Source: Chitinophagaceae bacterium
GTDB taxonomy: Bacteria; Bacteroidota; Bacteroidia; Chitinophagales; Chitinophagaceae
Direction of reading: 5' to 3'
Length of the DNA: 56,236 nucleotides
Assembly (NCBI GenBank): GCA_947447265.1
Contig: CANFKC010000033.1
Span: forward strand, 1 to 56,236
This document shows positions 1 to 56,236 of the stretch, in pieces. A model generated the notes under the pieces. That model worked only from the letters and a program-made list of their open reading frames with translations. It was not told where the DNA came from and made no database searches. Each line of letters opens with the position of its first letter. Within the stretch, counting starts at the first letter, position 1. A program made the translations under genes and the position numbers.

Positions 1-186
1 AACCCAGATTACGCAATAAGATTATTTTTTGCTACTGCCGCTATGGCTAGAAGTCAATACAGTAAAGGGTTTCACTTGATTTTTGTCTTAAAAAGTTCTA
101 ATGCTACGCATTAGAAAAAGAGAGGCGCAAAAATATGATTATCAATGAGTTGCATTCAATTTGACTTCTATTGCGTAATCTGGGTT
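1..186. repeat. MITE-like element with 18-bp terminal inverted repeats
   Basis: Bases 1-18 (AACCCAGATTACGCAATA) are the exact reverse complement of 169-186. A second inverted pair, TAGAAGTCAA at 48-57 and TTGACTTCTA at 161-170, continues the same repeat, so the left arm equals the right arm apart from about 31 extra bases (19-49). A hairpin with 9-bp arms and a 3-nt loop lies near the middle (96-116). No ORF of note is inside. The left flank is outside the window, so a target duplication cannot be seen. It could be a non-autonomous insertion element or the end of a larger one. Confidence 0.5.
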
Positions 187-310
187 TAATGCCGGTGTTA
201 ACGCGCCAAATGCGGCGACAAACATCAAATACAAGCAAATTTTAAATATTTAGTACAAATTTATGAGCCATTTATTACCTCCGCTCGGAATTTGTTGCTA
301 ATTTGGCAAC

Positions 311-1081
311 ATGTTTTCGAGATTTTTCAGGAGAGGAAATAGTGAGCAGGAAAAAAGTGATGCCCTGGTTCCCAGTGATGCAGATTGGTCTTTTTTGGGC
401 GCTGACATACATTCTCATTTTGTGCCGGGTATTGATGATGGTGCTAAGACTATTGAGGATAGCCTTACACTGCTGCGCGCAATGGAAGCAATGGGATACA
501 AGAAAATTGTTACTACGCCCCACGTAATGAGCGATTTCTACCCGAACAATTCACAAAAAATACTTGCCGGTTTACAAACTATTCAAGATGCTGCCAGAGA
601 AAATAATATTAACCTGGAGATAAGCGCTGCCGCCGAATATTATATTGATGAAACCTTTACAGAGTTGATGGAGCGGGAGCCATTACTCACCATTACAAAA
701 AAACAGGTACTGGTAGAATTTTCAATGCTCTACGAGCCACCAATGCTAAATTCCGCCTTATTTAATATGCAGACCGCAGGCTATAAACCTATAATAGCCC
801 ACCCGGAACGATACATGTTCTTCCATAATAAGTTTGAACGTTATCGCGAACTACGGGACCGTGGTTGTTTGTTGCAATTGAATCTTCTCTCTATTTCCGG
901 TTATTATGGCCGCAATATAATGGAGGTTGCCCTGCGCCTTCTCGAAAAGGGAATGTATGATTATTGTGGCTCAGATATGCACCATGAAAAACATGCAGCG
1001 GCCCTTAAAGGCATGTTACACTCCAAAGCCTATAATACCCTGGCAAAATACCCGTTTTTGAATTCTCAGTTATGTTTGTAA
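311..1081 (+). CDS. CpsB/YwqE-family tyrosine-protein phosphatase (PHP fold)
   Basis: This is a metal-dependent protein-tyrosine phosphatase of the CpsB/CapC/YwqE type, which dephosphorylates the tyrosine-rich tail of the capsule autokinase. Visible motifs are the N-terminal DIHSHFVPGIDDG (His34 and His36, metal ligands), TPHVM near residue 70, HPERY near 160 and GSDMHH near 222, all typical of the polymerase-and-histidinol-phosphatase fold. Its length (256 residues) is normal for the family and it has no signal peptide, so it should be cytoplasmic. It is the first gene of the polysaccharide locus, two genes before the Wza/Wzc pair at 2594-5888, its likely substrate system. A short hairpin (293-298/306-311) touches the start codon and may affect initiation. 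Confidence 0.9.
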   Translation: MFSRFFRRGNSEQEKSDALVPSDADWSFLGADIHSHFVPGIDDGAKTIEDSLTLLRAMEAMGYKKIVTTPHVMSDFYPNNSQKILAGLQTIQDAARENNINLEISAAAEYYIDETFTELMEREPLLTITKKQVLVEFSMLYEPPMLNSALFNMQTAGYKPIIAHPERYMFFHNKFERYRELRDRGCLLQLNLLSISGYYGRNIMEVALRLLEKGMYDYCGSDMHHEKHAAALKGMLHSKAYNTLAKYPFLNSQLCL

Positions 1082-1086
1082 TTCCT

Positions 1087-1118
1087 TTTGCTTATAAAGC
1101 AGGGAAAGTATATTTTTG
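1087..1118 (+). promoter_or_regulatory. Bacteroidota-type promoter (TTTG-N20-TATTTTTG)
   Basis: A -33 element TTTG (1087-1090) lies 20 bases before a -7 element TATTTTTG (1111-1118), matching the Bacteroidota consensus TTTG-N19/20-TAnnTTTG. It lies in the gap after the phosphatase gene and would give the sugar dehydrogenase and the export genes their own transcript with a leader of about 60 bases. Confidence 0.55.
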
Positions 1119-1131
1119 CGTAAATATGCAG

Positions 1132-1154
1132 TACAGGTTTAATGTAAACCTGTA
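1132..1154 (+). promoter_or_regulatory. 10-bp perfect hairpin in the leader of the sugar dehydrogenase gene
   Basis: TACAGGTTTA (1132-1141) and TAAACCTGTA (1145-1154) form a perfect 10-bp stem with a 3-nt loop, followed by an A/T-rich run. It sits between the candidate promoter and the ATG at 1185. It may be an operator, an attenuator, or a weak terminator for the phosphatase gene; the sequence alone does not decide. Confidence 0.45.
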
Positions 1155-1184
1155 TTAAAAATTTTATATAAAAGATTGATATTG

Positions 1185-2480
1185 ATGGGAAATTCCTCTT
1201 TTAATATTGCCGTAATAGGGCTGGGATATGTTGGGTTGCCACTGGCAGTAGAATTTAGTAAATATTATCCCGTAATAGGTTTTGATATTAACAAAAAACG
1301 CATTGGCGAATTGCATGATTGCAATGATATTACGCTTGAGGTTGACTCATCTCTGCTGAAAGAAGTAACTATCCCTGAATCGGCAGTTGGCCAGAAAGGG
1401 CTGCACTGCAGCTACAATACCGATCACATAAAAGATTGCAATGTTTACATAATAACGGTGCCAACGCCCGTTGATAAAAACAACAGGCCCGACCTTACCC
1501 CGCTTTACAAAGCGAGCGAAACTGTGGGCAAAGTGTTGAAAAAAGGCGACTATGTTGTTTATGAGTCAACAGTTTACCCGGGTGTAACTGAAGACGAGTG
1601 CGTTCCGGTGCTGGAAAAATTCTCAGGATTAAAATTTAATGTCGATTTCTTCTGTGGCTACTCCCCTGAGCGGATAAACCCGGGCGATAAATTGCATACT
1701 GTTGCCAAAATTCTTAAAATAACCTCTGGTTCTACGCCTGAAACAGCTGAAATAATTGATAAGTTATACGGCTCAATTATCACAGCAGGCACCTTTAAAG
1801 CGGCAAGCATTAAAGTAGCAGAAGCGGCAAAGGTTATTGAAAACTCACAACGCGATATCAATATTGCCTTTGTAAATGAACTGGCAAAAATATTTAATAA
1901 ATTAGGCATTGATACGCATGACGTATTGGCCGCTGCGTCAACTAAATGGAACTTCCTTGGCTTTAAACCAGGCCTTGTTGGTGGCCATTGCATAGGCGTC
2001 GACCCTTACTACCTGGCACAAAAAGCGCAGGAAGCTGGCTACAACCCCGAAATCATTCTCGCAGGCAGGCGCCTTAACGATGGCATGGGCGCGTATATTG
2101 CCAACGAAGTAGTGAAATTAATGATAAGAAGGGACATACCAGTAAAAGGATCGAACATTCTGGTGCTGGGTATTACTTTTAAAGAGAATTGCACTGACGT
2201 CCGCAATACTAAAGTTGTAGATATAATAAGGGAACTGGAATCATACGGCGTAAACGTTACCGTATACGACCCTTGGGCCGAGCCTGCCGATGTTGCGCAC
2301 GAGTACAGTATTGTTACTACTACCGTACTCCCTGAAGGCAAAATTTTCGATTCAGTAATACTTGCAGTTGCGCATAAAGAATTTATGGATGTTAACTGGC
2401 AAAAACATGTAATAACCAATGGCGTTATTTATGATGTGAAAGGTTGCCTTGATACGCAGCTCATATCAGCCCGCTTATAA
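1185..2480 (+). CDS. Nucleotide sugar dehydrogenase (WbpA/TviB-type UDP-sugar 6-dehydrogenase)
   Basis: It oxidises C6 of a UDP-hexose or UDP-N-acetylhexosamine to the uronic acid in two NAD-dependent steps. The N-terminal Rossmann motif GLGYVGLPLA starts near residue 11, and the catalytic thiol motif GGHCIGVDPYYL places the active Cys at residue 269. The central helix and C-terminal UDP-binding domain (LGITFKENCTDVRNTK) are complete. The FxxGYSPERINPGD segment is typical of the WbpA/VipA branch that acts on UDP-GlcNAc or UDP-GalNAc rather than the UDP-glucose branch, but exact specificity is an inference. I chose the ATG at 1185 over an in-frame TTG at 1176. It could supply the uronic acid acceptor for the amide-forming cassette at 12364-16334. 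Confidence 0.9.
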   Translation: MGNSSFNIAVIGLGYVGLPLAVEFSKYYPVIGFDINKKRIGELHDCNDITLEVDSSLLKEVTIPESAVGQKGLHCSYNTDHIKDCNVYIITVPTPVDKNNRPDLTPLYKASETVGKVLKKGDYVVYESTVYPGVTEDECVPVLEKFSGLKFNVDFFCGYSPERINPGDKLHTVAKILKITSGSTPETAEIIDKLYGSIITAGTFKAASIKVAEAAKVIENSQRDINIAFVNELAKIFNKLGIDTHDVLAAASTKWNFLGFKPGLVGGHCIGVDPYYLAQKAQEAGYNPEIILAGRRLNDGMGAYIANEVVKLMIRRDIPVKGSNILVLGITFKENCTDVRNTKVVDIIRELESYGVNVTVYDPWAEPADVAHEYSIVTTTVLPEGKIFDSVILAVAHKEFMDVNWQKHVITNGVIYDVKGCLDTQLISARL

Positions 2481-2593
2481 ATATGGAATAAACGTTGCAT
2501 CCCTGCAGTTTCAGTATCAAATTGCAGATTTGTATTTTCCGTATTTTTAGTAGTTTATTTTAATTTATCCTAATTTTGTTCAAACGCAATCCG

Positions 2594-3391
2594 ATGCATA
2601 CATTTTCCAGACAAAGTTATCATGTTCTTTCTGTGGCTCTGGTCCTTGTCTTATCCTGGTCAATGACTTCATGCATTTCCGCAAAGAAGGTGGTATATTT
2701 TACTGATGTTCCTGACAGTAACTCAGTTAACAAGCCCTTCATAGTAGGGCCAACTGTAAAATATACCGATCCGGTAATTCTTACCAACGATCTGTTGGCA
2801 ATTACCGTGCAGACTGTTACGCAGGGCGAAAGTAATACACCTATTTCCTCTTCTACAGCCTCAATCTTCAACCCTCTTAACGGTTTCCTGGTTGATAAGA
2901 ACGGTAACATCGAAATTGCTCTTGTAGGCTTTGTGCATGTAGCCGGCCTCACCACGTCTGAAGCAAGGGAGTTAATAAAGGAAAAAGCGAAAGAATTCTA
3001 TAAAGATCCGGTAGTAAATCTTAGAATAGCTAATTTTGACATCCAGTTCATGGGTGAATTCAACCACCCGGGAACATTCACTTTCCCTGCTGAAAAAGTA
3101 AATATAGTTGAGGCTATTGCTGCAGCCGGCGACCTGGCTATTACGGCTAAAAGAAATAACATATTGCTGATTAGAAGTGAAGGTGACCAGAAAAAATTTG
3201 TGCGCTTTAGTATGAGCTCCTCAGACATCTTCAAATCAGAATACTTTTACATGAGGCAACGGGACATTTTGTATGCTACGCCTACCAGAAGCCGTATTCA
3301 GAATAGCGACAACACTATCCTGAGAAACGTCAGCGTTGTCTCTTCTCTGCTTGGTCTTGCTGGCCTCATTCTTGCTTTCAGACCTAAATAA
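2594..3391 (+). CDS. Wza-like polysaccharide export lipoprotein (OPX family)
   Basis: This is an outer-membrane polysaccharide export protein. A signal peptide ends in a lipobox (SMTSC, Cys27), so it is a lipoprotein. The Poly_export domain follows, with the pattern GFLVDKNGNIEIALVGFVHVAG near residue 95, then an SLBB-type segment (FMGEFNHPGTFTFPAE) and a hydrophobic C-terminal helix (VSSLLGLAGLILAF) expected to insert in the membrane. At 265 residues it is shorter than enterobacterial Wza, as is usual for Bacteroidota. I chose ATG 2594 because the upstream TTG at 2576 overlaps a -7-like TAATTTTG (2571-2578) and adds residues before the signal peptide. It lies 28 bases before the tyrosine kinase gene, its usual partner. 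Confidence 0.88.
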   Translation: MHTFSRQSYHVLSVALVLVLSWSMTSCISAKKVVYFTDVPDSNSVNKPFIVGPTVKYTDPVILTNDLLAITVQTVTQGESNTPISSSTASIFNPLNGFLVDKNGNIEIALVGFVHVAGLTTSEARELIKEKAKEFYKDPVVNLRIANFDIQFMGEFNHPGTFTFPAEKVNIVEAIAAAGDLAITAKRNNILLIRSEGDQKKFVRFSMSSSDIFKSEYFYMRQRDILYATPTRSRIQNSDNTILRNVSVVSSLLGLAGLILAFRPK

Positions 3392-3419
3392 TACTTTAAT
3401 TTTTTATACATTTATATAA

Positions 3420-5888
3420 ATGGAAGATAACAGACCTGAAATAGGTATTGAACGGAAGAAGGGTGAAGAGAGTGTTTTTAATTTAAAGTGGTTGCTTACT
3501 ACAGTAATGGCTATTTGGCCATGGTTACTGGCATGCATTATCATATCGCTCATTTTTGGTAATATCTACTTAAGGTACAGTACCCCTATTTACAAAACTG
3601 CTGCCGAGCTACTGATTAATGACTCGAAAAAAGGGGGATCGTCTGGACAGGAGGACATTATGGCTGCATTAAAAATCAGCAATAGCAAGATAAATGTTGA
3701 AAATGAGGAAGAAGTACTGAAAAGCAGAACCCTTATGACTGAAGTTATTAAGAGCCTCAACCTTCAGGTAAGTTACTCTATCAACGGCCGTTTAAAGAGA
3801 GCAAATCTGTACTCCGTAAAACCATTTGACTACTATATTACAGATACTGCCGATGGGACATATGGATGTACTGTAGATATCGTTAACGACAATGAGTACA
3901 TATTGAAAGAAATCCCTTATCCTCCATTACGCGGCAGGTTTGGTGATACTGTTTCAACCAAGCATGGTAAAATAGTACTCATAAAAACAAGGTACTTTAA
4001 CCCAAAACATCCGCAGGTAACCGTTAGGGTTGCACCAATCATAGCAACTGCAAAGAGGTTCATGGGTGTTACCGACATCAATGCAGCAAGTAAGGGTGCG
4101 AGTTGCCTATTCATTACAAGTGTAGATGACATTCCCGAGCGTTCGGTTGACATCCTCAACACTATCATGAAGATGTACAAAGAAAGGAACATCGCACAAA
4201 GAACGCTTATTGCTACCCGTACAATGGCCTTTATCGATGATCGTTTGGAAATTGTAGGAAAGCAGCTTACCGACGTTGAGACAAAAATGTCAGAATACAA
4301 GGTGGATAATAACATGGTAGATATGAGTTCGCAATCTACTGCGCTTGTTGCTGCAAGTTCTGCTACCCAGCAAAAACTTTCTGATGCAAAGTTACAGCTA
4401 GACGTTATTTCCAGTGTTCGTGATTACATACTTAGTGCTTCGGACAACAAGCCAATTATTATCCCCGCTTCTTTACTCGAAAATGGTGGCTTGCAATCGC
4501 TTACAGAAAAATATAACTCCGTACAAGCAGATATAGAGCATGCTGAAATTGCACAAACCAGAGACAACCCTGTTGTTAAGGCGCTTCTGAAACAAAAGAA
4601 AGACATAAAAGATAATATTCTCTACGCTCTTGCAGCAACTCAATCTGAAATGCAACTGAGGGTGAACAAGGCTAATGATGAACTGAACAACATTCAGAGC
4701 AGGGTACGCGACGTGCCAATGGTAGAAAGGCTTTACCTTGATTTTTCAAGGTTGCAGGCTACCAAGCAAGATCTGTATGTCTTCCTTCTAAAGAAGAGAG
4801 AAGAAACCGCTATCGAAAAATCATCAACAGTAGCCGATGCGATCATTGTAGATCCTGCCTTGTCTGATGCTTACCCTATTAAGCCGAACCACTCGCGTAT
4901 CTTAACCATGTCATTGCTTATTGGTGCTATTATCCCCTTTGCTGTTATCCTTATCCGCAGAGGCCTTAATATCAAAATCATCAGCAAAAGCGACATCATC
5001 AAAATCTCCAATATTCCTATCATCGGCGAAATTGGCAACAACGTTAGTGGTGAATCAATTGCAGTTGAAAAGAATAGCAGAACCCTGATATCAGAACAAT
5101 TCCGTGCACTTCGTACCAACCTGCAATACCTGCTTACTGATAAAGATAAGAAGGTGCTTATGGTTACCTCCAGTATGAGTAATGAAGGTAAATCTTTCAT
5201 TGCCGTTAACCTGGCTATTACGCTGGCCATGTCTGGTAAAAAGGTTGTACTTATGGAGTTTGACCTTCGTAAGCCAAGGGTGTCTAAGATGTTAGGTCTT
5301 GATAACACAAATGGTTTCTCTAACTACATTATAGGTAAGGCAAGCTACCACGATATTATTGTTCCATCAGGCTTTGAAGACAATCTTTACGTAGTGCCTT
5401 CAGGCCCTATACCGCCAAACCCGGCAGAACTTATTTTGCTGCAGGCCACGGAAGACTTCTACACCAGGCTGCGTGGAGACTTCGATTATATAGTTATCGA
5501 TACTTCGCCAATCGGTCTGGTTACCGATGCCCAGTTGCTTTATAAGTATACTGACATAGCCTTGTATATTGTAAGGCAGGGTCACACCCACAAGCAACAG
5601 CTTAACATTGCCAATGAACTTTTCGAATCAGGCAAAATGCCTAAGATTGGCTTCATTGTGAATGACGTTCTGGCCAACAGGGGTTATGCATATGGCTATG
5701 GCTACGAAGAAAACTATGGCTACGGCAACGGTTATGGCTATGGTTACGGATATGGCTACGGTTATGGCTATGGTTACGGCTCTTACGGAAGCGGATACTA
5801 TATTGACGATAATAAAAAAGGTTTTACCGGCCTGATAAACAGGAGAAAGAACAGGAACAAACCTAAAACAGATAATAATGATGACTAA
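3420..5888 (+). CDS. Wzc-like polysaccharide co-polymerase / bacterial tyrosine autokinase
   Basis: This inner-membrane protein spans the periplasm and couples polysaccharide assembly to export. An N-terminal membrane helix (about residues 29-55) starts the Wzz domain, then come a long coiled-coil periplasmic part, a GNVR-like segment (MVERLYLDFSRLQ) and a second membrane helix near 495-518. The cytoplasmic BY-kinase has Walker A SSMSNEGKS (Lys591), Walker A' LMEFDLRKPR and Walker B DYIVIDTSP (Asp689). The C-terminal autophosphorylation tail has 17 tyrosines in about 43 residues, mostly as Gly-Tyr dipeptides. The gene overlaps the permease start by 11 bases. The CpsB-type phosphatase at 311 should reverse its phosphorylation. 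Confidence 0.93.
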   Translation: MEDNRPEIGIERKKGEESVFNLKWLLTTVMAIWPWLLACIIISLIFGNIYLRYSTPIYKTAAELLINDSKKGGSSGQEDIMAALKISNSKINVENEEEVLKSRTLMTEVIKSLNLQVSYSINGRLKRANLYSVKPFDYYITDTADGTYGCTVDIVNDNEYILKEIPYPPLRGRFGDTVSTKHGKIVLIKTRYFNPKHPQVTVRVAPIIATAKRFMGVTDINAASKGASCLFITSVDDIPERSVDILNTIMKMYKERNIAQRTLIATRTMAFIDDRLEIVGKQLTDVETKMSEYKVDNNMVDMSSQSTALVAASSATQQKLSDAKLQLDVISSVRDYILSASDNKPIIIPASLLENGGLQSLTEKYNSVQADIEHAEIAQTRDNPVVKALLKQKKDIKDNILYALAATQSEMQLRVNKANDELNNIQSRVRDVPMVERLYLDFSRLQATKQDLYVFLLKKREETAIEKSSTVADAIIVDPALSDAYPIKPNHSRILTMSLLIGAIIPFAVILIRRGLNIKIISKSDIIKISNIPIIGEIGNNVSGESIAVEKNSRTLISEQFRALRTNLQYLLTDKDKKVLMVTSSMSNEGKSFIAVNLAITLAMSGKKVVLMEFDLRKPRVSKMLGLDNTNGFSNYIIGKASYHDIIVPSGFEDNLYVVPSGPIPPNPAELILLQATEDFYTRLRGDFDYIVIDTSPIGLVTDAQLLYKYTDIALYIVRQGHTHKQQLNIANELFESGKMPKIGFIVNDVLANRGYAYGYGYEENYGYGNGYGYGYGYGYGYGYGYGSYGSGYYIDDNKKGFTGLINRRKNRNKPKTDNNDD
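5730..5779 (+). repeat. Gly-Tyr coding hexanucleotide repeat with 20-nt direct repeats
   Basis: GGTTATGGCTATGGTTACGG occurs at 5730-5749 and again, identical, at 5760-5779, within a run of eight consecutive GGN-TAY codon pairs in the kinase tail. The arrangement could contract or expand in multiples of six bases without breaking the frame, changing the number of phosphorylatable tyrosines. Confidence 0.8.
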
Positions 5889-6759
5889 TGATGTGAGCGG
5901 TAGCTCTGCAGCGGCTTACAGTGAGCAATGGGATAGTATTATTGGTCCGCAAAAAGGTAAGTTCAGCCTTAACCTTAAAGAGGTATGGCGGTACAAGGAC
6001 CTGTTGATGCTCTTTGTGAAAAAAGACATTATTACAGTATACAAGCAAACTGTACTCGGGCCAATCTGGTTCCTGTTACAGCCTATAATGACAACGGTCA
6101 TCTTCACTTTCATTTTTGGTGGTGTTGCCAAGATACAGACGGATGATATTCCGAAAGGCATATTTTACATGGGTAGCTTAACTATGTGGAATTACTTTGC
6201 GGATACGCTTAATGTTACCTCTAAAACGTTTTCTGATAACGCAAGCGTGTTTGGTAAAGTGTATTTCCCTCGTATCATTTTGCCAATTTCAAAAGTACTG
6301 TCAGGTTTTGTAAAGCTGTGTATACAATTTAGCATCTTTATGGTTATGTGGGTGTATTACACTTTTGTAACACACCAGATTCACCCTAATATGACGCTAT
6401 TGCTGTTCCCGGTATTGCTGTTAACACTGTCTTTGCTCAGCCTTGGGTTTGGTATTATTGTAACGTCGCTCACCACCAAGTACCGCGATCTTGCTTTCCT
6501 TATTGGCTTTGGCGTGCAATTGTGGCAATATGCAACACCTATCATCTACCCACTTTCCGGACAATCTCCACGCACGCAATTTTGGTTACTCCTTAACCCG
6601 TTAACCTCAATTATTGAAGCCTTCAAGTATGGCTTTTTAGGTAAAGGTGTATTCAGCCCGGGTTGGTTATGCTATAGCATTGTGTTTACACTCGTAACAT
6701 TATTATCAGGTATTTTTGTTTTTAACAGGGTTGAGAAGAAATTTATTGATACTGTATAG
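5878..6759 (+). CDS. ABC-2 type polysaccharide export permease (Wzm/KpsM-like)
   Basis: This is the integral-membrane subunit of an ABC exporter for lipid-linked polysaccharide. An amphipathic N-terminal segment is followed by about six hydrophobic helices (for example IWFLLQPIMTTVIFTFIFGG and LLLFPVLLLTLSLLSLGFG). The conserved region with DLAFLIGFGVQLWQYATPIIYP is typical of ABC2_membrane O-antigen permeases. Its length (293) is slightly above the usual 260. The start overlaps the kinase stop by 11 bases and the ATPase gene follows after 16 bases, so the three are one transcription unit. Confidence 0.93.
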   Translation: MMTNDVSGSSAAAYSEQWDSIIGPQKGKFSLNLKEVWRYKDLLMLFVKKDIITVYKQTVLGPIWFLLQPIMTTVIFTFIFGGVAKIQTDDIPKGIFYMGSLTMWNYFADTLNVTSKTFSDNASVFGKVYFPRIILPISKVLSGFVKLCIQFSIFMVMWVYYTFVTHQIHPNMTLLLFPVLLLTLSLLSLGFGIIVTSLTTKYRDLAFLIGFGVQLWQYATPIIYPLSGQSPRTQFWLLLNPLTSIIEAFKYGFLGKGVFSPGWLCYSIVFTLVTLLSGIFVFNRVEKKFIDTV

Positions 6760-6775
6760 TATTAAGTAGCAGCAC

Positions 6776-8035
6776 ATGAATAGAGATACTGTAATTAAGG
6801 TTGAAAATGTTTCTAAACAATACCGCCTGGGCCAGGTAGGCTCCGGTACGTTAAGCCATGACCTGAAAAGGTGGTGGGCTGTTACCCGTGGTAAAGAAGA
6901 CCCCTTCCTGAAAGTTGGTGTTAAGAACGACCGTACACAAAAAGTAAAGAGTGACTACGCATGGGCGCTGAAAGATATTAATTTCCACATTGAACAAGGC
7001 GACACACTTGGTATAATTGGCAAAAACGGAGCAGGAAAATCAACGCTGTTAAAACTACTGTCACGCGTTACCAGCCCTACTTTGGGGCAAATAAAAATAA
7101 AAGGCCGTATAGCATCGCTTCTTGAAGTAGGTACCGGCTTCCATCCTGAATTAACCGGAAGGGAGAACATTTACCTTAATGGCGCAATCCTTGGCATGAC
7201 CAAGAAAGAAATCTCCAGCAAGTTTGATGAAATCGTAGCTTTTGCAGGCGTAGAACTTTATATCGACACACCTGTTAAAAGATATTCATCTGGCATGTAT
7301 GTACGCCTTGCTTTTGGCGTTGCAGCGCACCTGGAACCAGAAATACTTATTGTGGATGAAGTGCTTGCCGTTGGTGACGCTGAATTCCAGAAAAAGTGCC
7401 TTGGTAAAATGGGCGATGTTGCCAGCCATGGCAGAACCATCATTTTTGTAAGCCACAACATGCAGGCAGTACAAAGCCTTTGCAAAACAACGCTCTACCT
7501 GAAAGCAGGTGAGGTAGTGGAAATTGGCCGTACTGATAAAGTAATTAATAACTACCTGAGGCGCGAAGTAAAGAACCAGATGAGTATAAGCTGGAACGAT
7601 GAAAACGAAGCACCTGGTAACGATACCTTAACCCTGATGAGCGCTGAAATAGTGCCGAAGGTAGCAAAGGAATCAGATGTGATGACGGTGGCATCTGAAA
7701 CAGATATGAAGTTCAGGTTTATTTTGCGCAAACCAATGTCGCTTAACTTAAGTCTGCACCTCAACACACCTACGGGCCTGTGTATATTCAACGTATCGAC
7801 AGCTTCTGTCCCACTGGGTATAGGCGAACATGAGAGCATACTGAAGATACCGGCTAACTTACTGAACGACGATATTTATACCATACGCCTGCTTTTTGTA
7901 AAAGACTCCAGTTCTATTGTATATGCAGCTGAAGAGTTGTTGACATTTGAAGTAGCCGATATTCCGCGCGAAGGCAACTGGTTCGGCAAATGGGAAGGAG
8001 CCGTAAGGCCCCAATTAGATTTTTCACTGAAATAG
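6776..8035 (+). CDS. ABC exporter ATPase with Wzt-type carbohydrate-binding domain
   Basis: This is the nucleotide-binding subunit paired with the permease at 5878. Walker A GKNGAGKST starts at residue 82, the signature is YSSGMYVRLAFG, and Walker B is ILIVDEVLAVGDAEF; the H-loop is FVSHN. After about residue 270 there is a beta-rich extension ending FGKWEGAVRPQLDFSLK, matching the Wzt C-terminal domain that reads the terminal modification of the finished glycan. The length of 419 residues fits a Wzt with this domain, not a plain KpsT. This predicts that chain length is set by an end-cap rather than by a Wzy polymerase. Confidence 0.93.
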   Translation: MNRDTVIKVENVSKQYRLGQVGSGTLSHDLKRWWAVTRGKEDPFLKVGVKNDRTQKVKSDYAWALKDINFHIEQGDTLGIIGKNGAGKSTLLKLLSRVTSPTLGQIKIKGRIASLLEVGTGFHPELTGRENIYLNGAILGMTKKEISSKFDEIVAFAGVELYIDTPVKRYSSGMYVRLAFGVAAHLEPEILIVDEVLAVGDAEFQKKCLGKMGDVASHGRTIIFVSHNMQAVQSLCKTTLYLKAGEVVEIGRTDKVINNYLRREVKNQMSISWNDENEAPGNDTLTLMSAEIVPKVAKESDVMTVASETDMKFRFILRKPMSLNLSLHLNTPTGLCIFNVSTASVPLGIGEHESILKIPANLLNDDIYTIRLLFVKDSSSIVYAAEELLTFEVADIPREGNWFGKWEGAVRPQLDFSLK

Positions 8036-8041
8036 ACTTTT

Positions 8042-9124
8042 ATGATCAACGTAACAAAACCATTTCTCCCTAAAATAGAAGAGTATAACGCTTATGTGAA
8101 AGGCATTTGGGAGCGTAACTGGTTGACCAATAATGGTCCGCTTGTTAATGAACTGGAGCTGAAACTGAAAGAATATCTGAACGTTGATCACCTGCTTTAT
8201 TTATCTAACGGAACAATAGCCATCCAGATAGCTGTAAAAGCGCTGGACCTTACCGGCGAAATAATAACTACACCCTTCAGCTACGTTGCCACCACAAGCT
8301 CCATTGTTTGGGAAGGCTGCGAGCCTGTTTTTGTTGATATTGACCGGGAAACCCTAAATATAAACCCCGCGCTGATTGAAGCCGCAATAACCGAAAAAAC
8401 AACCGGCATACTGGCCACCCACGTATTTGGTAACCCGTGCGATATTGACGCCATTGAAGCCATTGCTAAACGCCACAATTTAAAGGTGATATACGATGCT
8501 GCTCATTGCTTCGGAACGCTATACAAAGGCAATTCTGTATTCGCTTATGGCGATGTAGTTACATCAAGTTTCCATGCCACCAAATTATTTCATACCACCG
8601 AAGGTGGGGCAGTTTTCACCAACGACCCTGCGGTATTGAAAAAAATGTCCTATTTCCGCAACTTCGGCCATAACGGACCGGAAAGTTTTGCTTCAGTAGG
8701 CATTAATGCAAAAAACTCTGAGTTCCATGCCGCAATGGGCCTTTGCAACCTGAATTATATTGATGAGATATTAGCTAAAAGGAAGTCGATTTCTGAAACT
8801 TACGATACGCTTTTATTTGACACTAGTAAATTCGGCAAAATAAAAATCAACAGCCAGGCTACCTTTAACTACTCCTACTACCCGATTATTCTTAATAGCG
8901 AAGAAGCATTATTGCGCACCATTCGCGAGTTGAACGGCCACATGGTATTCCCGCGCCGTTATTTTTATCCATGCCTCTCCACACTTAATTATGTAAAACA
9001 GTATGATACCCCGGTATCGCTGGACATTTCAAAGAGAATCATGTGCCTGCCTTCATTTCACGACCTGTCCAACGAAACCATTAATATGATATCACGGATA
9101 GTGTTAAGAACCCAAAACTACTAA
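8042..9124 (+). CDS. DegT/DnrJ/EryC1/StrS-family PLP aminotransferase
   Basis: It should transfer an amino group to a keto-sugar nucleotide. The family features are intact: LSNGTIAIQIAVKAL near residue 56 for phosphate binding, IYDAAHCFG with the PLP-ring Asp, and SSFHATKLFHTTEGGAV with the Schiff-base lysine at residue 181. The length of 360 is typical. The gene starts 6 bases after the ATPase stop and is followed 2 bases later by the WbqC-like gene. The matching 4- or 3-keto-sugar producer is not obvious nearby, so the substrate is unknown. Confidence 0.9.
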   Translation: MINVTKPFLPKIEEYNAYVKGIWERNWLTNNGPLVNELELKLKEYLNVDHLLYLSNGTIAIQIAVKALDLTGEIITTPFSYVATTSSIVWEGCEPVFVDIDRETLNINPALIEAAITEKTTGILATHVFGNPCDIDAIEAIAKRHNLKVIYDAAHCFGTLYKGNSVFAYGDVVTSSFHATKLFHTTEGGAVFTNDPAVLKKMSYFRNFGHNGPESFASVGINAKNSEFHAAMGLCNLNYIDEILAKRKSISETYDTLLFDTSKFGKIKINSQATFNYSYYPIILNSEEALLRTIRELNGHMVFPRRYFYPCLSTLNYVKQYDTPVSLDISKRIMCLPSFHDLSNETINMISRIVLRTQNY

Positions 9125-9126
9125 CA

Positions 9127-9831
9127 ATGGTTTTAGGTATTATGCAGCCTTACCTCTTCCCGTACATCGGGTATTACCAATTGGTGCATGCCGTTGATAA
9201 GTTCGTGGTGTACGATGATGTGAACTTTATTAAGCAGGGCTGGATAAACCGTAACCGGATACTGGTAAATTGTAAAGACCATATTTTCACAGTCCCTCTG
9301 GCTAACCAAAGTTCGTTCCAGACCATCGCCGCAACGGAGATCAACTATAAGCTGTTTCCGCAATGGAAATCTAAATTCATGAAAACGCTTGCTGGCTCTT
9401 ACAGCAAGGCGCCCAACTATAATGAAGCTGCAGCACTTATTGAAAATATGCTGTCGCAAAATCAGCCCACAATAAGCCAGATGGCCACTACAACCATTGT
9501 AGACATTTACCAATACCTCGGGCTTAAAAAAGAATTTGTACTCACATCTGCCATGTACAACAATGGCGAACTCAAGGCCTATGAAAGGGTAATTGATATT
9601 TGCAAAAAGGAAAATGCTACCGCCTACATTAACCCTATTGGCGGACAGGAACTCTATTCTAAAGAAATATTTACAGATTCGGGACTGGCGCTTAACTTCA
9701 TTAAGTCGAATAAAATAGTTTATCAGCAGTTCAATTGCGAATTTGTACCATGGCTTTCCATAATTGATTTGCTGATGTTTCTTTCAAAAGAACAAATACG
9801 GGAGTATCTTTCCGCCTACGAATTAATTTAG
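9127..9831 (+). CDS. WbqC-family protein
   Basis: The start MVLGIMQPYLFPYIGYYQLV and the segments YDDVNFIKQGWINRNRI and YINPIGGQELY mark the WbqC family, found in O-antigen and capsule clusters of many bacteria. The biochemical role is not well established; members often sit beside DegT aminotransferases and acyltransferases, as here, suggesting a part in making or acylating an amino sugar. It is 234 residues, the usual length, and lies between two DegT-type genes with gaps of 2 bases on each side. Confidence 0.85.
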   Translation: MVLGIMQPYLFPYIGYYQLVHAVDKFVVYDDVNFIKQGWINRNRILVNCKDHIFTVPLANQSSFQTIAATEINYKLFPQWKSKFMKTLAGSYSKAPNYNEAAALIENMLSQNQPTISQMATTTIVDIYQYLGLKKEFVLTSAMYNNGELKAYERVIDICKKENATAYINPIGGQELYSKEIFTDSGLALNFIKSNKIVYQQFNCEFVPWLSIIDLLMFLSKEQIREYLSAYELI

Positions 9832-9833
9832 TT

Positions 9834-10799
9834 ATGAAGGAAATCGGTGGTTATTTTGAGCTAGCCTACACTAATATTACCGTTAATAGCCTGCACAGCA
9901 CCGCGCTAAAACTGAATAGCGGGCGCAATTGCCTCGCCTACATCCTTCAGTCACGTGGCTACAAGAAGGTGTATGTGCCCCATTATACGTGCGACGTAAT
10001 TATTGAGCAACTGGTTAAGTATAATATTGCATTTTACTACTACAACATAACTGAAAACCTGGAGCCACATACCTTGCCGGCATACAGCAAAGAAGAGGCG
10101 TTCCTTTATGTAAATTATTTCGGAATTAAGGGCGACTATATTAAGCTGCTGGCCCATACCGGCCTCAACCTTATCATAGATAATTCACAGGCCCTGTTCA
10201 GCGAGCAGCTTGCTAATACTGACACCTTCTATTCGCTCCGCAAATTTGCCGGTGTTACTGACGGCGCCTTCCTGTATTGCAATGGTCCCTCAATACCACT
10301 CGATTATAACAAGCAATACCCTGGTGGGGGCCACCTGGTTACCCGCAAGAATTTTGACGCCAGAGCCGGATTCGATGAATTTAAAATAAACGAGGCTGCC
10401 TTTTCTGAATTAGAGCTGGGGCGCATGTCTCCGGCAACTGAAGCATTCATAACCACATTTGACTTTGAAAAGACCCGCCTTGCCAGGGAAAGAAACTTCT
10501 TATACCTGCACAACCACCTTGGCAACCTGAACAATTTACCCTTGCCCGATATCCGCAACCTCTGCGGCCCACTATGTTATCCTTTCATTGTACCCAATAA
10601 CGGCCTTCGTAAAAAACTAATAGAAGAAAGTATATTTGTACCAACATTCTGGCCCGGCCTCAATGTTGAAAATGATACCTACGAAGCTTACCTTGTGCAG
10701 AATTTACTCCCATTACCTATAGACCAGCGTTATGAACTGAAAGATATGCAACGCATTATCGAAATAATTTCAACTAAGCTGACACACCATGAGTATTAA
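9834..10799 (+). CDS. Divergent DegT-like PLP-fold protein
   Basis: The fold resembles the DegT aminotransferases: LNSGRNCLAYILQSRGYKK near residue 28, VYVPHYTCD, a LIIDNSQALF segment in place of the usual DAAH/Q motif, and YSLRKFAGVTDGAFLY, whose Lys could be the PLP lysine. The remaining sequence is much less conserved than in the neighbour at 8042, and 321 residues is short for the family. It may be a divergent aminotransferase or a non-catalytic relative. Its end overlaps the GNAT gene by 11 bases, so they are translationally coupled. Confidence 0.6.
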   Translation: MKEIGGYFELAYTNITVNSLHSTALKLNSGRNCLAYILQSRGYKKVYVPHYTCDVIIEQLVKYNIAFYYYNITENLEPHTLPAYSKEEAFLYVNYFGIKGDYIKLLAHTGLNLIIDNSQALFSEQLANTDTFYSLRKFAGVTDGAFLYCNGPSIPLDYNKQYPGGGHLVTRKNFDARAGFDEFKINEAAFSELELGRMSPATEAFITTFDFEKTRLARERNFLYLHNHLGNLNNLPLPDIRNLCGPLCYPFIVPNNGLRKKLIEESIFVPTFWPGLNVENDTYEAYLVQNLLPLPIDQRYELKDMQRIIEIISTKLTHHEY

Positions 10800-11352
10800 A
10801 GGAAAAAAAGTTACGTTAAGGGCAATTGAGAGAACCGATCTGGCAACGTTACAGGTATGGGCCAATGACGACAGCATAAATCAGATGATAGGCGGTTGGC
10901 ACTTCCCTACAAACATGAGGGATACGGAAACCTGGTTTGAAGCATTGAACCTACGTTCCCTTAACCAGCGCTATATTATAGAAACACCCGGAGAGGGCAC
11001 AATCGGCTCTGCTAACCTGGTAGCCATTAACTGGAAAGACCGTAATGCAGAACACGGCCTGCTTATAGGCAATAAAGACGCACAAGGCAAGGGCTATGCC
11101 GTTGATACCATAATGGCTATAATGAAGTACGCATTTGAAGAGCTGGGACTTAACCGGCTGGATACAACCATTATTGAGTACAATGAACCATCAATAAACC
11201 TATATTCGAATAAGTGTGGGTGGAAAAAAGAGGGAGAGCAAAGGAACTGGTATTTCAGGAAAAATAAATACTGGAGCAGGTTATTCTACGGAATTACCAA
11301 AGATGATTATGCGGAGCTGATTGAAAAAACTAACTACTGGAATGAAGGCTGA
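10789..11352 (+). CDS. GNAT-family N-acetyltransferase (RimJ/RimL type)
   Basis: This is an acyl-CoA dependent N-acyltransferase. It begins KGKKVTLRAIERTDLATLQVW, typical of the RimJ/RimL-like Acetyltransf_3 group. The acetyl-CoA loop is seen at IGNKDAQGKGYAVDTIMAIMKYAF, and NLYSNKCGWKKEGEQR is the usual C-terminal signature. In this context (two DegT-type proteins and WbqC) it most likely acylates the amino group of a sugar nucleotide rather than a ribosomal protein. That substrate is an inference. Both ends overlap the neighbouring genes. Confidence 0.85.
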   Translation: MSIKGKKVTLRAIERTDLATLQVWANDDSINQMIGGWHFPTNMRDTETWFEALNLRSLNQRYIIETPGEGTIGSANLVAINWKDRNAEHGLLIGNKDAQGKGYAVDTIMAIMKYAFEELGLNRLDTTIIEYNEPSINLYSNKCGWKKEGEQRNWYFRKNKYWSRLFYGITKDDYAELIEKTNYWNEG

Positions 11353-12295
11353 TGAGATAATGGTGAGTGTCTGTGTACTGGTATACAATCATGAAAAGTT
11401 TATTACGCAGGCATTAGAAGGTATTTTAGCGCAGGAATGCAACTTCAGGTATGAAGTGATCATTGGTGAAGATTGCTCAACCGACGGATCAAGAAAAATA
11501 GTAGAAAAATTCGCCGCCCGATACCCCGAAATAATTAAGCCAATACTACAACAACAGAACGTAGGTGCGCGCATTAATTGCGCGCAGAGCCTTGCTGCTT
11601 GTACCGGCAAATACATCGCTATGTGCGAAGGCGATGACTACTGGATGGTTAGTAATAAACTGCAAATGCAGGTTGATTTCCTCGAGGCCAATCCAGATTA
11701 TTCACTTTGCTTTACTGATGCCATAGTGGTAGATGAAAACGGGAGTGAAATACCTACCCTCTTCCGGACCGACGATGAAACCGTTTTTGGCATGAAGGAT
11801 ATACTGGATGCAGACATTGTGTTTATACCTACGGCATCAATGGTATTCCCGAATATATTGCCTAACCCTTTGCCTAAGTTCATGGCTGAGGCTATGAGCG
11901 GCGATATTGCCATGCACTTCTTTTTTGCAGACAAGGGGAAAATAAAAAAGCTCAATACAAAAACCAGTGCATACAGGGTGCATTCCGGCGGCATCACCAA
12001 ATCAGCATACCAGTTGGAACATGCCTTTAACGCCCAATTCGGGCTGTATGAGGCGGCGCATCAATACTTCAATGACAAACATGCAACCCTTTTCAGGCCC
12101 CAGTTATTTAAAATGTCAAAGACCAGGCTCATTTACGGCACCAAGTCGCTGATGGGGATGAAACGGCAAAAACAAATTTTAAAGTATATTCGCAAATATT
12201 TTAAGTACGCCGATTCAATAAACCTTAAAGAGGTTTTTTATTACCTTACTATTTTATATTTCCCTTTCCTACTCAGGAAAAGTAAATCAAAATAA
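11342..12295 (+). CDS. Family 2 glycosyltransferase
   Basis: This is a GT-A fold inverting glycosyltransferase. The N-terminus VSVCVLVYNHEKFITQALEGIL and IIGEDCSTDGSRKIVEKFA are the nucleotide-binding strand of GT2 enzymes, and CEGDDYW carries the DxD-like metal motif. The remainder (about residues 110-317) is a variable acceptor domain. I chose the ATG at 11342, which overlaps the GNAT stop by 11 bases; a TTG at 11321 and an ATG at 11360 are alternatives. It is the last gene of the tightly packed run that began at 1185. Confidence 0.88.
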   Translation: MKADEIMVSVCVLVYNHEKFITQALEGILAQECNFRYEVIIGEDCSTDGSRKIVEKFAARYPEIIKPILQQQNVGARINCAQSLAACTGKYIAMCEGDDYWMVSNKLQMQVDFLEANPDYSLCFTDAIVVDENGSEIPTLFRTDDETVFGMKDILDADIVFIPTASMVFPNILPNPLPKFMAEAMSGDIAMHFFFADKGKIKKLNTKTSAYRVHSGGITKSAYQLEHAFNAQFGLYEAAHQYFNDKHATLFRPQLFKMSKTRLIYGTKSLMGMKRQKQILKYIRKYFKYADSINLKEVFYYLTILYFPFLLRKSKSK

Positions 12296-12363
12296 GAGGA
12301 CAAATGCTGGCTACAGATTACCCTGCCCAGTTAAGTAATTATTAATTTCGTTAAAAAGAGCTT

Positions 12364-13242
12364 ATGCCGGATCATTATACTATTGACAATTCGATTCCAC
12401 ATTTTGAAGGATTTAGTAATGCGAGTTTTGGGGAACTTTTGCAAGGAGTAGGTACCGACAACGATGACTTTCTTATCACTTTGCCTATTGACCTCCATTC
12501 AAAGGCTCGCTTCTACCCTGATGCTACCATCGGTTGCGTTACTGTTTTTCCAAAATACAAATCGAAGGTTAAGAAATTTATAGATACCTTTTTAGATAGA
12601 TTTGGTTACACCGCTTCTGGCAATATCATCATCACCAGTGATATACCCGAGGGCAAAGGCCTATCCAGCTCCACAGCTGATATGGTAGCGGCATTCCGTT
12701 GCATGCAGAATTACCTGAAGGTGGATATTGAACTGGAAAAAGTAGGACAGATATTACGCGAAATAGAGCCAAGTGATGGTGTGCTATACCCCGGCAGTGT
12801 AGTTTACAAACATAAAAAATGCCTGTTTCAGAAAAGCCTGGGCGTCTTCCCCACAACCCACATTATTGCTATTGATGAAGGAGGTGTTCTTGATACGATT
12901 AGCTATAACAAAGTAAAGAAAGATTACTCTATTGAAGAGAAAACCATGTATGCCTTGTTACGTGACGATATGGCGGCTGCTTTCGAAAAGAAAGACTATC
13001 GCAGGGTCGGTTTTATTGCAATGCAAAGCGCATTAATGAACCAAAAATATAACAACAAGAAAAACCTGATTAATTGCATAAATATGCTGGACCAGCTCGG
13101 GGCACTTGGGCTGATTACCACCCATAGTGGCACCTGCATCGGCATCATACTTGACCCGGAAAAGAATAACGTTGATGATGCTTACCAGCTGATTCAAAAA
13201 ACCTTTCCTGAAGACAATATATTCACTTACAAAACCATTTAG
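12364..13242 (+). CDS. PduX-like GHMP kinase (L-threonine/L-serine kinase candidate)
   Basis: The GHMP kinase hallmark DIPEGKGLSSSTAD is present (G99-L-S-S-S103). The N-terminal SNASFGELLQGVG (GELLQG at 23-28) closely follows the GELIQG-type start of PduX L-threonine kinases, which make threonine phosphate for the CobD branch of cobalamin synthesis. It is 292 residues, the usual PduX size. No cobalamin gene is in the window. Instead it faces a CobD/HisC-like PLP enzyme operon (15091-16269) across a shared terminator, which supports an amino-acid O-kinase role for polysaccharide decoration. A TAATTTCG sequence near 12347 resembles a -7 element. Substrate (Thr, Ser or another alcohol) is an inference. 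Confidence 0.75.
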   Translation: MPDHYTIDNSIPHFEGFSNASFGELLQGVGTDNDDFLITLPIDLHSKARFYPDATIGCVTVFPKYKSKVKKFIDTFLDRFGYTASGNIIITSDIPEGKGLSSSTADMVAAFRCMQNYLKVDIELEKVGQILREIEPSDGVLYPGSVVYKHKKCLFQKSLGVFPTTHIIAIDEGGVLDTISYNKVKKDYSIEEKTMYALLRDDMAAAFEKKDYRRVGFIAMQSALMNQKYNNKKNLINCINMLDQLGALGLITTHSGTCIGIILDPEKNNVDDAYQLIQKTFPEDNIFTYKTI

Positions 13243-13290
13243 TGGCTATACTGCGCCCCTTTGCTTTGATAACTAGGCAATACACTACAA

Positions 13291-13332
13291 AATTTAAGAG
13301 GCTACCCGCAACTGCTGGTAGCCTCTTAAATT
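13291..13332. terminator. Bidirectional terminator with 16-bp perfect stem
   Basis: AATTTAAGAGGCTACC (13291-13306) pairs perfectly with 13317-13332 across a 10-nt loop. A/T runs on both ends let it stop transcription from the kinase gene (plus) and from the ATP-grasp operon (minus). Confidence 0.85.
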
Positions 13333-13350
13333 ATAAACGATTATCGAGTC

Positions 13351-14475
13351 CTAACTTCCTTTCTTTTTCAGGTTGTCAAAAAATATTGCAACGCCTTTTT
13401 TCTTGATGCCATAAGTCTGCTCTACGAAAAGCTGGTCAAATGAATCTTTAAATATCAGCTGCTTTTTGTAATGCCCGTAACTATTCAGGTGCTCCTGGTT
13501 AGTGGTTCTCGGGTTAATGTCGTAAGAAGGGCTTACTTCAAAGAAGTAAGGCTCGGTTTCCGTATCATCATTCTGCCAACCCACATCAAATGCCCCCATT
13601 GTGAGGTCAAGTTTTTTGAAGGTATCAATAATATACTGCCTCCATTTTTCCGGGAACGTTTCGAAATCAACCGAACTGCCGAAACTGGTGGAAGTGGTTC
13701 TCCACTTGGTTTTATCGTTATTCTTCCTCCAGTAAAAATGCTCAATTTTATCGCCCACACAAATTACCCTGAGGTCCATGGTGATATTCAGCCTTTCCTG
13801 CACAATGTAGTACTTGTTAGAAAGAATGATCGGGTCGGTACTTACCTTTTGCAGGGTCTGCTCATCCGTAATATTGAACAGGCCGAATGAACCGCTGGAA
13901 TGCGGTACTTTAATAAGAAAAGGAAAGGCCTTTTCACTCTGCATCAGCACATTATAGTCGGTGTAAAACACAGTACGCGGCGTATGTATATCCAGCTCTT
14001 TGAACTTGGTATACATGTATATTTTATTCTCCCAGTACAGCACCTCGGAATAAGAAGGGTAAACATTATTACCCTGATATTCCAGCTGAGAACATAAGAA
14101 CTGGTAAATAGCAGAATAATTCTCGAAGCGGTAGTCGTCAAACTTATTAATGAAGGTATTAAACAGGATATTTTTATTCCTGTACTGGCCAATATTACCA
14201 CCCCGGTGCACTTTGAACTTCTGACCGCACGATGCTACATAAGCCATCAGCAATATATCCCAGGTAATATTTCGCTTGAAGAAGCGCATATTCGGATAGT
14301 TTATCCAAATAATATTTTCTGCATCATCGCTCTTGAGCGCAGGACCATTGACACTTTTATAAATGCCGTAAGCTGTCTTTATTCTGATCAGCAACTTTAT
14401 GTTATCGATGCCTATGGTTTTATCAAGGGCAAACTTCAGATAACTTTTAAGCCTGAAAGAAATTGAATGATCCAT
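13351..14475 (-). CDS. ATP-grasp ligase, RimK-like
   Basis: This is an ATP-dependent carboxylate-amine ligase fold. Visible ATP-grasp elements are FPFLIKVPHSSGSFGLFNI (adenine and phosphate-binding strand with Lys), YIVQERLNITMDLRVICVGDKIEHFYWR (hinge and RimK-like DxR), GAFDVGWQ, and EPYFFEVSPSYDINPR (metal-binding Glu and Asn). The N-terminal 150 residues are unlike characterised enzymes and may bind the carboxylate. Its ATG overlaps the phosphatase stop as TAATG, so the two are co-translated. I infer that it forms an amide between a sugar uronate (or another carboxylate) and the amino alcohol made by its operon partners; the acceptor cannot be read from sequence. Confidence 0.75.
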   Translation of the reverse strand: MDHSISFRLKSYLKFALDKTIGIDNIKLLIRIKTAYGIYKSVNGPALKSDDAENIIWINYPNMRFFKRNITWDILLMAYVASCGQKFKVHRGGNIGQYRNKNILFNTFINKFDDYRFENYSAIYQFLCSQLEYQGNNVYPSYSEVLYWENKIYMYTKFKELDIHTPRTVFYTDYNVLMQSEKAFPFLIKVPHSSGSFGLFNITDEQTLQKVSTDPIILSNKYYIVQERLNITMDLRVICVGDKIEHFYWRKNNDKTKWRTTSTSFGSSVDFETFPEKWRQYIIDTFKKLDLTMGAFDVGWQNDDTETEPYFFEVSPSYDINPRTTNQEHLNSYGHYKKQLIFKDSFDQLFVEQTYGIKKKGVAIFFDNLKKKGS

Positions 14476-15104
14476 TATATATATTTTATCACGTACTCCT
14501 CACCTACTTTTTTTACAAAAAACTTATTCCCGACAAGATCAAAAATCGGTTTGTCGGACATACTGTCTGAATAGCAAACTGAATTAGGCAGGTCGTATTC
14601 TGAAAGATTGACTATTTCCTTTATCCTGGCCACTTTCTGATAATCATAGCAGTCAGCCCCGGTCCATTTACCAGTAGCGCTATCGTTCTGTATCTCTACA
14701 CGCGTTGCCACAAACAGGGGAATTTCTCTCATACGAGCAAACTTTTCCAAGTATATATCGTAACCGGCAGATGCGATAATTACATCAAACTCAGGGTCGA
14801 GTATATACTTTTCCAGCTCTTTATCTACTATATCAATAAGGTTTCCGACAATAAATTCATTAATAAACTGGTCAGCCTTTTTACGGAGTTCCTCCAGCGG
14901 GCGCCCCTTTATTTTAGCCAGTTTCAGCTTTTTATGCTTCACCCAATATTTCTTGTAATAACGATCTAAAACAGTGCAAACTATTTGTAGTCCGAAAGTT
15001 CTTAATCCCTTACGCGCCACGAAATCTGCAAACTTATCCGGGCTCTGGTATTTGTAAATAGTTCCGTCGAAGTCGAAGATCGCCAACTTTTTACTTGCCG
15101 GCAT
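14475..15104 (-). CDS. HAD-IB family phosphatase (SerB-like)
   Basis: The haloacid dehalogenase motif I is FDFDGT (Asp11, Asp13). Motif II is IIASAGYDIYLEKFA, and motif III/IV is YSDSMSDKPIFDLVG, which fits subfamily IB (phosphoserine-phosphatase-like). The alpha-helical cap lies between motifs I and II, and length (209) is usual. It overlaps the PLP-enzyme gene by 14 bases and the ATP-grasp start by a few bases. In this operon the likely role is to remove the phosphate from an amino-alcohol phosphate, before or after its ligation. It could also be a plain phosphoserine phosphatase, but the context argues against that. Confidence 0.82.
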   Translation of the reverse strand: MPASKKLAIFDFDGTIYKYQSPDKFADFVARKGLRTFGLQIVCTVLDRYYKKYWVKHKKLKLAKIKGRPLEELRKKADQFINEFIVGNLIDIVDKELEKYILDPEFDVIIASAGYDIYLEKFARMREIPLFVATRVEIQNDSATGKWTGADCYDYQKVARIKEIVNLSEYDLPNSVCYSDSMSDKPIFDLVGNKFFVKKVGEEYVIKYI

Positions 15105-16269
15105 TTTTGAATATGTCTTTTATGGCATTCAAAATGATCATGTTCTCTTCAAACGTTCTTGATGCTATACGGAGGAACTGGCCATTCAACCCTATTTTAT
15201 CGGTGCACTCCCTTACATATACTCCGTAAGAATAAAGTAGCTTCACCATAAAGTCTTTTGATGAAGAACCATCCAGCAATTCAATAAGTGCAAAGTTAGC
15301 TTTTGACGGATATACCTTTATTTCAGGGATGCGTGAAAGTTCAGTAATGAACATCAGTGTGTTCATGATGTACTTCTTCCTCACGATATCGTAGGCTTCT
15401 ACAAATTCAGGCTTAGAATATAACCTGTAGAAATAGTTGGCGAAACCGCCAATGTTCCACTGGTAACCTGTTTCCAGCAATGAAGACACCCTGTCGGCGC
15501 TCATTACCGCGTAGCCAGCCCTTAACCCAGCAATACCAAAGTCTTTCGCAAGACTCTTTATCACAATAAGGTTAGGGTATTCCTGCAACAGGTTGTAGGT
15601 GTTAACCATTGAAAAATCAGCATCTTCATAGGCAAAGTGTATGAAGCTTTCATCAATTATGATGTTGGTAAGGAACGAAAGTTCCCTGAGCATCAGGGTG
15701 ATGTTTTCCACAGAAATATAGTCGCCATTAGGATTATTAGGATTTACCAGAACAATAGAATCCGGCCTGATTTCCTTTATATACTCAATGTAACGGTCAA
15801 CATTCAGGGAATAGTTTCTTTCTTTTGGCAGCTGGTAGTAGATAACATCTTCCTTGTTCTTCATATACTCGTAGTACGATGAGAAGGTAGGAATGTTAAC
15901 CACAAGTTTACCTTTAATAAAGTTGTGTATTACCGCCTGTATAATTTCTATCGCGCCATTGCCAATGAAAATGTTATCAATAGGCACATCAATTACCTGT
16001 GTCAGGAATTCGGCTACTTCCTTATTCTGTGGAGGATATGCTTCAATGTATTCCCTGAGTTTTCCACCTTCAATAATTTCTCTATTGAAATGCTCCATGA
16101 AAAGCGTGGTAGCATAAGGGTTAGACAAGAAACAAGCGTCAACGAATGTTTTTGGCTCACCAATCATGTCAAACACAGAAATAATACTAGGCGGATGCGA
16201 ACCGCTTTTCTCTTTTAATTCCCAAAAAGCATCATAAAACTTTTGTTCTTTTTCGTTCAGAGTCAACAT
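15091..16269 (-). CDS. CobD/HisC-like PLP-dependent enzyme (amino-acid phosphate decarboxylase or aminotransferase)
   Basis: This is a fold-type I class I/II PLP enzyme. VLVNPNNPNGDYIS, IIDESFIHF and SLAKDFGIAGLRAGY (Schiff-base lysine at residue 242) match the HisC/CobD branch, and FLRIASRTFEEN holds the C-terminal Arg. CobD decarboxylates L-threonine-O-phosphate; HisC transaminates histidinol phosphate. There is no his gene nearby, and the PduX-like kinase opposite suggests a CobD-type decarboxylation of a phosphorylated Thr or Ser. At 392 residues it is slightly longer than HisC or CobD. It is the first gene of a three-gene operon with a good promoter at 16304-16334. Confidence 0.75.
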   Translation of the reverse strand: MLTLNEKEQKFYDAFWELKEKSGSHPPSIISVFDMIGEPKTFVDACFLSNPYATTLFMEHFNREIIEGGKLREYIEAYPPQNKEVAEFLTQVIDVPIDNIFIGNGAIEIIQAVIHNFIKGKLVVNIPTFSSYYEYMKNKEDVIYYQLPKERNYSLNVDRYIEYIKEIRPDSIVLVNPNNPNGDYISVENITLMLRELSFLTNIIIDESFIHFAYEDADFSMVNTYNLLQEYPNLIVIKSLAKDFGIAGLRAGYAVMSADRVSSLLETGYQWNIGGFANYFYRLYSKPEFVEAYDIVRKKYIMNTLMFITELSRIPEIKVYPSKANFALIELLDGSSSKDFMVKLLYSYGVYVRECTDKIGLNGQFLRIASRTFEENMIILNAIKDIFKNAGK

Positions 16270-16303
16270 ATCTTACAAAATTTTTTAATTTCAAAATACG
16301 CGG

Positions 16304-16334
16304 CAAAGTTACTTATTATTGCGAGATAATCAAA
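16304..16334 (-). promoter_or_regulatory. Bacteroidota-type promoter (TTTG-N19-TAACTTTG)
   Basis: On the minus strand a -33 TTTG (16331-16334) is followed by exactly 19 bases and TAACTTTG (16304-16311). This is a full match to the Bacteroidota housekeeping consensus, about 35 bases before the ATG at 16269. It should drive the PLP enzyme, phosphatase and ATP-grasp operon independently of the main polysaccharide transcript. Confidence 0.7.
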
Positions 16335-16524
16335 TTGAAACGGGCTGCAACAACGGCTTTTTAGCCTATAATTTGCGCACCTAACAATAAGTTAATGGGT
16401 AGTGGATGGTTGCTCCCCAAAGGCGCTCAACTTGTAATTAGCTGTTCTTAAACATCCGCATGCACCCCTGCACCAGGATGCGTATATTTGCACTGTTTTA
16501 ATTACAAAATATCGTTTATTCTGA

Positions 16525-18384
16525 ATGTGTGGAATTGCAGGGGTCATAGGCAGGTTTGCGCCCGAATCAAGGCATAAATTTCTGGATAGTTTGTCGTCAG
16601 GTTTAGCCCATAGAGGACCTGACGGCTGCCGGAGTTATGAAGATGACCATGCCGGGCTCGTTCACACGCGACTGTCTATAATAGATCTTTCCGCCCGGGG
16701 GAATCAGCCTTTCTACAATGAAGACAAATCTGTTGTACTCATTTGTAACGGAGAAATATATAATTATAAACAACTCCGTACCGAACTGGAAGCGAAAGGA
16801 CACAGATTCAATAGTGATTCTGATTCTGAAGTGATCGTTCACCTGTATGAAGACCACCGGAACCAACCGGAACAGTTACTGCTCAGACTAACGGGCATGT
16901 TTGCATTTGCAATATGGGATGTAAAAGCCAAAAAGCTACTGCTTGCCCGCGATCGTATAGGCATAAAACCCTTGTACTATTTATCTGCAAATGGCCACTT
17001 GGTCTTTTCATCCGAAGTGCAGCCCATTGCAAACACCGGCATTCATCCATTTACGCTGGACTATACTTCGGTATATGAGTACTTTTTGCTGGGTAGCATT
17101 CCCGGCCCAAACACACTTTACAAAGAAATTCATTGCCTGGAGGCGGGTTCATACCTTACTGCGCAAAATGGTAATGTAAATATAACTACCTATTGGGATG
17201 TACCAGAAAGTACCCAAAATGTGGTTTCAGAAGCAGCAGCGCAAGAAGAGCTGGAAGCGCTTTTTACCGAAATAATAAAAGACCACCTGGTTGCAGATGT
17301 ACCCGTTGGTGCCTTTCTTTCAGCGGGGGTTGACTCTTCTCTTATAACTGCTGTTGCGGTAGAACAACATCCGGGAATCAACACCTTTACCGCATCTTTT
17401 CCCGGCGAGCCGGAAGATGAAGGAGTTATAGCAGCAGAAACAGCGCGCAAATTAGGTACAACACACTTTGCGTATACGCTCACCAGTAATTTTTTCGATG
17501 ATTTCGGCAATCAGTTCCGCAATATGGACCAACCCTATTCTAACCCCAGCGCGCTTGCTTTGGGCAGAATAAGCAAATTGGCCAGGCAACAGGTAAAAGT
17601 AGTATTGAGCGGAGATGGCGGAGATGAACTTTTTGGCGGCTATAACAGGCATGAGTTCCCAAAAAAACCTTCCTTTCTAAAGTACATTCCACGCGCGTTA
17701 CAAAACGATCTGTTGAAAATAGGCAGCAGGGTCACTGGTAATAAAGGCCTGGAAACTTTAAGAAAGAGTATAGCAAGAACGGATGTAGATATTTTTATAC
17801 ATAAAGTGGCGCTGGAAAAAACCCAAATAATTTTGTCTATGTTTGCACCCGAAATAACACTGCAAATAGATACGGAGCGTTACCCGGAAAGATTAAAAAA
17901 ATTATATAAAAAAAGACTGGGTAACGATAGGCTGAATAAAGTTCTTTACCTGGACATGAAGACAACGCTGGTAGATGAAATGCTTACCAAGTGCGACAGA
18001 ATGACCATGCAAAACGGCATTGAGGGTAGATTACCATTTCTGGACCACAGACTGGTAGAATTTGCCTTCAACCTGCCGGGCGACTATAAAAGAAAAAATG
18101 GTACAGGAAAGATCATGTTGCGCAACTTCCTGGCTAAGAAATCAGGGAGTGAATTAGCTTTCCGCGAGAAAACAGGCTTTAAATCGCCGTTTAAGCACTG
18201 GATGAATACGGATAAGGTAACGCATGATTTTGTAGTGGACAATTTAAATGAGGCGAAACAGATACCATTACTTAACGGCAAAATGCTGGAAACAATTATA
18301 GGTGATCTGGATGGTGTTGCGCAGGAATCGATATTCGCGCTGGTATGCCTGAATACCTTCTGTAAGAATACGCAATTGTTGTAA
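16525..18384 (+). CDS. Asparagine synthase-like glutamine amidotransferase (AsnB type)
   Basis: An N-terminal class II glutamine amidotransferase domain begins with the catalytic Cys2 (MCGIAGVIGRF) and includes HRGPDG and CNGEIYN. It is followed by an ATP-pyrophosphatase domain with the PP-motif LSAGVDSS (Asp270), SGDGGDELFGGYNRH, and MLTKCDRMTMQNGIEGRLPFLDH. At 619 residues it is a full-length enzyme. AsnB homologues inside polysaccharide loci can amidate uronic acids or other sugar carboxylates. Because a second copy lies at 23098, at least one is likely a dedicated glycan amidotransferase. A -7-like TATATTTG lies at 16483-16490. True asparagine synthesis cannot be excluded. Confidence 0.85.
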   Translation: MCGIAGVIGRFAPESRHKFLDSLSSGLAHRGPDGCRSYEDDHAGLVHTRLSIIDLSARGNQPFYNEDKSVVLICNGEIYNYKQLRTELEAKGHRFNSDSDSEVIVHLYEDHRNQPEQLLLRLTGMFAFAIWDVKAKKLLLARDRIGIKPLYYLSANGHLVFSSEVQPIANTGIHPFTLDYTSVYEYFLLGSIPGPNTLYKEIHCLEAGSYLTAQNGNVNITTYWDVPESTQNVVSEAAAQEELEALFTEIIKDHLVADVPVGAFLSAGVDSSLITAVAVEQHPGINTFTASFPGEPEDEGVIAAETARKLGTTHFAYTLTSNFFDDFGNQFRNMDQPYSNPSALALGRISKLARQQVKVVLSGDGGDELFGGYNRHEFPKKPSFLKYIPRALQNDLLKIGSRVTGNKGLETLRKSIARTDVDIFIHKVALEKTQIILSMFAPEITLQIDTERYPERLKKLYKKRLGNDRLNKVLYLDMKTTLVDEMLTKCDRMTMQNGIEGRLPFLDHRLVEFAFNLPGDYKRKNGTGKIMLRNFLAKKSGSELAFREKTGFKSPFKHWMNTDKVTHDFVVDNLNEAKQIPLLNGKMLETIIGDLDGVAQESIFALVCLNTFCKNTQLL

Positions 18385-18403
18385 AAAGAATAAATAGCTG
18401 GGA

Positions 18404-19348
18404 ATGAGAATATTTTTGACCGGTGCCGCCGGATTTATTGGAAGCCACCTGAGTGAAAAACTACTATCGCTCGGGCATGAGGTTGTGGGTATCGATAACT
18501 TTGACCCTTTTTATAAAAGAGACGTTAAGGAAGAAAACCTTAAAGTTGCCTTACAGCACCCGAATTTTAAATTTATTGAAGCTGACCTCTGCGATGAAAA
18601 TTTCTGGGCAGCTAATACACAAAAGGATTTCGATATGATCATACACCTTGCCGCAATGGCTGGGGTGGGGCCGTCAATGAAAAAGCCTTTTCTCTATAAC
18701 CAGGTCAACATAATGGGTACCACGTATGTGTTGGAATTTGCCCGCCTGAACAATATTAAGCGGGTAATATTCGCTTCATCCAGCAGCGTATATGGTATTA
18801 ATAAAAACCTGCCATGGTCGGTTGAAGACCCTAACCTGCTCCCCATCAGTATTTACGCATTTACCAAAATATCAGGCGAAAACCTTTGCAGGCTTTATAA
18901 CCAGCACTACGGCCTTAATATTACAGCGCTGCGCTTTTTCACGGTTTACGGCCCGCGCCAGCGGCCTGACCTGGCCATACACAAGTTTGTAAAGGCAATT
19001 GACAATGGCGAAAAGATACAGCTGTTCGGAAACGGACAAACCTTCAGAGATTATACTTTCATTCACGATATTGTAAGTGGCATAATAGGCGCCGTTAATC
19101 ACCAAAACGAAGAGTTTGAAGTGTATAATCTGGGCAATACCCATACGGTAAGCCTTATAGACCTCGTTAATGTTATTGAAGATCTTTTAGGTAAAAAGGC
19201 CAATATCGAATTTATGCCGGAACAAGCCGGCGATGTACCTTATACATGGGCTAATATTGATAAGAGCCGCGAAAAGCTGGGCTATAACCCACAAACCAGC
19301 ATTAGGCAAGGTGTGCAGGAGTTTATTAACTGGTATAAAAGCAAGTAA
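18404..19348 (+). CDS. NAD-dependent UDP-sugar epimerase (GalE / UDP-glucuronate 4-epimerase type)
   Basis: This is an extended short-chain dehydrogenase. The NAD motif TGAAGFIGSHLSEKLL begins near residue 6, ASSSSVYG holds the catalytic Ser, and YAFTKISGEN contains the YxxxK pair. FDPFYKRDVKEENLK and FTVYGPRQRPDLA resemble UDP-glucuronate 4-epimerases more than UDP-glucose epimerases. This would convert a UDP-uronic acid made by the dehydrogenase at 1185 or by an enzyme elsewhere, but the choice of sugar is an inference. The stop codon abuts the ATG of the next glycosyltransferase. Confidence 0.85.
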   Translation: MRIFLTGAAGFIGSHLSEKLLSLGHEVVGIDNFDPFYKRDVKEENLKVALQHPNFKFIEADLCDENFWAANTQKDFDMIIHLAAMAGVGPSMKKPFLYNQVNIMGTTYVLEFARLNNIKRVIFASSSSVYGINKNLPWSVEDPNLLPISIYAFTKISGENLCRLYNQHYGLNITALRFFTVYGPRQRPDLAIHKFVKAIDNGEKIQLFGNGQTFRDYTFIHDIVSGIIGAVNHQNEEFEVYNLGNTHTVSLIDLVNVIEDLLGKKANIEFMPEQAGDVPYTWANIDKSREKLGYNPQTSIRQGVQEFINWYKSK

Positions 19349-20578
19349 ATGAGAATATGGGCTTTCCCCTCTTTCTATCCCCTCGATCATCCGGGGCTGA
19401 AGTGGTCTGGAATATTTGCACATCGCCAATACGTTGGGTTGAAAGAAAATGGCGCTGAAGTAAAGGTAATAGTACCTGTGCTGTGGTATCCGCCAAAGCC
19501 ATTTTCAAAGTTAAACTCGAACTGGAAAATGTTATCTCGGGTAAATTATCCTAAAGAAAGAACGTTTGAAGGCGTACAGGTCTACCATCCGCGTATAGCC
19601 AACATGAAACCATCAAGGCTGTTTAACAGAAAACAGTATGAAGAGCGCTACACACAAGCCATTGTATCTTTTTTCAAGTCAAACAACATTCAGTTAAATA
19701 AGGAAACCGATATCTTCTATTCACAATGGATACCTACGGGACGTATGGTGCAACAGGCTGCCCGCCAATTAGGCGTTAAGTCTGCAATGCTTGCTATTGG
19801 CGATGATATTGTGGTATGGCCACATGAAAGCGCTGATAAAAAAGCAGCATTCATAAAAGCATGGAAAGAGGCCGATCTCCGCCTCGCTGTAGCGGCCTAC
19901 CTGGCTGATGAAGGCAATAAAATTGTGGGTGAAGTATTGCCATACAAGGTGGTAAGGCGGGGCGTGGAGCACCAGAAATTTGTCCCCGCAAAACCGGGCG
20001 AAAAAGAAAGAATAAGGCAGGAATTTAATTTGCCTGCAGATAAAATAATTATACTTACCGTTGGCAGCGCATTAGTGCGCAAGGGCTGGCTCGATCTTTT
20101 TGATGCTCTTGCTGAAATTGTAAAAACGAACCAGGATATTCTGTTAGTTGGCATACATTCCGGCTCTAAAGAACTGCAACTTGATGACGAAGCGGCGAAA
20201 CGTGGACTTACAAAGTATTTCCTGAACATGGGCGAGGTAGCGCCACAAACCATTAACCAGCTTTATGTGGCTGCCGATATCTTCTGCCTGCCTTCGCATT
20301 GGGAAGGTATTGCCAATTCGGTGGTAGAGGCAATGTCGTGCGGACTACCTGTTTTAACTACTGCCGTTTGCGGCCATCCCGAATTAATTACGAGCGGCGA
20401 AAATGGCATTCTTGTAGAGCCAAAACAACCCGGACAGATTACAAAAGAACTTGCAATGCTGATAAGTGATCGCAAAAAACGCGAAACCCTTGGTGCAAAT
20501 GCCCGCAACTTTATTGTGGACGTATGGGGCAGTTTCGCCCAAAACTCCGCCAAATTATATAAAATACTATCTTCATAG
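19349..20578 (+). CDS. Family 4 glycosyltransferase
   Basis: This is a GT-B fold retaining glycosyltransferase of about 409 residues. The C-terminal half carries the GT4 signature: ILTVGSALVRKGWLDLFDAL, then LPSHWEGIANSVVEAMSCGLP with the EX7E motif (Glu in WEGI and VVEA), and ITSGENGILVEP. The N-terminus MRIWAFPSFYPLDHPGLKWSGIF resembles glycosyltransferases that act on lipid-linked acceptors. It starts immediately after the epimerase stop (TAAATG), so translation is probably coupled. Confidence 0.9.
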   Translation: MRIWAFPSFYPLDHPGLKWSGIFAHRQYVGLKENGAEVKVIVPVLWYPPKPFSKLNSNWKMLSRVNYPKERTFEGVQVYHPRIANMKPSRLFNRKQYEERYTQAIVSFFKSNNIQLNKETDIFYSQWIPTGRMVQQAARQLGVKSAMLAIGDDIVVWPHESADKKAAFIKAWKEADLRLAVAAYLADEGNKIVGEVLPYKVVRRGVEHQKFVPAKPGEKERIRQEFNLPADKIIILTVGSALVRKGWLDLFDALAEIVKTNQDILLVGIHSGSKELQLDDEAAKRGLTKYFLNMGEVAPQTINQLYVAADIFCLPSHWEGIANSVVEAMSCGLPVLTTAVCGHPELITSGENGILVEPKQPGQITKELAMLISDRKKRETLGANARNFIVDVWGSFAQNSAKLYKILSS

Positions 20579-20583
20579 CTGAT

Positions 20584-21576
20584 ATGGCTTTGCCAAAGGC
20601 CCTGAGTGATATGATAAGCATTATTATACCGACATATAACAGGCTGCAGTTACTGCAATATACCCTGCGATCGCTGGCTGCTATAAAGCAACCGGGTATC
20701 GATATGGAAATAATTGTGGTAGATGATGCCTCTACTGACGACACCTGGGACCAGGTATTGGTGAACTACCCTTATGTAACATTACTTGAAAATAAAGGAA
20801 AAGGAGCTGCTGCTGCACGTAATACCGGTCTGTACGCGGCCAAAGGCGAGTATATTCTCTACCTCGATTCTGACGACCTGCTGGGGCCGCATTTCTTTGA
20901 CTGGAAATTGGCCTACCTGCAAAAAAACACCTCCTATCATGCCTGCTATGGCGATTATGACTATTTTGAGGGAGATGCGGATTTTGATACGGCACAGGTA
21001 ATATTCAAAAACAAATACCCGCTTATAACCGATATCACTAACCTGCCGCAGCACGTCGCGCAATATCTTTCCGGAAAGTACATACCTGCCAACGCTATTC
21101 TGTGGCGAAAAGATTTCCTGCTGAAGATTAACGGCCATGATGAGAGCCTCAATATAAACCAGGATGTTGATCTTTTTTTAAGGGCGATTTTGAATGGACT
21201 CAAGATTGCTGTAGCGCTTGATAAAACCAAGGCTTACATACGCAACCACGAAACAGACACCCGCGTGGGCGACCCGCGAAACGCCCGGCAGAAATGGATA
21301 CAGATGCTGGAAATAAGAATAAAACTGTGGGAAAGACTTAAAGCCGTTGGCTATGATGGCCCGGAATACAGCAAACTTTTGAGCTACTATATTTTCAGCC
21401 GCTGGAAAATACTCCGGCATACCGACCCGGAAACCGCGAAGCGTTATCTGGAATTTGCGAAGCGTGTACATTGGCCCATTGAACTACGCGGGCATCCAAT
21501 GCTGAAAATAGTCGGAAAAATAATAGGCCCCGAACGATTTATAAAATTGAAATTCAACTTTTTGAAGCGTGACTGA
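20584..21576 (+). CDS. Family 2 glycosyltransferase
   Basis: GT-A signatures are MISIIIPTYNRLQLLQYTLRS and EIIVVDDASTDDTW, followed by GAAAARNTGLYAAKGEYILYLDSDDLLGPHF with the DxD motif. The last third is a variable acceptor domain. A second possible start is the ATG at 20611, where the canonical GT2 N-terminus MISIIIPTYN begins and where a GAGTGA sequence lies just upstream; the first nine residues may therefore be untranslated. It follows the GT4 gene by 5 bases. Confidence 0.88.
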   Translation: MALPKALSDMISIIIPTYNRLQLLQYTLRSLAAIKQPGIDMEIIVVDDASTDDTWDQVLVNYPYVTLLENKGKGAAAARNTGLYAAKGEYILYLDSDDLLGPHFFDWKLAYLQKNTSYHACYGDYDYFEGDADFDTAQVIFKNKYPLITDITNLPQHVAQYLSGKYIPANAILWRKDFLLKINGHDESLNINQDVDLFLRAILNGLKIAVALDKTKAYIRNHETDTRVGDPRNARQKWIQMLEIRIKLWERLKAVGYDGPEYSKLLSYYIFSRWKILRHTDPETAKRYLEFAKRVHWPIELRGHPMLKIVGKIIGPERFIKLKFNFLKRD

Positions 21577-21786
21577 TACAGGGAATCGCCTTTTGCATTG
21601 AACGTTGCAGTAAAACACTATAGTGCACCGGTAATAATTTAAAACATCCATAATTGAGCAGGGCTCGTTTACAACAATAATTATCAATAATTAAGGTATT
21701 TTTACACCAAGGTAATTACACCCGGTAGCGCATTATTAAGAAATTTTGTTTTTAATGCCCGGGTTAAACAATATTAGAACCAATAC

Positions 21787-23049
21787 ATGGATATTGCAGG
21801 GCAATACAATTTAGTCCACATAACATCTGACGGCGAGTACATGGCGGCCCTTGTTGCCAGCCAGCTCTTTGACCAGGCAGAATGCCAGGCGGTGAATCGC
21901 GACGGCTTTGCACCCGGCAAGGTTGAGGCATGGATAATTGGGGGTATGGGCGAATACTTCAATGAAAAATCTAAGCAAAAAATAGCAGCATTAAAAAAAC
22001 GTTGCCCGCATGTTGATATTAAAATGCTGAATGGCGTAAGCAGGTGGGGCAACTTACCCATTATGCAGCTGATGCACTACAACCGCAGTAAAATGGGCAA
22101 GGCCAAAAGGGTCATTTACCATTGCCGTGGTGAAAGTGCGGCACAATGGGCCATAAAGCTTCGCCGCTCGTTCCCTAACGATAAAGTTGTGCTCGATGTA
22201 CGCGGTTACTGGCCTGCGGAATTATTATATACCAGGGGCATTGACGACGTTAGCGCGGCAACAGGCAAAGACGAAGCTGATTTTAAAAACGCTTTCAACT
22301 TTCTGAAAACCACAATAAGTAAAGTAGATGCGGTAACCACCGTTAGTACTGCCCTGCGCGACCTGCTGATAGAAAAAACAGGTGCAAAAGAGACAACAGC
22401 AGTGGTGCCATGTTGCGTTACCCATATTACTAACGATGATAAGCGTAATGAGCTAAGAAAGGAATGGGGAATAAAGGATGATGAAGTTGTTTTGGTGTAT
22501 TCCGGCACAACTGCAAAATACCAACACCTCGACGATCTTACTATACCCTTCCTGAAAAAACTGGCGCTGCAAAACACTAAAGTACGCCTTGCATTCTTTT
22601 CTGGCGAACAGGAAAAAATTAAACAGATGCTTGTTGATGCAGGCATTGATACAAGTAAGGTAATTATTAAGATTTTTGCGCAGAATGAAGTGGCCAATGC
22701 ACTGACCGCCTGCGACCTTGGCATACTTATCCGTAAACCAACATTGGTGAACCGAGTTGCAAACCCGGTTAAAATTGCAGAATACATGGCAGCAGGTTTA
22801 CCGATAATAATTGAGAAAGGTGTTGGTGGCGTTTCCAGCCAGCTCTTCGGCCAATCGTTGCTTAAAGGAATTGAAATAGCCGCGCCAGGCGCTGATATGA
22901 ACGCGGCTGCAAACGATGTGAACAACTGGATAAATGAGGGCGTACACAATAAAAGAAATGCCGTACGTAACTATGTGCGGGAAGTATACCTGTGGAGTTC
23001 CGCAATACATGTGAGCCGCAGGATGTACCAGCAGGTGCTGGAAAGCTAG
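21787..23049 (+). CDS. GT-B fold glycosyltransferase (GT4-like)
   Basis: This is a 420-residue protein with a Rossmann-like N-terminal part (VIYHCRGESAAQWAIKLRR, VVLDVRGYWPAELLY) and a GT4-like C-terminal domain (VVLVYSGTTAKYQHLDDL, VRLAFFSGEQEKIKQML, NPVKIAEYMAAGLPIIIEKGVGGVS). The second conserved Glu lies in KIAEYMAAGLP. It is more divergent than the other two GT-B enzymes of the locus. It sits 210 bases downstream of the preceding GT2 gene, in a gap where I see no promoter of consensus form. Confidence 0.8.
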   Translation: MDIAGQYNLVHITSDGEYMAALVASQLFDQAECQAVNRDGFAPGKVEAWIIGGMGEYFNEKSKQKIAALKKRCPHVDIKMLNGVSRWGNLPIMQLMHYNRSKMGKAKRVIYHCRGESAAQWAIKLRRSFPNDKVVLDVRGYWPAELLYTRGIDDVSAATGKDEADFKNAFNFLKTTISKVDAVTTVSTALRDLLIEKTGAKETTAVVPCCVTHITNDDKRNELRKEWGIKDDEVVLVYSGTTAKYQHLDDLTIPFLKKLALQNTKVRLAFFSGEQEKIKQMLVDAGIDTSKVIIKIFAQNEVANALTACDLGILIRKPTLVNRVANPVKIAEYMAAGLPIIIEKGVGGVSSQLFGQSLLKGIEIAAPGADMNAAANDVNNWINEGVHNKRNAVRNYVREVYLWSSAIHVSRRMYQQVLES

Positions 23050-23097
23050 TGTAAAGTGAAAAGAGAAAATAACGAACGATAAAATTGTAAGCAGTAG

Positions 23098-25053
23098 ATG
23101 TGTGGCATTCTTTCAATAATCAATACAAAACCAGGTAACGGGTCAGAAAACCTGTTAAAAGCCTGCTCAATAATAAAACACAGGGGGCCTGACGATGAGG
23201 GCTTCTTAACCTGGGCAGCAGGCACCGACCCCGTAATTTGGGCGGGTGCCGATACCGCATCGTCAACACACGATTTCTGGAAATATAATACGCTCACGGC
23301 CGGCCAGCATTTTAAAGTTGGGTTCGGCCACAGGCGCCTTTCTATACTTGATCTTTCGCCTGCGGGGCACCAGCCTATGGTGTACGACAAGGCAGGTCTG
23401 GCCATCTCATTTAACGGAGAGGTGTATAACTATCTGGAAATAAAAGCCGAACTGGAAACGGAAGGCCATCACTTTCATACAACAACAGATACAGAAGTTA
23501 TTCTGCATGCCTGGGAACATTGGGGCGTAAAATGCCTTGACAAGTTTAATGGGATGTTTGCTTTTGTTATACTCGATTACCGCAAACAGAAATTATTTGC
23601 AGTGCGCGACAGGTTTGGGGTAAAACCGCTCTACTATTTTAAAGGGGAAAGCGCGTTATACCTGGCCTCCGAAATAAAGCAGATCCGTACTTCTCCTGAC
23701 TTCAAATTTCATCTGGAAGAAGCTATTGCACGTAAATATCTTGCGACAGGATCGACAGACCAATCAGACAAAACCTTTTATAAAAATATTGAGTGCATTC
23801 CGGGTGGCAGCTACATAGAGATGGACATTTCCAAAGACGGAAATGATTTCGCTATAAAGCAATGGTACACCCTGAAGCCCAAAAAATGGACCGGAACATT
23901 TGATGAAGCCGTCGCTGAATTCAGGCGGTTGCTGATTGATGCGGTGAGCTTGAGATTGAGGTCTGATGTTACAGTGGGCTCTTGCCTTTCCGGCGGACTG
24001 GACTCATCAAGCATCGTATGTATTGCCGCCGACCTGCTCAAAGCAAAAGGTGAATACGCTGGCCAGGAAACCGTTACCGCATGCTACGACATAGCCCGCT
24101 ATGACGAATGGAAATTTGCTGAAGAGGTAATTAAGAAAACGAACTCTACCCCGCACAAAACATTCCCGTCCTTCCAACAACTACAGGATGAGATTGACGC
24201 CTTTATTTTCCACCAGGATGAGCCTACGGGAAGCACCTCACAATTCAGTCAGTGGGCAGTATTTAAAGCTACGCATGACGCCGGCCTGAAAGTTATGATT
24301 GACGGCCAGGGCGCTGATGAACAGCTCGCCGGTTATGGCGGCAATGACATCCCCTTCTATACCGGCCTTATGAAAAGCGGCCAGTGGGGAGATGTAATCG
24401 AAGAGTCAAAAACACATAAAGCAACGACCGGCGGCTACCCGAAAAGCTCGCTGCTGGCTGCAGCGCAGTTAACATTTGGCAAAACCCTCAGCAGCTTGCT
24501 GCCACAGCGCTTACGCGTGAATAATATGCCACCGGTAAAATTCGTGCACAATACCGAGCCGGCTTATATGTACGATGCACCGGCACATAGTTTGCAGGAA
24601 AACCTGTTACGCCAACTATACCAGGAACCGCTACCGGCCCTGCTGCGTTATGAAGATCACAACTCTATGGCATGGAGCGTAGAATCGCGCACACCATTCA
24701 TGGATTACCGCTTGTTGGAGTTTACTATGGGCTTACCCCCGCGCTACCTGTTGAAAAATGGCGTACGTAAGCATATTCTGCGTGAGGCAATGCATGGCAT
24801 TATACCTGAAGCTATTGAAAACAGGCGTGACAAAATGGGCTTCGTTACACCAGAAGAAATGTGGATGAAGGGCGAAGGCAAAGCATGGTTCACTTCTGAA
24901 ATTGACAAGGCCTGCAAAAAGTTTAATGGCACCATACTTAATGCCGCTGAAACTAAAATCTATTTCAATGAAATGATGGAAGGTAAGCGCACGTTCGACT
25001 TTGTGCCATGGCGCATTATTTGCTTCAGTAAGTGGATGAGTACGGTGGCATAG
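23098..25053 (+). CDS. Second asparagine synthase-like amidotransferase
   Basis: The class II amidotransferase domain starts MCGILSIINTKPGN (Cys2), with HRGPDDEGF and SFNGEVYNYLEIK. An extra stretch of about 40 residues (roughly 40-80) separates the HRGPDD motif from FGHRRLSILDLSPAGHQP. The synthetase domain has SCLSGGLDSSSIVC, DGQGADEQLAGYGG and SMAWSVESRTPFMDYRLLEF. At 651 residues it is longer than the copy at 16525 and only distantly related to it. Its position between two glycosyltransferases suggests amidation of a glycan carboxylate; whether either copy makes asparagine is unresolved. Confidence 0.85.
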   Translation: MCGILSIINTKPGNGSENLLKACSIIKHRGPDDEGFLTWAAGTDPVIWAGADTASSTHDFWKYNTLTAGQHFKVGFGHRRLSILDLSPAGHQPMVYDKAGLAISFNGEVYNYLEIKAELETEGHHFHTTTDTEVILHAWEHWGVKCLDKFNGMFAFVILDYRKQKLFAVRDRFGVKPLYYFKGESALYLASEIKQIRTSPDFKFHLEEAIARKYLATGSTDQSDKTFYKNIECIPGGSYIEMDISKDGNDFAIKQWYTLKPKKWTGTFDEAVAEFRRLLIDAVSLRLRSDVTVGSCLSGGLDSSSIVCIAADLLKAKGEYAGQETVTACYDIARYDEWKFAEEVIKKTNSTPHKTFPSFQQLQDEIDAFIFHQDEPTGSTSQFSQWAVFKATHDAGLKVMIDGQGADEQLAGYGGNDIPFYTGLMKSGQWGDVIEESKTHKATTGGYPKSSLLAAAQLTFGKTLSSLLPQRLRVNNMPPVKFVHNTEPAYMYDAPAHSLQENLLRQLYQEPLPALLRYEDHNSMAWSVESRTPFMDYRLLEFTMGLPPRYLLKNGVRKHILREAMHGIIPEAIENRRDKMGFVTPEEMWMKGEGKAWFTSEIDKACKKFNGTILNAAETKIYFNEMMEGKRTFDFVPWRIICFSKWMSTVA

Positions 25054-25172
25054 TAGCTAGTCGTTAGTGCATAAAAGATAGAGATTCTTATTAGAAAGCT
25101 GTGCTAATAGCAGCTTCTGTTGGAAATGTAGAAACCCTTATAGGGAGGCCTTATTGTAGACCATTATAACAC

Positions 25173-26405
25173 ATGAGTGAGCAAAAGAAAATAGCATTTT
25201 TATGCCACCCTTACCATAGGGGTGGAGTAACCCGTTGGATGGCTGACGCTGCAATGGCCTATGCTACAATGAACTATGCTGTTTACTTTGTTACTCCCGA
25301 ACCGGTGGTAGAATTCTATTCTGGCAAGGGGCGCGAAACGATGTTGCAGTTGCTCAAAAAAACACCGAATACCATACATATCGGCAGCACAAAAGTGGGT
25401 CGCGAATTTGAGTTTGGCACACCAGCCTATAATGCCCACACCTATAAAAAACTAATACTGGAGCATGTGCCGGTCGGCACCCCGATAATCCTATCGGATG
25501 ACCCTACCGTTTGGCAGGCTGCCTGTGCCCTGCGCAACAGCTACCCTATAGTTGGCGTGCTGCATGCTGATGAGCCGCACTATTACCAACTTGCGGAACA
25601 GTATAAAAATGAAGTGCCCATATTCGTTTGCGTTTCTTCAAGAGTGAGCCGGCTGGTTCAGGAAAAAACACCAGCTATCGCAGCATCCAGGGTATTCATA
25701 GTTCCTTGCGGAATAACGCTACCTGCTGTGCAGCAAAACTATAATTCAAACGCCGTTTTGCAATTGGTATATGTAGGCCGCATTACCGACTACCAGAAGC
25801 GCTCCGGCGATCTTGCCAAATTAGCCATGTCACTGAAGCTGCAGAATATCCGGTTCCACCTTAATATTATTGGCGATGGCTTGGAAACCAAGGTTGCCTT
25901 ACAGAAGACAATACAGGAAGAGGGCTTGCAAAACGATGTCACCTTTACCGGCTGGCTTTCACAAGCTAAAGTTGCCGAATACCTGAATACATCAGACGTA
26001 ATGGTGCTGACCTCCGATTTTGAAGGTATGCCTATTGCTATGATGGAGGGCCTTGCCTCTGGATGTGGTTTTGTGGGCACCCGCGTCAGCGGAATAGAAG
26101 ATTACGAACATCATCCGCTCGCAAAAGACTGTTTCCGGGTATTCGAAGTAGGCGATATTGAAGGCGCAGTGCACCAGATACAGGAAGTAGCTGCGATCCC
26201 GGTCGGCGCAAGGAAAAACGCAGCAAGGCAATTGGCGGAAGAACAATTCAGCATGGATATTTGCCTATCCCGATACAATAAAGCTATTGCGACTATACCA
26301 GCAAAAAACTACAATAAAACTGCAATCAGCTTATCGCCTGTTGAAACACTGAAATCTAGGCTGCTGGCTGGAGTAAGGGCATTAAAGATGGGGATGGGGA
26401 AGTAG
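25173..26405 (+). CDS. Family 4 glycosyltransferase
   Basis: This 410-residue GT-B enzyme begins KIAFLCHPYHRGGVTRWMADA, with the donor-side glycine-rich loop. The C-terminal domain shows LQLVYVGRITDYQKRSGDLA, LNIIGDGLETKVALQ, and TSDFEGMPIAMMEGLASGCGFVG, which is the EX7E motif. It is the last gene of the polysaccharide locus. The 119-base gap before it contains a CTAGTCGTTAGT sequence that recurs near 28806. The following toxin gene is on the opposite strand. Confidence 0.9.
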   Translation: MSEQKKIAFLCHPYHRGGVTRWMADAAMAYATMNYAVYFVTPEPVVEFYSGKGRETMLQLLKKTPNTIHIGSTKVGREFEFGTPAYNAHTYKKLILEHVPVGTPIILSDDPTVWQAACALRNSYPIVGVLHADEPHYYQLAEQYKNEVPIFVCVSSRVSRLVQEKTPAIAASRVFIVPCGITLPAVQQNYNSNAVLQLVYVGRITDYQKRSGDLAKLAMSLKLQNIRFHLNIIGDGLETKVALQKTIQEEGLQNDVTFTGWLSQAKVAEYLNTSDVMVLTSDFEGMPIAMMEGLASGCGFVGTRVSGIEDYEHHPLAKDCFRVFEVGDIEGAVHQIQEVAAIPVGARKNAARQLAEEQFSMDICLSRYNKAIATIPAKNYNKTAISLSPVETLKSRLLAGVRALKMGMGK

Positions 26406-26438
26406 GCCTGCGTAAGCAGAGCATTTCACTTTTGCACA

Positions 26439-26819
26439 CTAACTTCTATATTTACAATTTGCCTGGAACCACGCTAAAATTTCATCAAACTTATTCAGAC
26501 CTTGTGCCATTGCTACTACAAACGAATAGGTAGTATCTGAGTCGGCCGTAAGTTCATAACCATACTCGAGCAATAAAGCTAACATTGCTAAAAAGGCAGT
26601 GCGTTTGTTCCCGTCAACGAAGGGATGGTTTATGATCAGGCTCTCGCCTAATGCCGCTGCCTTATCAAAGGCGGTAGTATACAGATCAGTTCCATCAAAC
26701 GTTTGAAAAGGCCTGTTGATCGCCGACAGCATTAAGTCACGGTCACGCATACCACTTACCCCACCAAAATCTTGTATGGAAAGAGAGTGCAGCTCTATTA
26801 TATCGGTTTCGTTGATCAT
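26439..26819 (-). CDS. Death-on-curing (Doc) family Fic-fold toxin
   Basis: The Fic motif is HPFVDGNKRT (His65, Asp69, Asn71, Arg73), and the small size (126 residues) together with LHSLSIQDFGGVSGMRDRDLM at the N-terminus places it in the Doc branch. Phage P1 Doc phosphorylates elongation factor Tu and stops translation. The ATG overlaps the stop of the upstream small gene by four bases (ATGA), the usual arrangement for an antitoxin-toxin pair. Confidence 0.9.
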   Translation of the reverse strand: MINETDIIELHSLSIQDFGGVSGMRDRDLMLSAINRPFQTFDGTDLYTTAFDKAAALGESLIINHPFVDGNKRTAFLAMLALLLEYGYELTADSDTTYSFVVAMAQGLNKFDEILAWFQANCKYRS

Positions 26820-27019
26820 TGTGCAAGTTTATGAAGCACCTGGCTGTATTTTGATTTGATGGTATCGTAGTGACGGGTAAGGTCAAGCTTTGTGGTCTCT
26901 TGCTTGCCAATGTCATCCACCAATGCCAGTACCGCCTCCAGCGATTTAGAGTCATCAATTGCTTCAACTTTCTTTACAAATTGACGAATTGCTTCCTCCC
27001 TCATTTCAGTAATGTTCAT
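26816..27019 (-). CDS. Putative antitoxin of the Doc-type toxin
   Basis: This 67-residue acidic and helical protein (MNITEMREEAIRQFVKKVEA) lies directly upstream of the Doc toxin and overlaps it by four bases. It has no clear resemblance to Phd but belongs there by position and size; antitoxins of this kind are common with Bacteroidota Doc toxins. I chose the ATG at 27019; an in-frame GTG at 27049 would add ten residues. Confidence 0.7.
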   Translation of the reverse strand: MNITEMREEAIRQFVKKVEAIDDSKSLEAVLALVDDIGKQETTKLDLTRHYDTIKSKYSQVLHKLAQ

Positions 27020-27181
27020 CAAACCCAATTTTTTACTTACTATAATCACCTAAATCAGCCCTAAATAAAAACTAATAAGCAAATGGCCATTAAGCTGTTA
27101 TAACTCCTCATACACCTTTGCCACAATTGCAAATACATTGCTAAATAAAAAACAGCTTTGGGAGGTGCATAGCTAGCGACT

Positions 27182-27784
27182 TTATTTCAAATCATCATCA
27201 GGAGGAAAAACATCCTTCAGCGCAACGGCAAAACCCGGCAACACTATGGAAGTAGCGGTATCGCTTATTACTAATGCCCGCGATGCAGTGTATTTACCGG
27301 TTGACATATCCAACACATACTTCAAAAGCGTTTTGTCACCAGGCGAAACTACCCAATATTCCCTAACCCCGCTCTCTTCGTAGAGGTCATATTTTGTTTT
27401 TAATTCTTTTTCACTGTTTGATGGAGAGAGTATTTCTACTACAAGGTCGGGCGCACCCAGGCATCCCCTTTTGTCGATTTTGGCAAGATCGCAGATGACG
27501 GAAATATCGGGCTGCACTACGGTTACAATATCTTCGTCATTAACCGATTTTGTGGGTAGCCTCACGTCAAATGGAGCGGAATATACCCGACACTGTTTCC
27601 CTTTTAGAAACTGCCAAAATGCACCGGCAAGTTCCTGCGATATGTATTGATGCTCGGACAGTGGCGCAGGCGACATTCTGAAAATTTTCCCCTTTATTAG
27701 TTCCACGCGCTCTTCAAACTTCCATTTGAAGTAGTCCGCATAGGTGTAATGCTGGTTAAGGTCCATATCTTGTAAACGCGCCAT
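27182..27784 (-). CDS. Uma2-family restriction endonuclease-like protein (DUF820)
   Basis: This is a PD-(D/E)XK-fold protein of the Uma2/DUF820 family. YADYFKWKFEERVELIKGKIFRMSP at the N-terminus, VQPDISVICD and APDLVVEILSPSNSEKELKTKYDLYEESGVREYWVVSP carry the conserved Asp, Glu and Lys residues. Family members are numerous in cyanobacteria and Bacteroidota and are of uncertain function. A clear paralogue lies at 45048-45644 on the other strand. Confidence 0.85.
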   Translation of the reverse strand: MARLQDMDLNQHYTYADYFKWKFEERVELIKGKIFRMSPAPLSEHQYISQELAGAFWQFLKGKQCRVYSAPFDVRLPTKSVNDEDIVTVVQPDISVICDLAKIDKRGCLGAPDLVVEILSPSNSEKELKTKYDLYEESGVREYWVVSPGDKTLLKYVLDMSTGKYTASRALVISDTATSIVLPGFAVALKDVFPPDDDLK

Positions 27785-27819
27785 ACTGCTAAGTTATGCA
27801 TTTTTCAATTGGCAATATT

Positions 27820-28800
27820 CTAATAAGCAAATGGCCTCGCAGCAGTTATTTTAAATTCTTCCCACACTTCCATAACTACTTCTGCTGCAGGTTTAATTTC
27901 AGTGATAATGCTGCTCACCTGCCCTATTTCCAATTCGCCTTCGGTCACATTACCTTCAAACATACCCTGCTTTGCACGTCCACGGCCCAATAAAGCCTCC
28001 ATGCCGGCTTTGTCTGTGCATTGCGCATCTGCGGCTTCCACTTGCTTGTAAAATTCGTTTTTTATCAGCCTTACAGGCGTGAGTTGTTTTAAGGTGAGCG
28101 AAGTATCACCTTCGTTTGCTGCAACGACCGCTTCTTTAAATGATTGGTGGCTCGATGCCTCAGGAGTGCATACGAAACGACTGCCCATCTGCACTGCTTC
28201 GGCGCCGAGCGCCATCATAGCAAACATAGCCCTGCCTGTGCCTATGCCACCTGCCGCTATCAATGGTATGTTTATGGCTGCGCGTACATTAGGTATCAGG
28301 CACAGTGTAGTTGTTTCTTCACGCCCGTTATGGCCGCCGGCCTCAAAGCCTTCTGCTACCACGGCATCTACTCCTGCATCTTCGCACTTCTTCGCAAATT
28401 TGGCACTCGATACTACATGCACCACGGTTATGCCGTTTTCCTTAAGCTTGGCGGTCCAGGTTTTGGGGTTGCCCGCTGAGGTGAAAACTATAGGGACTTT
28501 TTCTTCTAAAATAATGGCGATATGCTTATCGATATCCGGGTAAAGTAATGGCAGATTTACCGCAAATGGTTTATCGCTTGCCTTCTTATACTTCTGTATA
28601 TGCTCCTGTAAAATATGCGGATACATGCTACCTGCGCCAATAATGCCCAGACCGCCTGCATTGCTTACCGCAGCCGCCAAACGCCAGCCACTCGCCCAGA
28701 TCATCCCGGCTTGTATAATAGGGTATTTTATCCCAAAAAGTTTAGTCACGCGGTTCTCAAAAGCCGCAGCATCTGTAGTTATTTTCCCTTCGAAAAGCAT
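27820..28800 (-). CDS. NAD(P)H-dependent flavin oxidoreductase / nitronate monooxygenase
   Basis: This is a TIM-barrel FMN enzyme that oxidises nitronates or acts as a related flavin reductase. Visible are KYPIIQAGMIWASGWRLAAAVSNAGGLGIIGAG at the N-terminus, VVAEGFEAGGHNGREETTT with the catalytic His region, PLIAAGGIGTGRAMFAMMALGAEAVQMGSRF for FMN phosphate binding. Size (326) is normal. It is close to FabK-type enoyl reductases too, but lacks fatty-acid neighbours. It stands alone, with degenerate short repeats in the gap upstream. Confidence 0.85.
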   Translation of the reverse strand: MLFEGKITTDAAAFENRVTKLFGIKYPIIQAGMIWASGWRLAAAVSNAGGLGIIGAGSMYPHILQEHIQKYKKASDKPFAVNLPLLYPDIDKHIAIILEEKVPIVFTSAGNPKTWTAKLKENGITVVHVVSSAKFAKKCEDAGVDAVVAEGFEAGGHNGREETTTLCLIPNVRAAINIPLIAAGGIGTGRAMFAMMALGAEAVQMGSRFVCTPEASSHQSFKEAVVAANEGDTSLTLKQLTPVRLIKNEFYKQVEAADAQCTDKAGMEALLGRGRAKQGMFEGNVTEGELEIGQVSSIITEIKPAAEVVMEVWEEFKITAARPFAY

Positions 28801-28913
28801 TTTTTTAGTCGTTAGTCGTTAGTAGAAAGTAGTTAGTCGAAAGCGTTTTTTCTAGTAGATAGTAGTTTGTACATAGTAGTTTGTAGAAAGCTGCTTTGTG
28901 ACTTAAAAGAGCC

Positions 28914-28972
28914 AATTGACGAATTGTCAAATTGTCAAATTGTCGAATTGTCGAATTACCAAATTGCCGAAT
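28914..28972. repeat. Degenerate 9-nt tandem repeats (GAATTGTCA-like)
   Basis: About six units of a 9-base motif related to GAATTGTCA run from 28914 to 28972, just downstream of the M16 peptidase gene. Just before them (28806-28895) are degenerate TAGTCGTTAGT- and TAGTTTGTA-like units. They have no spacers and are not a CRISPR array. They resemble simple intergenic repeats seen in many Bacteroidota. Confidence 0.6.
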
Positions 28973-28973
28973 T

Positions 28974-30212
28974 CTAAACCTTCTTCCTGTAAAACAGCGT
29001 ATTGCAATTACCTTCCCTGAATACTTCTTTTGCGGTGCTGAGCAGGTACTCGGCAGTTACTGCCTGGTAACGGCTCCATTCGTCATTGATCATTTCTGCG
29101 CCGCCAAGTAACTCATAGAATGCAAGATTATTCGCCCTGTTCAGCAGGCTCATATCTTCAAAGGCAATCATCGCCTCAATTTTGTTTTTCGATTTCTGCA
29201 ACTCATTCTCCGTAACGCCGTCTGCCAGCAACTTAGCTATTTGTTGCTGCACTGCAGCACGTGCTTCTTCCAGTGTTTTGCCTTCCCTTATTTTGCCTTC
29301 TATAACTATCATACCCGGGTCAAGGCTACCGGTATGGTAGCAGTTAATGTTGCTGAATAACTGCTGCTCTTTTACCAGCGCAATATGCAGGCGCGATGAA
29401 AGTCCGCTGCCCAATATTTCTGTCAGCAGGTCGCTCGGATAATAAGGTGCAGAAAGCCGGCCTTCAATATGCCAGCCCATATACAAAGCATCGAGCGGCA
29501 CGTCAGCATAAACTGATGCTTCGCGGTCGGCTTCCTGCCTTGGCTCCTGTGCTATGTTACGCACATATTTTTCGCCGGCTGGTATGTCGCCAAACCATTT
29601 CTGAGAAAGCGCTCGTACTTCGCTTACACTCACATTGCCTGCAACACACATTACGGCATTCTGCGGACGGTAGTGTTTAAAGAAAAATGCTTTTACATCA
29701 TCAAGCTGCGCTGTTTCTATCTGCTCCAGGTTCTTACCGATGGTTGGCCATTGGTACGGGTGCTTAGTGTAGGCCAGTTTGCGAAGTTCGTGCCATGCGT
29801 TGCCATAAGGCTTATTCAGATAGTGCTCTTTAAATTCTTCGCTAACAACTTTACGCTGCACATCTAGACTTTTCTCGCTGAAGGCCAGGGAGAGCATACG
29901 ATCACTTTCCAGCCAGAAAGCGGTTTCAATATTCTTTAACGGCAGTTGTATGTAGTAGTTGGTAATATCGTTGGTCGTGTAGGCATTATTTTCGCCACCA
30001 GCCATTTGTAATGGCTCATCATATTCCGGTATGTTAACGCTGCCCCCAAACATCAGATGCTCAAACAAATGCGCGAACCCGGTTCTCTCGGCTTCCTCAT
30101 CTCTTGCACCCACATCGTACAAAATGTTCATTGCTACCATTGGTGTAGCAGTATCAGCATGCACTAAAACCCTCAGCCCGTTATCGAGCGTAAACCTTTG
30201 AAAATCCAGCAT
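28974..30212 (-). CDS. M16-family zinc metallopeptidase (processing peptidase type)
   Basis: The inverted zinc motif HLFEH (His48, Glu51, His52) lies near the N-terminus after NGLRVLVHAD, and the second zinc ligand region follows in VVSEEFKEHYLNKPYG. At 412 residues it is the short, two-domain form that functions as a dimer or with an inactive partner. There is no signal peptide in the chosen start. A TAACTTTG -7-like element lies upstream at 30232-30239 on the minus strand. Confidence 0.9.
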   Translation of the reverse strand: MLDFQRFTLDNGLRVLVHADTATPMVAMNILYDVGARDEEAERTGFAHLFEHLMFGGSVNIPEYDEPLQMAGGENNAYTTNDITNYYIQLPLKNIETAFWLESDRMLSLAFSEKSLDVQRKVVSEEFKEHYLNKPYGNAWHELRKLAYTKHPYQWPTIGKNLEQIETAQLDDVKAFFFKHYRPQNAVMCVAGNVSVSEVRALSQKWFGDIPAGEKYVRNIAQEPRQEADREASVYADVPLDALYMGWHIEGRLSAPYYPSDLLTEILGSGLSSRLHIALVKEQQLFSNINCYHTGSLDPGMIVIEGKIREGKTLEEARAAVQQQIAKLLADGVTENELQKSKNKIEAMIAFEDMSLLNRANNLAFYELLGGAEMINDEWSRYQAVTAEYLLSTAKEVFREGNCNTLFYRKKV

Positions 30213-30369
30213 AGTTTCTAATTACAGTTGCCAAAGTTAAGCGAAGCTGACCAATTGCCATATTGTACCGGCCAATAGGCAAATAATAAATTTAAGGGTG
30301 TAAAAATCCCCATGCAGGCTATCCAAGTGCTCGTGTTTTGGATTGTACGAGCACGGCAGAAATAAAAAA

Positions 30370-30393
30370 GGCGCGCAAAATAAATTGCGCGCC
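30370..30393 (-). terminator. Terminator of the secreted metalloprotease gene
   Basis: A 9-bp perfect stem GGCGCGCAA/TTGCGCGCC with a 6-nt loop is followed, on the minus strand, by a run of six T. It lies 20 bases after the stop of the gene at 30414-32735. Confidence 0.8.
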
Positions 30394-30413
30394 CCTCCAT
30401 ATTGAAATATAGT

Positions 30414-32735
30414 TTATTCTACAACAAACGATTTAACTGCAACCTCATTGGTTTCAGCATTGATCAGGCGCAGGTGATAAACACCCCTTGCCCATGTTGC
30501 AACATTAACATCGGTTGAGCCATTTACTGTTCCCTGCCAAATAGCCTGACCCATTGCATTAAGAATAACACCATTTACATTAGTATGGTTACCTACGCCA
30601 ATGTGTAATGTTTCGGTAGTTGGTACCGGGTAAATGTTCACTTCAGAACCGAATGCAACAACATTTGCAGTACCCAGATTAGGAATACCCGCAGTATGCG
30701 TAACACTGAAGTTATTGGCATTCACATTGAAGAATACATTACCATGGCCCTTAACCTTAAACCTTGCCTGGCTGGTGGTAGTTGCCGGGTTAGGAACATT
30801 AATGCTCGCAGTGCCCGAGTTTGGCACGGTGCCTATAAATGCCGGCCATGTATTGCCGCCATCAATTGACATATAAATATCAACGCTGGTTGCGCTAACA
30901 GGTGCAGCATTGGTGCCCACAACATTCCAGGTAATAGTTTGCGCACTGCCACCTGCATAAGTAATGCCGGTTGTGCCCTGGCTGGTAACCTTAAAACCTG
31001 CTTTGGTACTCGTAGCTACCGCATTCAGGGTAATTACATCATCAGGATACAGGAATGCTCCATGGCCGCCGATAATGTTACGAACGGTCAATTTAAAGGT
31101 AAGTGTACGCGCGGTATCCGGCGCTTTTTCGCCTTGGTTGCCATCTGTGCCAGCATTGCTCAGCACGCCGCCCAGTACCATCCCGATTCTTGGGAATACA
31201 CGAACGGTGCTCTTGACAGGTGACCATGAACGGAAGATAGGACCCGACAGATAGGTATTGACAAACCTTTTGCCAAAATCACCTTTATCATTTTGTTCCC
31301 AGCAATATGTGGTGGATGTATCAGCTACAGAATCAACGGCAACCGGAGAAGTAAGCTCAAATGGTGTTTTGTAAGGAATAGCATAGGTATTGGTAAATGA
31401 TGCCAGTGATACCAGTTTATTACCAGTAGGTGTAGCTACCGCACATGTTTCGCTGGTTATCAGATAACCATATATCTGCAGAAGGCTTGAAGCCGTGAAA
31501 TAATCCTGGCTGTGTGGGGTAAGGTCATCAGGGCTGCAGATACCCGCATAAGCCATAATGGTAGAGCCGCTGCCTGGCTCATACGCGTAATTAGAAACGG
31601 CATTACCGCCGCAGCTACCATCCGCATTATTGTTAAAGGTGTGCTCACTGCCAAATTCGTGGCCCATCTCGTGCGCAACATAGTCTATATCATAACCGTC
31701 GCCTGTTGGTGTAGGGCTACCGGTTACACTTTGTGCTTTTTTTGAAGACCGGCATACTACTCCTAATAACGACAAACCGCCGCCACCAGTAGTAAATACG
31801 TGGCCAATATCATAGTTAGCACTACCGATACGGCTATCGCATGTCGATTGGTTTTTGGTAAGGCATGCACTCGCATTTGCATCAATTGCATTGAACGGGT
31901 CCGTGCCGTTAGGGCCACCCGAAGCTACGCCCCAGATAAGGGTGTCTTCTCTGGCAACAAACGTCATGTGTATGGAGAACTCTTTCTCATAAACCCCGTT
32001 AATGCGGTTCATGGAAGTGGTCAGTTTACTTAAAGACTGCGCTGTAGTAGGTGCCGAAAGCCCTGTAGCAGCCTGGCAGTAAAAATGGTCTGCAGTCAGT
32101 GCAAGCCTGTAAGTCCTGAGCGACCAGCCATTGCCGGTCCGTTGAGCCATTTTAGTAGCTTCCTTCATGTTCAATTCAGCTGCGGGTGCAGCTGTAGGGT
32201 CGCCAGTAACGGTGCCGCCGCATTTCATAGCGTCTTCTACCTTGCGCACTTCATCGGTCCTGTAGTGGGCGAAATAGTAACCATCGTGGTAGTTGTCATA
32301 AGGGTTAATAAAGGCAGTTTTAGCGCCATCAAATATCATGGCATGGAAACCATATAGCGTAAAATCCAACTTGGCCGTTACGGTCCTGTCATCTACCGCC
32401 TCGCCGGAGAAGGTTTTAATATCCGGATATTTCGCCGCCAGTTCATCTTCCATCATTGGGCATTGCCACACCTTAAAGCTGCGGAATGAACCATCTGGCA
32501 TAGGCAATTCAATTACCATGCCATCGGCAGCATCGGTTGAAAGGCCAAACATTTGCATTTTCAGCAGGGCTTCGTCGAACGTGTAGACTAGGTAGTTTTT
32601 CGGCTGAAAAACCATTACAGACTTTGAGGGTGCCTGCGATACAGGCACCTGATGCCACAATTTACTTTCCGCATTTGCTTTCTGGCCGGCTAAAATGCCA
32701 CATAACAGCGCTGCAGAAAAAAATAACTTCTTCAT
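30414..32735 (-). CDS. Secreted reprolysin-like metalloprotease with T9SS sorting domain
   Basis: A 22-residue signal peptide (MKKLFFSAALLCGILAGQKANA) is followed by a propeptide-like region and a metzincin domain. The zinc site is HEMGHEFGSEH near residue 350, with a Met-turn in STIMAYAGIC. Two beta-rich segments follow, one with the pattern TWNVVGTNAAPVSATSVDIYMSIDGG. The C-terminal 75 residues (VNIYPVPTTETLHIGV ending VAVKSFVVE) are a type A T9SS sorting domain, so the enzyme should be exported by the type IX system. At 773 residues it is of usual size for such peptidases. Confidence 0.9.
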   Translation of the reverse strand: MKKLFFSAALLCGILAGQKANAESKLWHQVPVSQAPSKSVMVFQPKNYLVYTFDEALLKMQMFGLSTDAADGMVIELPMPDGSFRSFKVWQCPMMEDELAAKYPDIKTFSGEAVDDRTVTAKLDFTLYGFHAMIFDGAKTAFINPYDNYHDGYYFAHYRTDEVRKVEDAMKCGGTVTGDPTAAPAAELNMKEATKMAQRTGNGWSLRTYRLALTADHFYCQAATGLSAPTTAQSLSKLTTSMNRINGVYEKEFSIHMTFVAREDTLIWGVASGGPNGTDPFNAIDANASACLTKNQSTCDSRIGSANYDIGHVFTTGGGGLSLLGVVCRSSKKAQSVTGSPTPTGDGYDIDYVAHEMGHEFGSEHTFNNNADGSCGGNAVSNYAYEPGSGSTIMAYAGICSPDDLTPHSQDYFTASSLLQIYGYLITSETCAVATPTGNKLVSLASFTNTYAIPYKTPFELTSPVAVDSVADTSTTYCWEQNDKGDFGKRFVNTYLSGPIFRSWSPVKSTVRVFPRIGMVLGGVLSNAGTDGNQGEKAPDTARTLTFKLTVRNIIGGHGAFLYPDDVITLNAVATSTKAGFKVTSQGTTGITYAGGSAQTITWNVVGTNAAPVSATSVDIYMSIDGGNTWPAFIGTVPNSGTASINVPNPATTTSQARFKVKGHGNVFFNVNANNFSVTHTAGIPNLGTANVVAFGSEVNIYPVPTTETLHIGVGNHTNVNGVILNAMGQAIWQGTVNGSTDVNVATWARGVYHLRLINAETNEVAVKSFVVE

Positions 32736-32892
32736 TCCCGGTTTATGATTTTATAACTAATTAATAACAGACTTAGGGTATTTAGGTGTAGTAACCCGCA
32801 ATTTATGTATTTAATTGAGATAATAAAAAATGTCTTGGCGAATTCTGGCTTTTCTGTTGCTAATTTGCTGTATCGTATATTTGGCGCGCAAA

Positions 32893-33339
32893 ATGGAACA
32901 AATTTTCACTTATAAATTAGCTGATATCGGGAATGTGGTGCAACATTTCTGGCAAGCCCTGGGCGACAACCATGTTTTTGCATTCAGCGGGGAAATGAGT
33001 GCAGGGAAAACTACATTCATACATACACTTTGTGATTACCTGCAAGTGGAAGATACGGTGAGCAGCCCTACCTTTTCGCTCATAAACGAATACCATTTCA
33101 GGAAAAACGGGCAAGACTGCATTATTTACCACATGGATTGGTACCGCCTGAAAAGTGCTGAAGAGGCTGTAAACGCCGGTATAGAAGATTGCCTTTTACA
33201 AGCGCGTAAACCAAATGTGTATTGCTTTGTTGAATGGCCGGAAAAAGCAATGGCATTGCTGCCCCTGCCGCATCTGTGGCTCGCCATTGAAACTACCCAT
33301 GTCGATGAGCGGAAAATGGTGGTGAAGGAGGTAAAATGA
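32893..33339 (+). CDS. tsaE: tRNA threonylcarbamoyladenosine biosynthesis ATPase TsaE
   Basis: TsaE is the ATPase that supports TsaB-TsaD in t6A formation at position 37 of ANN-decoding tRNAs. Walker A is GEMSAGKTT (Lys39, Thr40), followed by SSPTFSLINEYHF and a C-terminal FVEWPEKAMALLP typical of TsaE. I chose the ATG at 32893, because the frame upstream (from 32830) adds a hydrophobic stretch not found in the family and a -7-like TATATTTG (32876-32883) lies inside it. TsaC, another enzyme of the same pathway, is at 34975. Confidence 0.92.
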   Translation: MEQIFTYKLADIGNVVQHFWQALGDNHVFAFSGEMSAGKTTFIHTLCDYLQVEDTVSSPTFSLINEYHFRKNGQDCIIYHMDWYRLKSAEEAVNAGIEDCLLQARKPNVYCFVEWPEKAMALLPLPHLWLAIETTHVDERKMVVKEVK

Positions 33340-33340
33340 A

Positions 33341-33377
33341 AAAGCCACCTAACACCTTATGGATGCTAAGTGGCTTT
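33341..33377. terminator. Bidirectional terminator between tsaE and the small secreted protein gene
   Basis: AAAGCCAC (33341-33348) pairs with GTGGCTTT (33370-33377), and further partial pairing continues into the loop. It lies two bases past the tsaE stop codon and before the convergent gene at 33394. Confidence 0.65.
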
Positions 33378-33393
33378 ATTGGTGGCGGAATTA

Positions 33394-33738
33394 TTATCTT
33401 GATGCGAGTGTAATATTTTTATAAGACTGGTTCTCGGGTGCTATCTGGTTCTGAGGCACATCATCCTTCCGGGCATTAAGTGGAGTTAACTGGTATTGTT
33501 CCTCATCTTCATCCTGGTTGTTCAATCGAAAAAACTGGAAGGTGGAATTATAACGGTTAGGGGTTTCATTGCACACATAATACCCACGCGCCTCACGGCA
33601 AATATGAAAATTATAGTTATAGCGGGATGTGTAACACTCTGCCTTATGGCTCTTAGTTGGTTTGCAAACTGGTTTTTGTGCCATTGCAGCGCCTGCAAGT
33701 GTAAGTATTGCGGTCGTCATTAATAATATCTTGTTCAT
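33394..33738 (-). CDS. Small secreted Cys-containing protein
   Basis: This 114-residue protein has a clear signal peptide (MNKILLMTTAILTLAGAAMAQ). The mature part has four cysteines (two near residues 25-35, two near 47-57) and ends in a polar, Asn/Gln/Asp-rich stretch. I recognise no domain. The signal peptide and biased composition make it a likely real gene of unknown function. Confidence 0.6.
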   Translation of the reverse strand: MNKILLMTTAILTLAGAAMAQKPVCKPTKSHKAECYTSRYNYNFHICREARGYYVCNETPNRYNSTFQFFRLNNQDEDEEQYQLTPLNARKDDVPQNQIAPENQSYKNITLASR

Positions 33739-33994
33739 GGCTTTTGTATTTAAAGGTTATGAGGATTTCAATACAAAGGTCGTACTGCAACGGGGGCAAT
33801 TGTTACACAAACATGGCCGAGTTTTATATCTTTCACACCCTTTTCGCAGCATCACTACTATTTTAACTAATTACAAATATTTGTTTGCCACCACACTACA
33901 ACTGTTTATACTATATTTGCCGCCAAACAGCTGCATAGACCAACTGGTTTTCCCGGTCGCAACCGTGCCGCATTCGCCATAAATTGTATATAAA

Positions 33995-34690
33995 TTGAAG
34001 TACCGCAACGCCATACTCATAGTATTATTGATCATTTTAGCCGACCAGGCGTTGAAAATATATGTAAAGACATCGTTTTGTAACGGAGATGATGTTAAGA
34101 TAATGGGCAACTGGTTCCGGATGCACTTCATTGAAAATGAAGGTATGGCGTATGGCCTTAAAATAAGCGAATCAGTGGTGGGTAAAATCATCCTGTCCAG
34201 CTTCAGGCTATTTGCGGTAGTATTTGGTTTTTATTTATTGAAACGCCTCATAACAAAGGGCTACAGCAAAGGGGTTATTATTTGCGGTTCACTGATACTC
34301 GCAGGTGCATTGGGCAACCTTATTGACAGCCTTTTTTACGGACTTATTTTCAGCGACAGTCCATTCTCTTGTTTTTCTGGCAATTACGAATCGCTTTCCG
34401 GCATGGTTAAAAACCATAACCAGCAGGCGGTTGCGCATTTCACCAGTTTCGGCAGTGGTTATGGAAAATTCCTGCAGGGTAAGGTGGTAGATATGCTCTA
34501 TTTTCCGTTGGTCGACTTCAATCTGCCTAAATCCATCCCATTTATTGGTGGAAAGAATTTTGTTTTCTTTGAGCCGGTATTTAATATTGCCGATGCCGCA
34601 ATTTCGGTAGGCGTGCTTACTTTAGTACTTTTCCAGAGAACATTATTGCATAAAAAAATTACGGAAAACGCAGCAAATCCACAAGTATGA
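33995..34690 (+). CDS. lspA: Lipoprotein signal peptidase (signal peptidase II)
   Basis: LspA cleaves the signal peptide of diacylated prolipoproteins. There are four hydrophobic segments; GNLIDSLFYG and FNIADAAISVG carry the two catalytic aspartates. IENEGMAYGL matches the family box. At 231 residues it is longer than the enterobacterial enzyme because of a loop of about 60 residues between the Asp boxes, usual for Bacteroidota. It starts with TTG, the first start after an in-frame stop. A -7-like TATATTTG is at 33912-33919. It overlaps zapA by four bases (ATGA). Confidence 0.9.
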   Translation: MKYRNAILIVLLIILADQALKIYVKTSFCNGDDVKIMGNWFRMHFIENEGMAYGLKISESVVGKIILSSFRLFAVVFGFYLLKRLITKGYSKGVIICGSLILAGALGNLIDSLFYGLIFSDSPFSCFSGNYESLSGMVKNHNQQAVAHFTSFGSGYGKFLQGKVVDMLYFPLVDFNLPKSIPFIGGKNFVFFEPVFNIADAAISVGVLTLVLFQRTLLHKKITENAANPQV

Positions 34691-34968
34691 CCGAAGATCT
34701 GATGCCTATAAACGTTTGGCTGGCAGGACGCAGTTACCGCCTTCGTATTAAGCCCGAAGAAGAAGAAGCGATCCGTAAATCGGTAAAACTCGCCGACGAA
34801 AAAATATCTGAAATGCGGAATGTTTATGCGGGTAAAGATGAACAGGACTTCATGGCCATGTGCCTGCTTTCGTATGCCGCAGATACTGCTATCGAATCGA
34901 TCAACAATCCGCTGGTCATCAGCGAGATCAATAAATTAGGAGAAAAAATAGACAAGGCGCTGCAATAG
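34687..34968 (+). CDS. zapA: Cell division protein ZapA
   Basis: ZapA binds FtsZ and bundles protofilaments at the division site. The N-terminal INVWLAGRSYRLRIKPEEEEAIR and a long C-terminal helix (EKISEMRNVYAGKDEQDFMAMCLLSYAAD) match the ZapA family in size (93 residues) and order. It is coupled to lspA through an ATGA overlap. Confidence 0.85.
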   Translation: MTEDLMPINVWLAGRSYRLRIKPEEEEAIRKSVKLADEKISEMRNVYAGKDEQDFMAMCLLSYAADTAIESINNPLVISEINKLGEKIDKALQ

Positions 34969-34974
34969 CGGGGT

Positions 34975-35547
34975 TTAACCTCTCAATACCTGCGCGGCTC
35001 CTTCATCATTTATTTTTATCAGGCGCGAAGGCGATTTGATGGTATTATCATCCTGCCTGTGCTGCACAACATAGTCTACCCCTGCTACTATCTGCGCATC
35101 AACCATTGAAAAAGTTGCAGGCGTAGGCATGCCGCTTAAATTGGCAGAAGTAGATACTATTGGCCTGCGGTATCTTTTTATCAGTGCTTTACAAAACGCG
35201 TCAGTAGTTACCCTTATAGCCAGGCTGCCATCTGCCGCAATAACATTTTCCGGAAACTCCAGCGCATTATCATAAATAACCGTAGTCGGTTGCTCAAACG
35301 CTTCCACAATGGCTATAATATCGGGGTGAGGTGCGGCAACGTAAGGAAGAATATCCTTTGCATCAGCCAGCAAAACGATCATGCTTTTTTCCTTCGGGCG
35401 TTGTTTTATTTCGAATACTTTTTCAACGGCCGCGGCATTGAGCGCATCGCAACCCAAACCCCAAACAGTATCTGTAGGATATAATATTACCCCACCCTGC
35501 TGCAATACCGCAACACATTTCTTTATGTCGTTTTCGAAGTCCACCAT
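34975..35547 (-). CDS. tsaC: L-threonylcarbamoyladenylate synthase (TsaC/Sua5/YrdC)
   Basis: This enzyme makes threonylcarbamoyl-AMP from threonine, bicarbonate and ATP, the first step of t6A. The YrdC fold shows GGVILYPTDTVWGLGCDA, KQRPKEKSMIVLLAD, and RPIVSTSANLSGMPTP. At 190 residues it is the single-domain TsaC type without the Sua5 extension. It overlaps the upstream GT9 gene by 25 bases, so both are expressed together. Confidence 0.92.
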   Translation of the reverse strand: MVDFENDIKKCVAVLQQGGVILYPTDTVWGLGCDALNAAAVEKVFEIKQRPKEKSMIVLLADAKDILPYVAAPHPDIIAIVEAFEQPTTVIYDNALEFPENVIAADGSLAIRVTTDAFCKALIKRYRRPIVSTSANLSGMPTPATFSMVDAQIVAGVDYVVQHRQDDNTIKSPSRLIKINDEGAAQVLRG

Positions 35548-36533
35548 AATAATTGCTCGTTCTTAATATCTGTCGCACATTTAAAGTGCCCCTCAGGGCA
35601 ACTTTTCCGGCCGTGCAGGCCACAGGGTTTGCAATATAAGTCGTAGTCTACCTCCACTATTTTTGAATCTCTGCTTTGGGGGCCAAAACCAAACGATGTA
35701 ATGGTAGAACAAAATACACCCGTAACCGGCGCATCCATGGCGGAAGCGAAGTGTAACGGCGCGGAATCATTAGCATAGTTCATTTCGGCATCCTGCATCA
35801 ATGCGGCCGATTTCAAATAATTCAGGCTGCCGCAAAGGTTGATAACATTGTCCCTCTTTATTTTACCCAGTATTTCCTCCCCTATTCCTGCATCGGGCAC
35901 GCCACCCAGTATATATATAGTATCCTTTTCCGGCAACAGCCCAATCAGTTCCACCCATCTGTCAATAGGATACCGCTTAGTAAACCATACGGAAGAAGGT
36001 GCAATAGCTATAAAAGGCTTTGTTTTGTATTGTTCTACAAACTTAAAGTCCGCTTCGCTGGGGTGCAGTTTAGGCAAGGCCGGTATTGAATCGGTAATAT
36101 CTTCCAATAGCAACTGGTATCGGCCGGTCTCGGTAGTGAATTTTTCGCTGCGCGGTGGCGAAATAATATGGGGTACTTTCTTCGTGAACGAAAAAGAAAA
36201 GGGGTTTTTATCGTAGCCGGCAGTATACCCGGCACCTGAAGTAAAGCAAATAAAGCCCGAAGTAAAGAACCTGTGAGGGTTAATAATATGCGTATACTTT
36301 TCCCTCCGCACCCTCAACGCCATTTTTACCAGGTTAATGTGCTTTTTATCCTGTTTGTTCCAAACCAGCAGGTTAGTAATGTAGGGATGGCCATGCAGCA
36401 AGCCTTCATTTCCTTTACGCAGCAAAAAATCAATCTGCGCATCGGGGTAAAACTGATGAATCTTCTCCACAATTGAAGTGGCCAGAACAACATCTCCGGT
36501 GAAAGCAGTTTGTATAACCAAAAATTTATACAT
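35523..36533 (-). CDS. Family 9 glycosyltransferase (heptosyltransferase-like)
   Basis: This is a GT-B enzyme of the ADP-heptose:LPS heptosyltransferase family. YKFLVIQTAFTGDVVLATSIVEKIHQ, APSSVWFTKRYPIDRWVELI, IYILGGVPDAGIGEEIL and MQDAEMNYANDSAPLHFASAMDAPVTGVF are the typical motifs. It probably adds a core sugar to the lipopolysaccharide. I chose the ATG at 36533; a TTG at 36542 lies just upstream. It is separated from the main polysaccharide locus by 9 kb. Confidence 0.88.
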   Translation of the reverse strand: MYKFLVIQTAFTGDVVLATSIVEKIHQFYPDAQIDFLLRKGNEGLLHGHPYITNLLVWNKQDKKHINLVKMALRVRREKYTHIINPHRFFTSGFICFTSGAGYTAGYDKNPFSFSFTKKVPHIISPPRSEKFTTETGRYQLLLEDITDSIPALPKLHPSEADFKFVEQYKTKPFIAIAPSSVWFTKRYPIDRWVELIGLLPEKDTIYILGGVPDAGIGEEILGKIKRDNVINLCGSLNYLKSAALMQDAEMNYANDSAPLHFASAMDAPVTGVFCSTITSFGFGPQSRDSKIVEVDYDLYCKPCGLHGRKSCPEGHFKCATDIKNEQLLWWTSKTT

Positions 36534-36656
36534 CGGCCGCAAAACTACGATGGAATGTGCTTTCTGTACGTTTTAACAATAATATTTTTCTATTTTATCA
36601 AAATTGGTCTTAAATTTGTTTTACTCTTTTTGAATTTATCACCAAAAAATATAAAA

Positions 36657-37190
36657 ATGAAAAAAATAATAATCCTATTGGCTGCAACGGTTATGTTAGG
36701 TACTGTTGCTGAGGCGAAAGACAAAAAGAAAAAGAAAACTGAAACAACCGGTGAAACCCTGCAGTTGAGTAACAGCACTGCCTTACCGGTAACCGATGGC
36801 GCGGCCCCAACTGCACCAACAACTACTTTGAAGCTGGAAGATATGGCTTTCACCGATCTTAACCACGACTTTGGCACTGTACAGGAAGGCCCCGACGCAA
36901 CCTGCAAGTTTACATTTGTAAATAAGGGCAAAGAGCCAATGATCATTCAAAAAGCACAGGCTTCATGCGGTTGCACCGTACCAACTTATTCAAAAGAGCC
37001 AATTGCACCGGGTGCAACAGGTACCATTGATGTAGCATTTCATACTATGGGTAAACCAGCCGGACCATTTAATAAGAGCATTACAGTAACATCAAATGCA
37101 GGTGTTAAAGTATTAAACATTAAGGGCATGGTTGAAAAAGCACCTACTACTTCGGTGCCTGAAAATACATCGATGATAAAAACGAACTAA
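36657..37190 (+). CDS. Secreted DUF1573 protein (1 of 3)
   Basis: A signal peptide (MKKIIILLAATVMLGTVAEA) is followed by a Lys-rich stretch and one DUF1573 domain, an immunoglobulin-like fold that recurs in Bacteroidota periplasmic proteins. FTDLNHDFGTVQEGPDATCKF and ASCGCTVPTYSKEPIAPGATG are the signature, including the CxC pair. It is the first of three paralogues in tandem. I chose ATG 36657, which gives a clean signal peptide; a -7-like TAAATTTG is at 36611-36618. Confidence 0.85.
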   Translation: MKKIIILLAATVMLGTVAEAKDKKKKKTETTGETLQLSNSTALPVTDGAAPTAPTTTLKLEDMAFTDLNHDFGTVQEGPDATCKFTFVNKGKEPMIIQKAQASCGCTVPTYSKEPIAPGATGTIDVAFHTMGKPAGPFNKSITVTSNAGVKVLNIKGMVEKAPTTSVPENTSMIKTN

Positions 37191-37256
37191 GCGTATAACA
37201 AGTCAAGCATAAAAATCAAACAAAAAAATCAATTTAATCACTCAACAAATCTAAAA

Positions 37257-37769
37257 ATGAAGAAAGTAATTTTCACGCTTTTCTGCCTGTCGTTAACTAC
37301 AGTTGCTGTTAAAGCACAGGATCAAAAAGCTCCGAATAATGCGGCTGCTCCTCAGGCGCCTGCAGTTGATCCTAACGCAGGAGTTTTAAAATTTAAGGAT
37401 AAGGACAACACCCACGACTATGGTGAAGTTCCGGAAGGCCCTACTGCTGAGTATGATTTTGAATTTACCAATACCGGCAAAAAGCCTATCATCATATCTG
37501 ATGCGAAAGGTTCTTGCGGTTGCACCGTACCAAAATGGCCTCACGAGCCTATCGCTCCTAAAGCGAAGGCAATGATACATGTTACTTACAATACTGATCA
37601 CCGCCCGGGTCCTATCAGCAAAGAAGTAACCATCACTTCTGATGCTATGGAGAAATCAGTAGTATTGCACATTCGTGGTACTGTTAAACCAAAACCACAG
37701 GAAGCGCCAAAGCAGGAACCAACTATGGCTCCGGTAGCACCAGCTCCTATGCCAGCTCCTAAACACTAA
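37257..37769 (+). CDS. Secreted DUF1573 protein (2 of 3)
   Basis: It has a signal peptide ending near VKAQ and one DUF1573 domain with THDYGEVPEGPTAEYDFEF and SCGCTVPKWPHEPIAPKAKA. The tail after residue 145 is Pro- and Ala-rich. It is close in sequence to the upstream and downstream neighbours, with a strong terminator following at 37798-37827. Confidence 0.85.
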   Translation: MKKVIFTLFCLSLTTVAVKAQDQKAPNNAAAPQAPAVDPNAGVLKFKDKDNTHDYGEVPEGPTAEYDFEFTNTGKKPIIISDAKGSCGCTVPKWPHEPIAPKAKAMIHVTYNTDHRPGPISKEVTITSDAMEKSVVLHIRGTVKPKPQEAPKQEPTMAPVAPAPMPAPKH

Positions 37770-37797
37770 TTTTTAGCGTTAGCATAAATTATATTTT

Positions 37798-37827
37798 AAA
37801 TGAGCAATGATCTTTCATTGCTCATTT
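37798..37827 (+). terminator. Rho-independent terminator after the second DUF1573 gene
   Basis: A perfect 13-bp stem (AAATGAGCAATGA and its complement) with a TCTT loop, followed by ATTTTT. Confidence 0.85.
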
Positions 37828-37886
37828 ATTTTTAAGAACGGTCAGTTATACTCTCCCCCTGTCTGGCCCCCAAAAAATGAAAAAGC

Positions 37887-38312
37887 ATGAAAAAGATAAT
37901 AGTTTTTTCTGGCTGCCTGCTGTTAGCTGGTTATAGCAATACAAATGCGCAAACGCAACCTGCCGCTACCCAGGCGCCACAGAAAGCAGAGGGTGCACAG
38001 TTTAAATTTAAAGACGGTGATACTTTCGATTTTGGCGAAGTGAGCCTGGGTCCGGACGCGGTACACGAATTCATATTTACCAATACCGGCAGCCAGCCGC
38101 TAACAATTATTGATGCCAAGCCTTCCTGTAGCTGCACCACACCCGAATGGCCAAAAGAAGCTATTGCCCCCGGTGCAACCGGCATTATAAAGGTTGGATA
38201 CCATACTAAAAAAGATGGCCCGTTCTTTAAAGAAGTATTCATTCAATCGAACGCAATTCTGCCTGAAGGCGAAAAAAGGTATACTATTTATATTAAAGGA
38301 GTAGTAAAGTAA
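37887..38312 (+). CDS. Secreted DUF1573 protein (3 of 3)
   Basis: It has a signal peptide (MKKIIVFSGCLLLAGYSNTNAQ) and one DUF1573 domain with DTFDFGEVSLGPDAVHEFIF and CSCTTPEWPKEAIAPGATG. It is the shortest of the three (141 residues) and ends soon after the domain. A terminator precedes it, so it may have its own promoter. Confidence 0.85.
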   Translation: MKKIIVFSGCLLLAGYSNTNAQTQPAATQAPQKAEGAQFKFKDGDTFDFGEVSLGPDAVHEFIFTNTGSQPLTIIDAKPSCSCTTPEWPKEAIAPGATGIIKVGYHTKKDGPFFKEVFIQSNAILPEGEKRYTIYIKGVVK

Positions 38313-38340
38313 AGTGCTAAAATAAAACGCGTCATTCCCC

Positions 38341-38368
38341 AAAAGTCACCTTTCCGGTGGCTTTTTTA
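38341..38368 (+). terminator. Terminator after the third DUF1573 gene
   Basis: AGTCACC and GGTGGCT (one G-T pair) form a 7-bp stem with a 5-nt loop and a run of six T. Confidence 0.7.
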
Positions 38369-38471
38369 ATTTTCAGTTAGTAAATTTTTCTGGTATAAAA
38401 AATAAATGGGTTAATCTTTTCCATCTTTGGAAACATGATGTATCTTGGGTAGCATTAAAACTTCTTTTTTT

Positions 38472-40232
38472 ATGAAAAAACTTTATTCTCTATTACTGGC
38501 AACTGCATTTGCATCAGCTGCCAGTGCTCAGTATTGCACACCTTCATGCTCTAATCCTTCAGGCGGTTGCACTTATGGTGCAATTAGCATGGTGCGGATA
38601 TCCGGAGCATCAGGAACAACACTAATTGACTCATTAGGCTGCACCGGCTCAGGCTATGAAGATCGTCATGCACTTTCAGGGATGACTTGCACCCTGACTC
38701 CAGGTAGCACCTATGTTGCCAGTTTGTCTGCTTCCTATCCTAATCCGAAGAACTCACAGATGTGGATTGACTATGACAACGATAATACGTTTGCATCATC
38801 AGAATCAATTGGTGGCGCCAACAGCTGGGGTTACAGTGCGAGTATTTCGTTTACTGTACCAAGTAGCGCTGCAACAGGAAGTTTCAGGGTACGCCTTGCT
38901 TCAGAATATGCAGGTTCCATTTATTATCCTTCTATAAACCCATGTATGGGTTCAGGTTATATGTTCGGAGATGCCCGTGATTATACCATTTCCGTTGGTT
39001 CTGGTAGTTCTTCAAGCTGCTCCGGCACACCAACAGCGGGTACTGCAAGCGCAACAACATCTGGCGCTTGCGCTTATCATTACATTACATTGACTGACGC
39101 AGGCGCTTCATCTGGTGCAGGCATCACTTACCAGTGGGAAAAGTCAACTGATGGCGGTGCTACCTGGACATCTATTTCAGGTGCTACAGCGCTTACCTAT
39201 ACTTTAGCTGAGCCTTCAGTAACCACCATGTACCGTTGCGTTGTTACCTGCTCAACCAGCAGCGCGAGCGCAGCTACAGCAGGCGCTACAATAACTATAA
39301 ACAGGGTAAGTGGCCATATCGCGTACAGCTCAGCTGCACCTGATACCACCAGCCTTAAAGTTTGGCTTATCGATTACAACGCAGGCGCAGGAACGCTCAC
39401 CGCTATTGACTCACAGATCACCTGCGTGGATAGCCTTAACCCATACTTCGAATTTAATGGCATGGGCGCAGCAACTTACCTGGTAAAAGCACAGTCGCTT
39501 GACGTAACAAGCTCAATGGTTGGTGCAAGCGGATATGTGCCAACTTATGGCGCATCTAGCCCACACTGGAGTGGCGCTGCTAACATTACCCATACAACAG
39601 GCATCAGCACACAAAATATCACTATGTCTTACGGTACAGTAGCCGCTGGTCCTGGTTTCATTGGAGGACTTATCTCATCTGGTGCCGGCAAGAACACAGC
39701 TACAGATGTACCTGCTGCAAATATGCTGGTGTTGCTTCAGAATACTGCAAGCGGCGTTTTGACACAAACTTATACTGATGCTACCGGTGCTTATTCATTC
39801 ACAGGCATCGCTTATGGCTCTTATGTTGTTTATCCTGAAGCAATGGGCTTTGCAACTACGGTATATGCTACTATTACCCTTTCTGCATCACATGTTTCTC
39901 AGACTGGTGCGAACTTTAAACAATTTAATACTTCTAAAACCATTAAGCCAATAGGCGTGAGCGTAGGCTGTGTTACAACAACTCAATTCAGCATTGCGCC
40001 AAACCCAAGCTATGGCACCCTGAATATTTCATGGGGTGACCTTGCAGCAGGAAAAGCGGATGTAATTGTTACTAACCTGCTTGGCCAAACTGTATTCAAC
40101 TCTTCTATCAATATTGATAATGCCGGCGGTTCTTCAGTAGTAAACCTAAGCTCACTGAGCAACGGTCTTTACATTGTTAAGATACAGTCTGAAACGATCA
40201 ACTTTAGCGAAAAGCTGATTTTACAGAACTAA
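38472..40232 (+). CDS. Secreted GEVED-domain protein with T9SS sorting domain
   Basis: A signal peptide (MKKLYSLLLATAFASAASAQ) is followed by a GEVED domain (QMWIDYDNDNTFASSESIG to YMFGDARDYTISVG). Next come an Ig-like segment with YQWEKSTDGGATWTSISGAT, a carboxypeptidase-regulatory-like domain (DATGAYSFTGIAYGSYVVYP) and a C-terminal type A sorting domain (FSIAPNPSYGTLNISW to SEKLILQN). It should be exported by the type IX system and attached to the surface or released. I chose the ATG at 38472; the TTG at 38445 would only lengthen the N-terminus. Confidence 0.88.
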   Translation: MKKLYSLLLATAFASAASAQYCTPSCSNPSGGCTYGAISMVRISGASGTTLIDSLGCTGSGYEDRHALSGMTCTLTPGSTYVASLSASYPNPKNSQMWIDYDNDNTFASSESIGGANSWGYSASISFTVPSSAATGSFRVRLASEYAGSIYYPSINPCMGSGYMFGDARDYTISVGSGSSSSCSGTPTAGTASATTSGACAYHYITLTDAGASSGAGITYQWEKSTDGGATWTSISGATALTYTLAEPSVTTMYRCVVTCSTSSASAATAGATITINRVSGHIAYSSAAPDTTSLKVWLIDYNAGAGTLTAIDSQITCVDSLNPYFEFNGMGAATYLVKAQSLDVTSSMVGASGYVPTYGASSPHWSGAANITHTTGISTQNITMSYGTVAAGPGFIGGLISSGAGKNTATDVPAANMLVLLQNTASGVLTQTYTDATGAYSFTGIAYGSYVVYPEAMGFATTVYATITLSASHVSQTGANFKQFNTSKTIKPIGVSVGCVTTTQFSIAPNPSYGTLNISWGDLAAGKADVIVTNLLGQTVFNSSINIDNAGGSSVVNLSSLSNGLYIVKIQSETINFSEKLILQN

Positions 40233-40255
40233 GTAATTCTTTTAAATAACCTAGT

Positions 40256-40289
40256 AACGGGGACGCACTAAAATGTGTCCCCGTTTTTT
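40256..40289 (+). terminator. Terminator after the GEVED-domain gene
   Basis: AACGGGGAC and GTCCCCGTT form a 9-bp stem with a 12-nt loop, followed by a run of T. Confidence 0.85.
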
Positions 40290-40361
40290 ATTTTTCCTTT
40301 TTGTCCAAATCGCAAAAGTTCATCCGTCATTACCTTGTTCATCACATAAAAAACTATAAAA

Positions 40362-40844
40362 ATGAAGAAGTCGATCTACCATTCCGAACTGATCTTGAAC
40401 CTTAACGAGCGTCTATTCCTGAATGCCCTTGAGGGCGTAACAGATGCACAGGCACAGGAAAGAATCAGCGGCCATAATAATCCGCTAATCTGGATTGCCA
40501 CGCTCAACGTTTGGGCCCGGTATAACACCCTTATGTTTCTTGGCAAACCCGTGCAAAACCCTTACCAGGGCATGTTCGAAAACTTCAGACCCTACAATAC
40601 CGAGGACAAATACCCTTCACTGGACGAAGTAAGAAAAGACTGGATCAAGGTTTCGGAACTATTGAGAGCTGCAATGGCCACAGTTAGCGAGGAACAACTT
40701 GCTGCTGACTCTCCGCTCAAAAGCCCAAGCGGCGACTTTACCATGGGCGGCACCATTGCATTTCTTGCACAGCATGAAAGCTTTGACATAGGCCAGTTGG
40801 CTTTCCTGAAAAAATATCACACTAAGGAAGCCATGAAGTACTAA
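40362..40844 (+). CDS. DinB-family protein
   Basis: This 160-residue four-helix protein of the DinB/YfiT-like superfamily has HNNPLIWIATLNVWARYNTLMFLG near residue 40 and TMGGTIAFLAQHESFDIGQLAFLKKY at the end, with the His residues expected to bind a metal. Function is unknown for this branch; some relatives are thiol-dependent transferases. It lies 33 bases before a DGPF (YCII) protein gene and shares its direction with the ECF sigma factor. Confidence 0.8.
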   Translation: MKKSIYHSELILNLNERLFLNALEGVTDAQAQERISGHNNPLIWIATLNVWARYNTLMFLGKPVQNPYQGMFENFRPYNTEDKYPSLDEVRKDWIKVSELLRAAMATVSEEQLAADSPLKSPSGDFTMGGTIAFLAQHESFDIGQLAFLKKYHTKEAMKY

Positions 40845-40877
40845 TACCCAATCACAACAACTATAAAACAGAAAGCA

Positions 40878-41231
40878 ATGGCTGAATATCTATTAATTTT
40901 CCGAGGTGGAGAAATGGCCCGCAAAGCTGAAATGCACTCACCCGAGGAATGGCAGGAACACATGCAAAACTGGATGCAGTGGATGGGCTCCCTTACAGAG
41001 CAGGGCAAGCTTGTTGGCGCTCAACCGCTGAAGCAAGCGGGCAAACAGGTAAGTGGTAAAAGCAAAATTGTTACCGACGGCCCGTTTATAGAAGGCAAAG
41101 AAATTGTTGGCGGCTACCTCATTTGCAAGGCAAATGATTTTGATGAAGCTGTTGAAATATCAAAGGGTTGCCCCATACTCGATTTCGATGGCATGGTGGA
41201 AGTGCGCGAAATAGGAGAGATAAAAATGTAA
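40878..41231 (+). CDS. YCII/DGPF-domain protein
   Basis: This 117-residue YCII-related protein carries VTDGPFIEGKEIVGGYLICKA, the DGPF motif that names the group. Proteins of this kind are typical neighbours of the ECF42-type sigma factors, such as the one at 41326. The exact role is not known. It is probably co-transcribed with the DinB gene but is cut off from the sigma factor by a terminator at 41274. Confidence 0.85.
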   Translation: MAEYLLIFRGGEMARKAEMHSPEEWQEHMQNWMQWMGSLTEQGKLVGAQPLKQAGKQVSGKSKIVTDGPFIEGKEIVGGYLICKANDFDEAVEISKGCPILDFDGMVEVREIGEIKM

Positions 41232-41273
41232 AAGGGACATTCCGACCCCATATAATACCAAATGTTTACCTTT

Positions 41274-41311
41274 AAGTACCCCATAGCAATTGCTTTGGGG
41301 TACTTTTTTCA
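41274..41311 (+). terminator. Terminator after the DGPF gene
   Basis: AAGTACCCCA and TGGGGTACTT form a 10-bp perfect stem with a 12-nt loop and a run of T. It separates the DGPF gene from the sigma factor that starts 15 bases after the T run. Confidence 0.85.
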
Positions 41312-41325
41312 ACACCGGAAATTAA

Positions 41326-42597
41326 TTGAGCGGCAACTTCGATATTAACCAACTCAGCGAACATCTTTTCAGGCACGAAGCAGGAAGGATAGTGGCCGTA
41401 TTGACAAAAATATTTGGCACCGAAAACCTCGATCTTTCGGAAGACGTAGTGCAGGAAACATTTATTAGCGCAATGCAGGTATGGACACTGAAAGGTGTAC
41501 CGGATAACCCGTCAGGTTGGTTGTTCAGGGTGGCGAAGAATAAAGCGATTGATGTGTTGCGTAAGAATAAATTTTCAAAACAGATTGACTTCAGCGACCC
41601 GGAAAGGATACTCCTGAAATCAGAATATACCTTGAACCTGGCACTGGATAAACTGTGGCGTGAAGATGAAATTGAAGACGACCTGCTGCGCATGATGTTT
41701 GCCTGCTGCCACCCCGAACTATCGGTAGAGAACCAGATAACGCTTATACTAAAAACGCTCTGTGGATTTTCTACAGCTGAAATTGCCCACGCCTTTCTCA
41801 CATCAGAAGACACCGTATCGAAAAGGCTCTACCGCACAAAAAATTTCTTTCGCGATAAAAAAATAAAACCCGAATTTCCCGGTAACAATAAGCTGGGCGC
41901 GAGCATTGAAGCGGTATTACATACCATATACCTCATTTTTAATGAAGGGTATTATGCGACTCACAGTAACGAGGTAGTGCGCAAAGACCTTATTGACCAG
42001 GCCATCTATCTATGCAGGCTTTTAGCGGATAATGTGCACACCCAATTGCCAGAAGTGAATGCCGCTATGGCGCTGATGTGCTTTCATGCAGCACGTTTAA
42101 AGAGCCGCCTTACGAAAAGTGGCGATATCATTTTACTCGCAGACCAGGACCGCAGCCAGTGGGATAAAACCCTGGTAAGCGCAGGCAACGACTACCTTAA
42201 CAAGGCTGCTTCCGGAAATAAAATAAGTTCTTACCATCTGGAGGCCGCTATTGCTTATGAGCACTGCACGGCACCAACTTTTGCCCGGACTAACTGGAGA
42301 AATATTCTTAACTACTACAACATACTGGCAACCATTAACCCTAACCCGGTAGTAATGATGCACAGGCTTACGGCAGTACTAAAAGCAGAAGGCGCAACAG
42401 CAGCACTACAGGAAATTGAAGCATCTACACACAAAAGTGAATGGGAGAAAAGCTACTTATTCCATTGCCTGCTTGGCGATGTGTATGCTGATATTGCACC
42501 GCAACAAGCAAAAGCCAGCTACGAAACAGCAATAGAAATGACCAGTTCTAAAAAAGAACAACAATTGCTGACAAGGAAGATAAGTGCTTTGGGATAA
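41326..42597 (+). CDS. ECF sigma factor with C-terminal extension (ECF42-like)
   Basis: The sigma-2 region (LSEDVVQETFISAMQVW, GWLFRVAKNKAIDVLR) and sigma-4 region (CGFSTAEIAHAFLTSEDTVSKRLYR) are followed by about 240 extra residues that begin with LHTIYLIFNEGY and end in a TPR-like segment (LLGDVYADIAPQQAKASYETAI). This layout is that of the ECF42 group, in which the extension is needed for activity, and DGPF proteins are the usual partners. The gene begins with TTG directly after an in-frame stop, so no earlier start exists. No anti-sigma gene is nearby. Confidence 0.85.
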   Translation: MSGNFDINQLSEHLFRHEAGRIVAVLTKIFGTENLDLSEDVVQETFISAMQVWTLKGVPDNPSGWLFRVAKNKAIDVLRKNKFSKQIDFSDPERILLKSEYTLNLALDKLWREDEIEDDLLRMMFACCHPELSVENQITLILKTLCGFSTAEIAHAFLTSEDTVSKRLYRTKNFFRDKKIKPEFPGNNKLGASIEAVLHTIYLIFNEGYYATHSNEVVRKDLIDQAIYLCRLLADNVHTQLPEVNAAMALMCFHAARLKSRLTKSGDIILLADQDRSQWDKTLVSAGNDYLNKAASGNKISSYHLEAAIAYEHCTAPTFARTNWRNILNYYNILATINPNPVVMMHRLTAVLKAEGATAALQEIEASTHKSEWEKSYLFHCLLGDVYADIAPQQAKASYETAIEMTSSKKEQQLLTRKISALG

Positions 42598-42599
42598 AG

Positions 42600-43019
42600 T
42601 CAGAATGTTCTTTGTTCCAATTTCTCAATGACTATTTTAAACACCGCCGACAACGCAACTTTCTCTTGTTTATTGAAATCAAAGTTAACTATCACATCAT
42701 GCGCTTCAGCAACAACTTCGTTCTTATCGTTTAGTATGCGATGGTGTATCCCGAAGCTGGTGTTCTTAATAAATTCCACGCTAGATTCCACTGTGATATT
42801 GCCTGGATAGAAAAGTGGTTGTATAAACTGGCATTGCGTTGAAAGCAATATCGGCCCCACTTTAGTGGCTTCAAACGTGGCTGCATACCCCATCACTTCC
42901 CAATAATTCACACGGGCTGCCTGCACATATTTAAAGTAAGAAACGTTATTGATGTGCCCGAAAAGGTCCATCTCGCTCCAATCTAATCGCAGCGGCAGTT
43001 TTACAGGGAAGTTGGCCAT
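42600..43019 (-). CDS. Acyl-CoA thioesterase (4HBT family)
   Basis: This hot-dog fold thioesterase has DLFGHINNVSYFKYVQAARVNYW near the N-terminus with the conserved Asp and the following helix, and GIHHRILNDKNEVVAEAHDVIVNFD near the end. At 139 residues it is the usual 4-hydroxybenzoyl-CoA thioesterase size. It is adjacent to a beta-barrel gene on the same strand, with 12 bases between. Confidence 0.88.
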   Translation of the reverse strand: MANFPVKLPLRLDWSEMDLFGHINNVSYFKYVQAARVNYWEVMGYAATFEATKVGPILLSTQCQFIQPLFYPGNITVESSVEFIKNTSFGIHHRILNDKNEVVAEAHDVIVNFDFNKQEKVALSAVFKIVIEKLEQRTF

Positions 43020-43031
43020 TTTCTTATCTAC

Positions 43032-43694
43032 TTAAACAAACAGGTACATAAAGCGCAGTGTCCACAAATTATTGAACTGCGCACCGCGGGTGATGCCTGG
43101 CACATTATCACGAATAGACAAAATAGAATACTGGAAACGTAGATTAAGGAATAGCCCCTTATACATGTGCAGGCTACCACTCAGCAACAAATTGATATCT
43201 TTCTTTTTAAACGGATAATCAGAAAGCTTAGGAATCGTATAGTTGGCATTCATATACTCATTGGAAGCAGCGAGTTGCGAATAAGAAAACCCGCCGCCGA
43301 AATGGCTCTTACGGGAATCGAAATAATTGATCATAACCGGTATCTCGCCATACGTCAGGTCAACCCCATACTTGGTGATGTACTGGCCCGCAGCAGTTAC
43401 CTGCGCATAAGTAGCACGGCTGCCCTTTTGCGATAGCAGCACTTCCATGCTGCCTGCCAGGTGCTCGTCAAGTTTTATATACACTACCCCACCGGTATTA
43501 ATGCCAACCCTGCGGTAGCCGGCAAAATTATCACCGTCTATCTGGGTGAAATTAGCGCCAAGTATAAGCCCGCCATAGAAAGTGCGGTTTTCATACATAT
43601 CGAAATCTTTTTGGGCGAATACCGTAGATTGTAAACCGGCAAGCACAACCAGCGATAGCATTATGGGTTTCAAATACTTTTTTATACTTATCAT
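43032..43694 (-). CDS. Outer-membrane beta-barrel protein
   Basis: A signal peptide (MISIKKYLKPIMLSLVVLAGLQSTVFAQ) is followed by alternating polar and hydrophobic strands with ending aromatics (RTFYGGLILGANFTQIDGDNFAGYRRVG, FLNLRFQYSILSIRD, LWTLRFMYLFV). This is the porin-like OMP_b-brl_2 pattern of Bacteroidota. I chose the ATG at 43694; upstream residues in the frame do not belong to the signal peptide. A -7-like TATATTTG lies at 43711-43718 on the minus strand. Confidence 0.78.
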   Translation of the reverse strand: MISIKKYLKPIMLSLVVLAGLQSTVFAQKDFDMYENRTFYGGLILGANFTQIDGDNFAGYRRVGINTGGVVYIKLDEHLAGSMEVLLSQKGSRATYAQVTAAGQYITKYGVDLTYGEIPVMINYFDSRKSHFGGGFSYSQLAASNEYMNANYTIPKLSDYPFKKKDINLLLSGSLHMYKGLFLNLRFQYSILSIRDNVPGITRGAQFNNLWTLRFMYLFV

Positions 43695-43894
43695 GGCAGA
43701 AAATTCTTTACAAATATAGGGGATAAAGTAACCCCACACTGAAAACAACTTCCCTTAACCACATAAGTCCACCTTGTAAAAAGGCCTCACTTTGCAAATT
43801 ACCCCCACGTTACCCACTATCGTATGGCCTTATCACTTAGTTAACCTGAAAGTGGGTAAAATTCGCTAATTTTAGATGTTGAAATAATAAAAAA

Positions 43895-44203
43895 ATGAGT
43901 TTTAAATACACACCGGCTACGCTGAAAAAACTGGAAGAACTTTTTGAAGAAGCCAGGTACATACTGCGTTTTGAAAAGGGTCACTTTAACAGTGGATATT
44001 GTGTGCTTGAAGAAAAGCGCGTAGTGGTTATCAATAAGTTCTTCAATGTGGAAGGCCGCATTAACGCCCTTGTAGAAATACTGCAGAACCTCACCATTAA
44101 CGAAGATGAACTGAGCGGCGAAATGCTGAAATGGTACCGCCAGATGAAGGGCCAGCCAGACTTTGGTAAGGAAGCTACTGTTCAAACCCAAATAGACCTT
44201 TAG
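43895..44203 (+). CDS. Conserved hypothetical protein
   Basis: This 102-residue protein begins MSFKYTPATLKKLEELFEEA and contains FNSGYCVLEEKRVVVINKFFNVEGRINALVEIL. I recognise no named domain; its mostly alpha/beta composition suggests a small soluble protein. It lies two bases upstream of the MBL-fold hydrolase gene and is probably co-expressed with it. Confidence 0.75.
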   Translation: MSFKYTPATLKKLEELFEEARYILRFEKGHFNSGYCVLEEKRVVVINKFFNVEGRINALVEILQNLTINEDELSGEMLKWYRQMKGQPDFGKEATVQTQIDL

Positions 44204-44205
44204 CC

Positions 44206-44970
44206 GTGAAAGTAACATTTTTAGGAACCGGCACCTCACAAGGCGTACCCTTTATTGGCTGCGATTGCAGCGTGTGTAAATCGACCGACCCGAGGGATAA
44301 CAGGCTCAGATGCGCTATTTGGGTGGAAACACCTGAAGCCAGCATAGTTATAGACAGCGGACCCGATTTCCGTCAGCAGATGTTGCGCGCTAATGTGCGT
44401 AAACTGGATGCTATTGTGTTTACTCATGGCCATAAAGACCATATTGCCGGTCTGGATGATGTGCGCGCCTACAACTTCTTTGACCAGAAGGCAATGCAGG
44501 TTTATGCCACCCTTGAAACGCAGGAGGCTTTGCGGCGGGAATATGCCTATGTTTTTAATAACCTTACCTATCCCGGTATACCGCAGGTAGAACTGAATAC
44601 CATAAACGCCAGTGACCCGTTCAGCATCAACGGACTGGTTATTACCCCGATTAAACTCTTGCACCTTAAACTGGAGGTGCTGGGCTTCCGCATAGGCGAT
44701 TTTACTTACATAACAGATGCCAATTACATTGCCCCGGAAGAGCTGGCAAAAGTAAATGGCTGCAAGGCTATAACGCTGAATGCACTCAGGCACGAACAGC
44801 ACCCGTCTCATTTTACGCTGAGCGAGGCCCTCAATATAGCGCAGCATGTTGATGTAACCACTACCTACCTTACACACATCAGCCACCAGCTGGGCAACCA
44901 TGCCATTATAGAAAAAACACTGCCGCCGAATGTTAAGATGGCCTATGACGGATTGGTGCTGGAGTTCTAG
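44206..44970 (+). CDS. MBL-fold metallo-hydrolase (PhnP-like)
   Basis: This phosphodiesterase-like hydrolase has THGHKDHIAG (His74, His76, Asp78, His79) and a Cys-rich N-terminal IGCDCSVCKS (Cys19, Cys21, Cys24) that forms the extra zinc site of PhnP-type enzymes. VIDSGPDFRQQ and YITDANYIAPEE give further support. It starts with GTG (the first start after the upstream gene), and 254 residues is the usual length. Its substrate is unknown; PhnP acts on cyclic phosphodiesters. Confidence 0.88.
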   Translation: MKVTFLGTGTSQGVPFIGCDCSVCKSTDPRDNRLRCAIWVETPEASIVIDSGPDFRQQMLRANVRKLDAIVFTHGHKDHIAGLDDVRAYNFFDQKAMQVYATLETQEALRREYAYVFNNLTYPGIPQVELNTINASDPFSINGLVITPIKLLHLKLEVLGFRIGDFTYITDANYIAPEELAKVNGCKAITLNALRHEQHPSHFTLSEALNIAQHVDVTTTYLTHISHQLGNHAIIEKTLPPNVKMAYDGLVLEF

Positions 44971-45047
44971 TAGCTGCTATCCGCATACTATCTTTTCCGA
45001 CCGGCATGTAGCATGTTTTTTCGTATTTTTGATGAAATATTTTTAAA

Positions 45048-45644
45048 ATGCTTTTCTCTGATATTGATCTGAACAAAAACTATTCGTATGCCGACTATTA
45101 TAGCTGGCACTTTGAAGAGCGTGTTGAGTTGATTAACGGGAAAGTTTACAAAATGAGCCCTGCACCCAGCAGCTATCACCAGGATATTGTATTAGACATT
45201 GCAACATCGTTAAAGAACCACCTGCATGGTAAAAAATGCAAGGTGTATGTAGCTCCCTTCGATGTAAGGTTACCTAAAAAGGGAGTGGAAGACAAGAGCA
45301 TATTCACCGTACTTCAACCGGATGTATGTGTGATATGCGACCTTGAAAAAATAGACAAACGCGGCTGCATTGGTGCTCCCGATATTGTTGTTGAGGTGCT
45401 AAGCCCGGGCAATAACAACAAGGAACTCAAAAACAAATATGAAGCATATGAAGTAGCGGGCGTTCAGGAATATTGGATAGTAAGCCCTCAGATACAGTCT
45501 GTCACTTTATATGTATTGACTGATGGTAAATTCCAATCTTCCCGTATGCTATCTACCAGCGATATAGTCACTTCATCAGTCTTACCCGGCTTTTCGCTTG
45601 ATCTTTCTGAGCTATTTCAGGGGCTTGATGGAGAGGAGGAGTAA
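45048..45644 (+). CDS. Uma2-family restriction endonuclease-like protein (DUF820), second copy
   Basis: This 198-residue paralogue of the gene at 27182 shares YADYYSWHFEERVELINGK, APFDVRLPKKGV, LQPDVCVICDLEKIDKRGC and VEVLSPGNNNKELKNKYEAY. The PD-(D/E)XK core is in the same order. The two copies are more similar to each other than to the family average, pointing to within-lineage duplication. A -7-like TATTTTTG is at 45024-45031. Confidence 0.85.
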   Translation: MLFSDIDLNKNYSYADYYSWHFEERVELINGKVYKMSPAPSSYHQDIVLDIATSLKNHLHGKKCKVYVAPFDVRLPKKGVEDKSIFTVLQPDVCVICDLEKIDKRGCIGAPDIVVEVLSPGNNNKELKNKYEAYEVAGVQEYWIVSPQIQSVTLYVLTDGKFQSSRMLSTSDIVTSSVLPGFSLDLSELFQGLDGEEE

Positions 45645-45726
45645 AGAATCAACATGCTCTTAAAAGAGCAACACTTTTATATCTTACGTCCAGATTCCGG
45701 ATGGCGACCTTCACTCACCGGACATT

Positions 45727-45759
45727 TTTACTTTTTACTTTTAATTTTTTACTTTTTAC
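45727..45759. repeat. Low-complexity ACTTTTT repeats
   Basis: Several degenerate units related to TTTTTACTT run up to the start of the leucyl-tRNA synthetase gene. They are simple T/A-rich repeats; a role in expression cannot be seen. Confidence 0.4.
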
Positions 45760-48700
45760 ATGGAATACAATTTTTCGGAAATTGAAAAACGCTCCAAAGC
45801 ATATTGGAATGAAAATAAGGTTTACAAGGTAGAGAACCCTAAGGATGGGGCGGCACCGAAGCCAAAGTACTATGTGCTCGATATGTTCCCTTACCCAAGC
45901 GGGGCGGGCCTGCACGTTGGTCACCCACTCGGCTATATAGCTTCCGATATTTATGCACGCTATAAAAGGCTGTGCGGTTACAATGTGTTGCACCCAATGG
46001 GGTTCGATGAGTTCGGATTGCCTGCCGAGCAATATGCTATTGAAACTGGACAACACCCAGCCGATACCACTAAGAAAAACACAGCCCGGTATAAAGAACA
46101 GCTAAACAATATTGGCTTCAGTTTTGACTGGGACCGCGAAGTAGGCACCAGCAAGCCCGACTATTACAAATGGACGCAGTGGATCTTCCTGCAACTGTTT
46201 CATAGCTGGTATAACAATAGTGCCGGCAAAGCTCAGCCAATTGCAGAACTGGTTTCCATTTTCGAGAAAGAAGGGAATACCACCTATGCTTGCCCGGGCG
46301 ACGAAAGTGTGCAATTTGACGCTGCCACCTGGGCGGGTTATAATGAAAAAGAGAAGCGTAGTGTGCTCATGCAGTACCGCCTTGCCTACCAGGGTTATGC
46401 CCAGGTATGGTGGTGTGAAGCATTGGGAACCGTACTTGCCAATGATGAAGTAGTCAACGGCGTATCAGAGCGAGGTGGACACCCTGTAGAGCGCAAGAAT
46501 ATGCGCCAGTGGTTCCTGCGCATAACTGAATATGCCGACCGCCTCCTGGACAGCCTCGATAACCTGGACTGGAGCGAACCTATGAAAGAAATGCAGCGCA
46601 ACTGGATTGGAAAAAGTACTGGGGCAATCGTGCAATTTAGCCTCCCCCCAACCCCCTCCCATAGAGGGGGAGGTGATTCGCAAGCCCATGTTGGGCAAGA
46701 TAACAATACCAATTCTCCGTGGGAAACAACCAACCCTCAGTTGTATAAGCTGCTGAAAGAAAGGCAGCAGGAATTAAAAGATAACGAAACTGAAGCAGAA
46801 AAGATACTCTGGGCGAATCTAAGGGGCAATGCTCTTGGTGTTAAATTTAGAAGACAGCATATATTCGATCAGTTTATCGCTGATTTCATTTGTTTAAGCG
46901 AACAACTAATTGTAGAAGTAGATGGTAAAATTCACGATAAACGACAGGAACAAGATGCTGAACGCACTGCGCGAATTGAAGAACTTGGTTTTAGAGTAAT
47001 AAGGTTCACTAACGATCAGGTTATAGCGTCAATTGATTCTGTTCTAAACGAAATAAAAAAACACTTCAAATCACCTTCAGCAGGGGGTGCGCAAAGCACG
47101 CAACATAACACCTCCCCCTCTATGGGAGGGGGCCGGGGGGAGGCTGTAATGGTCTCCGTTTTCACCACTCGTCCCGACACCATATTCGGTGTTGACTTTA
47201 TGGTGGTTGCACCTGAGCATGAGCTGGTTGAAAAAATAACTACTCCTGAACAAAAATCTGCCATTGAGAGCTATGTGCAATATGTAAAAGGCCGTAGTGA
47301 ACGGGAAAGGCAGGCTGATGTAAAATCGGTTACCGGTTGCTTTACGGGTGCGTATGCTATTCATCCACTTAATAACAACCTTATCCCCATCTGGATATCG
47401 GAATATGTGCTGGCTGGCTATGGCACGGGCGCCATTATGGGGGTCCCTTCCGGTGACGAACGCGACCATCGTTTTGCGAAACATTTCAACATACCAATCA
47501 CCAATATTTTTGGCGATAAGTATACTGGCGAAGATGCGTATGCTGATAAAACCGGTACTATAGAAAATAGCGGCTTCATTAGTGGAATGAGCATTGCAGA
47601 TGCAGCCAATACCGTGATTGATACGTTAGAAAAACTAGACCAAGGCAGCAGGAAAGTAAATTACCGCTTACGCGACGCCGGCTTTAGCCGTCAACGCTAC
47701 TGGGGCGAACCGTTCCCGATAGTCTATATTGACGACGTGCCTTATGGCACAGATGAAGAGCCGGTTGCGAGCAACCCCGCTTTGAATAAACTGCCTGTAG
47801 AATTACCGATGGTAAAAACCTACAGCCCCGGTCCGGAAGGCCAGGGGCCACTGGCTAATATTGATACTTGGGTTGCTGACAACCGCGAGACTAACACCAT
47901 GCCCGGTTATGCTGGAAGTAGCTGGTATTTTCTGCGCTACATGGACCCGCACAACCAAAATGAATTTGCCAGCCGCAATGCAACCGATTACTGGAAGCAG
48001 GTTGACCTGTACGTTGGTGGTACAGAACATGCTGTAGGCCATCTGCTCTACTCCCGCATGTGGACAAAGGCTTTATGTGACTTAGGTCATATCAGTTTTG
48101 ACGAGCCATTTAAGAAGCTGCTGAACCAGGGGATGATTCAGGGGCAGAGCTATTTTATCAACGAGGTAATCGCATCAGAAGCTAGTGAAGATCCTGTGCA
48201 GAAGAACTTTTATTCGTCGTTAGGAAACGAAAGAAAACCAGGCGACAGCTTTGTACGTAATAATAAAACCTACACAGTGAAAGTTAAGATTCACAAAAGG
48301 ATTAATTATGGTCATTTGTTTGTCGATACAAAAGATAGGTTGACCTATGATAAATTTGGGGAGTATCTTAAATTCCAAAGAAGTCAACTTTCGGATATGT
48401 CTTTCGATGAAAATGATATTTCGGCTATACTAAAAACAAAAGTAGATTGGGACGGAACGACAGAAAATGGAGAACAATACATCCAGTGCAAATTGGAAGT
48501 AGAAAAAATGTCCAAATCGAAGTACAATGTTGTTAACCCAGATGACATTGTAACCCAGTATGGCGCAGATACTTTCAGGATGTACGAAATGTTCCTGGGG
48601 CCGATAGAAATGAGTAAGCCTTGGGATACCAAGGGTATTGAAGGGGTGCACCGCTTCTTGAAAAAACTTTGGCGCCTTTATGCTGATGAGCAAACTGGTT

Positions 48701-49200
48701 GGATAGTCACGGATGACGCACCTACTGATGCCGAACTGAAAGTGTTGCACAAAACCATCAAGAAAATAACAGAAGATATGGAGCGTTTCTCGTTCAATAC
48801 TTCTATCAGCCAGTTCATGATAACGGTTAATGAATTAACAACGCTTAACTGCCATAAACGCGCGATACTGGAGCCTCTGGTAGTGCTTATCTGTCCTTTT
48901 GCACCGCACCTGGCTGAAGAACTGTGGCATAAACTCGGCAAGAACGGTTTGCAACGAGATAGCGTGGTAACAGCAATTTTCCCGCAATTTGAAGAGAAGT
49001 ATGTTACCGAGAATACCAAGAACTACCCGGTAGCCGTTAACGGCAAACCAAGGGTGGAAATGGAGTTCGCATTAGATGCTGCACCTGCCGACATTGAAGC
49101 TGCGGTTATTGCCAACGAAATCATTCAGAAGTGGCTGGAAGGCAATGCACCAAAAAAGTTCATCTATGTGAAGGGGAAAATGATCAATGTGGTTATCTAA
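45760..49200 (+). CDS. leuS: Leucyl-tRNA synthetase carrying an in-frame DUF559 insertion
   Basis: LeuS charges tRNA-Leu and edits mischarged products. The HIGH motif is GAGLHVGHPLGY (residues near 48), KMSKS is in VEKMSKSKYNV, and the editing-domain signature VFTTRPDTIFG begins near residue 467. Residues 294-462 (169 codons) are foreign: a DUF559 (Vsr-like) nuclease-type domain between proline-glycine-rich ends. Without it the protein would be 977 residues, near the family's usual size. Insertion is at the entry of the editing domain, between GAIVQF and VMVSVFTTRPD, where a loop is expected. The stretch 48120-48480 is more A/T-rich than its surroundings and covers the variable Bacteroidota insert before KMSKS. 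Confidence 0.95.
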   Translation: MEYNFSEIEKRSKAYWNENKVYKVENPKDGAAPKPKYYVLDMFPYPSGAGLHVGHPLGYIASDIYARYKRLCGYNVLHPMGFDEFGLPAEQYAIETGQHPADTTKKNTARYKEQLNNIGFSFDWDREVGTSKPDYYKWTQWIFLQLFHSWYNNSAGKAQPIAELVSIFEKEGNTTYACPGDESVQFDAATWAGYNEKEKRSVLMQYRLAYQGYAQVWWCEALGTVLANDEVVNGVSERGGHPVERKNMRQWFLRITEYADRLLDSLDNLDWSEPMKEMQRNWIGKSTGAIVQFSLPPTPSHRGGGDSQAHVGQDNNTNSPWETTNPQLYKLLKERQQELKDNETEAEKILWANLRGNALGVKFRRQHIFDQFIADFICLSEQLIVEVDGKIHDKRQEQDAERTARIEELGFRVIRFTNDQVIASIDSVLNEIKKHFKSPSAGGAQSTQHNTSPSMGGGRGEAVMVSVFTTRPDTIFGVDFMVVAPEHELVEKITTPEQKSAIESYVQYVKGRSERERQADVKSVTGCFTGAYAIHPLNNNLIPIWISEYVLAGYGTGAIMGVPSGDERDHRFAKHFNIPITNIFGDKYTGEDAYADKTGTIENSGFISGMSIADAANTVIDTLEKLDQGSRKVNYRLRDAGFSRQRYWGEPFPIVYIDDVPYGTDEEPVASNPALNKLPVELPMVKTYSPGPEGQGPLANIDTWVADNRETNTMPGYAGSSWYFLRYMDPHNQNEFASRNATDYWKQVDLYVGGTEHAVGHLLYSRMWTKALCDLGHISFDEPFKKLLNQGMIQGQSYFINEVIASEASEDPVQKNFYSSLGNERKPGDSFVRNNKTYTVKVKIHKRINYGHLFVDTKDRLTYDKFGEYLKFQRSQLSDMSFDENDISAILKTKVDWDGTTENGEQYIQCKLEVEKMSKSKYNVVNPDDIVTQYGADTFRMYEMFLGPIEMSKPWDTKGIEGVHRFLKKLWRLYADEQTGWIVTDDAPTDAELKVLHKTIKKITEDMERFSFNTSISQFMITVNELTTLNCHKRAILEPLVVLICPFAPHLAEELWHKLGKNGLQRDSVVTAIFPQFEEKYVTENTKNYPVAVNGKPRVEMEFALDAAPADIEAAVIANEIIQKWLEGNAPKKFIYVKGKMINVVI
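46639..47145 (+). mobile_element. 507-bp in-frame element with 37-bp inverted repeats and a DUF559 domain
   Basis: The ends, 46639-46675 and 47109-47145, are inverted copies of each other with two mismatches in 37 bases; both are very C/G-biased and each also folds as an imperfect hairpin. Its length is exactly 169 codons and it keeps the leuS frame. The encoded middle part (about residues 328-436) has ETEAEKILWANLRGNALGVKF, FIADFICLSEQLIVEVDGKIHD and RIEELGFRVIRF, matching the DUF559 endonuclease fold. No target-site duplication is evident. I see no intein splice residues. Confidence 0.85.
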
Positions 49201-49280
49201 ACCGCTGATTACGCTGACTATTCCGATTCACTCTGATTGCTTCTTTAAAATACCTCAATAAATACTTAACGAGTTACACA

Positions 49281-49317
49281 AAATACACGGATGGTCATTC
49301 ATCCGTGTATTTTTTTG
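49281..49317 (+). terminator. Rho-independent terminator of leuS
   Basis: A perfect 13-bp stem (AAATACACGGATG with its complement), a 6-nt loop and seven T. It lies 80 bases past the stop codon. Confidence 0.88.
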
Positions 49318-49412
49318 CGATATTCAGCCACAAATGGGAAATCTATAACCGGTCTTTGCGAGGCCATTCGCCGAAGCAATCTCACCATAGCAATTAATTA
49401 TGCGATTGTTGA

Positions 49413-49490
49413 AGCCCTTCGGGCTTTGTGTTAACACTTTATTTTCCAGGAGTTCCACTCCCGGCTATTCAAAGTTAAGCCCTTCGGGCT
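49413..49490. repeat. Pair of AGCCCTTCGGGCT palindromes
   Basis: AGCCCTTCGGGCT occurs at 49413-49425 and at 49478-49490, each a strong short hairpin with related flanks (GAAGCCCTTCGGGCTTTG and TTAAGCCCTTCGGGCTGC). No gene is seen in 49201-49729 other than the terminators and these repeats. Confidence 0.55.
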
Positions 49491-49678
49491 GCAGCGGAAC
49501 GAAAAATGTGAGCTCTATAAAGTAATGCCAACGCCGCGACCGTAATACAATTAAATTAATCACTTTTCAGCGTTTTAGTTGCGCCTCTTAAATCTTAAAT
49601 GAGATCTGAATCGCGGCTTTGCGCCTTTGCGCGCCGATAAAAATTTCGCATGCAACCACTGAACATAACAGCCACGAA

Positions 49679-49707
49679 AAAGCCCCTGCGATTTACACAG
49701 GGGCTTT
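49679..49707 (-). terminator. Terminator of the OmpA-like protein gene
   Basis: AAAGCCCCTG and CAGGGGCTTT form a 10-bp perfect stem with a 9-nt loop, with a T run on the minus strand. It lies 23 bases after the stop. Confidence 0.75.
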
Positions 49708-49729
49708 CAATATTTGTACTCAAAAATGA

Positions 49730-51454
49730 TTATTTAAGATTTGGATGTGGTGGAGCCACTACAGATGGACCAGTTTCGTCGCCTTCTGCTGAACGGAAAG
49801 TAACTGTGTTCTCATCATCACCTTTACCATATTGGAAGATGAACCTTTCACGCAGAATACCTTCTTTGTCAGTCATGTGTTCGATACATGCATTAACACG
49901 TTCCCATGAGCGCTGTTCTTTCTTCTTGTCACCGCCGCCGCCAATAATAACTACTTTACAGTTAGCGTCCAACCTCATCTGGCCTGCAAGAGTAGATAAT
50001 TGTGCTTCCATAGTCTTGTTCAAAGTTGACTTTCCAGCAAAATTCAATGAACCATTTACAATGTGTGTGCACTCTGTATGACGGGTAGAACCCATTTTAT
50101 CCATACAATCAGCAGGGCATTGGCAATGGCCTACACCATCAGCATCAACTGGCTGGCACTCTGTAGGAGTGATCAACTGCTTGTCTTTGTAATCAGGAAC
50201 GCCATCACCATCGGTGTCCATTGGGCAACCATGGCCATCAACGGAAACACCAGCCGGAGTTTTAGGACATTTGTCGAACTGATCAGTAACACCATCAGCA
50301 TCTTCGTCAGGCAATACCGGGTTAGGCAATAACATATGCCTTGGGTAAGAAAGCTCGTTGTAAGCATGATCCAGTGGATTCATCCAGTACAATGGCTCAA
50401 CAGATTTCTTCTGGCCTTTAATGTTGTAGTTCAGACCAACAGAGAAATAGTTGATACCATCTTTACCCTGGCTCACCATTACGTTGCCGTTAATTGGCGT
50501 ACCAAATTTAGTACCATCAAGATAATCGTCGCCAGGCATAGTGTACCTGTCTTCAACTGAGATGTTCCACTGTTTGTTCAATTTGAACTGGACACCGGCA
50601 CCAATGCTAGGTGCGAAATCCAGTGTCTTCTTATCTAAGATAGTGCTTGCGTTAATGTTATCCGCAGCACTTTCGTAAGATTTATCCATTTTACCTTGCA
50701 ATGCCTTACGGATATCGCTGTTTGATTTTTTAGGATCTGGAACGATAGCATTGAAATCATAAGCCGCATAGTTTGCGTCCAATGCGTTTACGCGTGTTTT
50801 GTAACCTAAGCCACCAAGACCAAAATATCCGTAGAATGACATTTGGTTACGTGCCTGATGGAAGCTGATGTTAGCCACATTGAATATCAGGTCAAGGTTT
50901 AATTGAGATGATTCCATGCGGGTAGAACGGTAAACTTTATTTACCGGCTTAGCTGGTGTGCCATATTGCAACGGAGTGTAACCATTGTTGGTATAAGGCG
51001 CATCATAACTTTCAGTAGGCTGCACATCAAGATTTTTTGCAACACCATATATGTATTGCAAACGTGTTGAAAACACATAACCCCATGCTTTACGCACATG
51101 TGCATGAATACCTGCACCGCCCTTCTGCCACAACATCAGGGATGGGATATCGCCTGAAACATTATAAAGACCAAAACCCAGACCAACTTCATATTGGTTA
51201 CGTGGCTTAGGAGGGAAAGCCTCCTGGTGGTCCATGTATTTTTTAAACTGCTTCTGCTGTTTTTTAGAATAATAGGTAGAATCAAGAACATCATAGCCCT
51301 TGCCCTTGTAGGTCATATCACGGCTTGACCATTGTGGAGTACCCGGTGCTGGCGTACCAGCAGCCGGAGTTGCAGCAGGGGTCTCCTGTGCACTTACCGA
51401 TTGACTTGCAATTACCGCTACAACGGCAGAAAATAATAACTTTTTAATGAGCAT
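49730..51454 (-). CDS. OmpA-like outer-membrane protein with thrombospondin type-3 repeats
   Basis: A signal peptide (MLIKKLLFSAVVAVIASQSVSAQ) precedes a beta-barrel-like region (about 70-350, e.g. NQYEVGLGFGLYNVSG and MSFYGYFGLGGLGYKTRV). Calcium-binding type-3 repeats follow, with DEDADGVTDQFDKCPKTPAG and MDTDGDGVPDYKDK. Then comes a Cys-rich linker with GHCQCPADC and a C-terminal domain (LNFAGKSTLNKTMEAQLSTLAGQM) that resembles, but does not clearly match, the OmpA peptidoglycan-binding fold. I chose the ATG at 51454, which gives a clean signal peptide and fits the promoter at 51504-51534. Confidence 0.85.
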   Translation of the reverse strand: MLIKKLLFSAVVAVIASQSVSAQETPAATPAAGTPAPGTPQWSSRDMTYKGKGYDVLDSTYYSKKQQKQFKKYMDHQEAFPPKPRNQYEVGLGFGLYNVSGDIPSLMLWQKGGAGIHAHVRKAWGYVFSTRLQYIYGVAKNLDVQPTESYDAPYTNNGYTPLQYGTPAKPVNKVYRSTRMESSQLNLDLIFNVANISFHQARNQMSFYGYFGLGGLGYKTRVNALDANYAAYDFNAIVPDPKKSNSDIRKALQGKMDKSYESAADNINASTILDKKTLDFAPSIGAGVQFKLNKQWNISVEDRYTMPGDDYLDGTKFGTPINGNVMVSQGKDGINYFSVGLNYNIKGQKKSVEPLYWMNPLDHAYNELSYPRHMLLPNPVLPDEDADGVTDQFDKCPKTPAGVSVDGHGCPMDTDGDGVPDYKDKQLITPTECQPVDADGVGHCQCPADCMDKMGSTRHTECTHIVNGSLNFAGKSTLNKTMEAQLSTLAGQMRLDANCKVVIIGGGGDKKKEQRSWERVNACIEHMTDKEGILRERFIFQYGKGDDENTVTFRSAEGDETGPSVVAPPHPNLK

Positions 51455-51503
51455 AGTATGAATATTTGTATAGAACAAATTTGTTATTTACAAAATGTGT
51501 CCG

Positions 51504-51534
51504 CAAAGGTAGCTTACAAATGGCTAAATGCAAA
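51504..51534 (-). promoter_or_regulatory. Bacteroidota-type promoter (TTTG-N19-TACCTTTG)
   Basis: On the minus strand TTTG (51531-51534) is followed by 19 bases and TACCTTTG (51504-51511). It matches the consensus fully and predicts a leader of about 45 bases for the OmpA-like gene. Confidence 0.75.
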
Positions 51535-51693
51535 CAAACCATGTAAATTTAACCGCACTTTTACAGTTTTATTGTGTACAGAATATTTATGCAAAAGATT
51601 TCTTTACAATTAGCTTTAGTTGTTCGACTTTTACATTCAAATTTGCAATCGCATAAAATAATTTAGCGGGCTTATTGGTAACCGGCTCATAGA

Positions 51694-52656
51694 ATGGAAC
51701 TTGTAAATAAGGTAATAGGGCACGAATTAGATCTTTTCGAGAAGAAATTTTCTGACAGCGTTAAGAGTACAAACCACATCCTGGATCGCATAATGAAATT
51801 CATTATTAAGCGTAAAGGAAAGCAGATGCGCCCTATGTTCGTTTTTCTTTCTGCTAAAATAGCCGGGGAACTGAACGATGTTTCTTACCGCGCGGCCTCC
51901 CTTATTGAACTATTGCATACTGCAACCCTGGTGCACGACGATGTGGTAGATAATTCTATGATGCGCCGCAATTTCTTTTCAATAAACGCCCTCTGGAAAA
52001 ATAAGATTGCTGTGCTGGTGGGAGATTACCTGCTTTCAAAGGGCCTCCTGCTTTCTATTGACAACGGCGATTTTAAGATATTGCAGATAACATCGCGTGC
52101 CGTTAAAGAAATGAGCGAGGGCGAATTGCTGCAGATGGAAAAGGCCCGAAAGCTGGATATTGACGAAAGCGTCTATTTCGAAATTATCCGTGCCAAGACT
52201 GCTACCCTGCTCTCTGCTGCATGTGCGGCTGGTGCATGGAGCGCCTCTGCTGACGATGACATCACCAATAAATTCAGGACGTTTGGCGAAAAAGTAGGTA
52301 TTGCTTTCCAGATAAAAGATGACCTTTTTGATTACGGCCAGGACAATATTGGTAAGCCGACCGGCATCGACATTAAGGAAAAGAAAATGACCCTACCGCT
52401 TATCTACTGCCTGCAAAATGCCGACAGCACCACCAAACGTAAGATCATCTACATAGTAAAAAACAACAGCACCGACCGCAATAAAGTAAACGAAGTTATT
52501 GCCGAGGTACAGAAATCAGGCGGCATAAAATATGCTACTGAAAAAATGTTGCAATACAAACAGGAAGCCCTCAACATCCTGCACACCTACCCCCAAACTC
52601 CCGCCCGCGACGCCATGGAAGAACTGGTGAATTATGTAATTGACAGGAAATATTAG
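51694..52656 (+). CDS. Polyprenyl diphosphate synthase (trans-isoprenyl chain elongation)
   Basis: It extends prenyl diphosphates, most likely for menaquinone side chains. The first aspartate-rich motif is LVHDDVVDNS (Asp82, Asp83, Asp86) and the second is FQIKDDLFDYGQD. GKQMRPMFV holds the substrate-binding Arg and GDYLLSKG is conserved. The chain length (octaprenyl, heptaprenyl) cannot be told from sequence alone. At 320 residues it is typical. Confidence 0.92.
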   Translation: MELVNKVIGHELDLFEKKFSDSVKSTNHILDRIMKFIIKRKGKQMRPMFVFLSAKIAGELNDVSYRAASLIELLHTATLVHDDVVDNSMMRRNFFSINALWKNKIAVLVGDYLLSKGLLLSIDNGDFKILQITSRAVKEMSEGELLQMEKARKLDIDESVYFEIIRAKTATLLSAACAAGAWSASADDDITNKFRTFGEKVGIAFQIKDDLFDYGQDNIGKPTGIDIKEKKMTLPLIYCLQNADSTTKRKIIYIVKNNSTDRNKVNEVIAEVQKSGGIKYATEKMLQYKQEALNILHTYPQTPARDAMEELVNYVIDRKY

Positions 52657-52686
52657 TTTAATAGTGAGTTCACACCAAATGATAAT

Positions 52687-52737
52687 GTAGGGGCAACTCA
52701 CTCATTGAGGTACGAAATAATCCCTTGCGGTTGCCCT
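52687..52737. repeat. REP copy upstream of the transposase, split by 23 bases
   Basis: GTAGGGGCAA (52687-52696) and ATCCCTTGCGGTTGCCCT (52720-52737) are the two halves of the 27-nt REP seen downstream, separated by 23 bases. Bases 52663-52670 and 52695-52702 are inverted copies of AGTGAGTT, so this copy may fold differently. Confidence 0.75.
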
Positions 52738-52769
52738 AATTATGCAAGCTAAAAATCACAAAATGATAA

Positions 52770-53315
52770 ATGGACGCAAAATCCAAATATGACTCCAATA
52801 TTCACCACCGTCGCTCTATTCGCTTAAAAGGATTTGACTACAGCCTGGGTGGTTTGTACTTTATAACTATTTGCTGCCATCAAATGGAATGCCGATTCGG
52901 CAGAGTTGAAAATGAAGCCATGGTATTGAATGATGCGGGACAAATTGCTTACGATGAATGGATAAAGTTACCGGCCCACTTTTCCAATATGGAATTAGAT
53001 GTTTTTCAGATAATGCCAAATCATATGCACGGCATCATTGCATTGACTAGTACAATAGGGCAACCGCAAGGGATTGCCCCTACGATCGGTGACATTGTAG
53101 GAGCATACAAATCTTTAGTTGTAACTGCCTGTCTTGACGAGTTTAAACAAAAGGACAAGAGTCTAGTACCAAACAATCATCCACAACTGGGTAAAATCTG
53201 GCAAAGAAATTATCATGAGCATATCATTCGTAATGAGGAATCCTACAAGACGATTTCAGCATACATCATAAATAACCCAGCAAATTGGATCGCAGATAAA
53301 TTCTATAAATCGTAA
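52770..53315 (+). CDS. REP-associated tyrosine transposase (RAYT, Y1_Tnp)
   Basis: This is a single-strand DNA transposase-like protein of the IS200/IS605 superfamily, 181 residues. The HUH pair is in MPNHMHGII (His85 and His87) and the catalytic Tyr148 is in WQRNYHEHIIRNEESY. RAYTs act on REP sequences at their flanks, and copies lie on both sides of this gene. An inverted copy lies inside the frame at 53057-53083 and is translated as QPQGIAPTIG (residues about 97-106). No frameshift is seen, so the protein may be active. Confidence 0.9.
   Translation: MDAKSKYDSNIHHRRSIRLKGFDYSLGGLYFITICCHQMECRFGRVENEAMVLNDAGQIAYDEWIKLPAHFSNMELDVFQIMPNHMHGIIALTSTIGQPQGIAPTIGDIVGAYKSLVVTACLDEFKQKDKSLVPNNHPQLGKIWQRNYHEHIIRNEESYKTISAYIINNPANWIADKFYKS
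53057..53083 (-). repeat. REP copy inside the transposase gene, inverted
   Basis: This 27-nt stretch is the exact reverse complement of the downstream REP at 53318-53344; identity extends to 30 bases (53057-53086 against 53315-53344). Confidence 0.9.
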
Positions 53316-53317
53316 TC

Positions 53318-53344
53318 GTAGGGGCAATCCCTTGCGGTTGCCCT
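53318..53344 (+). repeat. REP copy downstream of the transposase
   Basis: GTAGGGGCAATCCCTTGCGG is followed by TTGCCCT; the halves pair imperfectly (GGGGCAA with TTGCCCT) to form a hairpin. It begins three bases after the transposase stop. Confidence 0.85.
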
Positions 53345-53465
53345 GTATAAAAGCATAGCCTACATGATCCAAGCGTCCATAGCATCGCCTCTCTCTCATT
53401 ATATCTGTATAAAGCCCGTCGCAATGAAAATGACATACAACCACCAAACCAACACTAAACCAAAA

Positions 53466-53491
53466 ATGGCAACTTTCTAAAAAGTTGCCAT
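53466..53491 (-). terminator. Terminator of lysA
   Basis: ATGGCAACTTT and its complement form an 11-bp stem with a 4-nt loop; on the minus strand it runs into TTTTTGG. It lies 41 bases past the lysA stop. Confidence 0.78.
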
Positions 53492-53531
53492 TTCTGTAAA
53501 CTACACTCATTGAGCCATTGAGCTATTAAGA

Positions 53532-54740
53532 TTAAATTATCTGGTTCTTTAGGAGGTCTTCAAAAACATCGGCCCTGCGTATCAATGTGTGCTTACCATC
53601 TTTAATCATTACCTCGGCTGGTTTCAGGCGGCTATTGAAATTGCTGCTCATTTCAAAACCATAAGCGCCTGCATTGTGAAATACCAGGTAGTCCCCTTCG
53701 CGCACTTCGTTCAGTACTCTATCCCATGCAAAAGTATCCGTTTCGCAGATGTTACCAACCACAGTATATATGCGTTGAGCACCTGCCGGGTTGCTGATGT
53801 TGGTAATACGGTGGTAGGCTTCATAAAACATAGGCCTTATCAGGTGATTAAACCCGGAATTAACCCCTACGAACACAGTGGCTGTAGTTTGTTTAATAAC
53901 ATTCGCCTTCACAACAAAATAGCCGCATTCACTCACCAGGTACTTACCCGGCTCAAACCATATTTCCAGCTTACGCTCATTCTCTGCTTCAAACTGCGCT
54001 ACTGCCGCAGCCACTTTTGCACCCAGCTTATTTACATCAGTGTCTTTCTCATCTTCTTTATAAGCCACCTTAAAGCCACTGCCGAGATCAATAAAATCGA
54101 TACCCGGAAAACGCATTGCGATGTCAAACATCACCTCTAGCCCCTGCAAAAACACTTCAATATCTTTTATCTCGCTGCCGGTATGCATATGCAAGCCCTG
54201 AACGTGCAGACCTGTTGTTTTAACAACACGCTCAATGTGCCTCAGCTGGTGTATAGAAATGCCAAACTTACTATCAATATGACCAGTTGATATTTTATAG
54301 TTACCACCGGCAACTATGTGCGGATTAATGCGGATACATACAGGATAACTACCGCCGAAACGATTGCCAAACTGTTCCAGTATAGAAATATTATCAAGGT
54401 TAATGCGCACCCCTAATTGGGTGGCATCAACTATCTCATTAAAGTCAACACAGTTGGGCGTGAAGAGTATCTGTTCCGGCGTATAGCCGGCAAGCAAGCC
54501 CAGCTTCACTTCGTTGATGCTCACACAATCCAGTAACGCACCCAGGCTGCGCAAATGTTTAAGAATGTTTACATTGGTTAGCGCCTTACAAGCATAATAG
54601 AACTTTGTAGGGTGCTGCTTAAAAGCTTCTGTAAGCTTGTTATACTGTTCTGTAATTTTTGCCGTATCGTATATGTATACCGGCGAGCCAAACTCATTGG
54701 CTATCTCAATTAACTGCTCGTTGGTTATTGGTGAAAACAT
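53532..54740 (-). CDS. lysA: Diaminopimelate decarboxylase
   Basis: LysA converts meso-diaminopimelate to lysine, the last step of lysine synthesis. The PLP lysine is in FYYACKALTN (Lys52), HMHTGSEIKD and DLGSGFKVAY are the expected barrel motifs, and CETDTFAWDRVL carries the substrate-binding Cys-Glu pair. At 402 residues it is typical. Upstream on the minus strand, TACATTTG (54746-54753) is a possible -7 element just before the ATG, which would make a very short leader. Confidence 0.93.
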   Translation of the reverse strand: MFSPITNEQLIEIANEFGSPVYIYDTAKITEQYNKLTEAFKQHPTKFYYACKALTNVNILKHLRSLGALLDCVSINEVKLGLLAGYTPEQILFTPNCVDFNEIVDATQLGVRINLDNISILEQFGNRFGGSYPVCIRINPHIVAGGNYKISTGHIDSKFGISIHQLRHIERVVKTTGLHVQGLHMHTGSEIKDIEVFLQGLEVMFDIAMRFPGIDFIDLGSGFKVAYKEDEKDTDVNKLGAKVAAAVAQFEAENERKLEIWFEPGKYLVSECGYFVVKANVIKQTTATVFVGVNSGFNHLIRPMFYEAYHRITNISNPAGAQRIYTVVGNICETDTFAWDRVLNEVREGDYLVFHNAGAYGFEMSSNFNSRLKPAEVMIKDGKHTLIRRADVFEDLLKNQII

Positions 54741-55166
54741 GGGCGCAAATGTAGGGGAATAATTGAAACATTCGTCGTTTATCTTATCCGATTTTTATTT
54801 TATCTTACCTAAAATATATTCATTAAAGTATTAACCTATTGTATATTGAACAGTTTTAAAACACCTCGTTAGCTGCAAAATGCTTAACACGGGGGTACTC
54901 GCGTCTGCAAGGCAATTTCACTTTGAGTATTTCGCCCTCAGACTTTTATAAATGCGTAATGATTACAGTTCATAGCCACCGAAAAAAATCTTCTGAATAT
55001 TATTTTAACCGAAAGACATCAGGACAAATTGTTTATTTTAACTAACAATTAGTTGGCCAACTTCAGAAAGTTTAATCGCATTATTTTTTTTGCAAAAAAA
55101 TAACAGTTTGGCATAGATGTTGTATGCTACAAACTGAAATTAATTACCTAACCAAAACTAAAAATT
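54741..55166. other. Intergenic region between lysA and the lipoprotein gene
   Basis: No gene is visible in these 426 bases. It holds the divergent upstream regions of lysA and the lipoprotein gene, a perfect 12-bp palindrome AGTTGGCCAACT (55051-55062), and A/T-rich stretches. I see no tRNA-like fold. Confidence 0.5.
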
Positions 55167-56078
55167 ATGAAAAAAGTACTCATCGCCTCGTTTAGTATTG
55201 CGTTGTTTTCAGCAGCATCTTGTACTAAACCAAAAGAAAGTGTCTCCGGCACATATAGCTCATTGGCAACCGTATTTTCTGACATTGCCCCAAAATCTAA
55301 AATTACCATTATTGATGCTGCGGCTGGCGGTTCCTTCTATGGTAATTCAGGTGTACGTTATGTGTTTCCGCCAAATAGTTTCAGAACAGCAACCGGAGGC
55401 ACTGTTACGGGTAACGTCTCCATTCAAACAACAGAATACCTGAGTAAATCTGACATGATACTATCCGGCGTACTACCTATAAGTAATGGACAACCACTAA
55501 TCTCCGGCGGAGAAAGCTATATAAAAGCTAGTCAGGGCAACACCGAACTTTTTATGGCCGCCGGTAAAAATTACACAATCAATTTCCCTCAAAAGAGTAC
55601 GCCGTTGGCCGGAATGGGTTTATTCTTTTCCCCAGGTAACCCAACTGCAACAGACAATGTAAATTGGGCTTTAAATGTAGATAGTTCCAAAGGAGAAATT
55701 CTTTATCATGGCGATACGATTTCCATATTTGGAGACTCTATGCACTTTGTAAATGCAGATCAATTTTTCACCAGCCCTAACTACCAATCATTTACGGTTA
55801 TTCCCAAAGTTAATGGCAAACCTGTATCTGCACAAATTCTTGCATATGCAAGCTTCGACAACTACAACAGTGCCTGGACAATGCGCAACATAAGTAATGG
55901 CATTATAGGAGAAGATCATGTGCCCGATATGCCGGTGCATTTCATAGTTATAACAAATTTAGATAACCGTTTCTATGCCGGCGTGCTGGCAGCAACTCCT
56001 CTAACAGGGAAGGTATACGAAATGCCCCTAACAGAAATGACCCCAACAGCCCTTAAAGGCATATTGGACGCGCTTTAA
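55167..56078 (+). CDS. Secreted lipoprotein of unknown function
   Basis: The N-terminus (MKKVLIASFSIALFSAASC) is a lipoprotein signal with Cys at residue 19. The remaining 284 residues are beta-rich; YVFPPNSFRTATGGTVTGNVSIQ and FSPGNPTATDNVNWAL are notable and resemble segments in Bacteroidota surface proteins, but I cannot name a domain. It probably lies at the cell surface. Confidence 0.7.
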   Translation: MKKVLIASFSIALFSAASCTKPKESVSGTYSSLATVFSDIAPKSKITIIDAAAGGSFYGNSGVRYVFPPNSFRTATGGTVTGNVSIQTTEYLSKSDMILSGVLPISNGQPLISGGESYIKASQGNTELFMAAGKNYTINFPQKSTPLAGMGLFFSPGNPTATDNVNWALNVDSSKGEILYHGDTISIFGDSMHFVNADQFFTSPNYQSFTVIPKVNGKPVSAQILAYASFDNYNSAWTMRNISNGIIGEDHVPDMPVHFIVITNLDNRFYAGVLAATPLTGKVYEMPLTEMTPTALKGILDAL

Positions 56079-56151
56079 CTTCTTATGATAATAAACCGCC
56101 ATCAAAATTATTAAAATAATAATTTACTATCTTTGGTTCAAATAGGGAGCT

Positions 56152-56236
56152 ATGCGAACCTTACAGTTGGTAAATCATCTTACAGATGTTCAATTAAAAG
56201 AAAGGCTTGCCTCAACAACCGGCAAGCCGGAGTTTA
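56152..56236 (+). CDS. Partial ORF at the window end
   Basis: An ATG at 56152 opens a frame (MRTLQLVNHLTDVQLKERL) that runs off the window. A -7-like TATCTTTG is at 56128-56135. The start resembles some helix-turn-helix transposase N-termini (IS630-like), but 28 residues are too few to say. Confidence 0.35.
   Translation, partial: MRTLQLVNHLTDVQLKERLASTTGKPEF

Follow-up and report, generated by a model that had tools for sequence, protein, structure and literature searches.

Selfish nucleases that reside within genes are usually thought to require splicing if the host is to be spared. The leucyl-tRNA synthetase gene described here carries a nuclease domain in frame, and raises the question of how such a sequence entered an essential enzyme and how the enzyme accommodates it. 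The gene lies in a window of 56,236 nucleotides (the whole stretch of DNA analysed), in which the following features are relevant.

45760..49200, + strand: leuS, the leucyl-tRNA synthetase host gene, 1146 aa (TIGR00396, E 3.4e-269)
46639..47145, + strand: in-frame element of 169 codons, consisting of a hairpin end, a DUF559 nuclease and an inverted hairpin end; absent from seven genus relatives
46639..46675, + strand: left hairpin end, REP-like, translated as SLPPTPSHRGGG (folding z -1.84)
46756..47064, + strand: DUF559 nuclease domain, Vsr/EDxHD-like fold (DUF559 E 2.7e-33; residues conserved over 201 copies)
47109..47145, - strand: right hairpin end, an inverted copy of the left; + strand translation TSPSMGGGRGEA (folding z -0.69)

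A first-pass annotation had proposed a leuS insert of 507 bp, exactly 169 codons, that preserves the reading frame. This was borne out by the coordinates (46639-47145) and by the leuS frame, which is open throughout (45760-49200). The inverted ends, described there as near-perfect over 37 bp, are indeed 37 nt each and 95% complementary, and the two end peptides, read from the leuS frame, are the translated repeats as claimed. The ends of this copy fold just modestly better than shuffled sequences, as the z values above indicate, and this counts against the hairpin-based explanation developed below. Pfam DUF559 (PF04480) matched the whole leuS protein at E 3.1e-32 and the insert alone at E 1.6e-33. 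No second leuS was found in the source genome, which is 98.8% complete; the two other matches to the leuS query were short and weak (32% and 29% identity). The model of the whole LeuRS is weak (mean pLDDT 66.9) and was used solely for order and disorder in the insert region, where it predicts an ordered stretch at about residues 326-434 with disordered linkers, 298-320 and 438-462, on either side.

We then considered the nuclease itself, which had been annotated as a Vsr-like DUF559 domain. The assignment to DUF559 stands, with the correction that the nearest fold is that of an EDxHD homing endonuclease. The model of the insert (mean pLDDT 81) gave its best fold matches to 3hrl, a DUF559 protein (2.2e-7), and I-Bth0305I (2.5e-4), and a profile match to 3r3p (I-Bth0305I) was obtained at 2.7e-6; the single-sequence match to I-Bth0305I was not significant (E 0.13). 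To judge from the model, the domain combines a nuclease fold with the conserved acidic residues and histidine of an EDxHD/Vsr-like enzyme. Over 201 distinct cores, the active-site positions are occupied by E in 201, D in 200, E in 200, D in 200 and H in 200; in the 150 embedded cores the corresponding counts are 150, 150, 149, 150 and 149. These nearly invariant residues are presumably catalytic, a role that we assign from the fold family. Among 52 close pairs of embedded copies, the 27 with a finite dS gave a median dN/dS of 0.095 and a maximum of 0.24, values that are rough because many dS estimates exceed 1 or are infinite; a dN/dS of ∼0.1 nevertheless suggests that purifying selection acts on the nuclease. 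A methionine occurs no more than 45 aa upstream of the core in 48/51 free copies, in all 19 amino-end fusions and in 53/131 internal copies; the insert in the window has none within this distance. No separate DNA-binding module was seen in the window insert, which is short, and this counts against a reading in terms of homing.

The annotation had suggested looking for the same unit in other genes, and it was found in many. DUF559 matches are present in 60/117 family genomes (E ≤ 1e-3) and in 102/247 of the phylum (E ≤ 1e-15), and matches to a profile of the insert in 147/348 genomes of the order. A scan of named genomes confirmed at least 556 relatives; of the 80 loci retained from these, 50 lie in an open frame of ≥270 aa, our definition of 'embedded', a less selected figure, yet one shaped by the leuS-derived query and by the limits set on the number of matches and of loci. 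The proportion of distinct nuclease cores in such frames, 150/201, is not a frequency, since fetching favoured long frames and copies in short frames were added separately; among the fetched copies, 102 inserts are distributed over 101 open frames of ≥270 aa, and a further 21 copies are in shorter frames. Distant relatives were detected in 3/50,697 phage records and 38/72,556 plasmid records. At three plasmid places that were inspected, the relative is a separately annotated gene in two, and the third record carries no gene annotation.

Some 26 host genes could be named from representatives with NCBIfam and Pfam: leuS, metG, ileS, metH, cinA, icmF, argB, aroC, mnmE, ade, hisA, acsA, uvrA, trpA, murE, murU, ispG, dnaE, thrB, hsdR, uvrC and priA, together with genes for an M23-type protein, a ligase-associated helicase, an arsenosugar-associated peroxidase-like protein and a class II synthetase-like protein. 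Some of these family matches fall below the curated cut-off (for example, MurU in locus L266 and the M23-type protein in L118), and one locus, L253, carries a copy whose host gene is ambiguous. The host labels used in the comparisons below come from flank motifs of our own choosing, which left 13 of 205 cores unlabelled and one merely a probable leuS. In argB, hisA, thrB, trpA, murU and hisF (the last by motif only) the nuclease is fused at the amino end, and these hosts may be translated separately from DUF559. The in-frame fusion ahead of HisF, again named by motif only, was seen at eleven loci (L286, L287, L297, L304, L308, L315, L319, L321, L324, L331 and L339), ten of which are titled Pedobacter or Mucilaginibacter.

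What these copies share at their ends was examined in 192 of the 205 copies, the other 13 having flanks that were short or rich in N. The median score of one end against the other within a copy was 17.5 for 146 embedded copies and 17.75 for 46 free copies, compared with 9 when ends of different copies were paired and 8 in shuffled DNA. Taking the 99% level of shuffled DNA as the threshold, the two ends of a copy match in 102/146 embedded and 35/46 free copies, and cross-copy pairs do so in 29/192; lineage adds to this contrast, because the cross-copy pairs join different lineages. The commonest end consists of CCTCACCCC, a short spacer (n) and then a CCCCTCTCC-loop-GGAGAGGGG hairpin. Among copies that have the CCCTCTCC-type hairpin, all three reading frames are used for it (37/16/8 on the left and 22/11/29 on the right), which points to the DNA, rather than the peptide, as the thing conserved.

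The annotation had tied the repeats to the boundaries of the insertion, and where ends are recognizable they do mark sharp boundaries. A simple motif fits the ends of 53 copies; among these, the first base outside the ends is complementary in 42 (17.6 expected) and the second in 27 (14.2 expected); further out, complementarity is near background. Direct flank matches of 3-6 bases, the target-site duplication typical of a DDE-type insertion sequence, were found in at most 2 of these 53 copies.

We next asked where leuS is filled and where it is empty. Site 1, the position of the window insert between the motifs NWIGKS and TTRPDT, could be read in seven genus relatives (G001 and G003-G008); all have just a short loop there, so the insert is not a universal feature of leuS in the lineage. 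This short loop is variable, which prevents the insertion point from being placed with single-base precision. In one relative (G003, locus L079), the loop holds a different perfect palindrome, with a 9-bp stem, where the window has its element. Over 76 distinct site 1 loops, 38 hold DUF559, 36 are empty, one has another insert and one another hairpin. A second site lies directly before the TMPGYAG motif; full elements occupy it in G001 and G003, none was found there in G000, G005, G006 or G008, and in G004 we read the sequence as a degenerate hairpin-like stretch. The cultured Ilyomonas limi 17mud1-8 (L269) is also a carrier at site 2. The 65 distinct site 2 loops comprise 15 with DUF559, 47 empty and three with a hairpin only. 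The counts at both sites are affected by the choice of fetched leuS loci, made partly for the inserts that they carry. The solo hairpins at site 2 are in G007, G077 and L301; since chance hairpins arise in 3/50 shuffled loops, what supports these three cases is the family sequence and the position, rather than the hairpin form alone. At three loci (L082, L268 and L272, the last cut by a contig end) both sites carry an element. The other insert at site 1, in L077 (G058), is an in-frame sequence with a PBECR3 nuclease (PF18812, E 1.6e-18), not DUF559, and a hairpin scan of it found no hairpin.

The leuS insert is the sole strong DUF559 copy in the source genome, the second match being weak (E 8.8e-6). 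No recent jump is therefore visible within this genome, which counts against a mobile element, and mobility has to be read by comparison between genomes. On a FastTree phylogeny of the 201 cores, host mixing was read from label changes and leaf order. The labels of host sites seen at least twice change 44 times over 174 cores (minimum 16; shuffles 101-118), and 35 times over 123 cores when free copies are removed (minimum 15; shuffles 72-82). Sites thus keep lineages, but the leuS site 1, leuS site 2 and aroC copies interleave, as do those of cinA and ade. For leuS site 1, the similarity of the inserts correlates poorly with that of their hosts (Spearman 0.11) and nearest neighbours agree in 12/41 cases; a correlation this high arose in only 20 of 500 permutations, as it would if inserts were in part simply inherited, which counts against repeated movement. 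The correlation is 0.38 at leuS site 2 and reaches 0.71 for hisF, 0.72 for ileS and 0.70 for metH, so that in these last three genes the inserts partly follow their hosts, and this too counts against it. Taken together, the tree labels and the agreement of hosts with inserts indicate that inserts have been passed on with their hosts and have also been gained or exchanged repeatedly.

Hairpins of this family also occur alone. With up to three mismatches, the core palindrome is found at 13 places in the source genome, two of which are the ends of the insert, and a reversed control gave none. Two clusters (C24:12165-12358 and C6:71328-71672) have neighbouring palindromes mostly 73-87 bp apart, and at C2:94424-94441 (L036) a solo palindrome is read in frame, as SPGPSHRG, within the final quarter of a frame of 441 aa. 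In one relative, G007, 14 of 20 hairpin copies examined (23 in total) lie outside frames of ≥120 aa. The canonical hairpin is present in 39/117 family genomes and 41/247 phylum genomes, with none for the reversed control in either set, and its presence is associated with a strong DUF559 match in both (32/7/17/61, p 4e-10, in the family; 31/10/71/135, p 1.4e-6, in the phylum), in tests that treat genomes as independent and on sets that share a few genomes. A strict removal of genomes whose hairpins are, or might be, only element ends weakens the link (p 4.3e-6 and 9.5e-4 respectively). Against it, 7 of the 39 hairpin genomes in the family lack a strong DUF559 match, and G072 has 23 hairpins and no DUF559 match.

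We think it probable that the leuS insert is a mobile element, composed of a REP-like hairpin, a DUF559 nuclease and an inverted hairpin, that is kept in the enzyme and has spread by homing-like copying. The original observation in leuS is thus confirmed. Its interpretation as a selfish nuclease element distinct from inteins and group I introns is supported, with the difference that the element extends beyond leuS and beyond Bacteroidota. Comparison of sequences makes in-frame insertion and repeated gain well supported; in the same way it supports the anatomy of the unit, its many hosts, its patchy gain at the same sites, its sharp ends, the selection on its nuclease and the solo hairpins at one of these sites. 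The REP-like hairpin family to which the ends belong also has solitary members. The element would sit in a loop of LeuRS, translated and retained as part of the enzyme, and its hairpins would be read as linkers rich in Pro, Gly and Ser that allow the nuclease to fold as a separate domain. The nuclease would then nick or cut either an allele that lacks the element or a solo hairpin already in place, with repair copying the element in; the distribution of the element fits such homing. We infer the cutting of DNA, the copying by repair and the retention in the mature protein. Landing on resident hairpins is the most interesting form of this homing-like copying, and its main rival is transposition of the hairpin.

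In that rival, the DUF559 nuclease is specific for hairpins and carries both them and itself to new locations, rather than homing into cognate alleles. The solo hairpins, the association of hairpins with DUF559, the many different hosts and the likeness of the ends within each copy all fit such a transposition. We nevertheless regard it as rather unlikely, because distant genera carry the element in the same loops and sites keep lineages on the tree, for which homing or landing on resident hairpins is better suited. A Y1 transposase of the RAYT type might instead move the hairpins in trans, as for classical REPs, with DUF559 a passenger between two of them. The layout of hairpin, gene and hairpin is similar to that of REP-RAYT units, the source genome has five strong Y1_Tnp matches, and the absence of a target duplication suits Y1 enzymes. 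However, over the 117 family genomes the hairpin is not significantly associated with Y1_Tnp (p 0.17 for any match, 0.11 for a strong match), its link to DUF559 persists in genomes that lack a strong Y1 match (9/4/9/30, p 0.005), and the strong selection on the nuclease speaks against a passenger. A RAYT origin was rejected on the weaker association, and we hold the passenger role to be quite unlikely. In the window itself, a weak Y1_Tnp match lies at 52911-53276 (E 7.1e-4).

That DUF559 has been domesticated, and serves the host enzyme in repair, defence or regulation, is in keeping with purifying selection and with the partial inheritance alongside the host at hisF, ileS and metH. We judge it very improbable: the insert is absent from the genus relatives, its hosts share no common function, and host and insert agree poorly at leuS site 1. 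Removal of the insert by splicing, as RNA or as protein, is favoured by its place in an essential enzyme and by a DUF559 copy that is contained in a true intein, in dnaE of locus L261 (frame 495-6279, minus strand; residues 931-1443), where it occupies the homing-endonuclease position between the splicing parts and has hairpin-like end peptides. In the window, an Rfam search for group I or II introns over 45700-49300 gave no match up to E 1. As the annotation had noted, intein splice residues are absent: the insert ends in GEA, and a Pfam scan of the protein to E 0.1 returned tRNA-synthetase domains, DUF559 and a sub-threshold relative of DUF559 only, with no splicing domain. The flanks, moreover, are hairpin peptides that are read in different frames. 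Splicing was rejected on this Pfam and Rfam evidence, and we consider it extremely improbable.

The mobile element that we favour resembles several known systems in part. Inteins likewise place a nuclease in frame in conserved genes with a patchy distribution, but the window protein has hairpin ends in place of a splicing domain. REP-RAYT units (REPtrons) share a gene between inverted hairpins and solo hairpins elsewhere in the genome, whereas here DUF559, not a Y1 transposase, lies between the ends, and full units occur in frame inside genes. Rickettsia palindromic elements (RPEs) and intragenic REPs are described as palindromes that lie in frame within housekeeping genes unrelated to one another, their translation into peptide apparently being tolerated; the passages concerned give RPEs as ∼150 bp coding for a conserved peptide, mention no nuclease, and state that CGTC-type REPs are without a dedicated transposase (PMC10969869, PMC3733652). 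The in-frame palindromes in coding genes are matched here by the solo hairpins at leuS site 2 and in the 441-aa frame; in this comparison of descriptions, the nuclease appears as the feature of the present unit. One DUF559 gene appears in a published account as already assigned to EDxHD (PMC9403480). After a DUF559 protein, the nearest solved fold predicted for the insert is that of the EDxHD homing endonuclease I-Bth0305I, whose PDB entry names it a mobile intron protein. The part of the literature that bears on it describes I-Bth0305I as multi-domain, with a target of nearly 60 bp, and phage-type EDxHD enzymes as having a separate DNA-binding module (PMC3943268); for the leuS insert, by comparison, there is no intron, and we saw no additional DNA-binding domain. 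A mitochondrial cox2 insert with a putative nuclease is also reported to lie in frame in an essential gene, with cox2 expressed as two products according to the relevant passage (PMC5374615); the present unit differs from that description in its single long frame, its many hosts and its hairpin ends. In the open PubMed Central full text, outside which subscription journals mostly fall, DUF559 appears in 14 papers, and we found none that joins it with leucyl-tRNA synthetase.

The unit might therefore represent a separate class of mobile element, in which a nuclease between REP-like hairpins resides inside essential proteins without splicing, has its peptide linkers supplied by its own ends and homes into resident solo hairpins, and which also supplies the missing partner enzyme of the REP-like family; we offer this tentatively, as a possibility that falls somewhat short of likely. 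It seems to spare its host without splicing, since the DNA of its ends serves at the same time to encode protein linkers, and it is found in more than 20 kinds of conserved genes. DUF559 becomes a candidate enzyme for a common hairpin repeat, and the tolerance of essential enzymes for insertion of a whole domain becomes directly testable. There is also a caution for annotation, in that many synthetases and metabolic enzymes carry an intact-looking nuclease.

Three further observations concern leuS and its neighbourhood. At locus L148 (G059), the DUF559 core in leuS lies between direct repeats of ∼40 aa, each resembling a hairpin pair, possibly a trace of the entry of the nuclease into a hairpin pair. 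Upstream of leuS in the window, the open reading frame at 45048-45644 looks like a Uma2-type PD-(D/E)XK protein, which we presume it to be. Finally, two contigs of G022 (C262 and C265; loci L080 and L081) carry different 5' parts of leuS, each with its own site 1 element, reflecting either two copies of the gene or a mixture of strains in this draft genome.
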